This document shows positions 1-64,000 of a stretch of 64,000 bases of DNA, piece after piece. Each line of letters opens with the position of its first letter. The stretch's first letter is position 1. Source of the DNA: Pseudobutyrivibrio xylanivorans DSM 14809. GTDB taxonomy: Bacteria > Bacillota > Clostridia > Lachnospirales > Lachnospiraceae. Position numbers and translations under genes: made by a program. A model generated the notes under the pieces. It searched no databases. It worked only from the letters and a program-made list of their open reading frames with translations, and was not told the DNA's origin. The stretch covers positions 106,005 through 170,004 of the forward strand of contig NZ_FQYQ01000005.1 in assembly GCF_900141825.1 (NCBI RefSeq), read 5' to 3'.

Positions 1-291
1 TTCTCCTTGCAGACTACATACTTTTTGGCCTTTTCTGCCTTTTGGTATGTAGAAAGTGCTCTACCAATAATTTGTCCTTAACTGTTATGACCCATAATAT
101 TTAATTCAACCCAACCTGGAATGATAAAAGAAAACTAAAGAAATAATATCTATAGAATTATAATTATAAGCAATCTAGGCTCCTATATTGCACCTATATA
201 GTCATCGCCTAAATCAATAGTTGACATTGTAGCACATAGATTAATTAAAGAAAAGTTTTATATTTAAAATATAATGCTAAAAAATACGATA

Positions 292-326
292 ATAAAAAGC
301 ACCTCATGTCAAAAACATAAGATGCT
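292..326 (-). terminator. Rho-independent terminator
   Basis: Read on the minus strand, AGCATCTTATG pairs over 11 positions (with G-U wobbles) with CATGAGGTGCT around a short T-rich loop and is followed by a T run. It lies about 110 bp after the UPF0210 stop codon and probably ends that operon. Confidence 0.7.
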
Positions 327-384
327 CAAAATAAATCTATTAATTTAAAAAATGAAAAGCCTATAAAAGCTAGCTTTTGCCAGG

Positions 385-409
385 CAACATTTTCTGAAAG
401 AAAATGTTG
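385..409 (-). terminator. Hairpin just after UPF0210, possible terminator part
   Basis: CAACATTTTC and GAAAATGTTG form a perfect 10-bp stem with a 5-nt loop 25 bp after the UPF0210 stop. There is no direct T run, so it may be a processing or stability hairpin before the stronger terminator at 292-326. Confidence 0.45.
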
Positions 410-433
410 AGTCATGTCCGGTTTACAATACAA

Positions 434-1798
434 CTAGTTCTTAAATGAATGAATAGGTGCTGGAATACGTCCCTGACGATTGATGAAATCTGCGCAAGAG
501 AACTTATTCACAGGCATTATTGGTGCATAACCGAATAATCCACCAAATTCAACAGTGTCGCCAACACCCTTGCCGATAACTGGGATAAGACGAGCTGCTG
601 TAGTCTTCTGGTTAACCATACCAAGTGCCATCTCGTCCGCAATCATACCAGAGATTGTAGTAGCTGGAGTGTCACCAGGAATTGCAATCATATCAAGGCC
701 TACTGAGCAAACACATGTCATAGCCTCAAGCTTCTCAAGTGTGATTGCACCAGCCTCAACAGAATTAATCATACCCTGATCCTCAGATACAGGAATGAAG
801 GCTCCTGAAAGACCACCTACGTAAGAACTTGCCATGACGCCGCCCTTCTTAACCTGATCGTTAAGCATTGCAAGAGCTGCTGTAGTACCTGGAGCACCAG
901 CGTACTCAAGACCAATCTCGCAAAGAATATCTGCAACTGAATCTCCAATAGCTGGAGTAGGTGCAAGTGATAAATCGATAATACCAAATGGAATACCAAG
1001 ACGCTTAGAAGCTTCCTGTGCAACAAGCTGACCAACACGTGTAACCTTGAATGCTGTCTTCTTGATTGTCTCGCAGAGAACCTCGAAGCTCTCGCCACGA
1101 ACCTGCTCAAGTGCTTTCTTAACAACACCAGGGCCAGAAACACCTACATTGATAATGGCATCAGCCTCAGTAACTCCGTGGAAGGCACCTGCCATGAATG
1201 GGTTGTCATCTGGAGCGTTGCAGAATACTACAAGCTTCATGCAGTCAACAGAATCTCTATCCTTTGAACGGTCTGCCACCTGAAGAAGGATATCTCCCAT
1301 TAGACGAACAGCGTCCATGTTAATACCAGTCTTTGTAGAAGCAAGATTAACTGAACTACAAACTCTCTGTGTCTCACAAAGAGCCTGTGGAATTGAACGA
1401 ATAAGCATCTCATCAGCTGTAGTCATTCCCTTTGAAACAAGAGCTGAATAACCACCGATAAGATTAGCACCGACAGCCTCAGCTGCCTTATCAAGTGTAT
1501 GAGCCAAAGTAACAAAATCCTCTGGCTTCTTGCAAGCTGCACCACCAACCAGGGCGATAGGTGTAACAGAAATACGACGGTTTACGATAGGAATACCATA
1601 GTCGCGCTCGATTTCCTTTGCAACCTTATCCAAATCCTTTGCAACTGTTGTGATTCTGTTATATACGTTTTCATTAACCTTCTTTAAATCTGAGTCAATG
1701 CACTCGAGAAGGCTGATACCGATAGTGATTGTGCGGACATCAAGTGTCTGCTCCTCCACCATCTTATTTGTTTCTAATACTTCCTGTAAGTTTACCAT
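434..1798 (-). CDS. UPF0210 (DUF711/PFL) family protein
   Basis: A 454-residue protein of the UPF0210 family, recognised from the N-terminus ([18 protein letters not shown]) and the repeated Gly/Ala-rich segments such as [12 protein letters not shown] and [11 protein letters not shown]-like stretches. The length is normal for the family. The biochemical role is not established; some members resemble the pyruvate-formate-lyase fold and act as homodimers. It starts 13 bp after the ACT-domain gene, and this UPF0237-UPF0210 pair is conserved in many Firmicutes, so the small ACT protein probably regulates or partners it by sensing a small ligand. Last gene of a run of co-directional minus-strand genes. 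Confidence 0.9.
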
Positions 1799-1811
1799 GG
1801 GTCCCCCCTAT

Positions 1812-2087
1812 TTATAATCTGTGCATAGCGTTGAAAATATCTTCTTTTTGAGCCTTAATCTGAACTCCTATTTCATCACCAAGTGTCTCAAGATCCTTCT
1901 GTACATCATCAAATGACTTTGTGGCAGCATTAATATCTACAATCATCATCATATTAAAGAATCCCTGGACGATAGTCTGTGTAATATCTAAAACGTTTAC
2001 CTTGCACCCTGCTAAATATGTGCAGATACGTGCAATGATGCCCACAGTATCTTTACCTACTACAGTAATAATAACTTTGTTTTCCAT
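1812..2087 (-). CDS. ACT domain protein, UPF0237 family
   Basis: A 91-residue single ACT domain. The beta-strand opening VIITVVGKDTVGIIARI is the typical start of UPF0237 proteins, followed by the helix and the second strand VNVLDITQTIVQGFFNMMMIVD. ACT domains bind amino acids or similar small molecules. It directly precedes UPF0210 and is preceded by an AAGGAG ribosome binding site. No catalytic residues are expected. The function of the pair is inferred only from co-occurrence. Confidence 0.9.
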   Translation of the reverse strand: MENKVIITVVGKDTVGIIARICTYLAGCKVNVLDITQTIVQGFFNMMMIVDINAATKSFDDVQKDLETLGDEIGVQIKAQKEDIFNAMHRL

Positions 2088-2117
2088 AAGAATTCTCCTT
2101 CAAATAATTTATTAATC

Positions 2118-2918
2118 TTATAGTATGACGCGCTCTGATACTTCTGTTCGCGACGCTACTGTTATATTAAAATCACTCGCATTGTATGGAGTGTTTTCAT
2201 CCATATTTACTTCCAAACGTACTGTTTCGTACGCAAGATCCGGATAATTGTTCTCGTGGCTGAGATGTCCCAGAAAAACGTGCTTTATATCGTCATTCAA
2301 GACCTGACTCAAAAGTTTTCCACTGGCCTCATTTGAAAGATGACCATAATCCCCTAAAATACGCTTCTTAAGTGGATAAGGATATGAACCAACCTCCAAC
2401 ATGTGGATATCATGATTTGCCTCAAGCAAAAGAGCATCCAGATTTGTTAAATTATCAACAATATAGCCATCATAATAACCTAAGTCAGTACATACTGCAA
2501 CCTTAGAATTAGCATTTTCAATACGATATGCAACTGGATTTGCCGCATCATGGCTAATGTGAAATGGGTGAATGTTAAGACTACCTATAGAGAAATCCTC
2601 GTCTGGCTTGATAACATGAAAAAGTGTGTCATCTATGGCCCCAAGGCTTTTCATAGAACGTATTGCTCTGATGGTAGGTGCCGTAGCGTAAATCGGAATA
2701 TGGTATTTGCGGGAGATGACTCCAAGCCCGGATACGTGATCCGAATGCTCGTGAGTCACCAAAAGCCCTGCCATATCGGCGGTGGTGTAATCATATTTGT
2801 TCATCCCCGCTTCAATACGCTTCCCTGAAATACCTGCATCGATCATTACATGTGTGCTGTCATCTCCAACACAAATGCAGTTGCCGCTGCTACCACTTGC
2901 AATACTAAAAAAATCCAT
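2118..2918 (-). CDS. MBL-fold metallohydrolase, WalJ/YycJ type
   Basis: A 266-residue metallo-beta-lactamase-fold hydrolase. The metal-binding motif THEHSDH is at residues 55-61; later ligands are the Asp of CTDLGYYDG and the His residues of EANHD and GHLSHEN. The sequence opens MDFFSIASGSSGNC, characteristic of the YycJ/WalJ subgroup, reported in other Firmicutes as a probable 5'-3' DNA exonuclease linked to DNA replication or repair and cell-wall control. Here it is not next to walKR but 28 bp downstream of an FtsA-like gene, with the ACT gene after it. Substrate is not visible from the sequence. Confidence 0.88.
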   Translation of the reverse strand: MDFFSIASGSSGNCICVGDDSTHVMIDAGISGKRIEAGMNKYDYTTADMAGLLVTHEHSDHVSGLGVISRKYHIPIYATAPTIRAIRSMKSLGAIDDTLFHVIKPDEDFSIGSLNIHPFHISHDAANPVAYRIENANSKVAVCTDLGYYDGYIVDNLTNLDALLLEANHDIHMLEVGSYPYPLKKRILGDYGHLSNEASGKLLSQVLNDDIKHVFLGHLSHENNYPDLAYETVRLEVNMDENTPYNASDFNITVASRTEVSERVIL

Positions 2919-2945
2919 TATAAATAAAATCTTCTTTCTATTTTA

Positions 2946-5033
2946 TTAACTAATAGCTGAGTTGTCCCAGTATACTTCCACTTGATCATTCTCATGAAGC
3001 TCATCAGAATAACCACACTTATGTCCGTTAATCTTTGTGATGAGTGGGCGTCCATTGCTTTCATTAGGATCGAAATTTATCACATTGTAAATATCTACAA
3101 AGATATAATCCTTCTTTCCGCAAAGCACTCTCTTCTTACCATTGATAGTGATAGGAAGCTCTGTAGCCTCATCCTTCATCTTGGTGTGAACATCTGTAAT
3201 ATTCTCAGGTGCTACATCAATGTCGTAATCCTCTGGCAAGCCCTCGCCATCCTCTGCAAGATAATCTCCTGCATAAGCTACTGGTGTTGTAGTAGTCCAA
3301 TCGATAACAAAGTTCTCATAAACAAGAGAATCCAAACTAGATGGACGGTTGTTAACCAAAATCTCATAGCGATCATCAATTTTTACATCCATGAACTCTG
3401 CCAACTGGCCAACTGTATAGAATGGACGTGTTTCAATAACATCTCCATCCTTAACTGAATATGTAGGCGGCTCCATAGAACCATTAACCTCAACAAACTT
3501 TGGACACTTAACTCTGCGCCCACAAACTGTGAAGTACAAATACTCTGTAGTGAATTCATCCAAATCAGCGATAGTACCATTTCCACCTGCACCGACTGTA
3601 GATGGAACAAACTCAACATCACAGTTGAACTCCAGTGGAGTATTAATTCCAACTGGCTTTCCATTCATCTTAACAACTGCAGACTCGCCCTCGATACCAC
3701 GAATCATTCGTGAAACGCCATTGACAGTGAAATTGATTTCCTTGCCGCGGCGCGGGAACAATTGGTCAGCAGAGAATCCTGCCTGCATAGCTGCATCCAC
3801 AATTGTAAGCTGTCCATTATCGTAAAGCTTCATCATCTCTCCATTAAAGTGAATCATGATGAAGTTATTCTTTGTCTCATAGTAATTTAGGCAGATACCA
3901 ATTGGAGTAACAAGAAGTGAGTCCTTCTTAATATCCTCCTGCTCGAAAATGATGTTCTTCATGACTTCCTCGCCACGAAGTGCAACACGCTCGTCAACAA
4001 TCTTTAAATCATTGGCAAGTGCCTGGGTGAAGCCATGAATCTTTCCACCTCCACCAACAACGAAAGCTGCTGATACAGATTTGTCGCCATTGAGCTCCTT
4101 AATCTTTGAAGCAACCTCGCTGGCAATCTTTTCCATAATTGGATTTGTGAGCTTGTAAACTTCTTCCGATTTGATGGTGTGGCTGATACCCATGATATCC
4201 TCGTATGTGATGTCTCCACCTTCTGTAGAAGCTCTCTTAATCTGCTCTGCAGTAGCAAAATCAACTAAATATTCATGAACCAGAACCTCAGTAAGCTCAT
4301 CACCTGCCATAGGAATCATACCGTAAGCAATGATGCTTCCGTCTCTTGTGACACAGATATCGGATGTACCTGCGCCCACATCGATTAGAGCAATATTAAG
4401 CATTCTGAAATTCTGTGGAATAGCAACGTTAATAGCTGCAATAGGCTCCAATGTAAGATTGGCAACTGTAAGACCAGCTTTTCCAACAGCAGCATAAAGT
4501 CCATCAACAACATCCTCAGGAAGGAATGTAACGATGATATCCTCACCGATAACATCTGCCTTATGATCCTCAAGAGATGAGAATGGATCTCCATTCAGAT
4601 AATATCTAACCGTAGAATAACCTACGCAGAAGAACTTGTATTTACTGTCTTCGGCACCACCTTTGATCTCCATACCAGCCTTCTCAATTCCAAGCATATC
4701 AAGTGTATGTAAATCCTCGCCTGAAACAACAGTCTCCTCTGGATATTCCAAATCAACATGTGTGGTGATTGTTCGAAGCACACGACCAGCGGCAGCTATA
4801 CAAACCTCTGTAAGTGTGAGGCCTGTCATGCTCTCAAGCTCCTTTTTTACCTCGTCGCATGTAGCGCCAACTCGGCCTATATCGTGAATCTGTCCATCCA
4901 GCATGGCACGAGTGTCGTGTTCACGCAGTGTCTGAGCAATAACGTGAAACACCCCATCCTCAAGATAACCAACTGTGCCAATGACATTTCTTGTACCAAT
5001 ATCCAAGCCAAAAACAATGTCCTTCTTTTCCAT
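2946..5033 (-). CDS. FtsA/PilM-like actin-fold ATPase with long C-terminal extension
   Basis: A 695-residue protein. The N-terminal half is an actin-like ATPase: phosphate-1 loop LDIGTRNVIGTVG near residue 10, phosphate-2 loop IDVGAGTSDIC around residue 215, adenosine motif AAFVVGGGGKIHG around residue 325. The family (FtsA, PilM) recruits division or pilus proteins to the membrane. Ordinary FtsA is about 420 residues; this protein carries about 300 extra C-terminal residues with repeated small beta-rich segments ending in NGRPLITKINGHKCG. Such long FtsA-like proteins occur in Lachnospiraceae. The C-terminal FtsA membrane-targeting helix was not seen. It is not in a ftsAZ cluster, so a role in division is inference. 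Confidence 0.8.
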   Translation of the reverse strand: MEKKDIVFGLDIGTRNVIGTVGYLEDGVFHVIAQTLREHDTRAMLDGQIHDIGRVGATCDEVKKELESMTGLTLTEVCIAAAGRVLRTITTHVDLEYPEETVVSGEDLHTLDMLGIEKAGMEIKGGAEDSKYKFFCVGYSTVRYYLNGDPFSSLEDHKADVIGEDIIVTFLPEDVVDGLYAAVGKAGLTVANLTLEPIAAINVAIPQNFRMLNIALIDVGAGTSDICVTRDGSIIAYGMIPMAGDELTEVLVHEYLVDFATAEQIKRASTEGGDITYEDIMGISHTIKSEEVYKLTNPIMEKIASEVASKIKELNGDKSVSAAFVVGGGGKIHGFTQALANDLKIVDERVALRGEEVMKNIIFEQEDIKKDSLLVTPIGICLNYYETKNNFIMIHFNGEMMKLYDNGQLTIVDAAMQAGFSADQLFPRRGKEINFTVNGVSRMIRGIEGESAVVKMNGKPVGINTPLEFNCDVEFVPSTVGAGGNGTIADLDEFTTEYLYFTVCGRRVKCPKFVEVNGSMEPPTYSVKDGDVIETRPFYTVGQLAEFMDVKIDDRYEILVNNRPSSLDSLVYENFVIDWTTTTPVAYAGDYLAEDGEGLPEDYDIDVAPENITDVHTKMKDEATELPITINGKKRVLCGKKDYIFVDIYNVINFDPNESNGRPLITKINGHKCGYSDELHENDQVEVYWDNSAIS

Positions 5034-5058
5034 AGTAAAAATCCCCTTTAATTATATT

Positions 5059-5108
5059 ACACCTCATCAGTCACCTTCGGTGACAGCTTCCCCTCAAGGG
5101 GAAGCCTT
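5059..5108 (-). repeat. Two-hairpin intergenic repeat, copy 1
   Basis: Between coaE and the FtsA-like gene. Two stems follow each other: GTCACC ttc GGTGAC and GCTTCCCC tcaa GGGGAAGC, preceded by ACACCTCATC. A second copy is at 6677-6725 with different but still paired bases. Similar sequences are familiar as abundant intergenic repeats of gut Clostridia. On the minus strand it could act as a weak terminator or mRNA processing site after coaE. Confidence 0.75.
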
Positions 5109-5699
5109 TTAGCTGAGGATTTCTTTCAATTGCATTAGTGTCTCCTCTTTGCTGCCGCTATTATCTATGACCTTGTCACAGTGCTCTCTAAAACTCTCGT
5201 CAGAACGCTGAACTTTAAAGGTATTTTCAATGCGTTCTTTAGAGTAACCCCTGGATTCCATGAGCCTGATTTTACGAACCTCAGGGCTGGCATAAATATA
5301 CCACATCTCATCCACAAGTTTACCATATCCACATTCTATGAGCAATGCAGCTTCAAAGAAAAAATACTCTATATTGTGCTTTTCTTTTTCCTCTTCTACC
5401 TGATTTAGTACTTCTTTTTCTACAGCAGGATGAACGATGGAGTTTACTCCTCTCAATAGCTCATCATCTGCAAACATGTACTTCGCCATGATAGGTCTGT
5501 CAATTTCTCCTGACGCATCCAAAATAGAGGCAGGCCAATTCAGTGCCACTACCTCATCAAAACACTTATGACCACTTGTCATAAGCTGTGCTGCCACCTC
5601 GTCTGCCAGCAGCACTTTGCAATTAAAGTTTTCTTTTAATAAAGAGAGCACCGTGCTTTTGCCAGCGCCGATGCCCCCTGTAATTCCTATAAATTTCAT
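5109..5699 (-). CDS. coaE: Dephospho-CoA kinase
   Basis: A 196-residue P-loop kinase that phosphorylates the 3'-hydroxyl of the ribose of dephospho-CoA, the last step of coenzyme A synthesis, in the cytoplasm. Walker A motif GGIGAGKS is at residues 8-15; the LLADEVAAQL region and the DEMWYIYASPEVRKIRLMES substrate segment are typical, and the length matches the family. It follows the DUF975 gene by 3 bp, so it is translated from the same message. polA and coaE are often close together in Firmicutes, in agreement with this order. Confidence 0.95.
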   Translation of the reverse strand: MKFIGITGGIGAGKSTVLSLLKENFNCKVLLADEVAAQLMTSGHKCFDEVVALNWPASILDASGEIDRPIMAKYMFADDELLRGVNSIVHPAVEKEVLNQVEEEKEKHNIEYFFFEAALLIECGYGKLVDEMWYIYASPEVRKIRLMESRGYSKERIENTFKVQRSDESFREHCDKVIDNSGSKEETLMQLKEILS

Positions 5700-5702
5700 A
5701 TA

Positions 5703-6629
5703 TTACTCTTCAAAAAAATCATTATTATCTAAAGCGCCTGTGTTATCTGTTGGCTGCTCAGAAGTTGTATAATCTGCCTCATAAGAAGCTGACTGGAATA
5801 CTGGTCCGTCTACTGACTCAGGCATATGAACTCTCTTGAGATAATCATATGCTCCAGCCTTTGCAAGATTCATGTAAGGCGAAACATAGAAGATTGCTAA
5901 AATGAATAATGTAAGACATGAAAGTAAAATCCATCCGATAAATGAAAGATCTAATACGAAAAGACTCCACTTATTTCCCTTTGTCATCTTCTTTGTCATC
6001 GCAAAGCACTCTTTAACAGTAAATTCTGGCTTATCAATGAGTAGATAAGGAATCATGCTGTACTGATATGCCTTAATAAAAGCAACAACGATACCCACAA
6101 TATAAAGGATTATTCCAATAACAAGTAAGACCGCACCTGCTCCTGAATCAACAAAAAGCATTCCTGCGCCAAATCCAACAAAAATTGCTCCTGGAAGGCA
6201 GAAAAGCATTGTCCAAAGACAAACATATAATGTCATAAGGAACATACCACCAACATTGTGCCAATACTGACCATTCTTAAAGCCATCAAAGAATGTACCG
6301 AAGTCTGCTCTTGATCCACTGTAAAACTTGAAGTAGAAATACATCTGACCAACTGCAATAACATTAAGGACAAAAATTGATAAAAGAATTGTAATGGTAT
6401 CTGTAGCAAGTGTTGTTCCAGTACCGGCTGCCAATGCTGCTTCAGCTGTGGCAAATGAAGATGTACTTGCAGCACCAGCCAAATTTATAATTGACTTAGC
6501 ACTTACAATAGAAAGTACAACTACCAACAACAGCCCCAATAAAAGTGGATAACCTACTACTGGCCAGTAATTAGCTGATAAAGCTGCTCTGGCATTTGCT
6601 TTGATTTGTTTTCTTGGAAACATTTTCAA
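5703..6629 (-). CDS. DUF975 family integral membrane protein
   Basis: A 308-residue membrane protein. A basic N-terminus (MKMFPRKQIKANARAALSANYW) precedes about six hydrophobic segments, with a polar linker between segments one and two and an acidic, disordered tail rich in Glu/Asp/Asn. The conserved opening RxxIKxxAR..L...YW is the hallmark of DUF975. Function unknown; family members are common in Lachnospiraceae. Lies directly upstream of coaE with only 3 bp between. Confidence 0.85.
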   Translation of the reverse strand: MKMFPRKQIKANARAALSANYWPVVGYPLLLGLLLVVVLSIVSAKSIINLAGAASTSSFATAEAALAAGTGTTLATDTITILLSIFVLNVIAVGQMYFYFKFYSGSRADFGTFFDGFKNGQYWHNVGGMFLMTLYVCLWTMLFCLPGAIFVGFGAGMLFVDSGAGAVLLVIGIILYIVGIVVAFIKAYQYSMIPYLLIDKPEFTVKECFAMTKKMTKGNKWSLFVLDLSFIGWILLSCLTLFILAIFYVSPYMNLAKAGAYDYLKRVHMPESVDGPVFQSASYEADYTTSEQPTDNTGALDNNDFFEE

Positions 6630-6676
6630 TATCCTCCTAATACGATGATGCTTATACTCTCCCTATTTATTCTAAA

Positions 6677-6725
6677 ACACCTCATCCGCCCCTTCGGGGC
6701 ACCTTCCCCTCAAGGGGAAGGCTTT
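6677..6725 (-). repeat. Two-hairpin intergenic repeat, copy 2
   Basis: Between polA and the DUF975 gene. ACACCTCATC, then stem GCCCC ttc GGGGC, then CCTTCCCC tcaa GGGGAAGG. Compared with copy 1 (5059-5108) both stems have changed bases on both sides so that pairing is kept, while loops are identical. Confidence 0.75.
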
Positions 6726-6726
6726 C

Positions 6727-9432
6727 CTAGTGTGCTTCAGCCCAAGTTTTACCTGCATTCATATCTATTTCTAGATTAACAGCAAGCTTAGCTGCATTTT
6801 CCATCTCCTCCGCAATAAGCTTCTCAACCTGTATGCGTTCTGACTCAAGTGCCTCCACTAAAAGTTCATCGTGAACCTGAAGAAGAAGCTTTGATTTTAG
6901 TCCTTCCTTAAGGAGTCTGTCGTGGACATTTACCATGGCAATCTTAATGATGTCTGCAGCTGTTCCCTGAATAGGTGAATTCATGGCCACTCGCTCACCA
7001 AACTGACGTGTCATAAAGTTTGATGATGAAAGCTCTGGAATAGGACGACGTCTACCATACATAGTAGTAACATATCCCTTTTCCTTACCATCAGATTTAA
7101 GTCCTTCCAAAAATTCGTGCATCTTTGGATAAGCCACGAAGTAATTATCTATGTACTCCTGAGCTTCCTTTCGACCTACACCAATGTCCTTTGCAAGACC
7201 AAAGGCACTGATACCATAAACGATACCAAAGTTAACAGCCTTCGCTCTGCGTCGCTGGAGGTCTGTAACCTCATCAAATGGTGTATTAAACACAAGTGAT
7301 GCTGTAGAACGATGAATATCCTGACCTGCCTTGAATGCGCCAATCAGATTTTCATCACCAGACATATGTGCAAGTACTCTAAGCTCAATCTGAGAATAAT
7401 CGGCATCAAGGAATATACATCCATCCTTTGGATAAAATACCTTTCTGATTTCTCGACCAAGCTCCATTCTGATAGGAATGTTTTGAAGATTTGGCTCAGT
7501 AGAACTGATACGTCCTGTAGCTGTAACTGTCTGCATGAAGGTAGAGCGTATTCTTCCATCGGAATCAACACAGGCTGCCAAACCATCAGCATAAGTACTC
7601 TTAAGCTTTGCTAACTGTCTATACTCTAATATATCACATATTATAGGATTTGTGGCTGAAAGTTCTTCTAAGACATCTGCAGCTGTTGAATATCCAGTCT
7701 TTGTCTTCTTTCCACCCTCTATTCCCATTCTTTCAAAAAGGATTACTCCAAGCTGCTTTGGAGAATTAATATTAAACTCCTCTCCAGCCTGAGAATAAAT
7801 GCTCTGTTCTAATTCGTTTATACGAACTGAAAGACGATTACCGTACTCAGCAAGTGCTTCTTTATCCATGGCAATACCCTGAAGCTCCATGTCGAAAAGT
7901 GTATATACAAGAGGCATCTCAATATTTTCATAAATATCAAGCATTCCCTCTTCTTTGATTTGAGCAATAACCTTTTCGAATGCCGCAAATGCAACATAGG
8001 CATTGTAGCATGCATATGTGGTAACAGCCTCAAGTAAATTGTCATCCTCAAGTGCAGCATTTAGCTTTGTTTTGCCAAACAAATCAGCCTGAGCGGGAAT
8101 GATGATTCCAAGCATCTCGCTGGCAACATCATCAGCTGTGTAGGCATTCTTTGTAGGATTCAAAAGGTATGCTGCCACAGCAACATCAACTGCTGTAGGG
8201 AAAATCTCTGCCTTACCACCATTAGTTAAAATAGCCTGCTTTTCATCATCGCTCATAAGCTCATAAAGAAGGTGCATAGCATTCTTTAAATCCCAAAAGC
8301 AAAGCTTTACTCCGGCCTTGCTGATTTCCATAAGCTTATGACCAAGATAATCTGGGGTGATAAATCCAGCACAATCTACATAAACTGTCGAATCACCGAC
8401 AGAAAGTGCAGCACCCTTAATTCGCTTGTCCTCTCCTGCCATGATGCTGGCACCAACAAAATCCTTACCAGATTTTTTAAGCTCAGCGAAGAAATCCTCC
8501 ACATCAGTAAAATCGTATATACGTTTAAAGGTCTCAGCTCTGTTGTCCTGAACCTTTGTAGTAGTAGACGCTTCAAATCTAGGAAGAAGCTTTTTTAGCT
8601 CGTATCGCTTGCAGAGAAGATAAGCCTCCTCTGTAAAAAGATTTTCAAGCTTAGTACATCCTTCTTCTAACTCTATAGGAGCATTCACATTAATTGTGGC
8701 AAGCTCCTTTGAAAGCACAGCAATATCCCACTGGTCAATGAAATTCTGAACGACTTTACCTTTCTTCATCTCATCTACGTGAGCATGGCATTCCTCGATA
8801 GAACCGTACTGGGCAATCCATGTCTGTGCAGTTTTAGGGCCAATGCCTTCAACACCTGGAATATTATCAGAAGTATCTCCCTGAAGTGCTTTTACATCGA
8901 TAAACTGCTTAGGAGTAACCCCGTAGGCCTCCTTAACATCCGCTGCGAAGTAGTTCTCGATTTCTGTTCCACCCTTCTTTGTCTTAGGGATGGAAATCTT
9001 TACCTTTTCAGTGGCAAGCTGGAGAAGATCTCGGTCTCCAGAAACGATGGTAACATCAAAGCCCTTCTCCTCACCAATTCTGGCAAGGGTCCCAAGGATA
9101 TCATCAGCCTCCCAGCCTTCCATTGTGATAACCGGAACGCCCATGGCTCTAAGCATTTCCTGAATACGTGGAATCTGTTCCTTAAGCTCTGGAACCATTG
9201 GCTTTCTGGTGCCCTTGTAAGCTTCAAACATTTTGTGTCTGAAGGTAGGGGCATGCACATCAAATGCCACTGCAAAGTTATCAGGCTGTTCATCATCGAT
9301 GAACTTTAACATCATGTTTATAAAGCCAAAGATGGCGCCTGTGTGCTCGCCCTGGCTATTTGTTAAGTCAGGCAAGCCATAAAACGCGCGATTGGCAATG
9401 CTATGTCCATCTATTAAAAGTAATTTGCTCAT
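6727..9432 (-). CDS. polA: DNA polymerase I
   Basis: A 901-residue family A DNA polymerase for Okazaki-fragment processing and repair synthesis. Domains in order: 5'-nuclease (about 1-290, LLLIDGHSIANRAFYG, GWEADDILGT, SGDRDLLQL), a middle 3'-5' exonuclease-like domain (about 300-490) and the polymerase domain with motif A DYSQIELRVLAH (near 675), motif B RRRAKAVNFGIVYG (near 725) and motif C QVHDELL (near 855). In the middle domain the first catalytic motif, normally DxE, reads FVGASIM, so proofreading is probably lost, as known in several Gram-positive enzymes. The start codon overlaps the stop of the aminopeptidase P gene. Confidence 0.97.
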   Translation of the reverse strand: MSKLLLIDGHSIANRAFYGLPDLTNSQGEHTGAIFGFINMMLKFIDDEQPDNFAVAFDVHAPTFRHKMFEAYKGTRKPMVPELKEQIPRIQEMLRAMGVPVITMEGWEADDILGTLARIGEEKGFDVTIVSGDRDLLQLATEKVKISIPKTKKGGTEIENYFAADVKEAYGVTPKQFIDVKALQGDTSDNIPGVEGIGPKTAQTWIAQYGSIEECHAHVDEMKKGKVVQNFIDQWDIAVLSKELATINVNAPIELEEGCTKLENLFTEEAYLLCKRYELKKLLPRFEASTTTKVQDNRAETFKRIYDFTDVEDFFAELKKSGKDFVGASIMAGEDKRIKGAALSVGDSTVYVDCAGFITPDYLGHKLMEISKAGVKLCFWDLKNAMHLLYELMSDDEKQAILTNGGKAEIFPTAVDVAVAAYLLNPTKNAYTADDVASEMLGIIIPAQADLFGKTKLNAALEDDNLLEAVTTYACYNAYVAFAAFEKVIAQIKEEGMLDIYENIEMPLVYTLFDMELQGIAMDKEALAEYGNRLSVRINELEQSIYSQAGEEFNINSPKQLGVILFERMGIEGGKKTKTGYSTAADVLEELSATNPIICDILEYRQLAKLKSTYADGLAACVDSDGRIRSTFMQTVTATGRISSTEPNLQNIPIRMELGREIRKVFYPKDGCIFLDADYSQIELRVLAHMSGDENLIGAFKAGQDIHRSTASLVFNTPFDEVTDLQRRRAKAVNFGIVYGISAFGLAKDIGVGRKEAQEYIDNYFVAYPKMHEFLEGLKSDGKEKGYVTTMYGRRRPIPELSSSNFMTRQFGERVAMNSPIQGTAADIIKIAMVNVHDRLLKEGLKSKLLLQVHDELLVEALESERIQVEKLIAEEMENAAKLAVNLEIDMNAGKTWAEAH

Positions 9433-11225
9433 TAAATCTCCCTTGTCTCTTTTTCAAGCCAAGCATACTCTTCAACGCTTAAATATGGCTTTAATGTTTC
9501 ACGGACCATTGCGTGGTACTCGTTAAGTGTCTTCTTTTCTGCCTCAGTCATCATCTCTGGGATAACTGGATCAAGGTCGATTGGACAGTATGTGATAGCC
9601 TCAAAGTGACGGAAATCACCGTACTCTGTAGTCTCGCCTGCTACGCAAAGAAGCTCGTTTTCAATACGAATTCCAAAGCCATCCTCAATGTAAAGACCTG
9701 GCTCGTCTGTTGTAATCATACCTGGCTGAATTTCAGCAGAATTCTGTCCCTGAAGAACTCTCCAGTGGAAACGGTTTGGTCCTTCGTGAACATTTAAAAT
9801 ATGGCCAACACCGTGACCTGTTCCGCAGCGATAATCAAGTCCCATATCCCAAACTGGTCCACGTGAAAGGATATCAAGATTTGCACCTGTAACTCCCTTA
9901 GGGAAGTTGGCTGCAAGAAGTCTTAAGTGGCAACGAAGAACTACTGTGTAGTACTCCTTCATCTGCTGTGTAAGCTCACCAAGAGCGATTGTTCGTGTGA
10001 TATCTGTAGTACCCTCAAGGAAATGAGCACCTGAATCTACAAGTAAGAATCCTTCTGGCTTAAGTGTAGCCTCTGAACCAGCCTTTGCGCTGTAGTGCAT
10101 CATTGCAGCGTTTGGTCCGTAAGCTGAGATTGTACCAAATGAAAGATCCACAAAATTCTCCTGCTCCTTGCGGCGAGCCTCATAATAATCTGAAGCTGTG
10201 ATTTCAGTCATTGGTACCTTACCAACATTCTCCTTAATCCACTTAATAGCCTTTGTGCATGCAACACCATCTTTTACATGAGCCCACTTTGTATTCTTGA
10301 TTTCAGTCTCATTTTTGATAGCTCGCATAAGCTCTGATGGATTCTTGCCATCGATAATCTTTGCTGAGCCCTCTAGAGCCTTAAGCATGTTGTAATTAAC
10401 GATTGACTGATCAAGAAGAACCCTTCTGTCTGCCATATCAGCACTCTGAAGATAATGATAAATCATATCGTATGGGTAAAGCTTTACACCCTTATCGTTG
10501 AGATAGCCCATTACCTCTGCTGGCCAGTTTGTTGTGTCTGTAAAAAGAATTACGCTTTCATCTGTGATGATGAGGAATGAAAGAAAAACTGGAACGTTTG
10601 CAATATCATTTCCTCTGATGTTTAACGTATATGCGATATCGTAAAGAGCTGTAAGTAAGTGAGCATCAGCTCCCTTCTTTTTCATTTCTTCACGAATACG
10701 GGCAATCTTTGAATCCATTGTCTCGCCTGAGAACTGATCCTCAAGGAGCCATGTGGTAGCCTTTGGAAGAACTGGTCTGTCAGTCCAGATTAAATCTACT
10801 AAATCTTCTGTTGTAGCAAGCTCTCCGCCCTTCTTTGTAGCGATATCAAAATACTTTGCTGCGTTCTTTGCGGAAACACATCTGCCGTCAAAACCGAGGC
10901 ATCCACCATCTACAAAATTCTGCTCGATAAACTCATCTACCTCTGGAACTCCTGGCTCACCGATTCTCTCTAAAATAACCTCTGAATCAGCAATCTGCTT
11001 TGCTGCCTGAACAAAATAACGTCCATCAGCCCAAAGATGTGCCTCCTTTAATGTGATAACTGCTGTACCAGCTGAGCCTGTAAAGCCTGTCATAAAGCTA
11101 CGTGCCTTAAAGTGCTCTCCTACATATTCAGATGAATGAAAATCGTCTGTTGGGATGAGGTACATATCAATACCTCTCTCTTTCATTAAATCACGCAATG
11201 CTGCGATTTTCTCATTAGTTGTCAT
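9432..11225 (-). CDS. Xaa-Pro aminopeptidase (peptidase M24B)
   Basis: A 597-residue cytoplasmic metallopeptidase of the aminopeptidase P family, removing an N-terminal residue before proline. Two creatinase-type N-terminal domains are followed by the pita-bread catalytic domain, with metal ligands in VDSGAHFLEGTTDITRT (two Asp, about residues 398-409), GTGHGVGH (His, about 473), TDEPGLY and IENELL (Glu). The length fits the long, three-domain form found in bacteria and eukaryotes rather than the short E. coli PepP. It overlaps the upstream GH5-like gene by 4 bp (ATGA) and polA by one base, so the three are co-translated. Confidence 0.93.
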   Translation of the reverse strand: MTTNEKIAALRDLMKERGIDMYLIPTDDFHSSEYVGEHFKARSFMTGFTGSAGTAVITLKEAHLWADGRYFVQAAKQIADSEVILERIGEPGVPEVDEFIEQNFVDGGCLGFDGRCVSAKNAAKYFDIATKKGGELATTEDLVDLIWTDRPVLPKATTWLLEDQFSGETMDSKIARIREEMKKKGADAHLLTALYDIAYTLNIRGNDIANVPVFLSFLIITDESVILFTDTTNWPAEVMGYLNDKGVKLYPYDMIYHYLQSADMADRRVLLDQSIVNYNMLKALEGSAKIIDGKNPSELMRAIKNETEIKNTKWAHVKDGVACTKAIKWIKENVGKVPMTEITASDYYEARRKEQENFVDLSFGTISAYGPNAAMMHYSAKAGSEATLKPEGFLLVDSGAHFLEGTTDITRTIALGELTQQMKEYYTVVLRCHLRLLAANFPKGVTGANLDILSRGPVWDMGLDYRCGTGHGVGHILNVHEGPNRFHWRVLQGQNSAEIQPGMITTDEPGLYIEDGFGIRIENELLCVAGETTEYGDFRHFEAITYCPIDLDPVIPEMMTEAEKKTLNEYHAMVRETLKPYLSVEEYAWLEKETREI

Positions 11226-12544
11226 CTTCTTTTTATCTCCTTACTATCTTTTATTTCATCCTTTTCAGGGATTTCAGCTTTTTTTCTATTGTCGGAAAGT
11301 CTCTCAAATAAATGCTTTCCCTGTTCTGTCAAATCTTCATATTTGAAATCAAAATATTTGTCACAAGACTGATTAATTAATGCAGAGCCCTCATCACTAT
11401 TTGATAAGTTCCAAATGCATGTAGAAAGATTGTAATCATCCATCAAATCATCCCATCTTGTAGCTTCATGCTTGTCTAAGTCGCCAACACCATCTGCTGA
11501 ATAATAACTAAACTGAGAAACAAACACCGGAAGACCATCCTCTAATGCGTTGATTAGAGCATTTCTATCACTTGATTTTTGTGTGCGAGCATTAAAATGA
11601 TATGTATACATAATATTAGTGCCAAAAGCATCTGAATCCAATGGATCTGCCAAGACTGATTCTAAATCAGTGCAGCCCTTTGGTGTACCTACAAGAATAA
11701 TTGCAGTTCTGTTAACACGTCTGATTACTGGAATAACTTCCTTTGCATATGCCTTGATGTCTTCCCAGGTAGTATCATCATTTGGCTCATTACAAATTTC
11801 GTAAATGACATTGTCGTTTAATTCGTATTTACGAACCATCTCACCAAAGAACTGAATTGCCTCTGATTTATATTCATTAGGATTTGCATCGTTTAATGTA
11901 TGCCAATCTAAAATAACATACATATCATTATCTGTAGCAGCCTTAACTGCCTCATCAATGACTTCCTTAAGTTCCTCCTGCTTATCAGCACCTGCCACAC
12001 AATATCCATCATAATCGCTGGTGAATAAAGCCAATCTGATTACGTTGATTCCCAAATTCGATTTGAGAAACTTTATAGTATCTGCAGACGCAAACTCTGG
12101 ATACCAGCTAAGATTGTTAGTGCTGATACCTGTAAGTCTTACTTCATTTCTTACTTCATCATAAAGCCTTCCATCTTCAACATGAATGGCGCCATAATAA
12201 TCCAGCTGTTTACCAGTCTGGATAACAGACTCCGCCAATTCCTTTTCTTTAGCTTCTTTTTCAGCCTCTTCCTTAGCTTTTTTGTCTGCTTCTTCCTTAG
12301 CTTTCTTAAGCTCTTCTTCCTTCTTAACAGCCTCGTCCTGTTTCTTTTCCTTGATTACAAGCTTAGGCTCCTCTTTTGCTGGCTCCTGTGCCACCTGCTC
12401 AGGCTCCTGCTCTTCTATAGCCACCTGCCAAGGGAATGTAACACCACCCTTAAAATAACTAACAGCAAAAACGCCGCCTACAATAGCCACTGCTAGAAAA
12501 ATTATTAAAAGTACTGTTCTGAAACGCTGTTTTTTGCCTACCAT
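11222..12544 (-). CDS. Membrane-anchored GH5-like protein, nucleophile replaced
   Basis: A 440-residue protein: an N-terminal signal-anchor helix (about 10-32), a highly charged Glu/Lys/Ala-rich helical spacer (about 40-108), then a GH5 (subfamily-2-like endoglucanase) barrel. Conserved GH5 features: GISTNNLSWYPE, VIRLALF, DWHTLND, acid/base Glu253 in YEICNEPND, MYTYHF and WNLSN. The strand that normally carries the nucleophile (FVTEFG/W) reads PVFVSQFSYYSADG with Gln344, so normal retaining hydrolysis is unlikely. Active endoglucanases of this family cleave beta-1,4-glucans outside the cell. It overlaps the aminopeptidase P gene and shares its message. Possibly a glucan-binding or sensing pseudo-enzyme; this is inference. 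Confidence 0.85.
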   Translation of the reverse strand: MVGKKQRFRTVLLIIFLAVAIVGGVFAVSYFKGGVTFPWQVAIEEQEPEQVAQEPAKEEPKLVIKEKKQDEAVKKEEELKKAKEEADKKAKEEAEKEAKEKELAESVIQTGKQLDYYGAIHVEDGRLYDEVRNEVRLTGISTNNLSWYPEFASADTIKFLKSNLGINVIRLALFTSDYDGYCVAGADKQEELKEVIDEAVKAATDNDMYVILDWHTLNDANPNEYKSEAIQFFGEMVRKYELNDNVIYEICNEPNDDTTWEDIKAYAKEVIPVIRRVNRTAIILVGTPKGCTDLESVLADPLDSDAFGTNIMYTYHFNARTQKSSDRNALINALEDGLPVFVSQFSYYSADGVGDLDKHEATRWDDLMDDYNLSTCIWNLSNSDEGSALINQSCDKYFDFKYEDLTEQGKHLFERLSDNRKKAEIPEKDEIKDSKEIKRR

Positions 12545-12684
12545 GATGCTCCCTCCAAATTATATGTTTACGAATCAATAATTCTTTTACTCATAAAAAT
12601 ACTCCATTTAAGATTATAGCTCATTTGCCCTTCATAAAAAAGGGTAACTAATCTCCTATTTTTTTCAAAAAATCCTTGATTTTA

Positions 12685-12723
12685 TTGTGAAGTCCATTGT
12701 TTTATGTTATCATATATGATAAC
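12685..12723 (+). promoter_or_regulatory. Promoter with overlapping palindromic operator
   Basis: TTGTGA (12685-12690), 17 bp, TATCAT (12708-12713) fits a sigma-A promoter. A perfect 18-bp palindrome GTTATCATATATGATAAC (12706-12723) covers the -10 box, 20 bp before the HTH start codon. It is the natural candidate for autorepression by the HTH protein. Confidence 0.6.
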
Positions 12724-12743
12724 TTGTAAGCATGAGGTGAACT

Positions 12744-12989
12744 ATGAAGAATCGTTATTCTGATGGAGTTGTCACGCCCCAGGCTTTGGAGGCGCGTCAT
12801 TCCATCGCCAGGCAGCTTCGTGACACCCGACATTCCCTGCATATCACTCAGGAGGCTGTAGCCGAGAGAGCAGGCACAAAAAAATCTAACATCTCCCGAA
12901 TGGAAAGTGGCAAATACAATCCATCCCTGGACTTTCTTGTAAAGGTTGCCGATTCAATGGGCAAAAAAATTGATATTCAGGTGAATTAA
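12744..12989 (+). CDS. Small XRE-family helix-turn-helix regulator
   Basis: An 81-residue protein that is essentially one HTH_3 domain: RQLRDTRHSLHITQEAVAERAGTKKSNISRMESG, followed by NPSLDFLVKVADSMGKKIDI. There is no sensor domain. Such proteins are DNA-binding repressors or antitoxins. It has its own promoter with a perfect palindrome over the -10 box and is followed after 24 bp by a small basic ORF that could be its partner. Orientation is opposite to the flanking minus-strand operons. Confidence 0.9.
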   Translation: MKNRYSDGVVTPQALEARHSIARQLRDTRHSLHITQEAVAERAGTKKSNISRMESGKYNPSLDFLVKVADSMGKKIDIQVN

Positions 12990-13013
12990 AAGTTATTGAA
13001 AGGTTAGTTAGAA

Positions 13014-13298
13014 ATGAAAAGAAAACCTAAGATTTCAAAGAATTGTGGAAAAGATATAGTACTCTGCGAGACTACAAATCGCATCGTTTCCAATCGCACT
13101 TCCGATCTTTTACTGGAGCAGTCAGTACCATTTTCAAAAAATTGGCACCGTGTTCCTATCTTCAGAAGAAGAAATTATCACGGTGCCAATAAGGTCTGTG
13201 TTATTTCCATCAATCGCACTCAGTATTCTCACGCAAGGCGCGTCCTCTCACTTTTAGAAGAAAGAGATTACAACAGATTGCAATTAAATGTTATTTAG
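13014..13298 (+). CDS. Small basic hypothetical protein
   Basis: A 94-residue basic protein (RVPIFRRRNYHGANK, RTQYSHARRVLSLLEERD). Supported by a GAAAGG ribosome binding site and close spacing behind the HTH gene; it ends 4 bp inside the convergent phosphofructokinase gene. I do not recognise the family. A toxin-antitoxin-like pair is possible from gene size and arrangement, but no toxin motif is visible. It could also be a chance ORF. Confidence 0.5.
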   Translation: MKRKPKISKNCGKDIVLCETTNRIVSNRTSDLLLEQSVPFSKNWHRVPIFRRRNYHGANKVCVISINRTQYSHARRVLSLLEERDYNRLQLNVI

Positions 13299-14512
13299 TT
13301 TTCGCGAGAAACGTATACTGGAAGTCCATCCTTGTACTCCACATCTGGAAGTCCAATTACAAGTGGCTTCAGGTACATTACCATATCAGAGGTTACTCCA
13401 TTGTGCTCAGGATTAATCCAATCCTGTGGCACTTCCTTCGCCTCATTGGCAATATCATGAATCTTCGCATAGTTAAGCTTAATTTCATAAGGTGCATTAC
13501 TGATACGCTCCATTGTAACCATAGCGCCTGTAACACCCTCTTCTGCAATATCAACAGCCTTCTTACCGATAGCTTCTGACTCGTTGATATCTGTAAGGCT
13601 GGACATATGTGCAGCTGCACGCTGTAAAACATTGACTTCGATAGAGCGAACCTTAACCCCCAATTTATCCTTAACAAGGTACTCTAAAGTCTTTCCTGCA
13701 CCTGAAAGCTGTGCATGTCCGAAATTGTCTAATGTTCCTGTAGCAGCTGAAATGTACTCGCCTTTGTCATCTCTGATTCCCTCAGAAACAGCAACTACGA
13801 TGTTGTTCTTCTCCTTAAGAAGATTTGCCAGGTCCTGGATGAACTTATCTCTGTCAAATGGAACCTCTGGCAAGTAGATAAGGTCTGGACCATCGCAGCA
13901 CTCATTCTTTGCAAGTGCTGTAGCAGCTGTAAGCCATCCTGCATCTCTACCCATTACCTCGATGATTGTGACACTAGGATTGTCATAAATCTGAGCATCG
14001 AAGATAACCTCCATTGTAGAAGTTGCAATGTATTTTGCAGCTGAACCAAATCCTGGTGTATGATCTGTGACACAAAGGTCGTTATCAACGGTCTTTGGTA
14101 CACCTACAAACCTGATATTAGAGCCAATCTTAGCAGCATAAGCAGAAAGCTTATCTACTGTATCCATCGAATCATTTCCACCAATATAGAAAAAGGCTTC
14201 GATTTGATATTTGTTAAATTGGTCAAATAGGGTATTATAGATAGGATCATTTGAATCCACACCAGGGAGTTTGAAACGGCATGAGCCAAGATACATTGCA
14301 GGAGTTGTTTTAAGACGCTTAAGAAAACGTGGATCGTTAGCTACGACAGCTGTTAGGTCTATTACATTGTCATTCTTGATTCCGAGAATGCCATTGATAG
14401 AGCCGTAAATCTTGTCATATCTAGAACCAAGGGTTCCCTCGATGACACCAGCAAGGCTGGCATTGATAGCCACTGTTGGACCACCAGATTGAGCTACTAA
14501 AACATTTCCCAT
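13295..14512 (-). CDS. 6-phosphofructokinase, probably PPi-dependent
   Basis: A 405-residue phosphofructokinase that phosphorylates fructose 6-phosphate in glycolysis. The phosphoryl-donor motif is GGNDSMDT and the substrate motif is GVPKTVDNDL. The Asp after GGN (rather than Gly) and the Lys in PKTVDND are the known signature of pyrophosphate-using enzymes, so PPi is the likely donor, making the reaction reversible. ATP-PFKs of about 320 residues are shorter. Transcribed alone from the minus strand; start preceded by GGGAGGAT. Convergent with the small ORF at 13014, divergent from the gene at 14573. Confidence 0.92.
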   Translation of the reverse strand: MGNVLVAQSGGPTVAINASLAGVIEGTLGSRYDKIYGSINGILGIKNDNVIDLTAVVANDPRFLKRLKTTPAMYLGSCRFKLPGVDSNDPIYNTLFDQFNKYQIEAFFYIGGNDSMDTVDKLSAYAAKIGSNIRFVGVPKTVDNDLCVTDHTPGFGSAAKYIATSTMEVIFDAQIYDNPSVTIIEVMGRDAGWLTAATALAKNECCDGPDLIYLPEVPFDRDKFIQDLANLLKEKNNIVVAVSEGIRDDKGEYISAATGTLDNFGHAQLSGAGKTLEYLVKDKLGVKVRSIEVNVLQRAAAHMSSLTDINESEAIGKKAVDIAEEGVTGAMVTMERISNAPYEIKLNYAKIHDIANEAKEVPQDWINPEHNGVTSDMVMYLKPLVIGLPDVEYKDGLPVYVSREN

Positions 14513-14572
14513 AGAAAATATCCTCCCTATAAAGTATTTCTAGGGAAGATTTTAACACAGAGGAGACAATTT

Positions 14573-14977
14573 ATGAACACATTTTTATATGGCATTTTAG
14601 ACATAATTACAGAAGCACATACATATATTTTGTCATTGAATGACGCATACGAGGCGAATTTAACAGACAAACAGCTTCACTTTATCGTTATCGGAATTAT
14701 CGGTATGGCAATGATTTTTATTATCCACCCACTATTCGCTCTTTTGGCAAAGACAAACCATGTTCTTGCCATCAGCTGGATATACGTATTTACGTTGATA
14801 ATCCTAATGACATTCGCTATTGAAATTGGACAAAAAATCACCCACTCCGGTGTAATGGATTTCGACGATATAGTCTTTGGTGTATGGGGCTTTTTGCTTA
14901 TGTTCCTGATATTTGCCCTAATACGTGGAATAATCATTGGAATTATTCATCTTGTCAGAGACATTATAAGAAAATAA
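14573..14977 (+). CDS. VanZ-like membrane protein
   Basis: A 134-residue protein with three hydrophobic helices (about 36-60, 67-85, 100-125). The segment TFAIEIGQKITHSGVMDFDD between helices resembles the VanZ-like family (E-x-x-Q ... DxxD motif). Start preceded by GAGGAGAC. Function unknown; VanZ proteins are known for low-level teicoplanin resistance, but most relatives are uncharacterised. Confidence 0.7.
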   Translation: MNTFLYGILDIITEAHTYILSLNDAYEANLTDKQLHFIVIGIIGMAMIFIIHPLFALLAKTNHVLAISWIYVFTLIILMTFAIEIGQKITHSGVMDFDDIVFGVWGFLLMFLIFALIRGIIIGIIHLVRDIIRK

Positions 14978-14982
14978 AAAGA

Positions 14983-15017
14983 AAGAGTTTTGCCTGTGTT
15001 TTGGGGGCAAAACTCTT
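14983..15017. terminator. Bidirectional terminator
   Basis: AAGAGTTTTGCC and GGCAAAACTCTT form a perfect 12-bp stem followed by ATTTTTTA on the plus strand. Located between the convergent VanZ-like gene and recJ. Confidence 0.85.
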
Positions 15018-15022
15018 ATTTT

Positions 15023-16789
15023 TTATTTGAAATTTTCAATCATAATCTGTATGCTTCGATTGCCACGGAACTCATTTATAGATGGCTCATAAATAATGTC
15101 CATGGTAACTCCATTAGTCTGACCAGCACAGACTCTGTTCCATGCATCCGCTCCAAATTTCTGATTAACAGCTTCCTCAAATTCTGGAACATTTCTGAAC
15201 ATCATGGCTGTCATCGTATTTCCGTTTTCAGTACCTACAGTCATTCTAAGATACTGTCCTTCTTTTCCGATGTAAGCAGCCTTTAGGATAGGCACATTTT
15301 TAAGTGCAAACAATGGCTTCGTATTTCCGGTACCATAAGGCGCAAGTAAATCAAGGCTGTCCACAAGCTCCTCTGTAATGTATGAAAGAGGCATATCACA
15401 GTCAATCTTTATAACTTCCTGCATATCATCCTCTGTCAATGTACAGCGTTCATTAAGTCGAGTGCGAAGTTCATCAATCTTATCTGTTGGAAGTGAAACC
15501 CCGGCAGCCATAGGATGTCCGCCGAACTTCGTAAATACGTCCTTAACTCCTGTGAGCTCTTCAAACATATTGTAGGCAGGTATTGAACGTCCACTGCCCT
15601 TTGCTCCATCTTCTGCATCGGTAATCACAAGAACTGGCTTACAATAAGCTTCTCTAATTCTTCCTGCCACGATTCCAGCTAGGCTTTCATGAAGCTCTGG
15701 AATATAGATTACTAAAACACGATCCTTATTAAGGTCGCTGTTTTCTATCATATCTCTGGCTTTATCAATGCCAATCTGAGTCATGTTCTTACGCTGAGAA
15801 TTAAGTTCTACAAGCTCATTTGCCATAGCAAGAGCCTTAGCCTGGTCTGTCTCCATAAGAAGCTCAATTGCTCGGCTGGCAGTATCCAGTCGCCCGCTGG
15901 CATTAAGACACGGACCAATAATGAATCCCAAATGGTAACAGCTTAGCGGCTTGCCTTTAAGCTCCGTTCTTGCGAGGAGGGCATTTATACCGATGTTGTC
16001 AGTATTCTCGATAGCCTTAATTCCATGATACACTGTGGCACGATTCTCACCCTTCAGCTCCATAACATCACAGACAGTAGCTATAGCAGCAAACTGAAGG
16101 AATTTATCTGATTCAGCTTTTTCAAGCCCAAGAAATTCGAAAAGAACCTCTGCTAGCTTCCATGCAACCTGAGCCCCGCAAATACCTTTGAATGGATAAT
16201 TACAATCATCACGCTTTGGGTCTACTACTGCATCTGCCTCTGGAAGCTTTTGAATTTTGGTGATACCATCAGCATCGAGCTCAAAAGGAACCTCATGATG
16301 GTCTGTTACAACAAAAGTCATACCAAGCTCTTTCGCCAAATCGATAGCAGGAGCTGCCGCAATACCATTGTCACAGGTGATAATAAATCCAACGCCATCA
16401 TCATAAGCCTGCTGTACCATGTCTGGATTAATTCCGTAGCCATCCACCATTCTATGGGGGACTGCATAATCCACATCACCGCCGGCTTCTCTGATAGCTG
16501 AGGTAAGGATGTAGGTAGACATAATTCCATCTACATCATAATCTCCAACCACACGAATCTTTACGCCCTCATCAATGGCTTCCATAAGAAGCTCACAGGC
16601 TAAATCCATGTCTGCAAAGAGGTGTGGGTCAGCGCAACAATTAAGAGATGGATGAAGGTACTCATGCATTTCTTCATATGTACTAAGGCCGCGATTTACC
16701 ATGAGTCTTACCAGTACAGGATCAACTCTAAGTTTTGAACTAAGTCCTGCATAATCAGCTGCTTTTCTTTGTAGTATCCATTTACTCAT
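15023..16789 (-). CDS. recJ: Single-stranded-DNA-specific exonuclease RecJ
   Basis: A 588-residue 5'-3' exonuclease for recombination and mismatch repair. DHH-family motifs: VVGDYDVDGIMS near residue 80 (motif I, metal binding), CDNGIAA, and VTDHHEVPFE near residue 160 (motif III). A DHHA1 domain follows (AGIVAGRIREAYCKPVLVI, GSGRSIPAYN, FGGHPMAAG), then an OB-fold. The length matches the typical bacterial RecJ core. It follows pta by 64 bp, separated by a strong hairpin, so partly independent expression is likely. Confidence 0.95.
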   Translation of the reverse strand: MSKWILQRKAADYAGLSSKLRVDPVLVRLMVNRGLSTYEEMHEYLHPSLNCCADPHLFADMDLACELLMEAIDEGVKIRVVGDYDVDGIMSTYILTSAIREAGGDVDYAVPHRMVDGYGINPDMVQQAYDDGVGFIITCDNGIAAAPAIDLAKELGMTFVVTDHHEVPFELDADGITKIQKLPEADAVVDPKRDDCNYPFKGICGAQVAWKLAEVLFEFLGLEKAESDKFLQFAAIATVCDVMELKGENRATVYHGIKAIENTDNIGINALLARTELKGKPLSCYHLGFIIGPCLNASGRLDTASRAIELLMETDQAKALAMANELVELNSQRKNMTQIGIDKARDMIENSDLNKDRVLVIYIPELHESLAGIVAGRIREAYCKPVLVITDAEDGAKGSGRSIPAYNMFEELTGVKDVFTKFGGHPMAAGVSLPTDKIDELRTRLNERCTLTEDDMQEVIKIDCDMPLSYITEELVDSLDLLAPYGTGNTKPLFALKNVPILKAAYIGKEGQYLRMTVGTENGNTMTAMMFRNVPEFEEAVNQKFGADAWNRVCAGQTNGVTMDIIYEPSINEFRGNRSIQIMIENFK

Positions 16790-16813
16790 AAAAAATTCTC
16801 CAAAATTTAAAAT

Positions 16814-16836
16814 AACCTTCCCCTTTCGGGGAAGGT
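16814..16836 (-). terminator. Terminator after pta
   Basis: ACCTTCCCC gaaa GGGGAAGGT followed by TATTTT on the minus strand, 17 bp after the pta stop. The stem resembles the second hairpin of the intergenic repeat at 5059 and 6677, so it may be a partial member of that family. Confidence 0.75.
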
Positions 16837-16852
16837 CAAAATCCCAATGATA

Positions 16853-17836
16853 TTAAGCAAGAGCTGCTGTAATAATAGCCATTGAGTAAACTTCCTGTGC
16901 ATTGCAACCACGAGAAAGATCGTTGATTGGTGCATTAAGTCCAAGAAGGATTGGGCCGTATGCATCGAATCCTCCAAGACGCTGTGCAATCTTGTATCCG
17001 ATGTTACCAGCATTGATATCTGGGAAGATGAATGTGTTAGCATGACCAGCTACTGTAGAGCCTGGGCACTTTGTCTTAGCAACACGTGGAGAAACTGCAG
17101 CGTCAAACTGAAGCTCACCTTCGATATCAAGGTTAGGATACTTCTCCTTAGCCTTTGCTGTAGCTTCGCGCATCTTATCAACATCCTCGCCCTTTCCTGA
17201 ACCAAGTGTTGAGTATGAAAGCATAGCGATCTTTGGATCGATACCGAAAATCTTAGCGCACTCTGCTGTCTCACCAGCGATTTCAGCAAGCTCATCAGCG
17301 TTTGGCTTAATGTTAATAGCGCAATCACCCATTGCAAGAACTTCTCTATCACCTGTAGCTGAGTTACGTACCATAATGAAGCATGATGATACGATGCTGT
17401 TGCCTGGCTTTGTCTTGATAACCTGAAGAGCTGGACGAACTGTATCAGCTGTTGAGTATGTAGCACCACCAAGGAGTGCATCTGCAACACCCATCTTTAC
17501 AAGCATTGTGCCGAAGTAGTTAGCCTGACGACATGTCTTTGCTGCCTGCTCCATTGTAACGCCCTTAGACTTTCTAAGCTCGCAGAAAAGCTCGCACATC
17601 TCATCAAATCTGTCATAGTTTTCTGGATCAATAATAACTGCTCCACGGATGTTGAAACCAGCTTCCTCAGCAGCTGCTGCAACCTCTGTTTCCTTACCAA
17701 TAAGAATTGGCTGAAGGAAATCTGAACCGAGAAGACGGCTAGATGCCTCAATAATACGTGGGTCTGTACCCTCTGTAAAAACGATTTTCTTAGGATCCTT
17801 TTTAAGGATGTCAATTAATGCTCCAAATCCTGCCAT
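16853..17836 (-). CDS. pta: Phosphate acetyltransferase
   Basis: A 327-residue enzyme converting acetyl-CoA and phosphate to acetyl-phosphate and CoA, used with acetate kinase to make ATP during fermentation. Typical family sequence: FTEGTDPRIIEASSRLL near the start, SCFIMV, AMGDCAINIKPNADELAEIA, MLSYSTLGSGKG and NTFIFPDINAGNIGYK. The length is that of the short (class I) Pta lacking the regulatory N-terminal domain. Unlike many relatives no ackA lies next to it; recJ is downstream. A perfect palindrome lies 32 bp upstream of the start. Confidence 0.96.
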   Translation of the reverse strand: MAGFGALIDILKKDPKKIVFTEGTDPRIIEASSRLLGSDFLQPILIGKETEVAAAAEEAGFNIRGAVIIDPENYDRFDEMCELFCELRKSKGVTMEQAAKTCRQANYFGTMLVKMGVADALLGGATYSTADTVRPALQVIKTKPGNSIVSSCFIMVRNSATGDREVLAMGDCAINIKPNADELAEIAGETAECAKIFGIDPKIAMLSYSTLGSGKGEDVDKMREATAKAKEKYPNLDIEGELQFDAAVSPRVAKTKCPGSTVAGHANTFIFPDINAGNIGYKIAQRLGGFDAYGPILLGLNAPINDLSRGCNAQEVYSMAIITAALA

Positions 17837-17867
17837 TTTAATTTCCTCTTTTCTTTCTTTAAGTTAA

Positions 17868-17881
17868 CCTCATATGAGGTG
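17868..17881. promoter_or_regulatory. Palindrome upstream of pta
   Basis: ACCTCATATGAGGT, a perfect 14-bp inverted repeat, lies in the short leader between the pta start and the preceding AT-rich region. It is a candidate operator or short hairpin in the leader; no specific regulator is recognised. Confidence 0.4.
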
Positions 17882-18004
17882 TTATCTGTAATATGTTAGT
17901 GTATTAAAACCACCCTAGATATATTACTACTTTTTTATGAAAAAACAGTGGTTTCGAGCATTGTTTTTGATTTTGTACTTTTTTGTATTTATTCAGAGCA
18001 AAGT

Positions 18005-18107
18005 AAAACTCAAAGAAATTTAAAAGCTTGCTTTTATAATTATTTTGAGTTTTATTTTGTGAGAAACTCACATGAGCAAAAGTAAAGCTGCTTTGCAGCG
18101 ATTTTGC
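18005..18107. repeat. Cluster of nested hairpins after capA
   Basis: Between capA and pta. Three structures follow each other: AAACTCAAA with TTTGAGTTT around a smaller AAAGC/GCTTT stem (18005-18053), TGTGAG aaa CTCACA (18058-18072), and GCAAAA/TTTTGC enclosing GCTGC ttt GCAGC (18076-18107). On the minus strand the last is followed by T-rich sequence and probably terminates capA. The rest of 17882-18130 is AT-rich and without a convincing gene. Confidence 0.6.
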
Positions 18108-18130
18108 GAATGAGAGTCTGAATAAATACA

Positions 18131-19309
18131 TCACTCAGATATCAACCCATCAGCATCAACCTTAGCGTTTGGTGAAATACTCTCAACATAGCTATACCCC
18201 GTTGCATCCACGCTGGTGCAGGCACCGCTTGCTGTAATAGGAATAATTCTGTAAGTAACATTGTCATTTTCATCTATAGAAAATTCTACAGCTCCACCAC
18301 CGCCAGACTTTATATTCTGATTAAATATGAAATTTCCAAGACTGTAGAAAATCGGCTTGCCATTATACATTTCTACAGGCTGCAGGCAGTGGCTATGCAT
18401 TCCGATAACTGCATCTGCGCCTGCATCAATAAACTTATGGCCGTCATTTGGCTGATAGCTTGTAAGCTCTGTTGTGTGCTCCACGCCCCAGTGAACCATA
18501 ACAAAAAGATAATCCACCTGTGAGTCTGCAGCCTTTATAGCATTAAGCAAATCTGTCTCGTCATAGAAGCAAAACTCTCCTGGCTGAGAATTCAACACAT
18601 TCCAGCTGCCTACAGGAATAACATGGCTTGCTGCAAGAAATCCATAGGTGCGCCCCTTTGCATCCGTCTTTACAATAAGCTTGCTGGCATCCTCTAAGCT
18701 ACTTCCTGCACCAGTATAATCAATACCTGCATTTGCTAATGTAGTAAAGGTATCTGTGAGGGCATCTCTACCAAAATCCAAAACATGATTATTGGCAAGG
18801 CCTGCGATATCGACACCCAAATCATTTAATAAACTTACATATGATGGATTAACTCTAAATGTGTACTGCTTATCTGGAGCCTTCTGTCCTCTCTCAGAAA
18901 AACAGAACTCGTTATTAATCATAGTATATGTAGCATCTGTCAAAAGTGACTTTATCTCAGACGAAACAACACCATCTACACCTGCCCTGTTGTAATTAGA
19001 CTGTACATATTCACTAAGCTCCACATCACCTGTGAATACAATCCTTGTGGTTAAGTCCTCTGGAGTAGGTGATGGTTCAACTGCTGAAGTAGCCGCAATG
19101 TCTGCATCCTCCAGTGTGATTTCTGATTCTTCTTCAGAATCGTCCTGGGCAGACTGCTCTATCGCTCCATTCTTCTCCTGAAACATTCCAAACAACTGCT
19201 GTCCTTTTTCCTCAAAAGGACCTCCTTCACCCAATGCATACCAGCCTGCCGCTAAAACAAGCACCAAAACTAGTAGAGTCTTAATCAGTGCCGAAAAAAA
19301 CTTTTTCAT
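18131..19309 (-). CDS. CapA-family (PGA_cap) metallophosphatase-like protein
   Basis: A 392-residue exported protein: N-terminal hydrophobic anchor (about 7-25), an acidic linker rich in Ser/Glu/Pro (about 55-85), then a CapA domain from IVFTGDVELSEYV. Conserved features: DIAGLANNHVLDFG, AGIDYTGAG, VHWGVEHT, DAVIGMHSHCLQPVEMYNGKPIFYSLGNFIF. CapA relatives act in poly-gamma-glutamate capsule export; most Firmicute homologues outside a cap operon have unknown roles. No capBC genes nearby, so capsule synthesis is not supported here. Preceded after 9 bp by the DUF4250 gene. Confidence 0.88.
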   Translation of the reverse strand: MKKFFSALIKTLLVLVLVLAAGWYALGEGGPFEEKGQQLFGMFQEKNGAIEQSAQDDSEEESEITLEDADIAATSAVEPSPTPEDLTTRIVFTGDVELSEYVQSNYNRAGVDGVVSSEIKSLLTDATYTMINNEFCFSERGQKAPDKQYTFRVNPSYVSLLNDLGVDIAGLANNHVLDFGRDALTDTFTTLANAGIDYTGAGSSLEDASKLIVKTDAKGRTYGFLAASHVIPVGSWNVLNSQPGEFCFYDETDLLNAIKAADSQVDYLFVMVHWGVEHTTELTSYQPNDGHKFIDAGADAVIGMHSHCLQPVEMYNGKPIFYSLGNFIFNQNIKSGGGGAVEFSIDENDNVTYRIIPITASGACTSVDATGYSYVESISPNAKVDADGLISE

Positions 19310-19318
19310 ATATCCCCC

Positions 19319-19495
19319 TTATTTAAACTGATTCTTTTCAGGATCATAGTGATAATCGATACTTCCTAACTTTGCCTTTAGCTCCTCCTCGTTAATTCCT
19401 GTATCATCTATCAATGCATATAAAGTAGTGTAATGATCTCTCAATGCTGTATTTACAACAGAAAGAAGCATTACTGGGTCTTTTGGAAAATTCAT
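19319..19495 (-). CDS. DUF4250 domain protein
   Basis: A 58-residue protein beginning MNFPKDPVMLLSVVNTALRD and ending YHYDPEKNQFK, the full length of a DUF4250 domain, a small family of Clostridia with unknown function. The chosen start (19495) has AAAGG upstream; an in-frame ATG at 19513 would add six residues but has a weaker site. Nine bp upstream of capA, probably one transcript. Confidence 0.82.
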   Translation of the reverse strand: MNFPKDPVMLLSVVNTALRDHYTTLYALIDDTGINEEELKAKLGSIDYHYDPEKNQFK

Positions 19496-19589
19496 AATTG
19501 CACGACCTTTCATTAAACTTACTCTGTGTATTCTAGCATAAAATAAAAAAACATGGTAACATCATGGCAGTTTAGCAGGAGATATTAAT

Positions 19590-20642
19590 ATGATTTATAG
19601 AAAACAAAATGGCTACGATGCCTTTAAATGCATAGCTGATAAGTGTCCAAAAAGCTGCTGCGTGGGTTGGCAGATAATGATAGACGAAGATAGCATCAAA
19701 AAATACAAGAATACAGCTGGTGATTTTGGTGCCAGATTAAATGGCTCAATCAATTTTGAGGAGGGCTGCTTCAAGCAGAACAACACCCGCTGCGCAATGC
19801 TCAACAATAATGGTCTTTGTGATTTGCATTCTACACTTGGCGAGGATATGCTTTGCCACACCTGTAAAATGTTTCCAAGACATGTGGAGGAATTTCAGGA
19901 TATTAGAGAATATTCACTTTCACTCTCCTGTCCAGAATTTACTCGCATGATTTCGGAGCCTGATTATGAATTCGCATTTACGGAATCAGAGGATGATGTT
20001 CTTGACGATCCTGAAGAGTTCGAGGATTATGATTTTCTTTTGTTTGATAAGCTTGAATATTCAAGAGATAAAATGCTTGAGCTCGCTGCCACCAAATCCA
20101 TTTCACTTCAGGATAGAATGAGCTTAATAGGCGCCATGGGGCTAAAGCTCCAGCGCCTCTACGATGAAGGCTTAATTTTTGATATGGATGATGTTGATTT
20201 TGATGAAGAGTTTGACTGCGCAGGTACAGGTGCCTTACTTTCACTACCTTATTGCACTAAAAGCATGGATACTCTTCTAGAAATGGAAGTCCTTGAAGAA
20301 TCTTGGCATGATTCTATTCGCAGTGCCCAAACATTTTGGAACGACAACTCCTCTGACTTCGTTACATGGAAAACTGCCATGTATCCAGAAGCTGCTACAG
20401 AATTCATATTTGAGAAGATATTTGAATCTCTTCTCTTTACATACTTCTGCGGTGCAGTGTATGACGGACAAATTTACGCCCGCACTATGATTGCAGTGCA
20501 AAGCACTCGCTGGCTTATGATGCTTTCCGCTGCAGATAAAAATACCCCTCTAAACCAGGTAATCTACCTGTACTCCAGAGAGGTGGAACATTCAGATTTA
20601 AATGTAAATGCACTTATTGAATTTTTTGAAGGCGAATTATAA
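19590..20642 (+). CDS. fliB: Flagellin lysine N-methylase
   Basis: A 350-residue protein of the FliB family, which methylates lysine residues of flagellin; work on Salmonella FliB points to an iron-sulfur-dependent methyl transfer. The N-terminus is cysteine-rich: KCIADKCPKSCCVGWQ (Cys14, 19, 23, 24), GCFKQNNTRCAML, GLCDLHSTLGEDMLCHTCKMFPRH, a pattern able to hold an Fe-S cluster. The rest is acidic. Start has AGGAG spaced 8 bp. No flagellin gene in this window, but its presence and two chemoreceptors suggest a motile organism. Confidence 0.88.
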   Translation: MIYRKQNGYDAFKCIADKCPKSCCVGWQIMIDEDSIKKYKNTAGDFGARLNGSINFEEGCFKQNNTRCAMLNNNGLCDLHSTLGEDMLCHTCKMFPRHVEEFQDIREYSLSLSCPEFTRMISEPDYEFAFTESEDDVLDDPEEFEDYDFLLFDKLEYSRDKMLELAATKSISLQDRMSLIGAMGLKLQRLYDEGLIFDMDDVDFDEEFDCAGTGALLSLPYCTKSMDTLLEMEVLEESWHDSIRSAQTFWNDNSSDFVTWKTAMYPEAATEFIFEKIFESLLFTYFCGAVYDGQIYARTMIAVQSTRWLMMLSAADKNTPLNQVIYLYSREVEHSDLNVNALIEFFEGEL

Positions 20643-20736
20643 TGCTATATAATTCTATATAATTCTATATAATGCTATATAATTCTATATAATTCTATAT
20701 AATTTATATAAAGCTATATAATTCAATATAATCACT
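20638..20736 (+). repeat. Ten-fold 10-bp repeat of TATAAT-like boxes
   Basis: Ten consecutive units, mostly TATAATTCTA or TATAATGCTA, one shortened to nine bases, with one TATAAA; the first contains the fliB stop codon and the array ends 22 bp before the next start codon. Units 1-3 and 4-6 repeat as a 30-bp higher-order unit (G-C-T, T-C-T, T-C-T). Each unit has a consensus -10 promoter hexamer and the period is about one helical turn. Confidence 0.9.
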
Positions 20737-20758
20737 CACTCATGAAAGGAGAACTGTT

Positions 20759-21100
20759 ATGCCATTTATTGATTCAAAAATCACTGTTCCTGTTACAGCT
20801 GAGCTTAAGGAAGAGCTTAAGAGCGAACTAGGAAGACTTATCACAACTCTTAATAAAACTGAGACCTACCTTATGGTTGGTATCGATGATGCTTATGACC
20901 TTTGGCTTGGCGGAAAAAAGCTAGATAAAGGAGCTTATGTTTCTGTGAGTCTCTATGGTAATGCACCAAAAGAAGCTTACGATAAGCTTACTGGCCAGAT
21001 TTGTGAGCTCTTTGCGGAAAAGCTTGGCATTCCAGGAAATTCAGTTTATGTTACCTATCATCCTGTATCAGATTGGGGATGGAACGGAAGCAACTTCTAA
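20759..21100 (+). CDS. MIF/phenylpyruvate tautomerase-like protein
   Basis: A 113-residue protein of the macrophage-migration-inhibitory-factor family within the tautomerase superfamily. It begins MPFIDSKI, giving the catalytic N-terminal proline after Met removal, and has the family's trimer-forming layout with YLMVGIDD and the C-terminal VYVTYHPVSDWGWNG. Bacterial members tautomerise phenylpyruvate-like keto acids in vitro; physiological role unclear. GAAAGGAG precedes the start, and the TATAAT array lies just upstream. Confidence 0.9.
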   Translation: MPFIDSKITVPVTAELKEELKSELGRLITTLNKTETYLMVGIDDAYDLWLGGKKLDKGAYVSVSLYGNAPKEAYDKLTGQICELFAEKLGIPGNSVYVTYHPVSDWGWNGSNF

Positions 21101-21111
21101 ATCAAAATAAA

Positions 21112-21145
21112 GGACAGCCAAAAGCATTTAAGCTTAAGGCTGTCC
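21112..21145. terminator. Bidirectional terminator
   Basis: GGACAGCC and GGCTGTCC pair around an 18-nt loop that itself has an AAGC/GCTT stem, followed by ATTTTAATTTT. Sits between the convergent MIF-like gene and msrA. Confidence 0.85.
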
Positions 21146-21157
21146 ATTTTAATTTTC

Positions 21158-21637
21158 TTATTTTCTTCCGCTACTTTTAAGCTCTTCTTCAAAGGCCTCT
21201 GGATTCTTAAGATAATAATCCTGATGTTCCTCCTCTGCCTTATAAAAAGACTTAAAAGGCTCTAATGCAATTTGAGTTTTTTTGCCAGAAGTCGCTTCAA
21301 GCTCTGCTATCTTCTCCTGTGCAAGCTTTAGCTCCTTTTCGTTTTGGTAATAAATAGCCAGTGTATAGGAAAATCCTTTATCAATAAACTGGCCTTCTCC
21401 ATCAAATGGATCTACATTTGCCAAATAGATATCCAGCAATTTATCATAATCAACATTGCCTTCATCATAAGTCAATTCTATTGTCTCTCTGTGTCCAGTC
21501 TTCTGAGACTTTACATCCTCATAGGAAGGATTTACCTCATCACCACCAGAATAACCGCAAACAACAGAATCCACTCCGTAAATCTTATAAATTGGTGTGA
21601 CGCACCAAAAGCACCCACCTGCAAAATACGCTTTCAT
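21158..21637 (-). CDS. msrA: Peptide-methionine (S)-S-oxide reductase
   Basis: A 159-residue enzyme repairing oxidised methionine in proteins with thioredoxin. Catalytic motif GGCFWC has the nucleophile Cys9; downstream YSGG, PSYEDVKSQKTGHRE and EEHQDYYLKNP are typical. Length is that of a stand-alone MsrA without an MsrB domain. Downstream of a histidine phosphatase gene by 11 bp, so likely co-transcribed. Confidence 0.95.
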   Translation of the reverse strand: MKAYFAGGCFWCVTPIYKIYGVDSVVCGYSGGDEVNPSYEDVKSQKTGHRETIELTYDEGNVDYDKLLDIYLANVDPFDGEGQFIDKGFSYTLAIYYQNEKELKLAQEKIAELEATSGKKTQIALEPFKSFYKAEEEHQDYYLKNPEAFEEELKSSGRK

Positions 21638-21648
21638 AAATCTAATAC

Positions 21649-22278
21649 CTACCAGTTCTTCTCAAAACCATCACTCAAAAACTTGTAATCATCAGCTCCG
21701 CCATCAATACTCAAAAACAGCTCTGCAATAGCACAGTTGTTGAAATCTACATCCCACAAAGCAGTTCTAGGTGTCTTTTTAATATACTCAAACATGCAAT
21801 GGCTAAGAGCACCATGACTAACAAGAAGAAGTACATCATCCTCAGAAAAATCACCTGCTGAAATCATTCCGCGAACGCGTTCAACTATAGCACCTGCTCT
21901 TTTCACCACCTCATCATAGCCCTCGCCACCCTCTGGCGGGATGTAATCTGCTGGGGTATCAAAACACTGATGTAAAAATCCTGGGTCCTCTTCGCCCATA
22001 TTTCTCTGCTCACAGACACCAAAAGCCATTTCGATAAGATTATCATCTGTCTCAATCTGGCTCATAGGAATGCCTGTAGCAAGGCTGCCGGTTTCTATAG
22101 CGCGCTCTAAAGGGCTGGAAATAATTCTTGTAACAACAATTCCCTGGCCATCTAAAAACTCCTTTGTCTGTCTGGCCTGCTGACGCCCCCTCTCATTGAG
22201 TGGAATGTCAGAGCTGCCCTGTAATCTTTTTTGAACATTTAAATCGGTCTGTCCGTGACGAAGTAATAATACTCTCAA
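21649..22278 (-). CDS. Histidine phosphatase family protein
   Basis: A 209-residue phosphoglycerate-mutase-like phosphatase. Motif LLRHGQTDLN at the N-terminus has the phosphorylated His8; SSPLERAIETG and LLVSHGALSH provide the other catalytic Arg and His. Could be a sugar phosphatase or cobalamin/adenosylcobalamin-type phosphatase, but no cobalamin genes are nearby, so the substrate is open. Between the M3 peptidase and msrA genes. Confidence 0.92.
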   Translation of the reverse strand: MRVLLLRHGQTDLNVQKRLQGSSDIPLNERGRQQARQTKEFLDGQGIVVTRIISSPLERAIETGSLATGIPMSQIETDDNLIEMAFGVCEQRNMGEEDPGFLHQCFDTPADYIPPEGGEGYDEVVKRAGAIVERVRGMISAGDFSEDDVLLLVSHGALSHCMFEYIKKTPRTALWDVDFNNCAIAELFLSIDGGADDYKFLSDGFEKNW

Positions 22279-22298
22279 ATTAACACCTCATAGTCAAT

Positions 22299-23981
22299 TT
22301 ACTTAAAAATCTTAGCCGAAAACTTATCTACAATTTCCTTAACTACTCCATTCTCAAATGGTGTCTTAAGACCAACTTCCTTGAGCATGTTTGTATAGTA
22401 ATCGCTGGCTGAGAGCTTGCAAAGGGCAAGATAATGCTCCCAAGCCTCCTTGTAATCCTCATCCATCCAAACCTTAAACTGCATTGCTACGATTGAAGCA
22501 AGTACATAATCAATGTAATAGAATGGCACATCAAAGATGTGAAGCTGCTTTTGCCAGAATCCACCAAGATTCCAGAACTCATTCTCAGAGAAATCAATGT
22601 ATGGTCTGTACTGCTGCTCAAGCTTCTTCCATGTTTCCTTACGCTGGGCTGGAGTCATCTCTGGATTGTCGTATACGATATGCTGGAACTCATCAACCAT
22701 TGTTCCGTATGGAAGGAAAGTGCTGGCATCCTCAATATGCATCTCGAAGTAATCCTCGTATCTGTCGCCAAAGAAATTCTTCATCCATCCGTATGTGAAA
22801 TATTCCATAGACATAGAGTGAATCTCTGCTGTCTCCATACCAAGTTCATTGTGTTCTGTAACTTCGTCATTTCGAACCACATAAGCCTGGAAAGCATGAC
22901 CGCACTCATGAGTGATAACATCAACATCTCCGCTTGTTCCATTGAAGTTAGCATAGATGAATGGCGCTTTGTAGTTTGGAAGATATGTCTGATATCCACC
23001 TGCAGCCTTATTCTTACGACCAAATACATCAAATAATTCATGCTCCATCATGAAGTTCATGAATTCCTTTGTCTCTGGGCTAAGCTCAGAGTACATATCC
23101 TGTCCGCTCTTAAGGATTTCCTCTGGAGTTCCGGTTGGCTTTGGATTTCCTTCATTGAAATATACACCAAGCTCTGTAGCCTGAAGCTTATCAAGGCCAA
23201 GTCTCTTGGCACGCTTTTCAGCAAGCTTTCCTACGAAAGGAACAAAGTATTCCTTAATCTGCTTTCTGAAATTCTCAACATCCTGAGGGCCATAGCTATT
23301 TCTGTGCATTCTACAATATGCAAGCTCTGTGTAAGAGTTGAAGCCAAGAAGCTTTGCCTGCTCAGTTCTGTTCTTAACCATCTTGTCATAGATTTCATCA
23401 ATCTCAGGTGTTACGCTCATAAACCAGTCAGAAACAGCCTTCTGAGCCTTCTTTCTGACTTCTCTATCCTGATTTGTAGTGAATGGTGCCATAAGAGAAA
23501 GATTATACGTCTCACCCTCGTATTCAATCTTTGCTGTAGCAATAAGCTTGTCGTAGCGAGAAGCAAGAGCATTTTCCTCCTGCATAAGAGGAATTACTTC
23601 GTCATTAACAGACTTAGCATCAAGCTCAGCATTCTTGAAAAATACTGGACCAAGCTTTGTTTCGAGGTAATCCTTGTACTGAGACTTTGCAAGTACATTA
23701 TTGTACTTGATAGTAGCGTTGCTTAATCTAGGGATAACCTCATCAAAGTAATCGTTCTCTTTCTCATAGAACTCATCTGTATTATCAGCATCATGTCTGA
23801 TATATGCGATGTTATATGCTGTCTCAAAATCCTTTGAGAGCTTGTAAAAGTCCTTGTGAATCTCAAACTGCTCCTCACCTGATTTAGCAGCCTGCTGACG
23901 CTCGATGAGCTCAGCGATAGTCTTCTCAAATGCGTCAATATCAGGACGCTCATATGGTAAATCTTTAAACTTAAAATCCAT
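22299..23981 (-). CDS. M3-family oligoendopeptidase (PepF-like)
   Basis: A 560-residue zinc peptidase of the M3 family that cleaves short peptides in the cytoplasm. The HExxH motif is HECGHAFQ near residue 356, with the third ligand Glu in NELGMETAEIHSMSMEYF. The start at 23981 (MDFKFKDLP) is preferred over a TTG two codons upstream because AGGAGAAGAG lies 7-15 bp before it. Likely the first gene of a unit with the phosphatase and msrA, as a strong terminator lies upstream. Confidence 0.93.
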   Translation of the reverse strand: MDFKFKDLPYERPDIDAFEKTIAELIERQQAAKSGEEQFEIHKDFYKLSKDFETAYNIAYIRHDADNTDEFYEKENDYFDEVIPRLSNATIKYNNVLAKSQYKDYLETKLGPVFFKNAELDAKSVNDEVIPLMQEENALASRYDKLIATAKIEYEGETYNLSLMAPFTTNQDREVRKKAQKAVSDWFMSVTPEIDEIYDKMVKNRTEQAKLLGFNSYTELAYCRMHRNSYGPQDVENFRKQIKEYFVPFVGKLAEKRAKRLGLDKLQATELGVYFNEGNPKPTGTPEEILKSGQDMYSELSPETKEFMNFMMEHELFDVFGRKNKAAGGYQTYLPNYKAPFIYANFNGTSGDVDVITHECGHAFQAYVVRNDEVTEHNELGMETAEIHSMSMEYFTYGWMKNFFGDRYEDYFEMHIEDASTFLPYGTMVDEFQHIVYDNPEMTPAQRKETWKKLEQQYRPYIDFSENEFWNLGGFWQKQLHIFDVPFYYIDYVLASIVAMQFKVWMDEDYKEAWEHYLALCKLSASDYYTNMLKEVGLKTPFENGVVKEIVDKFSAKIFK

Positions 23982-24036
23982 AAACAAACTCTTCTCCTTT
24001 CAAATTTTCGCTAGGGGTTATTTTAGCATAAATAAA

Positions 24037-24059
24037 GGGCTGTGCACAATGCACAGCCC
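24037..24059 (-). terminator. Terminator of the FIST-chemoreceptor unit
   Basis: GGGCTGTGCA and TGCACAGCCC form a perfect 10-bp stem with a 3-nt loop, followed on the minus strand by TTTATTTATG. Located 16 bp after the chemoreceptor stop. Confidence 0.9.
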
Positions 24060-24074
24060 CTGTATTTGTTGATA

Positions 24075-25037
24075 TTAAATCTCAGTTAATGGTGCAATCT
24101 GCTCAAGAACATGGTTCATATCCTCGAACATAAATCCCTTCTGTGTAATCAAGGTCTTAATATCTGAAATATCATTTGTAACATTATCAAAGTATCTTCT
24201 TGAATCGTCAATGTTATCAGAGATTGAATTGATTGAAGCCTCGCAATTTCCAAATACTTCACCCATCTGTTCGCTTTGCTCAGTAACCTCTTCAGCTACA
24301 GTCTTGATATTTCCAACAACCTCCTGCGTCTCAACAACTCTCTGGTGTGATGTCTCGATAGCTTCCTTTGTATGGCCTACCGACTCTACCAGACGGTTAT
24401 TGTTTTCATCAAGCTCCTTCATACTATCAAATACAGATGTAACAACACTCTGAATCTCGGTTGAAAGATTTGTTACCTCGTCAGCAACAACGGCAAAGCC
24501 TCGTCCTGCCTCACCAGCACGGGCTGCTTCAATTGATGCATTAAGAGCAAGAAGATTTGTCTGCTTTGCAAAGCCACCAATCTGCTCTACCTTCTCACGA
24601 ATATCATCAAAGCTCTTCTGGAATGCTGCAAACACTTCCTCCACCTCTGCGATGGTAGCTGATACATCTCCAGTACTCTGATCAACCTTTTCCATTCCAT
24701 TATGTGAATCATCTGCTGTAACAACAAGCTTCTTTACAATATCATCAAAAGCATTTGTAATCTCTTCGATTGTCTGGAACTGCTCCCTGAAGCCATTTAC
24801 TGAATCAGAGATATTGGTGTACTTTTCCTCAACAACTGAAAATGACTCACCGATTGTATCGATACCAGCAATTGTATTTGCCTCTTCCTGCTGCAGCTTT
24901 TCCTTTTGCTCAATTGAAAATCTACCAACCTCGCGAATTGCCTTCATGCGGCTTCTCATATCCACCTTCTTATCGGCACTTTCAGCAGCTTCAACTACTG
25001 GCTGTTCTACTTCTTTTTTTCTTCCGAATAATCCCAT
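24075..25037 (-). CDS. Soluble methyl-accepting chemotaxis protein
   Basis: A 320-residue cytoplasmic chemoreceptor without transmembrane helices or HAMP. It consists of an N-terminal basic segment and a long helical hairpin with the highly conserved tip around [21 protein letters not shown], which contacts CheA and CheW. The start at 25037 (MGLFGRKK) has GGAGG spaced 7 bp; an earlier in-frame start lacks one. It follows the FIST gene with about 30 bp between, so FIST probably is its sensory input. Downstream is a strong terminator. Confidence 0.92.
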
Positions 25038-25070
25038 CTTGCACCTCCGTCTATTCGAAATACAAAGCAT

Positions 25071-26162
25071 TTATTCAAACACTGCGCAAACCATAGTCTG
25101 GTTTACATGCTGCTTTTTGTACTGCTCTCCACCACCAACAACACCTACATGTGGGCCAACAGATTTCATTTCTCCTATAAAGGTGTCAAGATAGCCCTTA
25201 TTTGAATATAGTAGATGACGATAAATACAATTTACCGAAAAGATGAGCGAAATTCGACTGTTTTCATCTCTAATCTTTCGACGTGTTTCTAAGCCAATCG
25301 CATCATAATCCTTAAGCTCCAAAACCTGAATGGAATCATTTTCATTAATCTTCTTATAGCTGATTAACGAACCATTTGCACCAACTTCATATGGGCTGGT
25401 AATGAATATCTGATCACCAATAACTCGTCCCAACGGATTCGTTAATACGTTATCTACAATTTCACCGCGGCTAACATTTGCATCCTGACAATAAACATCT
25501 GCTGCTGGACGGCCATCCAAAGAAACCAATTCCTTAGCACCAAGATTAACCTTTGTAGCAATATGTGTAACAGGACAATCCATTGGACCATATATATTTT
25601 CGGAATAAGTTCTAATTTTTCCGGACTTATTCTTTAAAAGAGCATAGCAACACGCATCAGCGTAAAGCTGTCCATTTACTAATACCTTTGGAGTATATCC
25701 TGCAGGATATCCAAATACAGTTCCGCCTACGATAGGAATACGAGCTCGCTCTAAGGCTACGTTCAATGTAGTTACAAGACGTTCCTCGTCATTCGTACAG
25801 AATTCAAGGCAAATCGTATTACTATCACCAGCTTGGATTTTCGAAACCTTCTCTTCCATTGCAGGAACATCAAACATCGGTGCAGATGAAAGATTGCGGA
25901 TTACTCCAACTTCTGCATCCACATCACTTCCAAAAGATAAAAGCATCATTCTCTTGTCAGATGATGTATCATAATATGAAATTGTTCCTGAACCAATCAA
26001 TGGAACATTAGGATACCTATCCGAAATAATTTTTGCCGCTTTCTCAAACTGGTCGAAAGAAGCTAATAATACCAATAATTTAGGTGAACCAGCCTTAGAA
26101 CACACTTCAGCCACAGCTGCTTCAACGTCCGATTTTAAAGATGTTCCTATAGAAATTTGCAT
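25071..26162 (-). CDS. FIST-domain sensor protein
   Basis: A 363-residue protein with FIST N (about 1-210) and FIST C (about 215-355) domains, soluble sensory modules thought to bind small ligands, perhaps amino acids. Recognised from LLASFDQFEKAAKIISDRYPNVPLIG, GGTVFGYPAGYTPKVLVNGQLY and GRVIGDQIFITSPYE. No output domain of its own; the adjacent soluble chemoreceptor probably provides output. Its ribosome binding site is inside a perfect 12-bp hairpin (26168-26215). Confidence 0.87.
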   Translation of the reverse strand: MQISIGTSLKSDVEAAVAEVCSKAGSPKLLVLLASFDQFEKAAKIISDRYPNVPLIGSGTISYYDTSSDKRMMLLSFGSDVDAEVGVIRNLSSAPMFDVPAMEEKVSKIQAGDSNTICLEFCTNDEERLVTTLNVALERARIPIVGGTVFGYPAGYTPKVLVNGQLYADACCYALLKNKSGKIRTYSENIYGPMDCPVTHIATKVNLGAKELVSLDGRPAADVYCQDANVSRGEIVDNVLTNPLGRVIGDQIFITSPYEVGANGSLISYKKINENDSIQVLELKDYDAIGLETRRKIRDENSRISLIFSVNCIYRHLLYSNKGYLDTFIGEMKSVGPHVGVVGGGEQYKKQHVNQTMVCAVFE

Positions 26163-26167
26163 AAAAA

Positions 26168-26215
26168 CCCCTTTCTGTGTAATATCCCACGATTAGATTC
26201 TAGCACAGAAAGGGG
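26168..26215 (-). promoter_or_regulatory. Leader hairpin covering the FIST ribosome binding site
   Basis: CCCCTTTCTGTG (5' arm) and CACAGAAAGGGG (3' arm) form a perfect 12-bp stem with a 24-nt loop. The 3' arm contains the whole Shine-Dalgarno region; five T residues and the ATG follow at once. It can thus act as a translational lock, as a terminator, or both. Confidence 0.7.
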
Positions 26216-26283
26216 CTTATCCTTATTTTTTCACATTATATTCAATAATATTTAACAAAAAGTCAATACAGCGGGAAAGCTAG

Positions 26284-26315
26284 GCCCATGCAAATTACTT
26301 TCAGCAATGGGCCTG
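26284..26315 (-). terminator. Probable terminator of the exporter operon
   Basis: GGCCCAT and ATGGGCC pair around a 17-nt loop, just after the last exporter gene. The T run after it is weak (TAGCTTTCCC), so termination strength is uncertain. Confidence 0.5.
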
Positions 26316-26325
26316 CTGTAGCAAG

Positions 26326-27627
26326 CTATTCGTACCTTAAGGCATCGATAGGATTAAGCTTGGCAGCCTTGTTAGCTGGGTAATATCCGAAGAAGATACC
26401 AATAGCCATTGAGAATCCAACCGCGATTATGATGCTTGAAACAGATACTGTTGCATCGTATCCCATCAGCTTAACAGCAACCATACCAAGAGCAACACCA
26501 AAGAAGATTCCGATGATACCACCAATTACGCAGATAACCACTGATTCAGTGATGAACTGAAGTCGGATAGATGAGTTAGTAGCACCAAGAGCCTTTCTTG
26601 TACCGATTTCTTTAGTACGCTCTGTAATAGAAACAAGCATGATGTTCATAACACCGATACCACCAACCACAAGGGAAATACCGGCTATAACTGAAAGTGC
26701 CAACTGAATCATACCAATCATAGTATTCATCTGATCCATCATAGATGCCATACTGATGGCAGCGACCTCATATGCATCGTTTCTAGAATAGAAATTTACA
26801 TTAAAGTAGTCTCTAACAGTGGTTACGAATGTATTGTTATCCGTATTTACGGAAGTAACCAGCGTGATGTAATCAAATCCCTTATTTGCTGTATGATTAA
26901 TCTTTCTAGCAGCATCTAATGGAACCATAACTTCTGTGGTAGGGTTGTCTGATTCACCAAATGAAAACTGTTCTGCCACATACTTATAAACACCTACAAC
27001 ATAGAAATCATAGAAAGCTCCGTTGTCCATGACAACTTCAATTTCCTGTCCTATAACGGCATCATTATCGCCCTTGTAAAGACGTTCAACAAGCTTATCT
27101 GAAACCATACATACATCTTTTCCTTCTTTATAGTCCTGATGTATAAAGTTTCGTCCTGCTAAGAGTTCTTTATCGTTAAATTCCATGTAATCTCTGTTAT
27201 AACCAACGATTTTTGTCTTAGCACTTTTTCCATTTTCGGTAACCTTGCTGGAAGAATAATAATCACCAACAGATTCAGTCAAAAGAACATACTTAATATC
27301 GTCTTTATATTCATCTGTAAAGGATTTAATCATATCCTTTGTGATAAGGTCATCATCTGTCATTTCTCTTACGTTACCTGAGCCGTAATTCATTCCAGAT
27401 TCATCCTGTTTATCATCAGTAGATTTTTGCATTACACCTACCTGAAGGTTGTTCGCACCCATGCCCTGCATTGTGGTATTAACAATATTGGTAATAGAAT
27501 TACCAACTGTCATTATCGCAATTACGGATGCAATACCGATAATGATTCCAAGCATTGTAAGCAAGGAACGCATTATATTAGCTCTAAGTCCTGCTAATGC
27601 AACGAGGACGTTCTCTGTAAATAACAT
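26326..27627 (-). CDS. MacB-like ABC transporter permease
   Basis: A 433-residue FtsX/MacB-type permease: one N-terminal membrane helix (about 15-40), a large extracytoplasmic MacB_PCD domain (about 45-290), then three helices containing GGIGVMNIMLVSITERTKEIG, the family's conserved coupling segment, and ending IDALRYE. Such permeases do not move substrate through a channel but transmit force to the periplasmic or extracellular partner (mechanotransmission), exporting peptides or lipoproteins. Start overlaps the stop of its ATPase; works with the HlyD-like adaptor at 28369. Confidence 0.92.
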   Translation of the reverse strand: MLFTENVLVALAGLRANIMRSLLTMLGIIIGIASVIAIMTVGNSITNIVNTTMQGMGANNLQVGVMQKSTDDKQDESGMNYGSGNVREMTDDDLITKDMIKSFTDEYKDDIKYVLLTESVGDYYSSSKVTENGKSAKTKIVGYNRDYMEFNDKELLAGRNFIHQDYKEGKDVCMVSDKLVERLYKGDNDAVIGQEIEVVMDNGAFYDFYVVGVYKYVAEQFSFGESDNPTTEVMVPLDAARKINHTANKGFDYITLVTSVNTDNNTFVTTVRDYFNVNFYSRNDAYEVAAISMASMMDQMNTMIGMIQLALSVIAGISLVVGGIGVMNIMLVSITERTKEIGTRKALGATNSSIRLQFITESVVICVIGGIIGIFFGVALGMVAVKLMGYDATVSVSSIIIAVGFSMAIGIFFGYYPANKAAKLNPIDALRYE

Positions 27628-28355
27628 TATGCGCCCTCCTTTTCTTTTAAGCCATTCCAGTTTCCTGTTGATTCTCCGATGATGTTTCCATCCTTAAGAG
27701 TTATAATTCTCTGAGTCTCCTGTGAAAGTTCTGGCGAGTGAGTGATGAGAACAATTGTCTTGCCCTGTTCTTCGTGGAGTCTGTGGAAGATATCCATAAT
27801 AAGACGTCCAGTAGCAGAATCAAGGGCACCTGTAGGCTCATCAGCAAGAATGATTGCAGGGTCATTAGCCATAGCTCTGGCAATTGCCACACGCTGCTTC
27901 TGTCCACCTGAAAGCTCATCCGGCTTATGCATCATTCTGTCTGTCATCTCTACCTGCTCAAGAAGCATCTTTGCTCGCTCTGTTCGCTCTGCTCTTCCCA
28001 TTCCTGCATACATCATAGGAAGCTCTACATTTTTCAAAGCACTTGTTCTTGCAATAAGATTGTAAGTCTGGAAAACGAAGCCAATCTTTTTATTCCTAAG
28101 TGCTGAAAGCTCGTGATCCTTTGCCTTCTCAATATCAATACCATCAAGGGAGTATTCGCCTGCTGTAGGTCTGTCCAAGGCACCAATGATATTCATCAAT
28201 GTGGATTTACCAGAACCAGACTGACCAACAATGGAAACAAATTCCCCTTTGTTAACTGTAAAATTCAATCCATGGAGTACCTCAAATTCATTTGGGGTTC
28301 CAATGAAGAAGCTTTTATGTATATTGCGAAGGTCCAGCATAATATTTTCTGCCAT
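27627..28355 (-). CDS. MacB-type ABC transporter ATP-binding protein
   Basis: A 242-residue ATPase of the LolD/MacB group. Walker A GQSGSGKST, Q-loop FQTYNL, signature LSGGQKQRVAIARAMA, Walker B ILADEPTGALDS and H-loop LITHS are all intact. Directly overlaps the permease gene downstream and lies 13 bp after the adaptor gene. Confidence 0.95.
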   Translation of the reverse strand: MAENIMLDLRNIHKSFFIGTPNEFEVLHGLNFTVNKGEFVSIVGQSGSGKSTLMNIIGALDRPTAGEYSLDGIDIEKAKDHELSALRNKKIGFVFQTYNLIARTSALKNVELPMMYAGMGRAERTERAKMLLEQVEMTDRMMHKPDELSGGQKQRVAIARAMANDPAIILADEPTGALDSATGRLIMDIFHRLHEEQGKTIVLITHSPELSQETQRIITLKDGNIIGESTGNWNGLKEKEGA

Positions 28356-28368
28356 AAAAACCTCCTAA

Positions 28369-29757
28369 TTATTCAAAATAAATGTAATCCATTACGTCAG
28401 TACTTGGTCCATCATCAACGATTGCTTCTACAGTCATACCCTTCTTAAGTCCGTCGCCCTTAACCTCTACATAGTAATCACTTTCAAGTCCCTTTGTAAC
28501 AGTAATGTCCTTCTTTTTTCCGTCATCATCAATTGTAGTTACGAAGAAGGTACCATCCTTCTCATTCTTCTGAACACAGTCATAAGGAACACAGATTGCA
28601 TTCTTTACAGAATCAAGAATAACGCTTGCCTTTGCTGTCATACCAACACGCATTCTGCTGTCGTTGTCATTCATTTTTATCTTTACTTTATATGATGGTA
28701 CGCTGCTACCTGTCTGCCCCTGATTAGCACCGATTGCACTCTCTGATGCAAGTGATACGAAAGTAACCTCTCCATCAAATGTCTCATCTTCAGTAGCTTC
28801 AAACTTAACCTTTGCTGGAAGACCATTTTCAATCTTTGCAATGTCATACTCGTTTACTGTAGCTTCTACAACAAATCCGCTTGTATCTGCAATCGTAAAT
28901 ACGGTATTACCCTGAGCGTAGTTATTGCCCTCTGTAACATTCATTGTGATGATGTAGCCTGAGATAGGTGCTGAAACATGTGTTGCATCCTTGCTCTCAT
29001 ATACATCTTCCTTTGCATCCACCTGAGTGTAGTTCTGTGAGAACTGCTGCTTAAGCTGTGCAAGTTCAATCTGCATCTGCGCTTTTTCAATTGAGTCTTC
29101 CCAAGTTTCAAGCTCATCTTCTTTTGCCTCATATTCTTCAATAGTGAAGCCATAGCGAGCTTTTATTACACCATTCTGCTCTTCGTATTTTTCTGATTCA
29201 CCAGAATATGGATCCTTTTGACCATTTTCAAAATGAAGCTTTACAGCATCATAATAAACTCGATATTTTTCAAGCCATTCTTTTCTTTCATCTATCTTCT
29301 TCTGAGTATCAGTAATTGTCTTCTGAAGATCTGAAATATCCTGAGCGCTCTGTTTGTTTTCAATATTATACTGTGCATTCAACTCAGTAATTTTTCTATC
29401 AAAATCATCTCCATCGAACTCAACAACAACAGAACCAGCCTCAACATAATCACCTACTTCGTAGTTGATTTTCTTAACCTTGATACCAGTCATAGTGCCA
29501 CCGATAGTAGAAGTAACCTTTGCAGTCTCTGTGGCAGTAAGTGTTCCAGTAACACTAACAGATTTCTGCAAATCCATCTGATCTACTGTAGCTGTAACAG
29601 GCTGATTTGCCTGCTCCTCAAGAATCGCCTGTGCCTGCTTTACTCTGTAACGAACAAATAAAACAACTGCAAGCACAATCACAAGAATGATAATCAGCTT
29701 TATATGCTTCTTTAAGAAGCGGCCGATTTTTCCAAAAACTTTTTTCACTGTTCCCAT
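28369..29757 (-). CDS. HlyD/MacA-type efflux adaptor
   Basis: A 462-residue membrane fusion protein: an N-terminal anchor helix (about 18-38), a lipoyl-like half (TVSGTLTATETAKVTS, YVEAGSVVVEFDGDD), a coiled-coil hairpin (about 125-255, Gln/Glu/Lys-rich), the second lipoyl half (VSAPISGYIITMNVTEGN) and beta-barrel domains. In Firmicutes such adaptors join a MacB-type permease to span the cell wall. The MacA-MacB-ATPase set exports an unknown substrate. Confidence 0.92.
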   Translation of the reverse strand: MGTVKKVFGKIGRFLKKHIKLIIILVIVLAVVLFVRYRVKQAQAILEEQANQPVTATVDQMDLQKSVSVTGTLTATETAKVTSTIGGTMTGIKVKKINYEVGDYVEAGSVVVEFDGDDFDRKITELNAQYNIENKQSAQDISDLQKTITDTQKKIDERKEWLEKYRVYYDAVKLHFENGQKDPYSGESEKYEEQNGVIKARYGFTIEEYEAKEDELETWEDSIEKAQMQIELAQLKQQFSQNYTQVDAKEDVYESKDATHVSAPISGYIITMNVTEGNNYAQGNTVFTIADTSGFVVEATVNEYDIAKIENGLPAKVKFEATEDETFDGEVTFVSLASESAIGANQGQTGSSVPSYKVKIKMNDNDSRMRVGMTAKASVILDSVKNAICVPYDCVQKNEKDGTFFVTTIDDDGKKKDITVTKGLESDYYVEVKGDGLKKGMTVEAIVDDGPSTDVMDYIYFE

Positions 29758-29774
29758 AAAAATTCAATCCTCCA

Positions 29775-30524
29775 TTAAACTGATAACTTGTTTTCCATAA
29801 TCCATGCTGTTATGAAATATATGATTGCTGTTAGCACTACGTAAAAACCTACGTTTGAAACAAGTCTCACAGATGAGAAAACGTAATAAACTCCAAATAA
29901 ACCATCATGTAACTTGTCTACCAAAATCGCAATTACGATAAAAGCTATAAAGCTAAGTAAACCATTAAATTTATTACCGTTTAAAAGTGTGGCACATATA
30001 ACTACAGCGAGATATCCAACACAAATCAAATATACCCAAGATAAAACTGTATCTAAGCCAGCCATTACAAATGTCTGATATGTAAATGCTTCCCTGTTTC
30101 CGGTAATGATAAGCCCTAACATATCAATGATTCCCTGAATGTCTTCATATTTAACTACCAGAATCATTATGTCTGCCATGGCAAGCGCCATGAAAAACAT
30201 TCCCGACAGGAAAACGGAGCCACAGTTTTCAAGTACCTTAGAACCTAAAATCTTATAGCTGCTGTTAGGGGTCATAAATAGCATATAGCTTTGCTTAGTA
30301 TTAATATCCTTACTAAGAACATGAATGCTATAAACACCTATTAAAAACAATCCGCAAATTGTTGTAAGTATAAGACCAAAAACGCCTACAGACCAAACAT
30401 CTTCATTCATGCTAAACACACCGAATAAAAACATCAGCTCAAAGAAGGCTGTGAAGCAAAGGACAAAGCCCTTCATCTTCCATGATTTTCTAAATTCATA
30501 TTTCATCAGGTTAAGCATTAGCAA
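29775..30524 (-). CDS. ABC transporter permease (ABC-2 like)
   Basis: A 249-residue protein with six predicted membrane helices and no extracellular domain. It overlaps its ATPase gene by 7 bp. Together with the GntR gene and ATPase it forms a YtrA-B-C-like cassette. Substrate unknown; related systems respond to wall-active peptides. Confidence 0.85.
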   Translation of the reverse strand: MLMLNLMKYEFRKSWKMKGFVLCFTAFFELMFLFGVFSMNEDVWSVGVFGLILTTICGLFLIGVYSIHVLSKDINTKQSYMLFMTPNSSYKILGSKVLENCGSVFLSGMFFMALAMADIMILVVKYEDIQGIIDMLGLIITGNREAFTYQTFVMAGLDTVLSWVYLICVGYLAVVICATLLNGNKFNGLLSFIAFIVIAILVDKLHDGLFGVYYVFSSVRLVSNVGFYVVLTAIIYFITAWIMENKLSV

Positions 30525-31228
30525 GCACCTCCAATCTCAGCTGAACCATAGATATCTCTATACTTATCAGCCAAAGAAACACACTGTTTAACTCTTAATT
30601 CCTCTACCTCGTATACATCCACAAGATGAGAGTTATTAATAAAGATTGCATAATCAACAACTGATTCCAGCTCTTCAACAAGGTGACTTGATACTAAAAG
30701 TATCTTGTCCTCTCCAGCATGTCTGATGATTGCGTTTAAAACCTCATCTCTCGCAAGAAGATCGATTCCATTAAGTGGCTCATCAAGCATATAAACTTTA
30801 GCATCTCTTGCCATGGTCACTGCGACCTTAAGCTTAGCAAGCATACCAGATGAAAGTGCCTTACATTTAAGATTCTTCTCAAGCTTCATCTCCACAAGCA
30901 TTTCATCAAATGCTTCCATTGAAAAATCTTCAAAGAAATCATCGTAATAGTTTCCAACATCGCCGATTGTCATCCAATCATAAAAATATGGTTCGGTAGA
31001 CATATAAGCGATGTGCTTTCTACTTTCCACGTTTACTGGCACGTTATTGTATTTAATAACCCCAGATGTTGGCTTTATAAGTCCTGCAGCCATCTTCATC
31101 CAGGTAGTCTTACCACTTCCATTTGGTCCAAGCATAGCGTAAATATGTCCCGGCTCAAGCTTTAGGGAAATGCTATCCACTGCTGTCTTGCCAAGAAATT
31201 TTTTAGTAACCTCAAAGCTTTCTAACAT
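30518..31228 (-). CDS. ABC transporter ATP-binding protein (YtrB-like)
   Basis: A 236-residue ATPase with Walker A GPNGSGKTT and Walker B VYMLDEPLNGID. The signature is ALSSGMLAKLKVAVTMA, i.e. SSGM rather than SGGQ, common in exporters of the CcmA/YtrB group. Lies between the GntR regulator (15 bp upstream) and the permease (overlapping). Confidence 0.92.
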   Translation of the reverse strand: MLESFEVTKKFLGKTAVDSISLKLEPGHIYAMLGPNGSGKTTWMKMAAGLIKPTSGVIKYNNVPVNVESRKHIAYMSTEPYFYDWMTIGDVGNYYDDFFEDFSMEAFDEMLVEMKLEKNLKCKALSSGMLAKLKVAVTMARDAKVYMLDEPLNGIDLLARDEVLNAIIRHAGEDKILLVSSHLVEELESVVDYAIFINNSHLVDVYEVEELRVKQCVSLADKYRDIYGSAEIGGAC

Positions 31229-31242
31229 TTCTACTTCCTCCG

Positions 31243-31593
31243 TTATTTAGTTGTTTTAATCATTTCGATTGCCTCTTCCCTGGAAATACCAAGTTCTGAA
31301 ATACTCTTAAGGAATTCATTGAGACAACCCTGAGCCATTTCATGACGACATTCTTTAATTTTTGATTCATCATCAGTCACGAATGTCCCCATTCCTCTTT
31401 TGGTGTAGCAAACCCCTTCTCGTTCAAGCTCCTGATAAACCCTTGCTGCAGTATTAGGATTGATAGTGTACTGTACTGCAAGATCACGGCTGGAAGGGAG
31501 TTTCTCACCTGTCCTGATACGCTCATTTATAATGTCCAGCTTTATCGAATCGATAACCTGCATATAAATGGGTGTTTTTGAATCATACTGCAT
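31243..31593 (-). CDS. GntR-family repressor, YtrA subgroup
   Basis: A 116-residue regulator: winged helix (IYMQVIDSIKLDIINERIRTGEKLPSSRDLAVQYTINPNTAARVYQELEREGVCYTKRGMGTFV) followed by a very short C-terminal dimerisation tail, the layout of the YtrA subgroup. These usually repress the ABC-transporter genes next to them. First gene of a six-gene run; its promoter carries a matching palindrome. Confidence 0.93.
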   Translation of the reverse strand: MQYDSKTPIYMQVIDSIKLDIINERIRTGEKLPSSRDLAVQYTINPNTAARVYQELEREGVCYTKRGMGTFVTDDESKIKECRHEMAQGCLNEFLKSISELGISREEAIEMIKTTK

Positions 31594-31648
31594 AATTAAT
31601 ACTCCTCTTTTCTTGTCGCGTGAGTTAGTATTGTGTACCTCTGTACTC

Positions 31649-31690
31649 GTGTACTATGTGTATAGTACACTATGGCATTCACACTGTCAA
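31649..31690 (-). promoter_or_regulatory. GntR operon promoter and operator
   Basis: On the minus strand TTGACA (31690-31685), 17 bp, TACTAT (31667-31662) is a near-consensus promoter. The -10 box is embedded in GTGTACTAT/ATAGTACAC, an inverted repeat with 9-bp arms and a 4-bp centre (31649-31670), suitable for autorepression by the GntR protein. A further half-like GTAC pair lies at 31634-31646. Confidence 0.8.
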
Positions 31691-31792
31691 TCCCCTTATC
31701 TTCAATTTCAAATAAAAATTACCACATAAAAATAAAACAGGGCAGAATCCCACTGATTCCACTCTGTTTTACACTTATTTACATTATTAAAT

Positions 31793-32665
31793 TTAAGCCT
31801 TCTTTGTGTCAGACCAATACATACTCTTGAATTCTGTAGGTGTACATCCCTTTTGTATCTTGAACATACGTATGAAGGATGAGATTGATGTGAAGCCACA
31901 GTTAAGAGCCACATCAGTAACAGATACCCCTGGCTCCACCAAAAGCTCCTGAGCTTTAGCTATACGCTTTTGATTTACGTATTTATAGAAGCTAGTGCCA
32001 GTGAACTGCTTAAACAATCTCTCGAAATAGAACTTACTAAACCCGCTCATATCAGCAATATCATCTAGCTTTAAATCTTCCGAACAGTGGGCATTTATGT
32101 AATCGCAAATCTCCATAAATTTAGGCGCATACTCTTCTTTTACAATAGGATTGTAATCTGTGTTTACATTATTATTAGAATAGTTTGTTCCTATTAATAC
32201 TAACATCTTAAGAAGCTGACTATAGATATTCACCTCTGAGAAAGGATTATTTTCCATATATTCCTCTCGGATGTTAATAAGCATCTCCTTAATTGTATCG
32301 TGAATATCTGGGTACTCCTCTGGTGTGATAACACAATAAGGCGACATTATTGAAAATAAAATCTCTACCTCCCTCATAAATCTAAGAGTGGTGGTGTTAG
32401 GTTGGAAAATAATACGACGACCTGTAGGCGGTGCAATAATAGAATGAACACAACCTGGACAGACGATACAGATATCTCCCTCGCGAAGCTCAACCTCCGT
32501 ATTTGAAAAAACCATCTTATATCCATTTTCTACCGGCATTACAATTTCAATAGCAGGATGCCAGTGCATAGGATAATCTTCATATTGTGTATTATCGTAA
32601 AGTTTTAACCCCGTGCTTTGCTTATAATTCACGGTTTCAAAGATGCCGTCTAAGCTTTCTATCAT
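31793..32665 (-). CDS. AraC-family transcription regulator
   Basis: A 290-residue activator: N-terminal cupin sugar-sensing domain (about 15-110, YPMHWHPAIEIVMPVENGYK, GDICIVCPGCVHSI) and C-terminal double HTH (about 185-285, LDDIADMSGFSKFYFERLFKQ, VTDVALNCGFTSISSFIRMFK). Divergent from the sugar ABC importer and GH43 genes, which it probably switches on in the presence of an oligosaccharide. Two 19-bp direct repeats in the shared upstream region are candidate sites. Confidence 0.92.
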   Translation of the reverse strand: MIESLDGIFETVNYKQSTGLKLYDNTQYEDYPMHWHPAIEIVMPVENGYKMVFSNTEVELREGDICIVCPGCVHSIIAPPTGRRIIFQPNTTTLRFMREVEILFSIMSPYCVITPEEYPDIHDTIKEMLINIREEYMENNPFSEVNIYSQLLKMLVLIGTNYSNNNVNTDYNPIVKEEYAPKFMEICDYINAHCSEDLKLDDIADMSGFSKFYFERLFKQFTGTSFYKYVNQKRIAKAQELLVEPGVSVTDVALNCGFTSISSFIRMFKIQKGCTPTEFKSMYWSDTKKA

Positions 32666-33021
32666 ATAATTCTTCTCCCTTAAAAACTACGCCTTTCCGC
32701 CAAGGCAATAATTGATAACTAATTTCCGTTATAATTTTTGCTCTTATTCGAGCTAAAATCAAGTTTTTTCAAATAATTGCTCAACAAATTTAAGCATTTT
32801 GTTCATCTTATCATTTTTGGTACTTTATTTTTAGTAATTATGCACAATTTCTGAAGAAATTTTATCTATACTTGAGCAATTTTTGATAACTAATCAACAA
32901 CATTTTTAATGATTGTGTTAAAATTGTGTGTTAAATTAAAAGTAACAAAACAGTTAACAGACAAATGGGACAGAAAAGCAAATAGGGGGCTTATCATTTG
33001 TCTAAAAAAGGAGGAGACGTA
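32666..33021. promoter_or_regulatory. Divergent control region of the sugar locus
   Basis: AT-rich and without a gene. It contains two copies of GCAATNNTTGATAACTAAT in the same orientation, at 32705-32723 and 32876-32894, one close to each gene start. AraC-type proteins usually bind direct repeats, so these are good candidate sites. A TAAAAT -10-like box lies near 32920 before the binding-protein gene, with an unclear -35. Confidence 0.6.
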
Positions 33022-34326
33022 ATGAAAAAGAAATTACTTGCGACTTTAATGTCAGCAATGATGATCGCTTCTGTATTTACAGGTTGCGGTGCATCAGGCG
33101 GATCATCTGATTCAGCTTCTAGCTCAGGTTCAGACGGTTCAGCAGATGGGGTTCAGGAAATCACCTGGATGTTCTGGGATGATTTGGATGCCACACAGGA
33201 TCTTATCTCTCTTGGATACAAGGAGAACGTTGAAAGATTCAACAAGGATTATGAGGGTAAGTATCACGTAAACGTTGTTACAACAAACCTCGAAGAGTAC
33301 TATGACAAGTTAAATGCGTTAGTAGCTGCTGGGGAAACACCTGACGTATTTATTGTCAGCCCAGGTCCACAGCTTACCGATTATGTAGCACCTGGTATCG
33401 CTGCTCCACTTGATGACTATCTTGCGCAGGATGGATGGAAAGATACATTCACAAGTGATGCAGTATTCACACAGCAGACATATGACGGCAAGATTTATGC
33501 TGTACCTCTTAACACAGCTGCAGCTTGCTGCTTCTATAACACAGAGATGTTCGAAAAAGCTGGTGTAGAAGTTCCTAAGAACTGGGATGAAATGCTTGAC
33601 GCTTGCGAAAAGCTTCAGTCAGCAGGATTTACACCAATCACAATTTCAGCTGGTACAGCATGGTGCCTTTCAATGGTAGCTGGTTACCTTTGCGAAGCTG
33701 AAGGCGTAGACCTTTCTAAGCTTGCAGATGGTTCTGCTTCTTGGGAGGATGGAAAGCTTGAGGCAGCTGCAACAAAGCTTCTTGACCTTTCTAAGTACTT
33801 CCAGCCTACAGCAGCTGGTGACACAAACGACGTTGCTACAGCAAACTTCTACAACGAAGAAGCTGCTATCCTTATCCAGGGTTCTTGGGCAATCGGTCAG
33901 ATCAACGGCGAGAACCCAGAGTTCGAGTCTAAGTGTGGTGTATTCCAGTTCCCAGGTGTACAGAGACTTATCGCTAAGTCTGATTCACTTTGCATGAGCT
34001 CATCAACAAAGTCTCCTGAGGCTTGCGCTGCATTCATGAAGTACTTCACAGATGACACAGCTCAGAAGTACACAGCAGAAGTTGGTGGAAAGATTCCTGT
34101 AACAAAGGTTGAATATGATGCTTCAGCAGCACCTGCTCAGCTTGCTTACGTAATGGATATCTTTGAGAACGCAAAGGGTACATTCGGATTCTACAATGAG
34201 TCAATGCCTACAACAGAGACAGGCTCACACTTCGATGACACAATGGTATCAGTATTCCTTGGTGATATGACACCTGCTGAGGCTGCTACCGACATGGAAG
34301 AGTTCTATCAGGCAAACTGCCGATAA
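33022..34326 (+). CDS. Sugar ABC transporter substrate-binding lipoprotein
   Basis: A 434-residue extracellular solute-binding protein (family 1). The start at 33022 is preferred because GGAGGAG lies before it and it begins the signal peptide MKKKLLATLM; lipobox VFTGC gives a lipid-anchored Cys, then a Ser/Gly-rich linker. Ligand is likely an oligosaccharide, judged from the GH43 gene in the same operon. The mature sequence is rich in Ala, Thr and acidic residues with codon use of a highly expressed gene. Confidence 0.93.
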   Translation: MKKKLLATLMSAMMIASVFTGCGASGGSSDSASSSGSDGSADGVQEITWMFWDDLDATQDLISLGYKENVERFNKDYEGKYHVNVVTTNLEEYYDKLNALVAAGETPDVFIVSPGPQLTDYVAPGIAAPLDDYLAQDGWKDTFTSDAVFTQQTYDGKIYAVPLNTAAACCFYNTEMFEKAGVEVPKNWDEMLDACEKLQSAGFTPITISAGTAWCLSMVAGYLCEAEGVDLSKLADGSASWEDGKLEAAATKLLDLSKYFQPTAAGDTNDVATANFYNEEAAILIQGSWAIGQINGENPEFESKCGVFQFPGVQRLIAKSDSLCMSSSTKSPEACAAFMKYFTDDTAQKYTAEVGGKIPVTKVEYDASAAPAQLAYVMDIFENAKGTFGFYNESMPTTETGSHFDDTMVSVFLGDMTPAEAATDMEEFYQANCR

Positions 34327-34356
34327 CATTCTTTTTCTTCAATACCTTTATTGTAT

Positions 34357-34385
34357 ATAGGGGCGCAACTTCCCTGCGCCCCTAT
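34357..34385 (+). terminator. Hairpin between binding protein and permease genes
   Basis: ATAGGGGCGCA and TGCGCCCCTAT form a perfect 11-bp stem followed by TCTTTT. Placed after the binding-protein gene it would leave more binding-protein transcript than permease transcript, a usual arrangement in ABC importers. Confidence 0.8.
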
Positions 34386-34436
34386 TCTTTTAAACTTTTT
34401 TAGGTCGAATCATTAGAAAATTAAGGAAAATAAGTT

Positions 34437-35321
34437 ATGGATAAATTACTTAGAAACAAAAAAGCCATCATAATTTTCATGGCGCCAGCATTAATTCTAT
34501 TTACTTTTATATTATTTATTCCAATCTGCCAATCTGTATATTACTCATTTTGTGATTACAATGCTTTGACACCAGCAAAATGGGTTGGATTAAAAAATTA
34601 TCAGGGATTACTTGGCGATAAAACATTGAAAATTGCCTTAAAGAATTCTGTGTTCTTTTTGGTTTATTCATGTATAACTCAGCTAATTATGGGTCTGTTC
34701 TTAGCAGCCCTTCTTACAAATATAGATAAAGGAAGAAACCTTTTCAAAAATATTATCTATTTACCATGCGTTCTTTCATCAGCTGCTTTAGGTCTGTTAT
34801 GGATGTTCATCTTCAGCCCTAAGCTTGGTATCAACCAGCTTCTTCAAAAGCTTGGTATGGAAGGTCCACTTTGGCTTATGGATACAAAAGGTTTCATCAT
34901 CCTTCCAATGTGGGTAATCGCATTCGTTGCTTTATGGCAGTACGTAGGACAATCAATGATGCTTTACATGGCTCAGATTTCCGGAATCAGCAAATCATTA
35001 TATGAGGCAAGTTACATTGATGGTTGCAGCAAGGCTAAGAGCTTCCGTTATATCACTCTCCCGCTCGTCCGCCCTATGGTTGCAACCGCAATGTCACTTA
35101 ACGCAATCGGTTCATTGAAATTCTTCGACATGATTTTCAACATGACAGAAGGTGGTCCAAACCACAAGACTGAAGTTCTTGCAACTCACCTTTATCAGCA
35201 GGGCTTTAAGTACTTCAAGTACGGATATGCCAGCGCAATCGGTGTGTTACTCCTTGTGCTTTGCTTGGCTGTAACACTGTTCATAAATAAGGTTGTAAAG
35301 ACCGAGCCATATGAGATGTAG
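34437..35321 (+). CDS. Sugar ABC transporter permease (MalF/UgpA type)
   Basis: A 294-residue membrane protein with six helices and the ATPase-contact EAA loop YEASYIDGCSKAKSFRYITLPLVRP. Works with the next permease and the lipoprotein. No ATPase gene in the operon; sugar importers of this class commonly share a MsmK-type ATPase encoded elsewhere. Confidence 0.93.
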   Translation: MDKLLRNKKAIIIFMAPALILFTFILFIPICQSVYYSFCDYNALTPAKWVGLKNYQGLLGDKTLKIALKNSVFFLVYSCITQLIMGLFLAALLTNIDKGRNLFKNIIYLPCVLSSAALGLLWMFIFSPKLGINQLLQKLGMEGPLWLMDTKGFIILPMWVIAFVALWQYVGQSMMLYMAQISGISKSLYEASYIDGCSKAKSFRYITLPLVRPMVATAMSLNAIGSLKFFDMIFNMTEGGPNHKTEVLATHLYQQGFKYFKYGYASAIGVLLLVLCLAVTLFINKVVKTEPYEM

Positions 35322-35333
35322 GAGGTTTTAGAA

Positions 35334-36161
35334 ATGAAAAATTTATCAGTTTGGAAAGTTATTATATACATCTTTTTGGTAATCATGGCAGTGCTTTATT
35401 TGGCTCCACTTCTTTGGACATTTAATGTTGCCTTCAAGACAAATAAGGAGATTTTCACTGCTCCATTTGCATTACCACAAAATCCTACAATGGAAAACTT
35501 CACCTTTGCTTGGACTGCAGGTAAGCTTGGTATCGCAACACTTAATTCATTTATCGTCTGCGTTGTAACATTAATTCTTTCTATGGTAATTGGTTCAATG
35601 GCAGCATTCGGCATTGCCCGCTTACGCTGGAAGTTTTCACATTTAGCACTTGTTTATTTCCTTACTGGAATGATGATTCCTGTACACTGTGTTTTGATTC
35701 CGCTTTTCACTCGCTTCGCAAAGGTAGGTCTTTCAAACAGCCTTACAGGTCTTGTTCTTCCATATTTAACCTTCTCTCTTCCAATCACAATATTTATCAT
35801 GGTTGGTTTCTTCGAGGGAATGCCTAATGAGCTTATTGAGAGTGCCTGCATCGACGGCGCTTCAATCTATCAAATTTTCTTCAAGGTTTGTCTTCCACTT
35901 GGTAAGACTGGTCTCTTCGTTACAGGACTTATGACCTTCGTAGGAAACTGGAATGAGCTCTTACTTGCAATGGTATTTATATCTGACGATATGAAGAAAA
36001 CACTTCCTGTTTCTCTTTCAAAATTCGTCGGACCTTATAATACAAACTACTCACAGATGTTTGCAGCCATCATCATCGCAATCATACCAACAATCGTTGT
36101 ATATTGCGCATTCTCTAATCAGATTGTAGATGGATTGACTGCGGGGGCTGTGAAAGGATAA
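35334..36161 (+). CDS. Sugar ABC transporter permease (MalG/UgpE type)
   Basis: A 275-residue protein with six helices and EAA loop LIESACIDGASIYQIFFKVCLPLGKTG. Twelve bp after the first permease with an AGGAGG site. Ends with TAGAVKG, typical of MalG-like proteins. Confidence 0.93.
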   Translation: MKNLSVWKVIIYIFLVIMAVLYLAPLLWTFNVAFKTNKEIFTAPFALPQNPTMENFTFAWTAGKLGIATLNSFIVCVVTLILSMVIGSMAAFGIARLRWKFSHLALVYFLTGMMIPVHCVLIPLFTRFAKVGLSNSLTGLVLPYLTFSLPITIFIMVGFFEGMPNELIESACIDGASIYQIFFKVCLPLGKTGLFVTGLMTFVGNWNELLLAMVFISDDMKKTLPVSLSKFVGPYNTNYSQMFAAIIIAIIPTIVVYCAFSNQIVDGLTAGAVKG

Positions 36162-36180
36162 GGAGAAAAAAGAGAGTATA

Positions 36181-37155
36181 ATGAAGACACAAAACAAACC
36201 CCTAATTACTGACATTTTTACGGCTGATCCATCAGCCCATGTGTATGAGGACAAGATTTTTATCTATCCATCACATGACATTCCACACAATGGGGAAGAC
36301 AACGACAACGGTGACGAATACCAAATGGAGGATTATCATGTTTTCTCTATGAGCGAAGACAGTGATAAAGTCATCGACCACGGAATGGTTTTACATCAGG
36401 ACGATGTTCCTTGGGTAAGCAATCAGATGTGGGCTCCAGACTGCGTATTTAAAAACAATACCTATCACTTAGTTTTCCCAGCAAGGGATAAAGAAGGCAA
36501 CTTCAGACTTGGTATTGCAGAGAGCAAGAATCCAGCAGGACCATTTAATCCAAGACCAGAATGTATTCCTGGTAGCTTTAGTATTGACCCATGCTCTTTC
36601 ATCGATGATGACGGACAGGTTTATATTTACTTTGGCGGACTCTGGGGCGGTCAGTTAGAGAAATACCGCACTGGAAAGTTTGATCCTAATGGTAAAGAGC
36701 CTGCTAAGAATGAGCACGCTGTATGGCCTAATGTAGCGCCTATGAAGGACGATATGAGTGAATTTGCAAAGGCTCCTTCAGATGTAGTTATCCTTGATGA
36801 GAATGGAAATGAGCTTCTTGCTGGTGATGAGGACAGAAGATATTTTGAAGATCCATGGATGCATAAGCACAATGGAAAATACTACTTCTCTTATTCAACA
36901 GGAACAACACACTATATCGTATATGCGGTAGCGGACAATCCTTACGGTCCATTCACATATCAGGGCAGAATCTTAGAGCCAGTACTTGGATGGACAACAC
37001 ACCACTCTATCGTAGAATATCATGGTAAGACATATCTCTTCTATCATGATTGCGAGATTTCAAAGGGAATCAACCACAGAAGAAATGTGAAATACTGTGA
37101 GTTAAAGTATAACGAGGATGGCAGCATCCAGACAATTACTCCAGAGTATAAGTAA
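36181..37155 (+). CDS. GH43-family glycoside hydrolase
   Basis: A 324-residue five-bladed beta-propeller enzyme of family GH43 (beta-xylosidase, alpha-arabinofuranosidase or similar). General base Asp16 in TADPSAHV; second acidic residue in FSIDPCSFIDDDG; general acid Glu in RRYFEDPWMHK; HHSIVEYHGKTYLFYHD also typical. No signal peptide, so it acts in the cytoplasm on imported oligosaccharides, matching its place behind the importer genes. Exact substrate cannot be read from the sequence. Confidence 0.9.
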   Translation: MKTQNKPLITDIFTADPSAHVYEDKIFIYPSHDIPHNGEDNDNGDEYQMEDYHVFSMSEDSDKVIDHGMVLHQDDVPWVSNQMWAPDCVFKNNTYHLVFPARDKEGNFRLGIAESKNPAGPFNPRPECIPGSFSIDPCSFIDDDGQVYIYFGGLWGGQLEKYRTGKFDPNGKEPAKNEHAVWPNVAPMKDDMSEFAKAPSDVVILDENGNELLAGDEDRRYFEDPWMHKHNGKYYFSYSTGTTHYIVYAVADNPYGPFTYQGRILEPVLGWTTHHSIVEYHGKTYLFYHDCEISKGINHRRNVKYCELKYNEDGSIQTITPEYK

Positions 37156-37160
37156 AATGA

Positions 37161-37186
37161 AAGAGCACAGCGATGGCTGTGCTCTT
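37161..37186. terminator. Bidirectional terminator
   Basis: AAGAGCACAGC gatg GCTGTGCTCTT with CTTTTTAT after it on the plus strand and TTTCATTTTA on the minus. Between the convergent GH43 and pectate-lyase genes. Confidence 0.9.
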
Positions 37187-37208
37187 CTTTTTATAATCTT
37201 CTATTATA

Positions 37209-38822
37209 TTAGAATCCGCTACACTTTCCTGAAAGTACTGCACCACTAATATTGTTCTTTCCGTTGATTGACTTGCAATCGATAATCTGTGCCTTGCCAA
37301 AAGTTACCTGGTAACCAAGTGCTGATGGCTTTCCAGATGCAGGCCAATTGTAGTTGTTCTTCTTATTAGAATCAGCTGTGCAATTCTTCATTGTAACAAC
37401 ACCGCTCTGATTGTTTCTGTCGAAACCTGATGCAAGATTGCCCTTCGCAGAGCATCCTGTAAGTGTATGCTTTAAAGGATCAAGGTGTGCCTTCTGACCT
37501 GGAGTCTTGTTGTCTACTCCACCCATCTTAAATCCATTTCCATCACCATAAATACCATTGCAATAGCCATTGTAGTTAGCTTGACAATTTACAAGTGTTA
37601 CAGCGCCGTGAGCTGCATAGCAATCCCATCCGTCATCACTGTTGTAATCTGCGATACAGCCTTCATAGTAGTTGCCCTCACCTGAGTGAAGCTTATTGGC
37701 AAATCCATCAGCATTCTCACCCTTTGCATCTGCATTGTGATGTGAGTGACAGTTTATGAATCTGTTGTATGAACCACCGTTGCATACCTGGAAGCCAGCG
37801 TCCTGGTTGTAACAAGCTTCCACATTTGTAAATGTGTTGTTAGAACCTGTGATATATAAACCATTATCAGATGCATTCTTTACAGTGATATAAGAAACCT
37901 TGCTACCACTTCCCTCAAATGTAAGACCTCTTCCATTGCTACCTGAAGTAGATGAAAAATCGATTACAGCATTGTTTTTTCCTGTAATGTGAACACCTGA
38001 AGGAACCTTTACAGCGCCAGACTTAACAGTACCATTAATTACGATTGTAGTACCTGACTTAGCCTTGCTGAGGGCAGCTGAAAGAGTTGTGCCACCGTTC
38101 TTAACCTCAATGGAATTACCATTAACTACAGGCTCCTGCTCTTTTGAACCAGAATTATTTCCACCCTGATTTCCTGAACCATTGCCATTACCTTTATCTT
38201 TGTTCTTGTCTTTGTCCTTATTCTTATCTTTATCCTTGTTCTTTGAAGAATCATCGTTCTTCTTTGGGTCCTCATTAGAAGCCCCTACACTCTCAAACTT
38301 GAAAAGCTGGTTTGGTGCGCCATTTGATGACGAAATAATAATATTTCCGCCATCTAATACAGAACCACCACCAACAGTCAATGCCATCTTGTTTGAAGAT
38401 GACTTTGTAGTAATAGTGTATTCCTTATTCTTTCTGTGCTTCACCTTGAATATCTGAGCATCAGCACCATTAGCATCATAAATTTGGATATTAGTTCCAC
38501 TAGTCTTTGCACCATTGGCAACATCCATCATCTTTCCTCCGGCAACACCACTTCTTAAAGTGATGTAATTGTCGCCAAGATTTGTTACATACCATTTTTG
38601 TCCCTGGGTACCAACTCCCTGATATTGCTGAACATTAGCGCCGTTAGAACTTGCTCCTCCAGCAACCTCCACATACTTTTGGCTATTAACATTTTTGATA
38701 TAATACCAACCATTTGGTATAAGTGTGCTTGCTGCAGAAACTGGAACAGAAGGCAACATGCTGACAACCATTGCACATGAAAGGGCAACAGCTATCTTCT
38801 TTTTTAACATTTTTCCAAACAT
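37209..38822 (-). CDS. Secreted pectate lyase-like protein with ricin-type lectin domain
   Basis: A 537-residue exported protein. Signal peptide about 1-30 (ends PVSAAST); ricin-type beta-trefoil domain about 33-180 with repeated QxW-like motifs (NGANVQQYQGVGTQGQKWYV, NIQIYDANGADAQIFKV, PNQLFKFE); a low-complexity Lys/Asp/Asn linker (about 185-235); a right-handed beta-helix (about 240-537) with NCHSHHNADAKGENADGFANK and YNSDDGWDCYA, like PL9 pectate lyases, which use Ca2+ and a Lys base. The start at 38822 has GAGGAG; the ORF upstream of it lies in the tRNA terminator. Probably attacks pectin at the cell surface. Confidence 0.87.
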   Translation of the reverse strand: MFGKMLKKKIAVALSCAMVVSMLPSVPVSAASTLIPNGWYYIKNVNSQKYVEVAGGASSNGANVQQYQGVGTQGQKWYVTNLGDNYITLRSGVAGGKMMDVANGAKTSGTNIQIYDANGADAQIFKVKHRKNKEYTITTKSSSNKMALTVGGGSVLDGGNIIISSSNGAPNQLFKFESVGASNEDPKKNDDSSKNKDKDKNKDKDKNKDKGNGNGSGNQGGNNSGSKEQEPVVNGNSIEVKNGGTTLSAALSKAKSGTTIVINGTVKSGAVKVPSGVHITGKNNAVIDFSSTSGSNGRGLTFEGSGSKVSYITVKNASDNGLYITGSNNTFTNVEACYNQDAGFQVCNGGSYNRFINCHSHHNADAKGENADGFANKLHSGEGNYYEGCIADYNSDDGWDCYAAHGAVTLVNCQANYNGYCNGIYGDGNGFKMGGVDNKTPGQKAHLDPLKHTLTGCSAKGNLASGFDRNNQSGVVTMKNCTADSNKKNNYNWPASGKPSALGYQVTFGKAQIIDCKSINGKNNISGAVLSGKCSGF

Positions 38823-38841
38823 ATTATTCTCCTCATAAAAA

Positions 38842-38870
38842 AATAGCACTAGGAAATCTTCCTAGTGCTT
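38842..38870 (-). terminator. Terminator of tRNA-Leu
   Basis: AGCACTAGGAA and TTCCTAGTGCT form an 11-bp stem followed by ATTTTTTTAT on the minus strand, directly after the tRNA 3' end. Confidence 0.92.
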
Positions 38871-38872
38871 AA

Positions 38873-38953
38873 TGCGGATGACAGGACTTGAACCTGCACG
38901 TCGGGGACACTAGAACCTAAATCTAGCGCGTCTGCCAATTCCGCCACATCCGC
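38873..38953 (-). tRNA. tRNA-Leu (anticodon TAG)
   Basis: On the minus strand the acceptor stem GCGGATG pairs with CATCCGC plus discriminator A; the anticodon stem CTAGA/TCTAG encloses loop TTTAGGT, giving anticodon TAG for Leu CUN codons. A long variable arm (TGTCCCCGAC region) and the T arm GTTCAAGTC fit a class II tRNA. CCA is not encoded. Confidence 0.96.
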
Positions 38954-39012
38954 ATGAATCAAGGTCTTGATTGAAAAATCTACGACCTCGATGTCGGCTC
39001 ATCGACTTAAAT

Positions 39013-39042
39013 AATATATCATAATCCAGTCTTTGAATGCAA
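39013..39042 (-). promoter_or_regulatory. Likely tRNA-Leu promoter
   Basis: TTGCAT (39042-39037), 18 bp, TATATT (39018-39013) on the minus strand, about 60 bp before the tRNA. The leader between contains TCGATG/CATCGA and ATCAAG/CTTGAT inverted repeats. Confidence 0.6.
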
Positions 39043-39054
39043 GGAAAAATCCTA

Positions 39055-40323
39055 TTATTTTAATATCGCATTTGCGATATCGTGTCTCATATATTTGTTC
39101 TCAAAATCAATCCACTCTGTGGCTTCATAAGCCTTTGCTCTAGCCTCCACTAAATCCTTGCCAAGAGCTGTGATTCCAAGGACACGTCCACCATTTGTGA
39201 CGATCTCTCCCTTGTCATTCTTAGCTGTTCCAGCATGGAAGCAATAGTAATCCTTATTGTTGAATTTCTCAAAGCCAGTGATTGGGAATCCCTTCTTATA
39301 TGAAACTGGATAACCATCTGATGCAAGAACTACACATACGCAAGCTTCATCAGAGAACTGGAGGTCCACCTGATCAAGTGTGCCATCGATACAAGCATTA
39401 AATACATCGATGATATCGTTCTGAAGTCTTGGGAGAACTACCTGAGCCTCTGGGTCGCCAAAACGGGCATTGTACTCTAACACCTTAGGACCATCCTCTG
39501 TAAGCATAAGACCAAAGAAAATAACTCCTTTGAATGGTCTGCCCTCTGCCTTCATAGCATCAACTGTAGTCTGGAAGATATTCTTCTGACAGTACTCCTC
39601 TATCTCCTTTGTAAAGAATGGGGATGGTGAGAAGTTACCCATACCACCTGTGTTGAGACCTGTATCTCCATCACCAGCACGCTTATGATCCTGCGCAGAT
39701 GACATAATCTTTACTGTATTTCCGTCTACAAATGAGAGCACAGAAACCTCACGGCCTGTCATAAATTCCTCGATAACCATAGTGTTACCTGCATCGCCAA
39801 ACTTCTTGTCTGTCATGATTTCTGCAACACCTGCAACAGCCTGCTCGTGATTCTCGCAGATAAGTACACCCTTACCAAGTGCTAGACCGTCAGCCTTGAG
39901 AACGATTGGATACTTTGCTGTCTCAAGATATTTGAGGGCTGCCTCAGGGTCTGTGAAGTTCTCATATCCTGCTGTAGGAATATTGTACTTCTTCATTAGG
40001 TCCTTAGAGAATGCCTTTGAGCCTTCGATAATAGCTGCATTCTTTCTAGGACCGAAGCAACGAAGACCTGCTTCCTCAAACTTATCTACAACACCACCTA
40101 CAAGTGGATCATCCATACCGATTACAGTAAGATCAATTTCCTTTTCCTTTGCAAAAGCTACAAGCTTATCAAACTCCATAGCCTTAATATCTACGCACTC
40201 GGCAAGCTCTGCAATACCTGCATTTCCTGGTGCACAGTAAATCTTATCTACCTGTGGGCTACGTGATACTGCAAGAGCAATAGCATGCTCTCTACCGCCA
40301 CTACCTACGATTAAAACCTTCAT
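39055..40323 (-). CDS. purD: Phosphoribosylamine-glycine ligase
   Basis: A 422-residue ATP-grasp enzyme making glycinamide ribonucleotide, second step of purine synthesis. MKVLIVGSGGREHAIA at the N-terminus, GYPIVLKADGLALGKGV-like ATP-grasp segment, LNTGGMGNFSP and LEYNARFGDPEAQV are all typical. Last gene of the purine run; starts 3 bp after purN. Confidence 0.97.
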   Translation of the reverse strand: MKVLIVGSGGREHAIALAVSRSPQVDKIYCAPGNAGIAELAECVDIKAMEFDKLVAFAKEKEIDLTVIGMDDPLVGGVVDKFEEAGLRCFGPRKNAAIIEGSKAFSKDLMKKYNIPTAGYENFTDPEAALKYLETAKYPIVLKADGLALGKGVLICENHEQAVAGVAEIMTDKKFGDAGNTMVIEEFMTGREVSVLSFVDGNTVKIMSSAQDHKRAGDGDTGLNTGGMGNFSPSPFFTKEIEEYCQKNIFQTTVDAMKAEGRPFKGVIFFGLMLTEDGPKVLEYNARFGDPEAQVVLPRLQNDIIDVFNACIDGTLDQVDLQFSDEACVCVVLASDGYPVSYKKGFPITGFEKFNNKDYYCFHAGTAKNDKGEIVTNGGRVLGITALGKDLVEARAKAYEATEWIDFENKYMRHDIANAILK

Positions 40324-40325
40324 AC

Positions 40326-40952
40326 TTATTCTCCTTTTATTTGAACCTTCCCATCAACTACGCTCACACATCCTCTTGCGATTAGGTCGATAGCACGAGG
40401 CATAATAATCCACTCAGCCTGTTCCATGACACGACGCTGAAGAACCTCTGGTGTGTCTCCTTCAAGGACCTCTACAGCCTTTTGTAAGATGATAGGACCT
40501 GTATCTGTGCCTTCATCCACAAAGTGGCATGTAGCGCCCGTAACTTTTACACCACGCTCCAGTGCTCCCTCGTGAACCTTCAATCCATAATATCCTGTAC
40601 CGCAGAAACTTGGGATAAGTGATGGATGAATGTTGATGATTTTATATTCGTATTTACGAATCATCTCTGGTGGGATTACAACTAAAAATCCAGCTAATAC
40701 AACCAGGTCAACATTATAGGAATCCAGCTTCTCTACAAATGCTTTATTGAATTCCTCACGGGATGAAAAATCCTTTGGGCTGATGCATATTCCCTCGATT
40801 CCTGCCTTTGCTGCTCGCTCCAATGCATATGCATTTTTATTATTTGAGATTACGACAGCAATCTCAGTATTATGGATTGTTCCATTATCAATGGCGTCGA
40901 TAATAGCCTGAAGATTGGTACCTCCGCCTGATACACAAACTGCTATTTTCAT
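40326..40952 (-). CDS. purN: Phosphoribosylglycinamide formyltransferase
   Basis: A 208-residue enzyme adding a formyl group from 10-formyl-tetrahydrofolate to GAR. Opening MKIAVCVSGGGTNLQAIIDAI is the phosphate loop; NIHPSLIPSFCGTG has the catalytic Asn-His, and HFVDEGTDTGPIILQ the catalytic Asp. Start overlaps the purM stop by one base. Confidence 0.97.
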   Translation of the reverse strand: MKIAVCVSGGGTNLQAIIDAIDNGTIHNTEIAVVISNNKNAYALERAAKAGIEGICISPKDFSSREEFNKAFVEKLDSYNVDLVVLAGFLVVIPPEMIRKYEYKIINIHPSLIPSFCGTGYYGLKVHEGALERGVKVTGATCHFVDEGTDTGPIILQKAVEVLEGDTPEVLQRRVMEQAEWIIMPRAIDLIARGCVSVVDGKVQIKGE

Positions 40953-41977
40953 TAGACTAAATCTACTCCCTTTTCACCGTCTACAATCTTACCAACTACA
41001 TAAGGTGTATCTCCTGCAGAGCGCATAGCTTCCATTGTCTTATCTACATCAGCTGGGTCTACAGCAACAATCATACCAAGTCCCATGTTGTAGGTATTGT
41101 ACATCATCTGCTCAGATACGTTACCCTTCTTAGCCATAAGCTTGAAGATTGCAGGAACCTCGTATGAGTTCTTCTCTACAACTGCACGCTTACCCTCTGG
41201 AAGCATACGTGGAATATTCTCATAGAAGCCACCACCTGTAATATGTGAGCAAGCCTTTACACGAACGCCTGCATCCTTTACAGCCTTAAGAGCCTTAACG
41301 TAAATACGTGTTGGTGCAATGAGTGCCTCACCAAGAGTGCAGCCAAGCTCATCATAATATGTATCAAGACTTTCCTTTGTCATCTCGAAAATCTTACGAA
41401 CAAGAGAGAAACCATTTGAGTGAACACCAGTAGATGCCATACCGATAAGCACATCACCATCCTTAAGATTCTCACCTGTGATGATGTCCTTCTTATCTAC
41501 GATACCTACTGCAAAGCCTGCGAGATCATATTCTTCCTCAGGCATAAGACCTGGATGTTCTGCTGTCTCACCACCTACAAGGGCGCAGCCAGACTGCTTA
41601 CATCCCTCAGCTACACCACTTACGATTGTAGCAATCTTCTCTGGGATGTTCTTTCCGCAAGCTATATAATCAAGGAAGAAAAGTGGCTCGCCACCTGCAC
41701 ATGCAACATCATTTACACACATTGCAACTGCATCAATACCGATTGTGTCATGCTTATCCATAAGGAACGCAAGCTTAACCTTTGTACCACAGCCATCTGT
41801 ACCAGATAAAAGTACTGGCTCATCCATGTTCTTGATAGCGCTAAGATCAAATGCGCCTGAGAAGCCGCCAAGACCACCTAAAACCTCAGGTCTCATTGTA
41901 CCCTTAACGAATTTCTTCATGAGCTCCACTGACTCATATCCTGCCTCAATATCTACTCCTGAACTCTTGTAATCCAT
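40952..41977 (-). CDS. purM: Phosphoribosylformylglycinamidine cyclo-ligase
   Basis: A 341-residue AIR synthetase closing the imidazole ring. DGCGTKVKLAF, CVNDVACAGGEPLFFLDYIACG, GETAEHPGLMPEEEYDLAGFAVG and GGGFYENIPRMLP are conserved. Start has AAAGGAGAG. Separated from purE by a terminator-like hairpin. Confidence 0.97.
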   Translation of the reverse strand: MDYKSSGVDIEAGYESVELMKKFVKGTMRPEVLGGLGGFSGAFDLSAIKNMDEPVLLSGTDGCGTKVKLAFLMDKHDTIGIDAVAMCVNDVACAGGEPLFFLDYIACGKNIPEKIATIVSGVAEGCKQSGCALVGGETAEHPGLMPEEEYDLAGFAVGIVDKKDIITGENLKDGDVLIGMASTGVHSNGFSLVRKIFEMTKESLDTYYDELGCTLGEALIAPTRIYVKALKAVKDAGVRVKACSHITGGGFYENIPRMLPEGKRAVVEKNSYEVPAIFKLMAKKGNVSEQMMYNTYNMGLGMIVAVDPADVDKTMEAMRSAGDTPYVVGKIVDGEKGVDLV

Positions 41978-42013
41978 GTTTCTCTCCTTTTATAACCTTA
42001 TTTAATATAAATA

Positions 42014-42041
42014 AAAGGAAACTCCCTAAGGAGCTTCCTTT
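42014..42041 (-). terminator. Internal terminator/attenuator between purE and purM
   Basis: AAAGGAAGCTCC and GGAGTTTCCTTT pair over 12 positions (one G-U) with a TTAG loop, then TTATTTATATT. It lies inside the pur gene run, so purMND may be expressed less than purE or have their own control. Confidence 0.75.
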
Positions 42042-42047
42042 ACCTAT

Positions 42048-42551
42048 CTACAAAAATGCTTTGTAACCCTCATTCTGTAATTTTGAATCCTTCGCCTCCA
42101 CGGACTCCTTCTGGTCTACGATGAAATCGTGGAGTTTGCCTGCGAGTGTAAAATCTGTCATAGCAAGCATCTTAACTGCAAGTATTCCTGCATTGGCTCC
42201 TCCGTTAATGGCAACTGTGGCTACAGGTACTCCTGTAGGCATCTGAACGATAGAGTAAAGAGAATCCACTCCACCAAGGTCGCTTGTCTTCATAGGGATA
42301 CCGATAACTGGGCCCTCAAAAACAGCTGCACACATACCTGGAAGATGTGCTGCCTTTCCTGCGCCTGCAATGATGCACTTAACGCCTCTATCTTTTGCAG
42401 TCTTAGCGTACTCTACAAAGATGTCTGGCTCTCTATGAGCTGAGATGATTCTTACCTCATAATCAATGCCAAAATTTTCTAAAACTTCAATAGCCTTAGC
42501 CATTACAGGCATGTCGCTATCGCTTCCCATTACAATTGATACAGTTGCCAT
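42048..42551 (-). CDS. purE: N5-carboxyaminoimidazole ribonucleotide mutase
   Basis: A 167-residue enzyme shifting the carboxyl group in purine synthesis. MATVSIVMGSDSDMPVM, ISAHREPD (class I signature), IIAGAGKAAHLPGM and TVAINGGANAGILA are conserved. Start at 42551 is chosen because GGAGG lies 7 bp before it; an ATG five codons earlier overlaps the upstream stop region. Confidence 0.97.
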   Translation of the reverse strand: MATVSIVMGSDSDMPVMAKAIEVLENFGIDYEVRIISAHREPDIFVEYAKTAKDRGVKCIIAGAGKAAHLPGMCAAVFEGPVIGIPMKTSDLGGVDSLYSIVQMPTGVPVATVAINGGANAGILAVKMLAMTDFTLAGKLHDFIVDQKESVEAKDSKLQNEGYKAFL

Positions 42552-42565
42552 TTCATTATCCTCCA

Positions 42566-44614
42566 TTACTCAAATACTTTATTTAACTCTTCAGTTCCTG
42601 GCACTACGAAACGACCCTCACGGATGATTTCAAGCTGGCGGCCATCAGCTTTAGTGACTGTGATATCACCAAGCTCATAGTAAGGAATTGTTATATCTGT
42701 GTGGCAATTGAAATATGCCTTTGAAATATCTGTTTTACGAAGGAGTGAGCATGAGTTATCTCTTGCAATGCATTCCTTGCCGTCTGGGTTATACATAGGT
42801 ACGTCCTCTGAATGAGAATAGCAGGTATCACCTACTGCAAAGTGAGGACCTGTCTTCTCTGCAATGAGAATTGGAAGCTTATCTGCGATATCATACTTCT
42901 GTCCCATTACGAATGCTCTTGTGTTAGTTCCAATAGCGAACTCGCTGATTGGAAGTGTCTCATGCTTGAAAAGAACATTGTCGAAGATGTACTTCTTGTT
43001 CTCTTCTTCTGTATCAAAATTGCTGCAGTTATAAGAAACGATTTTGCCGTCTTCGAACTTCATTTCAAGGTTCTTGTAGCAAAGCTCATTTAAGTAAACC
43101 TGTGTAACGTGAAGCACACCATTTGTGCCCTCAAGCTCTGGTGATGTGAATACCTCACCAACAGGAATGTTTACGTCTGCAACGCAGTTTTCAAAGTTTG
43201 TCTGCTTCTCAGGATTATCAAGATGATGAAGCTTTACTGTGATATCTGTGTGGTTGTCCCCACGACCTGTAACGTGAACTGTCTCACCTTGATCAAGCAC
43301 ATCAATAATGTGCTGCTGGATGTTCTTGTAAAGCTCATAATCCATTGTATTAACAGCAACAGTCTCATTAAAAATTTCATTGAACTTGTCGCCGATTTCA
43401 GGGATTGGATAAGCGATAATTGTGAAGCTGCGCTCCTCTCCGTGAATGTACTGATTTGTAATCTGACCGCTCTGGCTCATGAAGTAAACATTGAGCTCGT
43501 TCTGCTTGTCTGTATACTCAGCATTTGCAGGGAAATTCTTTGGCTCAAATGGAGCATCTCCGAATGTCTCAATAACTGCTGGACCACCAAATACTGCAGC
43601 AAGCTCTTTATTCTTTTCATAAGTATTCTTTGTAACTTCAAGGATTCTGTCTGCAAGGCCCTTATCCCAAACATAAGCTACATCATCCTTGTGGTCGTAC
43701 TCGCACTGCTTATTAGGAACAGTAGAGAAAAGATTGCGCCCATCTGTGCCACCAAAACGAACTGTAGCAGCAAGACCTGCCTCATTGAAAAGCTTAATAG
43801 CCTCACGAGTCATAAGCTCGAAACCTGCTGGAGCATGAACGCCAACTGTATCTTTTATAGAGATATCTTTTCCACATACCTCAAAGCCCTTAATGTAGCC
43901 TTCTACATATGTGCGAGCCATAGCAACCACATCCTCATGTGGCATACTGCGAAGGTGTGCAGCCATCTTTAGCTCGTTATCACTGATGTACATACCATAT
44001 CTGTAAAGATATCTGTCATCTGAAAGATCTGATTTCATAATGATGTTTCTATAGAAATCGTACTCTGGATCAATCATCCCAACAAAAACTTCTGCAGTGA
44101 AGATTGTGCAATAGTCGTGTTTAAATGAAGCCATTGCAGAAATGATATCCTCTCTGCGAAACTTATCATCACTCTCCACCTGACAAACACCATAAACCTG
44201 CATAAAAAGCTCACAGTAAATAGTGAATATATCAAGACGTCCAGCAAAAGCTGCTCGAATCATATCTGTTAATCTGTAGTAAATTGCTGAAAGTGGACCA
44301 CCAAGCTGCTCTCCAAGCTCTGCAACTGCATAAGTTGGGCAAAGGAAGCTGTTCTCATATGTTCCAGCTTTGTAGATAGCAAAGATTCTGTCGTGGTCTG
44401 CCTTGCATTCCTCAAGTGAACGATTCTCAAGCTCGCCAGCAACAGCCTTATCTAAAACTGGCTCAACAGCCATAATAAACTCTGCCACCTGATTGAAATA
44501 AGCCTGAAGCTTCTCTGATAAATCCTTATCCTCTTTGATAGTAGAAATGCGCTCTGTAACTAACTCATAGCGCTCTAACATATCATCATTTTCAATGTAA
44601 AATGTCTTGCTCAT
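42566..44614 (-). CDS. M29-type aminopeptidase, long form
   Basis: A 682-residue protein whose C-terminal half resembles M29 metallo-aminopeptidases: ELEGTNGVLHV, EFAIGTNTRAFV (Glu ligand), EKTGPHFAVGDTCYSH and NCHTDITIPYYELG (His and Asp ligands). Ordinary M29 enzymes are about 410 residues; here about 270 residues precede the domain, helical and without recognised motifs. Likely cytoplasmic. Placement in a pyrE-pur gene run is unusual but spacing is tight (8 bp after the upstream gene). Confidence 0.82.
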   Translation of the reverse strand: MSKTFYIENDDMLERYELVTERISTIKEDKDLSEKLQAYFNQVAEFIMAVEPVLDKAVAGELENRSLEECKADHDRIFAIYKAGTYENSFLCPTYAVAELGEQLGGPLSAIYYRLTDMIRAAFAGRLDIFTIYCELFMQVYGVCQVESDDKFRREDIISAMASFKHDYCTIFTAEVFVGMIDPEYDFYRNIIMKSDLSDDRYLYRYGMYISDNELKMAAHLRSMPHEDVVAMARTYVEGYIKGFEVCGKDISIKDTVGVHAPAGFELMTREAIKLFNEAGLAATVRFGGTDGRNLFSTVPNKQCEYDHKDDVAYVWDKGLADRILEVTKNTYEKNKELAAVFGGPAVIETFGDAPFEPKNFPANAEYTDKQNELNVYFMSQSGQITNQYIHGEERSFTIIAYPIPEIGDKFNEIFNETVAVNTMDYELYKNIQQHIIDVLDQGETVHVTGRGDNHTDITVKLHHLDNPEKQTNFENCVADVNIPVGEVFTSPELEGTNGVLHVTQVYLNELCYKNLEMKFEDGKIVSYNCSNFDTEEENKKYIFDNVLFKHETLPISEFAIGTNTRAFVMGQKYDIADKLPILIAEKTGPHFAVGDTCYSHSEDVPMYNPDGKECIARDNSCSLLRKTDISKAYFNCHTDITIPYYELGDITVTKADGRQLEIIREGRFVVPGTEELNKVFE

Positions 44615-44622
44615 AATACTCC

Positions 44623-44955
44623 TTAATTAACCATTCCTAAAATAAATGTGCCTACCCATATGGCCATAGCTAAAGTGCTGACAGCCAAACAAATAAGTCT
44701 ATATTTAAGCTCTGTCTTAGTTTTCATCTGGGCTACGTTATAAAGAAACGCAGCAAGCGCCAGGAAGCATCCCAGCATTCCTATGCCACCAACAAACTTA
44801 GGTGTCTCACCTGCCATATAGACAGAAACACCCATAATAGCCCCATATATTACTAATGAAAAAATTGAAACTCCTGCGGCATACATAGCCTCCATTGGGA
44901 GAGCCTTCAGCTGATTACCGTAGGAATTGCGTCTGTGTGGACGAACTCTTCCCAT
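44623..44955 (-). CDS. Small membrane protein, unknown function
   Basis: A 110-residue protein with a basic N-terminus (GRVRPHRRNSYGNQLK) and three hydrophobic helices (about 25-48, 54-72, 86-108). ATG overlaps the pyrE stop (TAATG). Similar small proteins accompany pyrE in Lachnospiraceae, but the role is unknown. Confidence 0.75.
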   Translation of the reverse strand: MGRVRPHRRNSYGNQLKALPMEAMYAAGVSIFSLVIYGAIMGVSVYMAGETPKFVGGIGMLGCFLALAAFLYNVAQMKTKTELKYRLICLAVSTLAMAIWVGTFILGMVN

Positions 44956-45641
44956 TACTGAACTCCGTATTCCTTATAATATGCATCGATGCGTGACTTC
45001 ATCTCATCATCGATAACAACGCGTCCCTGGCACTCTCTGTTCCAAAGATGCTCAACAACCTCGTCCATAGAAACGATGGCTGCTGTCTTAAATCCATATG
45101 TTTCTGCAACCTCATCAAGGGCCGTCTTGCTTCTGTCTCCAGAAAGACCGAACTCCTGACGATTGAGAGAAACCATAAGACCAACGATGGTAACATCACC
45201 CTGAGCACGTACGATTGGAACTGTCTCCTCCATACTCTTTCCTGATGTAGTGACATCCTCAATCATAACAACTCTATCGCCATCCTGAATCTTGTATCCA
45301 AGGATGCCGCCCTTATCAGCGCCGTGATCTTTTTCTTCCTTACGATTGCTGCAATATCTAACTTCCTTGCCATACAGTCTGTAAAATGCCTCAGCTGTAA
45401 TAACAGCAAGAGGAATACCCTTGTAGGCTGGTCCGAAGAGAACATCAAAATCCTCTCCATAAGCATCATGAATAGCCTTTGCATAATACTCACCAAGACG
45501 CATCAGCTGACTGCCTGTGACGTATGCTCCTGCATTCATAAAAAAAGGAGACTTTCGCCCTGACTTCAGTGTAAAATCACCAAACTTAAGGACGTCTGCC
45601 TCCACCATAAACTCTATAAATTCTGACTTGTAGCTTTCCAT
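44955..45641 (-). CDS. pyrE: Orotate phosphoribosyltransferase
   Basis: A 228-residue enzyme making OMP from orotate and PRPP in pyrimidine synthesis. Motifs VLFGPAYKGIPLAV and the PRPP loop RVVMIEDVTTSGKSMEE. The start at 45641 (MESYKSEF) has GAAGGAG; the longer ORF upstream has no support. First gene of the run pyrE to purD; a terminator for the opposite neighbour lies upstream. Confidence 0.96.
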   Translation of the reverse strand: MESYKSEFIEFMVEADVLKFGDFTLKSGRKSPFFMNAGAYVTGSQLMRLGEYYAKAIHDAYGEDFDVLFGPAYKGIPLAVITAEAFYRLYGKEVRYCSNRKEEKDHGADKGGILGYKIQDGDRVVMIEDVTTSGKSMEETVPIVRAQGDVTIVGLMVSLNRQEFGLSGDRSKTALDEVAETYGFKTAAIVSMDEVVEHLWNRECQGRVVIDDEMKSRIDAYYKEYGVQ

Positions 45642-45736
45642 AAACGATTCTCCTTCGTTACAACCAGATTGATTTTCAAAACCTCTCCGATTGTACCATA
45701 GAAGGGCGTTTATTTCAATTAAAAGAATGCTAAAGA

Positions 45737-45765
45737 AAAGGACTTCACACAAAGTGAAATCCTTT
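45737..45765 (-). terminator. Terminator after the secreted protein gene
   Basis: AAAGGATTTCAC and GTGAAGTCCTTT (minus strand) form a 12-position stem with one G-U or mismatch and a 5-nt loop, followed by TCTTT; T-rich on both sides, so it may work both ways. Confidence 0.8.
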
Positions 45766-45778
45766 TTCTTTTTAATTA

Positions 45779-47053
45779 TTAATTTCCGTTATAATTTAAC
45801 CAATCGTTGTATGATTGTACCGGCTGACCTCCCTCTGGGACATCAATTGTTAATGTAACCATTGTAGCACTTTCATTTTCCTCATTCATTGCACCGATGC
45901 TAACAACAGCGTCACCATCCTCATTCATCTCAACTTTACCACCTACAGTATAAACAGTATCATCTGTACCATTTGAATCATATGCATATGACGCAAAAAC
46001 TTTTCCGTTATGATAAACATCAAATGTTTCTGTACCTTCGGTGCATTCTCTACCTATATCCTCTCTATAAAATCTTTCTGTATAAGATGAATCCTCAGTA
46101 GAATAACTAGCAACAGCATCATAAGTGAATACATTTGCCTTATCAGGATCTCCAACATGTGTATAGTATTTAGAGACATTATCTTTAGTCCTATCATAAT
46201 CAGATTCACTTATCCTAATGCTTGCAAATTCAACTGCTGTCTCATCATTATAGTTTTCAGTCTTAGAAATAATCTCACCTGGATTATCATCAGGTGATAT
46301 AGGTGCACGATGTCCGGTGTATAAAGCATATCCTGTAACAGCATCTTCACTGCTACTTGCGTATATATATAATACAACATGTTTTTCATCTTCACTTAGA
46401 CATAACTTTCCTGCTTCTTCTAAGTTGCTATCCTTATAGGTAGTAAGTGTAAAAGTCTCTTCTCCGTTAGAAACAGTTATTGGTTCACCCTGTGCTGCTC
46501 GCTCAGTTGCAACGGCTACTGTTCCGTAGTCCTTTGTACCGAGTAACTTTGCAACCTTAACTACATCCTTTGTAATCTTAATCTCTGGGTTGTAGAAAGG
46601 ATTAATAATATAACCTGCAGCTGTAACTGTTTCAACTGTAGTCAAATCTCTTCCCTGAGCTTTTCCCTCTGTAGCATAATGAACAAAATACTGAACAATA
46701 TTATTACCAAATGCCTCTTTTAAATCTTTATATGCTGCTGCATAAGCTACAGCATCAAAATCAGCATTAACCATTCTTCCTTCAAACAATCCAAGAGTGA
46801 TAAAATGCTCAAACAATCTCTCTGTATCATTTCCATAAAATTCAGCTAAATCAGGATTATCCTTTGCATAAAAATCTGCATCGAACATAGTCTTAATAAT
46901 AGCAATTTCTTCGCTAGTAAGTTTACCATAGTTAACCTGGCTAGGATCCTGAGCCTGTGTTAAACCAGCAGCCTTAACATTTACTGCAGGAGCTGCAACT
47001 GTTCCAACAACTGCTAAAGCCATCATAACTGCTAAAAACTTCTTAACTCTCAT
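45779..47053 (-). CDS. Secreted protein with tandem FDADFY-type repeats
   Basis: A 424-residue exported protein with signal peptide (about 1-28, ends VKAAG). Residues about 57-135 are two tandem ~38-residue repeats: FDADFYAKDNPDLAEFYGND...FEGR and FDAVAYAAAYKDLKEAFGNN...QGRD, a helical motif frequent in Lachnospiraceae surface proteins. The rest (about 150-424) is acidic and rich in Thr/Tyr/Asp with no recognised domain. No LPXTG. Transcribed alone. The repeat array at 47209-47509 lies upstream. Confidence 0.8.
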   Translation of the reverse strand: MRVKKFLAVMMALAVVGTVAAPAVNVKAAGLTQAQDPSQVNYGKLTSEEIAIIKTMFDADFYAKDNPDLAEFYGNDTERLFEHFITLGLFEGRMVNADFDAVAYAAAYKDLKEAFGNNIVQYFVHYATEGKAQGRDLTTVETVTAAGYIINPFYNPEIKITKDVVKVAKLLGTKDYGTVAVATERAAQGEPITVSNGEETFTLTTYKDSNLEEAGKLCLSEDEKHVVLYIYASSSEDAVTGYALYTGHRAPISPDDNPGEIISKTENYNDETAVEFASIRISESDYDRTKDNVSKYYTHVGDPDKANVFTYDAVASYSTEDSSYTERFYREDIGRECTEGTETFDVYHNGKVFASYAYDSNGTDDTVYTVGGKVEMNEDGDAVVSIGAMNEENESATMVTLTIDVPEGGQPVQSYNDWLNYNGN

Positions 47054-47208
47054 CGATATCTTCCTCCTCTGAAAAAAGGTTTTTCAAAACTGAGTTGATA
47101 GTACTCTCCTAATTTTGTTACGTTAATCCATTTCACAATAAAAACACATCTGTTTTATAACGTTTTAATTAGCCAACTTGTGATTTCAATCTTCTTCTGT
47201 TGAGTCTT

Positions 47209-47509
47209 TTATCGCAAGCCAACAAAAAAATAATGCTTAATGGTACTGCCGCGATAAATTCTACTTCATATTGCCTATAATATTATCGCAAGCAAATGAA
47301 AACATAGGCTTTGCAAGAACCCTTGCGATAAAAATCATCAAAATTTTTCAAAAATCTCATTAAAAACAGCCCCAAATATCGATTTTTTATCGCAGCGACT
47401 CCACAAAGACCGCATAGTTTCGTTTATCCGCGATAAAAGACTTCACCATATCTAGTTTTTTCTATCACAAGAAGTCTCTAAAGCTTGAAGTTGCATTGTC
47501 TTGCGATAA
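47209..47509. repeat. Array of four ~49-bp units with TTATCGC/GCGATAA ends
   Basis: Eight copies of a short motif in strictly alternating orientation form four units: 47209-47257, 47283-47331, 47387-47436 and 47462-47509 (49, 49, 50 and 48 bp). The best copy ends TTATCGCAAG...CTTGCGATAA (unit 2, perfect 10-bp arms); unit 4 starts CTATCACAAG. Interiors differ. Gaps between units are 25, 55 and 25 bp. Confidence 0.85.
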
Positions 47510-47562
47510 TCCATTAATTCACTACATCTAAACATGCACAGTGCCAACCACAAAACAAAAAA

Positions 47563-47587
47563 GGACCTGCACCACAAGTACACGTCC
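47563..47587 (-). terminator. Probable terminator
   Basis: GGACGTGTA and TGCAGGTCC pair with one mismatch around a 7-nt loop, then TTTTTTGTTTTG on the minus strand. Possibly the end of the flavodoxin transcript, about 270 bp after its stop. Confidence 0.6.
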
Positions 47588-47854
47588 CAAACAAAATATT
47601 TATAAATTTTATTTCTTACTAAACAGCCATGCAGCCACGCCTGCGCCGAAATACATTTAAGATACTTTCAAGATGGTGGTGATATAAAAGGAGCAATTAG
47701 AACCTGTTCTTTTAAGAAAAAATAGGCTTGTCTTACAGGCTTCAAGCGCAGTGCGTGCATACATTTCGCACATAGACTACCGGCATATCTGAAGCAACTG
47801 CCTCCATCTAATAAGTTTATTCCATATTCTTTGAGTAACTCTACAAACACACCA

Positions 47855-48343
47855 TTACCATTCTTTTATTTCCTTACAAAACTCCTCTATTTTTCTATCA
47901 TTGTCATCGCTAGGCTTATCCTTTGGATCAATAAGAATAAGTGTAGCAGCAAGCGAATCTATCCCGATGCTCTCCTTCAATTTTCCAAAAGCTTTCTCTG
48001 CACCAGCTCCACTTTGACATGCGAATGCTGCAATTCTCTTTTCTTTAATACTAGGGTTCTCTTTGACAAATGTTCTAAGTGGTGGTGTAATATTGCTGGC
48101 CCAAACTGGAAAACCAAATACTATCTGCTCATAAGAATCTAAATCTACTGAATATGGTTCTAATTCAGGAGTTTCTGCCATAACAGCACTCTTTCCACCC
48201 CAAAAGAATTTTGCAAATCCTTTTTCTGGATACTTTTTAACAGGAACTAATCTTAATGTATCAGCACCTATCTTATCCGCAATTTTCTTTGCTACAAAAT
48301 CAGTATTTCCTTCATGTGAATAATAAACAATAAGTGTTTTCAT
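47855..48343 (-). CDS. Flavodoxin-family protein
   Basis: A 162-residue FMN-binding protein. MKTLIVYYSHEGNTDFVA is the phosphate-binding loop (SxxGNT), followed by FGFPVWASNITPPLRTF and FACQSGAGAEKAF. Likely electron carrier or flavodoxin-like reductase. A GGGAGGG site precedes it; upstream is a short palindrome ACTAAGCTTAGT over a TATACT box. Confidence 0.92.
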   Translation of the reverse strand: MKTLIVYYSHEGNTDFVAKKIADKIGADTLRLVPVKKYPEKGFAKFFWGGKSAVMAETPELEPYSVDLDSYEQIVFGFPVWASNITPPLRTFVKENPSIKEKRIAAFACQSGAGAEKAFGKLKESIGIDSLAATLILIDPKDKPSDDNDRKIEEFCKEIKEW

Positions 48344-48375
48344 AAAAAAATAACCCTCCCGTATATACGAACTAA

Positions 48376-48390
48376 ACTAAGCTTAGTATA
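48376..48390 (-). promoter_or_regulatory. Flavodoxin promoter with palindrome
   Basis: ACTAAGCTTAGT (48376-48387) is a perfect palindrome overlapping TGATATACT (extended -10, TATACT at 48390-48385) on the minus strand. The -35 region is weak, which suits an activated or repressed promoter. Confidence 0.45.
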
Positions 48391-48466
48391 TCACAGAAGG
48401 GTAACTTATTGGACAAAGTTATATGATTAAGTTATATGATTGAATTGATTACGTATTATTCAGTGC

Positions 48467-48973
48467 CTATAAAATATTAATCATTGAATCTAAGGAATTT
48501 CTTTTCTTATTGCCTAAAAGACTTTTAAAATCATCCGAGCGATATCCTAAATCCAAAAAACAGATAGGATAGATATTTTCCTGCAAATTAAAGACTTTTT
48601 GTGTTTGCTCAACATCATTGACTCCAGCCCAACAAGTATCTAATCCAATATCAGTAGCAGCAAGCATCATATGTGTTGCAACAATTGTTCCATCCATTAA
48701 ATAGCTGTTTCCACCCTGAAAATTACTAGCAGCATCCTTGTCAGCACATACCAATATAACCATAGGTGCTCCATAACGGCAAGGATGAACACTATCCATT
48801 TTTTGAAGTGCTTCTTCACTTTTTAATATATATATGCGTTGTGGCTGTTTATTGAAAGCAGTTGGAGCCATACGTCCCGCTTCTAAAATATATTTAACCT
48901 GTTCTTCATTTGGTTTCTGATTACTGTACTTACGAACAGACTCTCGTGATTCTATAACTGTCTTAAATTCCAT
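48467..48973 (-). CDS. Nitroreductase-family protein
   Basis: A 168-residue FMN-dependent oxidoreductase. VIESRESVRKYSNQKPNEEQVKYILEAG is the family opening (FMN phosphate binding R-x-S-x-R), and LAATDIGLDTCWAG the central motif. Substrate unknown. Lies near the flavodoxin gene, but about 120 bp upstream of it. Confidence 0.92.
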   Translation of the reverse strand: MEFKTVIESRESVRKYSNQKPNEEQVKYILEAGRMAPTAFNKQPQRIYILKSEEALQKMDSVHPCRYGAPMVILVCADKDAASNFQGGNSYLMDGTIVATHMMLAATDIGLDTCWAGVNDVEQTQKVFNLQENIYPICFLDLGYRSDDFKSLLGNKKRNSLDSMINIL

Positions 48974-49091
48974 CTATAAATCTCCTTTTTTGCTTTGTTA
49001 ATACAACTCCTATAACAGATATAGAAATTCCCCAAAGAACCCAAAGGTCCAACATAACATAGCAAATTTCATAAATGGTTTCCTCCTTCAT
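48963..49091 (-). CDS. Possible 42-residue membrane peptide
   Basis: An ORF from ATG at 49091 encodes 42 residues with one hydrophobic helix (VMLDLWVLWGISISVIGVVL) followed by a basic tail (TKQKRRF), overlapping the nitroreductase start by 11 bp. Weakness: AAGGAGG lies inside this ORF and would rather serve an ATG at 49072 in another frame (20 residues). One of the two is probably translated and coupled to the nitroreductase. Confidence 0.35.
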   Translation of the reverse strand: MKEETIYEICYVMLDLWVLWGISISVIGVVLTKQKRRFIDGI

Positions 49092-49158
49092 TTGAATCAT
49101 AATTCATTATACGGGCTAATTTTTTAAAATGTCAGTAAAACTTTTTCATAACACAAAA

Positions 49159-49178
49159 AGACCAGCCGAAGCCAGTCT
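49159..49178 (-). terminator. Terminator after glycerate kinase
   Basis: AGACTGGC ttcg GCTGGTCT on the minus strand, an 8-position stem (two G-U) with UUCG tetraloop and TTTTTGTGTT. About 80 bp after the gene. Confidence 0.75.
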
Positions 49179-49257
49179 AATTGTTTTATCTATTTTATTG
49201 GACAATATTTAATTATTCGTAAAACCTAAATAATGCACTATAATCATATAATATTCA

Positions 49258-50493
49258 TTAGATATCAATCAATGCTATAGCAACATCATTTACGTTCGTT
49301 CCTGTTGCACCAGTTATTATTAGGCCATCAACTGCTTTTAATGCATTGTATGCATCATTATCTTTTAAAACATCATGTATGTTGATTCCTTTAGCTTGTA
49401 ATTCTTGATAAGTCTCATTATCAACATAGCCTCCAGCGGCATCTGTTGGACCATCTGTTCCATCACTGCCAACTGATGCTACTGCAATGCCTCTATTTCC
49501 AGCTATTCCTATAGCAGCACTGAGTGCAAGTTCCTGATTTCTTCCACCTTTACCGGTACCAGTAAGATGAACTACTGTCTCTCCACCAGCAATAATGGCC
49601 AGCTTTTCATTGTCCTTTGCTTTTGTCTTTGCGATGCTAGCAAGAAAACTTCCTGCTTCTCTCGCCTCGCAGCAAAGCTCATCAGTCAGAATAATAGGCT
49701 TGTAACCTAACTTTCCACTGTTGCTAGCAGCAGCTCTACAAAGTTCTCGTACAGATCCAGTTATGTGAGTTTCTACATTATTTAATTCTTTAGGAGTTTC
49801 TTTATCTAATAGCTCTTCAGCTTCCTTAGAAAGCTTAATATTGTATTTACGAACTATTTCTTTTGCTTCATCACATGTAGAAAAATCAGGATATGCTGGA
49901 CCACTTGCTATCATATCAAGTGGATCTCCAACTATATCACTAAGCACAATGCTAAATACTTTGGCTGGAGCACAAGCTAGTGCAAATCTGCCGCCCTTTA
50001 CTTTACTAAGACGCTTTCGAATAGTGTTAATCTCTACTATATCTGCACCACTAGCAAGTAACTGCTTTGTAATGTCTTGTAGTTCTTCACCAGAAATTAA
50101 TGGCAATTCAAACAGGGCACTTCCACCACCAGAAAGTAAAAAGATAACTGTGTCATCTTCTGATAAGCCTTCCACTAATTCAATAGCTTTTTTTGTCGCA
50201 TCAAAGCTATTTTGATCAGGTACTGGATGTCCTGCTTCAAAGCATTGTATCCCCTCAATATTGCTTTTAACATGATCATATTTTGTTATTACAATGCCGC
50301 CATCTAATCTTTTAAGAACTTTTTTTGCTGCTACGGCCATTTGCCAAGCCGCCTTTCCAGCGGCTACCAGAATCACTTTACCTTTTCCATAAGAGAAATT
50401 GTTAAGTGCTCTAGTAACCGCCTCATCAGGCAGAACTTCTTTTATTGTGTTTTCAACAATATAATCAATATCGTTCCTTAATTTCTGATTCAT
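49258..50493 (-). CDS. Glycerate kinase (DUF4147/MOFRL family)
   Basis: A 411-residue glycerate 2-kinase-type enzyme. N-terminal DUF4147 domain with VAAGKAAWQMA, HPVPDQNSF and FLLSGGGSALFELP; C-terminal MOFRL domain with AGGETVVHLTGTGKGGRNQELAL and SVGSDGTDGPTDAAGGYVD. Converts D-glycerate to 2-phosphoglycerate. No other glycerate or hydroxypyruvate genes next to it. Transcribed alone. Confidence 0.92.
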   Translation of the reverse strand: MNQKLRNDIDYIVENTIKEVLPDEAVTRALNNFSYGKGKVILVAAGKAAWQMAVAAKKVLKRLDGGIVITKYDHVKSNIEGIQCFEAGHPVPDQNSFDATKKAIELVEGLSEDDTVIFLLSGGGSALFELPLISGEELQDITKQLLASGADIVEINTIRKRLSKVKGGRFALACAPAKVFSIVLSDIVGDPLDMIASGPAYPDFSTCDEAKEIVRKYNIKLSKEAEELLDKETPKELNNVETHITGSVRELCRAAASNSGKLGYKPIILTDELCCEAREAGSFLASIAKTKAKDNEKLAIIAGGETVVHLTGTGKGGRNQELALSAAIGIAGNRGIAVASVGSDGTDGPTDAAGGYVDNETYQELQAKGINIHDVLKDNDAYNALKAVDGLIITGATGTNVNDVAIALIDI

Positions 50494-50754
50494 AAAACTT
50501 CCTCGATCACATTATTAATGTATAAATAGGCTAAGAATATTACTAATCATGCCCCTTCTCCCTTTCCTTCATCCTATTAATTATTGTAAATCTTCACCCA
50601 TATAAAAGCCACTACCTTGAAACATACACGTGCAACCAACTACAATTTAACCTATAATAAATAAGGCGTTGAATTTGATTTAGATTTTGCAAGAAAGCGC
50701 ATGAAAGTGTCAATCTTGTCAATCTTTCAAATATAATTCATATGGAGTTTTGAA
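50494..50754. other. Divergent intergenic region
   Basis: AT-rich region between the glycerate kinase and esterase genes. A TATAAT box near 50731 may belong to the esterase promoter (no clear -35). The pair TGTCAATCTTGTCAATCTTT contains a short direct repeat. No gene seen. Confidence 0.4.
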
Positions 50755-51453
50755 ATGGTTAAAGAGAATTTTCAAATACAAACAACGAACTGCATAGCAT
50801 TTATGGATGAAGCCCCAGAGGTTATACTTGTTCAGCCAGTAGACTCCCATGATTACGAGATGCTAGACTCTGAAACAAAATATATCACAGAGCATACAGA
50901 TAAACCTTTTATTCTTGTTGCCTTTAGCGTCAACGACTGGAATAAAGACTTATCTCCTTGGCCTGCACCACCCGTGTTTGGAAAAGAAGGTTTTGGTAAC
51001 GGGGCTAAGGAAACACTGGCCTTTGTGATAAATGAGCTCATTCCTGCAGTAAAGACAAAATATGATATTTCACAAGATATCCCTATCATTCTGGGTGGCT
51101 ATTCTCTTGCAGGCTTATTTGCTCTTTGGAGTGCCTACCAGACAAATGCTTTTACTGCAATAGCTGCGGCCTCTCCTTCAGTATGGTTCCCTAGTTTTCT
51201 TGAGTATGCTAAGAGCGAAGATATTTGCGTCAAACATATCTATCTAAGTTTAGGTGATAAGGAAGAAGGAGCTAAAAACCCTATTATGTCTACTGTAGGT
51301 AAATGTATTAGAGAGCTCAGTGAGCATTATCAATCAAAAGGATTAGATTCTATTTTAGAATGGAACGAAGGCAATCACTTTAAAGAGGCTGATATTCGTA
51401 CAGCAAAAGGCTTCACCTGGGTATCAAATGAGGTAAATCAAAAAAAAAACTAA
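50755..51453 (+). CDS. Esterase D-like alpha/beta hydrolase
   Basis: A 232-residue serine hydrolase. Nucleophile motif GGYSLAG, acid Asp in LSLGDKEEG region, His in WNEGNHFKEA, as in the Esterase/EstD family. Start has GGAG 9 bp upstream. The gene ends in an A10 tract: the frame reads Gln-Lys-Lys-Asn-stop, while a shift of -1 gives direct continuation into the SGNH hydrolase that follows. So the natural product may be the 232-residue protein, a fusion, or both. Confidence 0.82.
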   Translation: MVKENFQIQTTNCIAFMDEAPEVILVQPVDSHDYEMLDSETKYITEHTDKPFILVAFSVNDWNKDLSPWPAPPVFGKEGFGNGAKETLAFVINELIPAVKTKYDISQDIPIILGGYSLAGLFALWSAYQTNAFTAIAAASPSVWFPSFLEYAKSEDICVKHIYLSLGDKEEGAKNPIMSTVGKCIRELSEHYQSKGLDSILEWNEGNHFKEADIRTAKGFTWVSNEVNQKKN

Positions 51454-52019
51454 TTCTATTTGGAGATTCAAATACATACGGATATGATCCAAGAGGCTTC
51501 TTGGGTGGTAGATATCCTACAGAAATGCGTTGGACTACACATGTTAGGGAAGCCCTAAAAGATAACTATGATGTCATCGAGGAAGGAATGAATGGACGAA
51601 TGTTGCCAGAGTTAGACTACGGCTATTTCACAACAACCATTCAAAGTCTAACCAAAGATGATGTTTTTGTAATGATGCTTGGTACCAATGATATTCTACT
51701 TACAAATCATCCAGATGTAGAAGCCACACTACAGAGATTGGATGACATTCTTGATTATGTTAATCAAAACTGCCTTGCTAATTTTATCCTTATAGCACCA
51801 CCATATATCAGTGCGTCAGATTCTGAAATGGAACTATATCATGACTGTAGCAAAAAAATGAATGAAGGCTATATGAAACTAGCAAAGGAACATAACATAA
51901 ATGCTATCGATGCCGGAAAATGGAATATAGAGATGGGTTACGACGGCGTTCATTTTTCAATTGATGGACATAAAAAGTTTGCCGAATCTCTATTGGAAGT
52001 TTTATCTACAACAATTTAA
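51432..52019 (+). CDS. SGNH/GDSL hydrolase without own start codon
   Basis: The open frame begins after a stop at 51429-51431; coding similarity starts near 51447 with KLILFGDSNTYGYDPRGFLGGRYP. Block I GDSN, block III GTND and block V DGVHFS of the SGNH esterase family are all present, so the enzyme looks complete (about 190 residues). But no ATG, GTG or TTG precedes GDSN; the first start is TTG at 51501, which would remove the catalytic serine. Expression therefore needs a frameshift from the esterase gene, slippage at the A10 tract, or the frame is broken by a one-base indel. Confidence 0.75.
   Translation, partial: GKSKKKLILFGDSNTYGYDPRGFLGGRYPTEMRWTTHVREALKDNYDVIEEGMNGRMLPELDYGYFTTTIQSLTKDDVFVMMLGTNDILLTNHPDVEATLQRLDDILDYVNQNCLANFILIAPPYISASDSEMELYHDCSKKMNEGYMKLAKEHNINAIDAGKWNIEMGYDGVHFSIDGHKKFAESLLEVLSTTI
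51440..51517 (+). promoter_or_regulatory. Candidate -1 frameshift site between esterase and SGNH hydrolase
   Basis: Ten A residues (51440-51449) then C contain the heptamer A AAA AAC (51444-51450) in the esterase frame, followed at once by TAA. A nested hairpin lies downstream: GGATAT/ATATCC outside (51480-51485, 51512-51517) and CCAAGA/TCTTGG inside (51489-51504). The spacing of about 29 nt is longer than usual for a stimulatory structure. Confidence 0.5.
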
Positions 52020-52759
52020 ATAATAGATTCAACAAATCTTTCTGGCTGAAATGGAGCCAAACTTGCATGACCTGCATTATCAAACTTCTTAAATACGGTA
52101 TTTGGAAATACCTTTTTGATATAATCTATATCCCACTTTCTTTGCTTCTCTTCACCATCACCATACCAGTACTCTATTTTCGGACAATCTGTAGTTACTA
52201 TCTTTGGCATAGAATAATTATCTGTAGAATCAAAAGTTCGCCATATAGTTTTATAGCTAATCATATTTAAAACCTTTGCTTCGTACTGTATATCTTCCTC
52301 AGAAAGATTATCAGTTGCAAATGCTTTTTCCCAAAGCTTCACTCCACCTATTTTTCCTATAGATATCATCAAAAAGTCTCTGAGAAGAATAAATCTAGTC
52401 ACTATCCATGGCAACTGATATGGTGTTATTCCTCCATCAATCACAGCTCGATTGAAATGAATCACACCATTTGTCAAAAGTCTGATTACAAAAGCTCCAC
52501 CCATAGAGCAACCATAAATACAATCAACCTGAGTTATTCCATTTAGTTTAAGCCAATCCTCTATCTCTGCTGCTATTTCTTCTACACTTGTAAAATCACT
52601 TTTTACATCCGGATCATAACCTGGAATAGCAGGAATAATCAGATGATACTTTTTTTCAAGCGCTGGTATAACGTACTCAAAGAAATCCCACATCACAACT
52701 GCAGGATGAAGCAACACCATTATCTTGTCATTATCTTTACCAAATTCATGTATTGTCAT
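52016..52759 (-). CDS. Alpha/beta hydrolase
   Basis: A 247-residue hydrolase with nucleophile elbow YGCSMGGAF, opening with HEFGKDNDKIMVLLHPA (oxyanion-hole region) and catalytic His in DNAGHASLAPF. Start at 52759 is chosen for AGGAGAG 4 bp upstream; twelve more codons are open before it. Substrate unknown. Its end overlaps the convergent SGNH gene by 4 bp. Confidence 0.88.
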   Translation of the reverse strand: MTIHEFGKDNDKIMVLLHPAVVMWDFFEYVIPALEKKYHLIIPAIPGYDPDVKSDFTSVEEIAAEIEDWLKLNGITQVDCIYGCSMGGAFVIRLLTNGVIHFNRAVIDGGITPYQLPWIVTRFILLRDFLMISIGKIGGVKLWEKAFATDNLSEEDIQYEAKVLNMISYKTIWRTFDSTDNYSMPKIVTTDCPKIEYWYGDGEEKQRKWDIDYIKKVFPNTVFKKFDNAGHASLAPFQPERFVESII

Positions 52760-52895
52760 AGCTCTCCTACTTAAATAATAAACATATCTATGCACATTAT
52801 ACTATTTATCTATCTCTTAACTAATAATATCACATTGTGTTAGTCTATACTAACGTTAGTTGCAGTCGACAAATTGGAAAGCTTTGATCAAAAAC

Positions 52896-52928
52896 GAAGA
52901 CTTCTTGTTTAGTCAACAAGAGGTCTTC
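52896..52928. terminator. Hairpin terminator in a divergent region
   Basis: GAAGACTTCTTGTT and AACAAGAGGTCTTC pair over 13 of 14 positions around a 5-nt loop; TTTTTAATT follows on the plus strand and GTTTTTG on the minus. It lies between two divergent genes where no upstream gene needs a terminator. Confidence 0.7.
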
Positions 52929-53027
52929 TTTTTAATTATCCTACAAGTTTTAGGATAATGTTTAACACTTTTATCATAATCTGCTGATAAAAATACTTTA
53001 AATAATAATGTAAGGAGGTTTTAGTAC

Positions 53028-54566
53028 ATGAGTAGTAAGAAATCCGCATTCGAAGTATATCTTTCAGCGGTATTTAAATGGGGTATTATCGCGTTGACAG
53101 GAGCATGTATGTTTGCAACATGTATGTTCATTACTGAGAAAATGTTAGGCTTTTACAAAGATATGCAATGGATTGCTGTAATCTGCTTCGCCCTTATGGA
53201 TGTTTGTTTTTTAATTTGTGGAATGCTTATACTAAAAACATCATTTAATGAAGAGGGCTATCTAATAGATGGAAAATTACAGCTAGGCAAAATTTTTTGT
53301 TCCGGAGTACTTATTATTCAATGGACTTATATTGTTTATATGTGCCCAACTAGAAATTTCTGGGGATTCTTAGCATTCTTTCTAACACTAATCGGATTTT
53401 TCCTTGATATAAAACAGTTATTGGCAACCGGAGGAATTTGTATTATTTCCCTTATTAGTGGATGGATAGTTCGAGGCTCACAACTTCTTCCTGCAAAAGA
53501 CGAATTATATGTGACTGATATAATAATGTGTATTGTTGGATTAACTATATCTTTGGCCGGCATAACATTGTTTGTTTTCTTTGTTTCTTATTTCCTCGTA
53601 AATGCTAAAAAAGATGAACTTGAAGAAAACAACAAGAAGGTTGTTGGTGTAATGAATGCTGTAAGGTCTATTTCTGAAAAGATGGTTTCAGCAGGTACTG
53701 CACTACTTGATATCGCCTCAAATGAAAGTGCTTCAGCTGAAGAATTATCAGCCACAAGTGATGATTTAGTAGAGAATAGTAATATGCTTGGTACCAAAGC
53801 TGATGACAGTATGGCAAATCTTTCAGAACTAAGTGATGTAGAAAGTATTGTAATCGAAAATGTTGAGAAGGTAGAAAATACCTCAGATAATTTACTTGTT
53901 AAATCAAACGAAAATGAAAAAGCTCTTAATGATTTACAAGGAATTAACTCTGATGTTTCAGATTCAATGGCCACCACAACAGATATTGCAGAACGTCTGT
54001 CAAATGCAGTTGAAGAAATCGGAACTACATTGGAACTTATTCAGGGAATATCTTCTTCAATCAGTTTACTTGCTTTGAATGCGTCAATCGAGGCAGCACG
54101 TGCAGGTGAAGCTGGAAAGGGTTTTGCAGTTGTGGCAACAGAAGTTGGTAAACTTGCAGAAAGTACATCAAATTCATTAAATGATGTTGGCGAAGTAATT
54201 GATAGAGTTCAAATGAATGTAAGGGAAATTACAAGCCAGGTTGAGAAAAACGCCTCAAAGCTTGAAGAACAAAATGAACAATTCAAGAAGGTCTTTGGCG
54301 ATGTAGCAGACATGAGTGTAATGCTTAATGATTCTGTTGCTGCAGTTTCAGAAATGAACAAAGCCATCAAGCGTCAATCTGATATCATAAAACAAACTGT
54401 AGATATCAATCAGGATATTGCCGAAAGTATTAGAGATGAAAATCAACAATTCGTTTCTATAAGAGCTATGGCTGAAAGCAATGCTAAAAATACAGAAGAA
54501 GTTGCTAATCAAGCCAAAACTATTAACGATATGGTGGATGAAATTTCTAAATTATTAAATAGCTAA
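53028..54566 (+). CDS. Membrane-embedded methyl-accepting chemotaxis protein
   Basis: A 512-residue chemoreceptor. About six hydrophobic helices fill residues 15-200 with little extracellular sequence, so sensing is probably within the membrane; no HAMP recognised. Residues about 205-512 form the signalling hairpin with tip [28 protein letters not shown] precedes the start. Divergent from the alpha/beta hydrolase, transcribed alone. Confidence 0.9.
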
Positions 54567-54624
54567 ATCTTGTGAGCTTTATCCTTTAGCAGCATATAAT
54601 AAGTCCTAAAATACAGATCTTAAT

Positions 54625-54656
54625 AAGCCTCGAAGCCTTTATTGACTTCGAGGCTT
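54625..54656. terminator. Bidirectional terminator
   Basis: AAGCCTCGAAG and CTTCGAGGCTT, perfect 11-bp stem with a 10-nt loop, followed by TAATT; between the convergent chemoreceptor and small hypothetical gene. Confidence 0.85.
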
Positions 54657-54659
54657 TAA

Positions 54660-54995
54660 TTAAGCTATCACCGAAATCATCGCAAGCATTCCTAAATTTG
54701 TTATGTATGTCCTACCTTCTTCAATGTTCCAGTATTTCTCATCCACTGATTTTATGTTGAGAAATTCTCCATAGTTTAATGGTGATGTAGGTCCATCTGC
54801 AACAAATGGAACAATATATTTTCCTGTGACATCATCTTTGTAAACACAAATACCTGCTTCATCAGGATCATTAATATTGATAGTCCTGCTAAATGCAATT
54901 AATTCATCAATGCTTGAGGCTTCCGCCTCGAAGAAATACTCTTTGTCCTCGGCTTCTTCATTTTTTAATATCTCAACGTCGTACTCTATAATCAA
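54660..54995 (-). CDS. Hypothetical acidic protein
   Basis: A 111-residue acidic protein (IIEYDVEILKNEEAEDKEYFFEAEA, NINDPDEAGICVYKDDV) with a hydrophobic C-terminal end (NLGMLAMISVIA). I do not recognise a family. Gene preceded by GAGGTAAT. Between two terminators, probably its own unit. Confidence 0.6.
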   Translation of the reverse strand: MIIEYDVEILKNEEAEDKEYFFEAEASSIDELIAFSRTININDPDEAGICVYKDDVTGKYIVPFVADGPTSPLNYGEFLNIKSVDEKYWNIEEGRTYITNLGMLAMISVIA

Positions 54996-55322
54996 TTTAT
55001 ATTACCTCTATTCAAAAAATCAGCCTTGTTATAGTAGCACGACTTTTAAAATGACTCTACAAGCAAGTTTTCCAGTCTGTCTTATATGTAACCAAGTATA
55101 AAAACTATAGATAAAAGCCTAACCCCATTTTAGGATCAGCATTCCAAGCCATTTCGCTTGCCTGAATCACAAGAATCTCATGCTGTCTCCCATTTCTTCA
55201 AATGTCATATTTACACACCTTCTTATTTTCTTCCACTCTAAATAGTAGAGCCTCCACCAGCTTCTGTAGCTACCTCTTCTGTAGATTTTTTCCTGTTCAG
55301 CACTAGCAGTCTTTAATCAATC
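54996..55322. other. Intergenic stretch with a broken micro-ORF
   Basis: Contains a remnant coding stretch (55105-55208, separate entry). The part next to the YibE/F gene stop has an open minus-strand frame (NRKKSTEEVATEAGGGS) with no start; it may be former coding sequence. Nothing else supported. Confidence 0.45.
55105..55208 (-). pseudogene. Small ORF broken by a one-base frameshift
   Basis: On the minus strand, ATG at 55208 with GAAGGTG upstream reads MTFEEMGDS; a one-base shift then continues HEILVIQASEMAWNADPK...LGFYL to a stop at 55105. Unshifted translation stops after 13 codons. The joined 34-residue product looks protein-like, but the family is not recognised. Confidence 0.35.
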
Positions 55323-56456
55323 CTATTTCTTACTATACAAATATCCAGCCACTGCTGAAACACATGGCACGGTTCCGATGATTCCGATAGAACCTGCAAT
55401 GGCTCTAATCAATTCTATAGCCACAAAATCTGTGTTGACAAGCTGTCTAAAGGAAACGCCATAGGAATAGATAAGCACCATCATGTTCAGGGCGCCGCCA
55501 ACGTAGGCAAGCACTAGGGTATTTGCCATTGTGCCCATGGCATCTTTTCCGATGTTCATGCCGGCATCAAAAAGCTCTTTGAAGCCAAGCTTCTTGTTTG
55601 CCTCGTGAACCTCGCTGATGGCTGAAGCAATAGACATTGCAATATCCATTACTGCACCCATTGCTGCAATAAGAATGCCGCTTATGTACAAACCTCTAAG
55701 CTGAATTGGATTGGTAGATTTTACAAGTAAAAGTGCCTCGGCCTCATCCATCTGGAATGTGGTAACACCGCCTGCCTTGGCAGCAAGCTCACCAAGCAAT
55801 GCTGCTATGAGAACACCTGCAAGAGAGCCAAATGCTGCTGCAATTGTCTTCTTCTGTACACCGCCAATAAGCAAGAAACACAAAGCTGATGTAACGAACA
55901 CTATAACTATTGTAAGTGGAATAGGCGATACTCCCTTTAATGTAAGTGGAAGCAATACAAAAATAATTGCAACCACTGTATATGCAAGTCCTGCGAAAGC
56001 TTTTAAGCCCTGCTTACCACCTAGTAAAACAAGCACTGCGAAGAACACAACAATAAGTCCTATAAAAAGAGGAATTCTGTTGTAGTTGTAAATGCTCACC
56101 TCATATTTACCTGCATCAGTAGTATCTATTCTGACACTGACCTTATCGCCCTTTGACACATCAACATTATAGAGGGCACTGAAGTAGTTCGTCACATGAC
56201 AAACATCTCCCTTATAACGGCCAGTGAGAAGCTCTACCTCAAGCTCTGCACTTCCCTTTTTTACATTTTCAATTTCTTTATCAATCGATGTATTATCCTC
56301 TATTACAGAAAGAACTCTAGCAGTCTCATATTCGACGCCAGAGCTCTCTGTGATAGTGTATTTTGGCCTGTCAGTGTTGGCATAAATAATCACACCAACA
56401 CTGAGGGCTATAAATACAAGGACTGATACTATTTTTATTATCAGTTCTTTTTTCAT
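55323..56456 (-). CDS. YibE/F family membrane protein
   Basis: A 377-residue protein: N-terminal helix, an extracellular beta-rich domain (about 35-125), then about seven helices. Motifs FVLLPLTLKGVSPIPLTI and AAMGAVMDIAMSIASAISEV are characteristic of YibE/F. Function unknown; some relatives lie near polysaccharide or metal genes. It follows the giant PHP protein gene by about 12 bp and may be co-transcribed with it. Confidence 0.88.
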   Translation of the reverse strand: MKKELIIKIVSVLVFIALSVGVIIYANTDRPKYTITESSGVEYETARVLSVIEDNTSIDKEIENVKKGSAELEVELLTGRYKGDVCHVTNYFSALYNVDVSKGDKVSVRIDTTDAGKYEVSIYNYNRIPLFIGLIVVFFAVLVLLGGKQGLKAFAGLAYTVVAIIFVLLPLTLKGVSPIPLTIVIVFVTSALCFLLIGGVQKKTIAAAFGSLAGVLIAALLGELAAKAGGVTTFQMDEAEALLLVKSTNPIQLRGLYISGILIAAMGAVMDIAMSIASAISEVHEANKKLGFKELFDAGMNIGKDAMGTMANTLVLAYVGGALNMMVLIYSYGVSFRQLVNTDFVAIELIRAIAGSIGIIGTVPCVSAVAGYLYSKK

Positions 56457-56467
56457 TTTCTAAAAAA

Positions 56468-59400
56468 TTACCATCCAAAAAACTTTCCTAAGAAGCTCTT
56501 AATTGCGCTAACCACCTGCTTAACAACTGGGTTTTCAACAATCTTCTTAACAACTGGATTCTTGGCAGCTACCTTCTGAACTGTCTTCTCAACAGTCTCA
56601 ACAACATTCTTAACTACCTTTCCAACCTGCTTGATTGTTTCCTTAACAGGATCTGGCTTAACCTCTGGTTCAGGCTCCTTAACAAGAACAATATCATCGC
56701 AATTGCGAACTCTGAATACAGGTACTGATTCCTCTGAATCTCCCTCTGGATGCATGTAAAGAACACCAGCTGCAGAAACTGTAGCGCCTTCCTTTACAAA
56801 GCTTGCAATCTCATTCTTGCCTGTTGTTGCTGAGTAGATGTAACCATCGATAAAGATAGCAGCCTCTACGCCAGTAGAATCCTTGAGCCAGAACTCTTCG
56901 ATTGTCTTTCCATCAGAACCGTAAGCAACTCTTGTTACCTTACCTGTTGTCTTAAGAAGTGAACCACCAAGAGCATCATAATCCATTGCTGTCTTTGTGT
57001 CTACTTCCTTTGGAGCATAAACATGTGGCTCAGCATCAAGAATCTTTGATGAAATAACCTTAAGCTCCTTATCTCCCTGATACTGTGAAACGTATCCAAC
57101 GATGCGCATCTTTGTACCTATTGCAAGACCTGGTGTTGCGTATGGGAAGATATCGATACCAGCTGTCTCATCCTGAAGATAAATTGTATCGAAGAAGGTT
57201 GTGTACTCGTTGTCTGTACCAGATGTTACATAACCTTCAACTGCGAATACTTCGTTCATCTTACCTGCACGAGCCTGTGCGATAGTAGATGTTGGAAGCT
57301 CTACTGTAACACCCTCAAGGATGTTATTGATGATTGTGTGGTTTGTATATGGAAGAGAATCGTTGTTGTCCATCTCTGCCTTTACTTCGAAGTCTGAAAT
57401 GAATACTCCACCAGCTACGAAGATGTCACCACCAGCCTTTGTGTGCTGTGTAGCAAGGAATGTAACATCGCCAAGGTTATCGTTCTTTGCACCCTTAACA
57501 CCGTTATCAAGTGTGCCTGGCTGAGGATTTCCTGAAGCATCCTTGCAATCTACTGAGTAAGTAGTATCAAAGCCCTTTACAAGCCACTGTGCCTCGTCTA
57601 CAAAATCTGTAGCCTTAGCGTTTGAAATATCTACTGAGCAGCCTGAGTACTGGCTGTACTTCTGACCATCTCTTAATCCAGCAAAGAGTGCTGAATCTGT
57701 GTTGTAAGTAGTTGGGTACATTCTGTATACCTGACCACCGTTGTTTGTATCATCACAAACCTCATCAGAACCCATGCGGATTGTAGAACCGATAGCTTCA
57801 AGAAGCTTGTTCTGCTCTGTAGCTGTCTGGCCGTCAGTTGTATCAGAGTAGTCAGCAAGACCACAAACGATTACTGAACCACCATTTGCTACATAATTCT
57901 TAACTGTAGTGATGAACTCATCACTGAAGTGTGAAACTGTGTAATCACCAGCATTTGCTGTACCAGACTTCTTAGCTGGAGCAGATACTACAAGTAATGA
58001 GCACTTCTCAAGCATCTCTGGTGTAATTTCTGTTGTAACAACCTGAGCGCGGATATTCTTCTTTGCACAAATTGAAACGAATGCTGACATGTTGCCGCCA
58101 TAGTAGCCAGTAACATAGTCATTGTAATGTGTACCATCGATGAGAACGTCTGTAACCATCTCTGGAACTGCATAGCTAAGCTGAAGCTTATCTGTGTAAA
58201 CCTTTGGTACTCCGTTAAGTGTTGCGTTAACAATCACCTCGTAAGTAACCTGGCCAGCCTCGTTATATACGAAGTCTGTCTTGAAGGTTGCTGTGCCCTG
58301 TGACTTAACTGATGTGATACCAGCCTCTGCACCTGAAAGGTTTACAACCTCTGTTTCCTTATTATCAACGTCCTTGATAACAACCTGGATGTTGTCGATT
58401 GTAAGATCTGTCTGCTCGTTGTTGTAGAAATCAACATTTACATCAAGGCTCTCTCCCTTAACTGGAAGAACTGTGTTTGTATAAGTCTTGTTGATACCGC
58501 AAGCCTCAACCTCACCTACCCATACAGGAGCTGTAACAGCGATATCGCCATCATCCTCTGTAATCTTTAAGTAGTAGTAAGAGTAGTTTGCAGGTACCTC
58601 AAATGTAACTGTCTTTTCGTTAGTAGCTACATTCTCCATAGCGATTGACTGACCACCGTTAACGATAACCTCAACACGGCCAATCTTTGAATCTGTAGGA
58701 TCCTTGATTTCCGCCTTAAGCTGAACTGTGTCGCCTACAGCATCCTTCTCAAGGATTGTACCCATGATGTAATTATCAAGTGTGTAGTATACGCTAAGGT
58801 CGTTATCCTCTGTTGCGTATATACGATAATTTCTCATTGCATCATAGATAGCATTTTCATCGTTTGTATCAGCAAGCATTACTGTACGTGCTGTGTTTGC
58901 ATCGCCCCACTTACCCTTGTGGTTATCCTGGTTGTTAGTAGGAGCTACATGCCATCCCTTATCAAGAGCACGAGTGTAGTACTCGTATGATGGGAAGTAA
59001 CCTGAAGAACCGATTGTTCCTTCACCGTTACCAACCTCAATCATTGTGATTAACGCATCGTTCTCTTCTGAGTAGTATGCGAAATCCTGGAAATCACCGA
59101 AGGTTGTACCTGGGTGATTGAACTGGCTGATAGAATCAGGAACTGATCTAAGAGCCTCATAGTAATTCTGTAAAGCTGTAGCATATGTTGAATATGCTGT
59201 CTGTGTACGGCTCTGGAAGCCTGGTGTGTTGTAAGTATTGATATGACCAAGACCATTTGACCAAGTCATCTCATAACCGTAAGCACATGTAAACTTATCT
59301 GTTGAATACTTCTTTACAAGATTGTGAGCGTATGTCCACTCATCATTTTCAGACTTATCAACGTTCTCAGTAATCTTTGACTCCTTCTCGTTGTCGATTG

Positions 59401-62400
59401 AGTTACTGTGATCCGTAATTACGATATAGTCAAGATTATCTACCTTAGATGCATGCTGTAAAGCTTCCTCAAGTGTACCAGCACCATCAGAAATGCTTGT
59501 ATGTGCATGAACCTGACCAAAGTAGATGTTGTACTTCTCGTTAAGCTTCTTTGTGAACTTAAGAGTAGAAACAGCGCTATCCTTGTAGCAATCCTTTGTT
59601 GCCTTTACCTGAATCTGAGCTGGGAGCTCCTTGAGCTCGAATGGTGCTGTGTACTCAATCCAATCGTCATGCTCATCCTCAGCAACTGGCTCTTCTGTTG
59701 ACTCTTCTTCAGAAGTCTTAACCTCGTCAGTAGACTCAGCATCATCCTTTACTTCTTCATATCTATAGAAGATCTTCGCGCCTTCTGTCTTTGTCTTGAG
59801 AGTAATTCTCTGACCTTCAAATACAGCGCCGCCGTTTGGAGCTGCCTTAACTGGAGCGACCTGTGCCTGTGTATACTGATAATTTACAGTGATTGACTTT
59901 GCAAGGCCTTCCTTTGTAGCATAAGCACGAATTGTAGCTGGAAGCTCTGTGAAGCTTACCTTCTCTGCTGAATCGTACTTAACAAACTCTCCACCATTTA
60001 CTGAGTAGTAGATGTCTGCTCCCTCAGTCTTTGATGAAAGAGAAACCTTCTGGTCTGATGGAATTTCGCCTGCTGCTGGACTTGCAACAACATAGCTTGT
60101 CATATCATCGCTAACGATTGGGTTACCCTTTACGTCAACGCCATCAATACGGATAACACCACCCTTTGCTGGAGCCTTGTCACCCTTAGCTGACTTATCA
60201 CCAACTGGAACAAGTCTTACATAAAGCTTCTCAGCGTTTGCTGCTGCATTTGGAATATCGAAGCTGAATGTTACATAGTATGTAGGAGCAAGAGATGTCT
60301 TTGCAATACCATCTGTGATATCGCCAGAGCCTGAAACCTCAAATGGCTCCTGAACAGCCTTGCCGTTCTCATCTACCTTATCTTCAGATGCCTTGTAAGC
60401 TGTGTACTTGAATGAGTAAGTACCAGTCTTAAGATTTTTGAATGTCTCGCCATCTGTAGAATACTGAAGCTGGAATTCACCTGCTGCAGTGTTTGAAGCT
60501 CTCATTCTGAAATCAATTGACATGTTGCCGTAGCCAAGTGATGGGAATGCGAACTGCATGTAATCAGTGTCTTTGTTGATGACACCTGTTGAGCCCATGT
60601 AGTAGTTTGTAGAGCCTGTGTTGCTGCTCTTTGCAGATGTCCATGGCTGTGAAACACTTCCATTTACAACTGCTGTGTACTTAGCAGATGAATCGAGCAT
60701 ATCGTTAGTAGCATATAAGTCACCGTTGATATACTCTTTTGTAGTCTCTACTTCGTCATAGTGTGCGTTACCTGCCCACTGAGCAACAGTAAGACGTGTA
60801 TCATCAAATTCATAGTTAACTGTCTTCTCACCTTCTGCAAGTGCATAGAAGCTGAACTCATATGCTGCAGACTCCTTGAAGCCGTAAAGTGAGAATCCGC
60901 TGTAATACTCAAGTGCCTGAACGTATGAACCAGACTTAGCGAAAGCGTTCTTTAAATAGTACTTACCTTCTGCGCTAGCTGCTTCTTCTGTCCAAAGACT
61001 GTTGTCAGTCTTCTCATCAGCAAGGATAAGATTTGCATAGGTCTTCTTCTTGCCGTCTACTTCTTTTTCCTCAACTGTTCCTGTGAGGTACTTTCCATCA
61101 GCTGTCTTGAATGAGTAATATCCATTGTCATCACGAGCAACTGAAAGAACTGCTGCATTTAAATCCTTTGTCTCAAGTGTGCCATCCTCAGCTGGCTCTG
61201 CTGCGACATCCTTAAGCTTTCCATTTGTAGTAGCCTCAGATGTCATAAGCTTCTTGCCTGCTGGATAGTAAACAACTACCTGATCTCCATCGTAAAGCTC
61301 TCTTGTGAGAAGCTTTCCAACAGTGTTATCTGTAGGAGCATCTACCTTCTCAAGCTCAGGGACTGTGTAAGCTGAGAATGTGTAATTGTCCTTCTTTCCA
61401 CCAGCTGTGTAGCTGTATGTTGTAAATCCTGAGTAGAACTCAAGGTATTGTGCCTTATTCTTGAATACCGCATTTACGTTTTTAACTAAGAATGCGCCAT
61501 CCTCCTCTGGCTCAATTGACCAAAGGCTGTAGTCGTTCTTCTCAGCTGCAAATGTAAGGCTGTTACCTGTCTCTCCTGAAGTAAGGTACTTTGTTGTAAG
61601 TACGTTGTCTTCAAGAATATCTGATGTGATGTAGAACTCTCCATCCTTCTCAGCCTTAACAAGCTTAAGGGAAGCAATAGGAGCCTGATCCTCTGTGTAT
61701 GTGAGATGATTATCATCATTTACCTTAACATCAACACCAGCAAGCTTCTTGCCGCTGGCTTCTGTAGCAAGAACTTTTTCATTATTAAATGAAAGAACAA
61801 ATTCCTGGTCAGCATCAAGCTTTGTGATATCTGTAATCTTAGAACCAGCTATAAGCTTGTAATTGAATGAAACTATCTCGCTCTTTGTCTCATCAACAAC
61901 TGAGTAAGCATAGATTGTAGTGTCTTTTGTGATAGCGACAGCTTCCTTGTATGGGCTGTAGTTATCCTCGCTGCCATTTACGTTGTAGTAAATCTTAGCA
62001 TCCTCTGTAGCGCATGTAAGCTCTATCTGAGCACCAAACTCAACCTCTGTGCCGCTTTCAACAGAAGCCTGTGGAGCTGCGACCTTACCCTCATCTGCAA
62101 CCTTGCTTGTGAGCTTATAAAAACCAAGTGTCTGGTTTTTAATATTGCCAGTAACATTTGTGTATGCTCTCCAGTCTTTCTTATCTAAATAAACCCCTAA
62201 GAAACGAGTAGCATCCTTTGAATCCTTTGCTGAAAGATATCCGTTGTCATCAAGCTGCCACTGAGCGCCCACCTGATCCTTTGGCATCTTGTCAACTCTA
62301 ACGCCGCTGTTAGATGCGTTAGTGTAAAGATATGAAGAACCATTTGTGATTGTGTAGAAGGTTCTTGTAATCTTTTCCTCCGACTCTGTCTTAACATCGT

Positions 62401-63049
62401 CATCCTTTGCATCAGAATCCTTCTTGTCAGATTCTTCAGCTGTCTCAGCTGCTTCCTCTGCAGAAACTTCCTTATTATCTTCTACAACAGCTTTCTTTTC
62501 TGTTGTCTTTTCAGAAACCTCTTCTGTAGCAGGCTTTTCCTCTGAAGCTTCTGTAGCCTCAACTACAGTCTTTTCTTCTGTAGTCTCAGAAACCTCTTCT
62601 GTCTTCTCTTCAGAAGCTTTTTCTTCAGAAGCGATGGTGCCTGCTTCCTCTGTCACTGTTTTTTCCTCAACAGTAGTCACCTCTGCCTCTGTGTTATTTT
62701 CAGCATTAGTAACAACTGTTTCTTCAACAGTGTTCTTTGTAATTGTCCATGCATAATCTGCATCCTTGCCTTCTTCGATAGTCAAAGAACTACCATCAAC
62801 TGTTCCAAGAACAGCGGCAGGGCCAGCTTTTGTAGCAGATGCATTTGGCAATACGTAGGTTGTGCCATCGGATGTTGTCATTGTGATGGCAATAGAATCA
62901 CTAGATGTGATGTCGGATAGACTTACTTTAGTCCAGACATGGTTAGACTCTTCGGCATTAGAAACGAAAGAAACATCAGTATATGCCAGTGAAAGAATCA
63001 TCAAAAGCGAAAGAACTAAAGAGAGCCCTCTGCGAGCCAATTTTTTCAT
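56468..63049 (-). CDS. Giant secreted PHP-domain multimodular protein
   Basis: A 2193-residue exported protein. Signal peptide about 1-32; Glu/Thr/Ser/Lys-rich low-complexity segment (about 107-225); ligand-like beta domains; chitobiase-C-terminal-like repeats (about 327-400, 1010-1080, 1085-1165; DAKIYYNVNG, GADIYYSVNGG, GAKIFYRYEE); a PHP metallohydrolase domain (about 1170-1480) with GQVHAHTSISDG, VITDHSN, QFNHPG and NQDNHKG; a glutaminase-fold-like domain (about 1628-1830); two OB-like domains (about 1915-2110); and a Val/Lys-rich amphipathic C-terminus. The PHP part resembles CehA/McbA hydrolases (phosphoesters or carbamates). No LPXTG or SLH motif. Substrate unknown. Confidence 0.82.
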   Translation of the reverse strand: MKKLARRGLSLVLSLLMILSLAYTDVSFVSNAEESNHVWTKVSLSDITSSDSIAITMTTSDGTTYVLPNASATKAGPAAVLGTVDGSSLTIEEGKDADYAWTITKNTVEETVVTNAENNTEAEVTTVEEKTVTEEAGTIASEEKASEEKTEEVSETTEEKTVVEATEASEEKPATEEVSEKTTEKKAVVEDNKEVSAEEAAETAEESDKKDSDAKDDDVKTESEEKITRTFYTITNGSSYLYTNASNSGVRVDKMPKDQVGAQWQLDDNGYLSAKDSKDATRFLGVYLDKKDWRAYTNVTGNIKNQTLGFYKLTSKVADEGKVAAPQASVESGTEVEFGAQIELTCATEDAKIYYNVNGSEDNYSPYKEAVAITKDTTIYAYSVVDETKSEIVSFNYKLIAGSKITDITKLDADQEFVLSFNNEKVLATEASGKKLAGVDVKVNDDNHLTYTEDQAPIASLKLVKAEKDGEFYITSDILEDNVLTTKYLTSGETGNSLTFAAEKNDYSLWSIEPEEDGAFLVKNVNAVFKNKAQYLEFYSGFTTYSYTAGGKKDNYTFSAYTVPELEKVDAPTDNTVGKLLTRELYDGDQVVVYYPAGKKLMTSEATTNGKLKDVAAEPAEDGTLETKDLNAAVLSVARDDNGYYSFKTADGKYLTGTVEEKEVDGKKKTYANLILADEKTDNSLWTEEAASAEGKYYLKNAFAKSGSYVQALEYYSGFSLYGFKESAAYEFSFYALAEGEKTVNYEFDDTRLTVAQWAGNAHYDEVETTKEYINGDLYATNDMLDSSAKYTAVVNGSVSQPWTSAKSSNTGSTNYYMGSTGVINKDTDYMQFAFPSLGYGNMSIDFRMRASNTAAGEFQLQYSTDGETFKNLKTGTYSFKYTAYKASEDKVDENGKAVQEPFEVSGSGDITDGIAKTSLAPTYYVTFSFDIPNAAANAEKLYVRLVPVGDKSAKGDKAPAKGGVIRIDGVDVKGNPIVSDDMTSYVVASPAAGEIPSDQKVSLSSKTEGADIYYSVNGGEFVKYDSAEKVSFTELPATIRAYATKEGLAKSITVNYQYTQAQVAPVKAAPNGGAVFEGQRITLKTKTEGAKIFYRYEEVKDDAESTDEVKTSEEESTEEPVAEDEHDDWIEYTAPFELKELPAQIQVKATKDCYKDSAVSTLKFTKKLNEKYNIYFGQVHAHTSISDGAGTLEEALQHASKVDNLDYIVITDHSNSIDNEKESKITENVDKSENDEWTYAHNLVKKYSTDKFTCAYGYEMTWSNGLGHINTYNTPGFQSRTQTAYSTYATALQNYYEALRSVPDSISQFNHPGTTFGDFQDFAYYSEENDALITMIEVGNGEGTIGSSGYFPSYEYYTRALDKGWHVAPTNNQDNHKGKWGDANTARTVMLADTNDENAIYDAMRNYRIYATEDNDLSVYYTLDNYIMGTILEKDAVGDTVQLKAEIKDPTDSKIGRVEVIVNGGQSIAMENVATNEKTVTFEVPANYSYYYLKITEDDGDIAVTAPVWVGEVEACGINKTYTNTVLPVKGESLDVNVDFYNNEQTDLTIDNIQVVIKDVDNKETEVVNLSGAEAGITSVKSQGTATFKTDFVYNEAGQVTYEVIVNATLNGVPKVYTDKLQLSYAVPEMVTDVLIDGTHYNDYVTGYYGGNMSAFVSICAKKNIRAQVVTTEITPEMLEKCSLLVVSAPAKKSGTANAGDYTVSHFSDEFITTVKNYVANGGSVIVCGLADYSDTTDGQTATEQNKLLEAIGSTIRMGSDEVCDDTNNGGQVYRMYPTTYNTDSALFAGLRDGQKYSQYSGCSVDISNAKATDFVDEAQWLVKGFDTTYSVDCKDASGNPQPGTLDNGVKGAKNDNLGDVTFLATQHTKAGGDIFVAGGVFISDFEVKAEMDNNDSLPYTNHTIINNILEGVTVELPTSTIAQARAGKMNEVFAVEGYVTSGTDNEYTTFFDTIYLQDETAGIDIFPYATPGLAIGTKMRIVGYVSQYQGDKELKVISSKILDAEPHVYAPKEVDTKTAMDYDALGGSLLKTTGKVTRVAYGSDGKTIEEFWLKDSTGVEAAIFIDGYIYSATTGKNEIASFVKEGATVSAAGVLYMHPEGDSEESVPVFRVRNCDDIVLVKEPEPEVKPDPVKETIKQVGKVVKNVVETVEKTVQKVAAKNPVVKKIVENPVVKQVVSAIKSFLGKFFGW

Positions 63050-63283
63050 TACCTATCCTCTCCTCCTTTATTATTTTAGACAAAAAACGCGTCAAAAAAG
63101 ACGATTCACGCCCCAATCATCCACTATGTACCTAAATGATTTGGTATGTAAATCGCTTTTCCTAAATCGTTATGTCGTGTAATGCTATATTACCATTATT
63201 TTGATTGAATTTTCAATAAAAACTTTAGCCCTTTATTAGAATAAATGCTATGATATACCCATAATAAAAACGAGGTTTAAATT
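63050..63283. other. Divergent intergenic region, nth side
   Basis: AT-rich promoter region between the giant gene and nth. Contains ATTGAATTTTCAAT (perfect 14-bp inverted repeat, near 63202-63215) and a TATGAT box near 63250 that may serve nth. On the minus strand AGGAGGAGAGG precedes the giant gene. No small gene seen. Confidence 0.4.
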
Positions 63284-63916
63284 ATGCGAAAAAAAGAACT
63301 AGCATTAATTGTTATCGAAAGATTGAAAAAGGAATATCCATATAGCGACTGCACCTTGGATTATGATGATGCATGGAAGCTTTTAGTATCAGTTCGCCTG
63401 GCTGCTCAGTGCACCGATGCAAGAGTTAATGAGATTGTTCCTTTATTATATGAAAAGTTTCCTACCATCTCTGCTATTGCAGATGCCGATGTTGCAGATG
63501 TGGAGGCTATCGTGCGCCCCTGTGGACTTGGCAAGTCAAAGGCTAAGGACATTGTTGCCTGCATGAAGATGCTTAGAGATGTTTATGATTGCAGAGTGCC
63601 TGATACCATGGAAGATTTGCTTAAGCTCCCTGGCGTAGGCCGCAAATCTGCAAATCTTATACTTGGGGATGTGTATGGAAAACCTGCTATAGTTACTGAT
63701 ACTCATGCGATTAGATTGTCAAATCGCATTGGATTAGTTGACGGAATCAAGGAGCCAACTAAAGTGGAAATGGCCCTACGAAAAATCATTCCACCAGAGG
63801 AAGGCAATGAATTATGTCATCGACTCGTAGATCATGGCCGAGCTGTGTGTACGGCCAGAACTGCACCTTATTGTGACAAGTGCTGTTTGGAGGATGTGTG
63901 TAAGAAGAGAATCTAG
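63284..63916 (+). CDS. nth: Endonuclease III
   Basis: A 210-residue base-excision repair glycosylase/AP lyase for oxidised pyrimidines. Helix-hairpin-helix LPGVGRKSANLIL with the catalytic Lys, then VTDTHAIRLSNRIGL with the catalytic Asp. The C-terminal Fe-S cluster reads C-x7-C-x2-C-x5-C (CTARTAPYCDKCCLEDVC), while the classical E. coli spacing is C-x6-C-x2-C-x5-C. Transcribed alone. Confidence 0.95.
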   Translation: MRKKELALIVIERLKKEYPYSDCTLDYDDAWKLLVSVRLAAQCTDARVNEIVPLLYEKFPTISAIADADVADVEAIVRPCGLGKSKAKDIVACMKMLRDVYDCRVPDTMEDLLKLPGVGRKSANLILGDVYGKPAIVTDTHAIRLSNRIGLVDGIKEPTKVEMALRKIIPPEEGNELCHRLVDHGRAVCTARTAPYCDKCCLEDVCKKRI

Positions 63917-63932
63917 TTTATAACATATAAAT

Positions 63933-63954
63933 GGAGCAACCTTTCGGTTGCTCC
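63933..63954. terminator. Terminator after nth
   Basis: GGAGCAACC tttc GGTTGCTCC followed by TGTTTGTTTC; perfect 9-bp stem, shared with the convergent gene at the right edge. Confidence 0.88.
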
Positions 63955-63963
63955 TGTTTGTTT

Positions 63964-64000
63964 CTATTCTGCTTCTGAATCGTCATTGTTGTTGGCGTCA
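63964..64000 (-). CDS. C-terminal end of a gene leaving the window
   Basis: On the minus strand the last codons read DANNNDDSEAE followed by TAG at 63966-63964. The acidic, disordered tail and the following terminator suggest the 3' end of a real gene; the rest is outside the window, so function is unknown. Confidence 0.45.
   Translation of the reverse strand, partial: DANNNDDSEAE

Follow-up and report, generated by a model that had tools for sequence, protein, structure and literature searches.

The window, a stretch of 64,000 nucleotides of Pseudobutyrivibrio xylanivorans DSM 14809 (C56:106005-170004 of G000, the window's own genome), contains a gene-free region in which eight copies of a seven-letter motif alternate in orientation. 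The question raised by this locus is what such an array is and what acts on it. We consider it moderately probable that its units are targets in a mobile nuclease-repeat system, grouped here as an orphan cluster and recognised by a dimer of the cognate nuclease.

The array in the window and its setting

The features of the locus, in positions of the window, are as follows.

47209..47257, forward strand: unit 1, 49 bp; half-sites TTATCGC (47209-47215) and GCGATAA (47251-47257); core forward (by eye)
47283..47331, forward strand: unit 2, 49 bp; half-sites 47283-47289 and 47325-47331; core forward (by eye); 25-bp gap after unit 1
47387..47436, reverse strand: unit 3, 50 bp; half-sites 47387-47393 and 47430-47436; core reversed (by eye); 55-bp gap before it
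47462..47509, reverse strand: unit 4, 48 bp; degenerate CTATCAC (47462-47468) and exact GCGATAA (47503-47509); core reversed (by eye)
47054..47854, no strand: gene-free region holding the array, between the 424-aa gene and a flavodoxin-like gene (named by eye)
45779..47053, reverse strand: gene for a 424-aa secreted repeat protein, neighbour of the array, with a signal-peptide-like start and 'NPDL' repeats (by eye)

The first-pass annotation had described a four-unit alternating array. Its unit lengths of 48-50 bp, its gaps of 25, 55 and 25 bp and the strictly alternating orientation of the motifs all stood, but one motif is inexact: seven of the eight are exact TTATCGC or GCGATAA, and the eighth is CTATCAC, with two mismatches. 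Because the motifs alternate in orientation, CRISPR and tandem repeat were both ruled out, as that annotation had held, and its gene-free region of about 800 bp near a secreted repeat-protein gene was found as described. The 424-aa protein had no Pfam family above the cut-off. Its gene is treated here only as a neighbour of the array.

Exact TTATCGC occurred 15 times in the window versus 5.15 expected, a count reached in none of 100 shuffles, and the alternating-repeat signal was present in only 2 of 48 overlapping 2.6-kb bins, both containing the array. The pattern TTATCGC-N(25-50)-GCGATAA gave 8 matches on one strand of the own genome versus 1 for a reversed control (three in the window, three in contig C49 and two overlapping ones in a low-complexity stretch of C13), and the earlier concern that such motif pairs might occur genome-wide at chance level was not borne out.

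When 4.2-4.7 kb next to pyrE (named by eye), on the side corresponding to the window, was examined in six relatives, neither the window array nor the 424-aa gene turned up. Scattered one-mismatch motifs near pyrE in the relatives, clustered in G009, were rejected as single-mismatch words within a coding frame. By eye, secreted proteins, at least some with 'NPDL'-type repeats, were observed near orphan TTATCGC arrays in G000, G005 and G009 (window 45779-47053; L138, L144 and L150); the two that were tested had no Pfam family above the cut-off. Such proteins may mark a variable genomic region.

Similar arrays and their partner nuclease

The same pattern was matched in 19 of 41 genomes. Units of 49-50 bp were found by eye in seven of these (G000, G002, G005, G009, G010, G015 and G022), whose matches contrast by eye with those in the other 12, apparently isolated words that mostly differ in length. 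When as many as two mismatches were allowed, 0-32 TTATCGC units per genome were counted in 29 genomes of the genus versus 0-2 for a control pattern; where a genome had few such units, the listed ones often look isolated. An identical unit was present at G010:C1:1516119 and G012:C1:2371201. Similar units thus occur in other genomes of the genus, and the array held up under the first-pass annotation's proposal to look for conservation in relatives. The gaps were mostly 24-25 bp in 16 loci fetched around TTATCGC units, and the genes flanking the arrays differ among most of the 16. At one locus (L146:5191-6908, G022:C13), two nearly identical three-unit arrays flank an ABC_trans_CmpB gene (Pfam E 1.6e-43), as if an array had been duplicated with neighbouring DNA or the gene had been caught between arrays.

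At four of the 16 array loci (L139, L142, L147 and L148), the array adjoins or brackets a gene whose product, called the nuclease here, is a protein of about 230-260 aa with the motifs RSKSE, PDF and EHFG. No family in Pfam or NCBIfam scored above cut-off for it, and its PHROGs matches were weak (best E 3.4e-4). A profile built from the four proteins detected the nuclease in 25 of 41 genomes, including all but one of the 25 that belong to the genus, and a single genome could contain as many as 11 matches; among the matches listed, the copies are mostly open frames without stops. The highest-scoring lineage comprises proteins of G000, G002, G005, G010 and G022, and in each of these genomes TTATCGC-type arrays adjoin at least one side of the gene. 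The cognate gene of the window's own genome is G000:C40:139709-140413, flanked left and right by degenerate arrays. TTATCGC-like units likewise adjoin the gene of a somewhat more distant relative in G013 (L160, L189). A genome-collection scan with the pattern gave at least 115 stretches, many of them single matches in unrelated taxa, and among the proteins of the stretches listed the nuclease profile matched only in L126.

Three further features were observed. A short ORF, signal-peptide-like by eye, lies between the left array and the own-genome nuclease gene (L187:3346-3466). Just left of the window start there is a broken nuclease relative with several stops (G000:C56:104874-105667), around which no array signal was detected (L262). 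The longest run of the TTATCAA type seen lies by a nuclease in G003 (L188:3052-3829 and 4861-5196), with about 20 alternating copies on one side of the gene, mostly at a 73-bp period.

The association between nuclease and arrays was measured with a statistic (T) that takes the 7-mer with the most adjacent alternating copies 15-70 bp apart, the threshold being three within 1.3 kb. Alternating inverted arrays were present at 60 of 80 nuclease loci of the genus, which form the higher-scoring part of the match list, not a random draw, and include related species, versus 4 of 79 when the longer flanks were scored beyond 1.9 kb (far flanks). Each of the 60 positives exceeded all 60 of its Markov resamples. 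Three of the four positive far flanks carried the motif of the near array and one was of a TATCACA type. A first version of the statistic with a single spacing range, now superseded, had given 26 of 80 near and 3 of 80 far. At control loci, arrays were found beside the recD2-like gene in 1 of 16 (the element itself adjoining) and beside pyrE in 0 of 15. The 20 genus loci under the threshold, among them the own-genome cognate locus (L187, degenerate, T = 2), count against the reading proposed here.

The nuclease was present in 44 of 120 genomes of the family and 34 of 245 of the class (own genome included). Arrays accompanied it at 17 of 29 loci in other genera of the family, two of these positives being reached by 1 of 60 resamples. 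At class level, where 29 of 30 loci were analysed, arrays were found at 10 of the 29, one of them from the window's own genome and six in other families (three strong, T 9-13, and three at T = 3). In other genera, a number of the nuclease genes are only a few hundred bases away from where a contig stops (e.g., G082:C38, G126:C40, G061:C4), as if arrays were breaking the assemblies, and the array counts there may be too low. The position of the arrays relative to the gene varies: upstream of it, downstream of it, or both.

The array motifs are lineage-specific (TTATCGC, TTATCAA, CTGTCAC, GGTATAA, GGATGCA, GGCTGAC, CCACGTA and others). In 63 loci with T of at least 4 and a full-length protein, motifs with at least 6 of 7 letters in common were found in 27 of 45 pairs with N-half identity of at least 0.5, in 16 of 230 pairs at 0.3-0.5 and in 12 of 1678 pairs below 0.3. 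Related nucleases thus have motifs in common across species. A Mantel test of motif similarity against nuclease similarity was matched by none of 500 permutations; the correlation coefficients are modest, 0.17 for the N-half and 0.12 for the C-half, one reason being that the 7-mers of one motif were picked in different registers.

Motif and nuclease also co-occur genome-wide. CTGTCAC units (16 specified bases, up to 2 mismatches) numbered 9, 11, 29, 36 and 46 in five genomes of the genus versus 0-3 in the other 24 and 0-1 for the control, and the CTGTCAC-lineage nuclease (E <= 1e-80) was present in exactly those five. That group had been set before the nuclease result, four genomes from array loci and G401 as a guess from its unit count. 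TTATCGC units numbered 11-32 in the five genomes of their lineage versus 0-11 in the other 24 (p = 3e-4), a grouping that is partly circular because four of the five genomes supplied the profile nucleases, which were chosen for adjoining arrays. With a wider grouping from a single-protein search (E <= 1e-75), there were 8-32 units in 7 genomes versus 0-11 in 22 (p = 7e-5). The unit counts of either motif did not follow the nuclease of the other lineage (p = 0.84 and 0.16). Genomes counted as having no TTATCGC nuclease hold up to 11 TTATCGC-like units, which counts against the reading of nuclease and targets.

The enzyme, the unit and the helical geometry

Conservation was examined in 102 proteins of 220-330 aa, kept from 109; the 66 representatives are stand-alone proteins of 236-316 aa. 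Active-site-like residues are among the invariant ones: W128, R154, S155, K156, E158, Y174, E175, P187, D188, F189, E203, H204, G206, Y213 and E240 were conserved in 100% of the 102 and K220 in 99%, with 14 invariant residues between positions 150 and 240. Mean identity was 0.23 in the N-terminal half versus 0.40 in the C-terminal half. The invariant E158, PD187-188 and E203 may belong to a PD-(D/E)XK signature, with the lysine of ExK absent from its usual position (E203-H204-x-G206), which counts against the reading proposed here, and K220 nearly invariant.

A model of the L126 protein from an eight-sequence alignment was of moderate overall quality (pTM 0.48), with pLDDT mostly 83-91 in the C-terminal domain. 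The modelled C-terminal domain aligned with the catalytic domain of I-Bth0305I (3r3p; Z 9.0, rmsd 2.7, 89 aligned, rank 32, the rows above it including the best-scoring ones, long-helix proteins matching the N-terminal part) and with Bax1 (6p4w; Z 8.9; Foldseek E 1.5e-3, best but marginal). The profile match to T7 endonuclease I, around RS-E / YE / PDF, was weak (E 0.028), and that stretch alone was not significant (i-Evalue 1.4). By the model, the C-terminal domain has a restriction-endonuclease-like core fold. The moderate overall model, the marginal Foldseek E-values and the long-helix proteins heading the structural matches count against the reading proposed here, and for the N-terminal part those matches point to no particular fold.

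The closest known enzymes resemble parts of this one. According to PMC3943268, I-Bth0305I and the other EDxHD enzymes act as dimers on a target of nearly 60 bp; besides the likeness in fold of the C-terminal domain, a dimer target of that size is close to the 49-50 bp unit and by analogy would suit a unit with inverted ends. In contrast to I-Bth0305I, the nuclease described here lies amid several copies of its apparent target, differs in its N-terminal region and is not known to home. T7 endonuclease I is likened to it by the weak profile match and Bax1 by the fold match, whereas here EH-x-G stands in place of ExK, about 130 N-terminal residues are helical and repeats are associated.

The C-terminal nuclease domain is also held in common with the PADLOC candidate PDC-S68, whose C-terminal part matched five proteins with best E-values of 2.8e-21 to 8.8e-28; the PDC-S68 profiles span 1202-1273 positions, whereas the proteins described here stand alone, with arrays. 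The same domain ends long helicase-like proteins, related to PDC-S68, in nine viral-collection contigs (L292-L300); their frames of 747-1353 aa, some cut by contig ends, share only the nuclease domain. These likenesses would fit a defence or addiction function, in which the nuclease attacks motif-bearing DNA in another context and the chromosomal arrays hold or titrate it. Sharing a domain shows no function, however; no array signal was found beside 7 of the long fusion ORFs (a weak test, the flanks being short), and orphan arrays are many, so that we regard this explanation as very improbable.

The units themselves were compared. The first-pass annotation had held that the interiors were not conserved; the reverse was found in 64 oriented units of 49 bp, the only length used, which gave the asymmetric interior consensus TTATCGCAAaccAACGAAaatATGCggnTTnnnAGactTcTTGCGATAA with 11.3 bits over positions 11-39 versus at most 2.4 in 20 interior shuffles. 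The analysis was repeated on 61 distinct units. The oriented TTATCGC units have in common AACGAAaatATGCgg...TT...AG, and CTGTCAC units have a similar core, AACGGAAAATGTGGGTTTG, despite their different outer motif, a similarity reached in none of 2000 column permutations. The outer half-sites therefore vary by nuclease lineage and the asymmetric core is partly kept in these two lineages; a third, with seven units, has a similar core by eye.

The same annotation had also raised short mobile hairpin elements or structured RNAs. Single units of the window can fold (z -0.6 to -3.1 over eight strands, against mononucleotide shuffles), as any sequences with inverted ends would. Pairing and gap tests were run on 77 non-overlapping units, replacing a set of 91 that held out-of-register duplicates. 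Watson-Crick pairing at 16 mirrored positions nowhere exceeded the value expected of independent halves by more than 0.04, and it was clearly under that value at positions 11, 13, 14 and 16. At position 6 the left/right counts were G/C 40, A/C 18, G/T 17 and the compensated A/T only 2. The half-sites thus show no hairpin covariation in the 77 units, and double-stranded DNA sites fit better than RNA. At gathering thresholds, the only Rfam match in the window was a tRNA elsewhere, with nothing at the array. The hairpin or RNA explanation is accordingly given up as highly improbable.

The spacing of the units is helically quantised. Modal periods at 65 loci, several of which rest on one to three intervals, fell at 50-54 bp (23 loci), 62-65 (9), 71-75 (28) and 81-86 (5), with none between these bands, and the best fit was a period of 10.5 bp at phase -0.01, equal to 5, 6, 7 and 8 whole turns. 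When one value per protein cluster was used, random sets as good numbered 1 in 20000 for 25 clusters, 0 for 42 and 19 for 9. The 13 irregular gaps between TTATCGC units (4, 15, 15, 34, 35, 35, 35, 45, 55, 55, 56, 56 and 56 bp) depart from the usual 24-25 bp by close to whole turns (10.5 bp, R = 0.93). The 55-bp gap of the window array is one of them, being the usual 25 or so plus about three turns.

Helical phasing is typical of cooperative binding, and it would also fit a multi-site operator, one of the suggestions of the first-pass annotation, in which the nuclease-like proteins are DNA-binding regulators phased for cooperative binding, the gene-linked arrays are autoregulatory and the orphan arrays, like the one in the window upstream of a secreted-protein gene, control other genes. 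The window array begins 155 bp upstream of a start codon, as an operator might. The placing of arrays on either or both sides of the nuclease gene speaks against this, as do the differing flanking genes at most of the 16 array loci and the failure to see the window array at the matching site in six relatives; the 14 invariant residues would moreover seem unneeded for regulation alone. An operator is therefore judged unlikely.

Long arrays in helical register might also load a nuclease-derived protein that organises or processes the chromosome to the benefit of the host, and open frames in most of the listed nuclease copies agree with such a DNA architecture. Several motif systems per genome with a patchy distribution, and presence or absence at an orthologous site (below), do not, and we consider this role quite improbable.

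Presence and absence, the proposed mechanism and its meaning

Between a gene adjacent to flagellar rod genes and the recD2-like gene (names by eye), G000 and G005 carry an array-nuclease-array cassette. At the orthologous recD2-like site the cassette was present in 2 of 12 genomes and the nuclease absent from 10 of 12. The gap at the site lacking the nuclease was 52-128 bp in G003, G008, G009, G010, G013, G014 and G015, about 150 bp in G012 (by alignment) and 680 bp in G002, and in G011 an unrelated 382-aa ORF lies between. The difference may reflect a gain or a loss. The flanks at this site were too diverged for an exact insertion boundary or a target-site duplication to be delimited, which counts against the reading proposed here. 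The TTATCGC lineage occupies four different places in five genomes.

From these results we infer dimer binding, cleavage and copying by repair, as follows. Each unit consists of two lineage-specific half-sites (here TTATCGCA) in inverted orientation, separated by about four helical turns with the asymmetric core between them, and would be recognised as double-stranded DNA by a dimer of the cognate PD-(D/E)XK-like nuclease, here the product of G000:C40:139709-140413. The period is a whole number of turns, here seven from one unit to the next and ten where the 55-bp gap intervenes, and successive bound dimers would in this way come to lie on one face of the DNA. This binding and ordered assembly is suggested by geometry, specificity and fold resemblance. 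The nuclease may then nick or cut at the units, and break repair or gene conversion may carry units, arrays and the array-nuclease-array cassette into other intergenic sites, so that orphan arrays such as that of the window are left behind; for cutting and repair-copying, the evidence is presence/absence and spread. A nuclease gene amid many of its own targets would need some tolerance, which counts against this reading. Sites for a recombinase or cassette system, as proposed in the first-pass annotation, came nearest among its suggestions, in that the units resemble cognate sites of a DNA-acting enzyme family; the enzyme is a nuclease and not any known recombinase.

The closest known parallel is REPIN/BIME-RAYT (TnpA-REP). 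According to PMC3116915 and PMC8266576, its short intergenic inverted repeats form doublets and clusters, RAYT genes lie beside clusters of their own repeat type, several pairs occur per genome, orphan repeats lie elsewhere and E. coli K12 has about six hundred REPs. Doublets and clusters, an enzyme gene beside its own repeat type, lineage-specific motifs, several pairs per genome and orphan repeats are all found here. The protein whose gene accompanies the repeats is PD-(D/E)XK-like, however, whereas RAYT is an HUH Y1 tyrosine transposase; the half-sites behave as independent double-stranded DNA sites, with no hairpin covariation, and not as hairpin stems; the periods are whole helical turns; and up to tens of units per genome were counted for two motifs, versus the six hundred or so REPs. 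The GTAG-type tetranucleotide of the REP foot was not seen in the TTATCGC or CTGTCAC consensus. A true REPIN-RAYT system is thus extremely improbable, and the best reading is a system like it in logic but unrelated, differing in two defining features, the enzyme class and the hairpin.

Apparently the nuclease-array system is undescribed: no description of the nuclease-array association or of cooperative assembly was found in the open-access library searched. We give about even chances to the wider proposal, namely that these elements form a clade-wide class of bacterial mobile repeat, with dozens of diverging nucleases, private motifs, helically quantised arrays, an ordered dimer filament and cut-and-repair spread. 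If true, it would be a double-stranded DNA counterpart of REPIN-RAYT. The same lifestyle, in which an enzyme and its own dispersed inverted repeats co-evolve, would then have arisen independently twice. It would also provide a fast-evolving natural set of enzyme and target-specificity pairs; with many such pairs and different motifs, the evolution of DNA-binding specificity would be testable from sequence, and the helical quantisation points to a cooperative protein-DNA assembly. The system would then explain otherwise puzzling intergenic arrays in rumen and gut bacteria.
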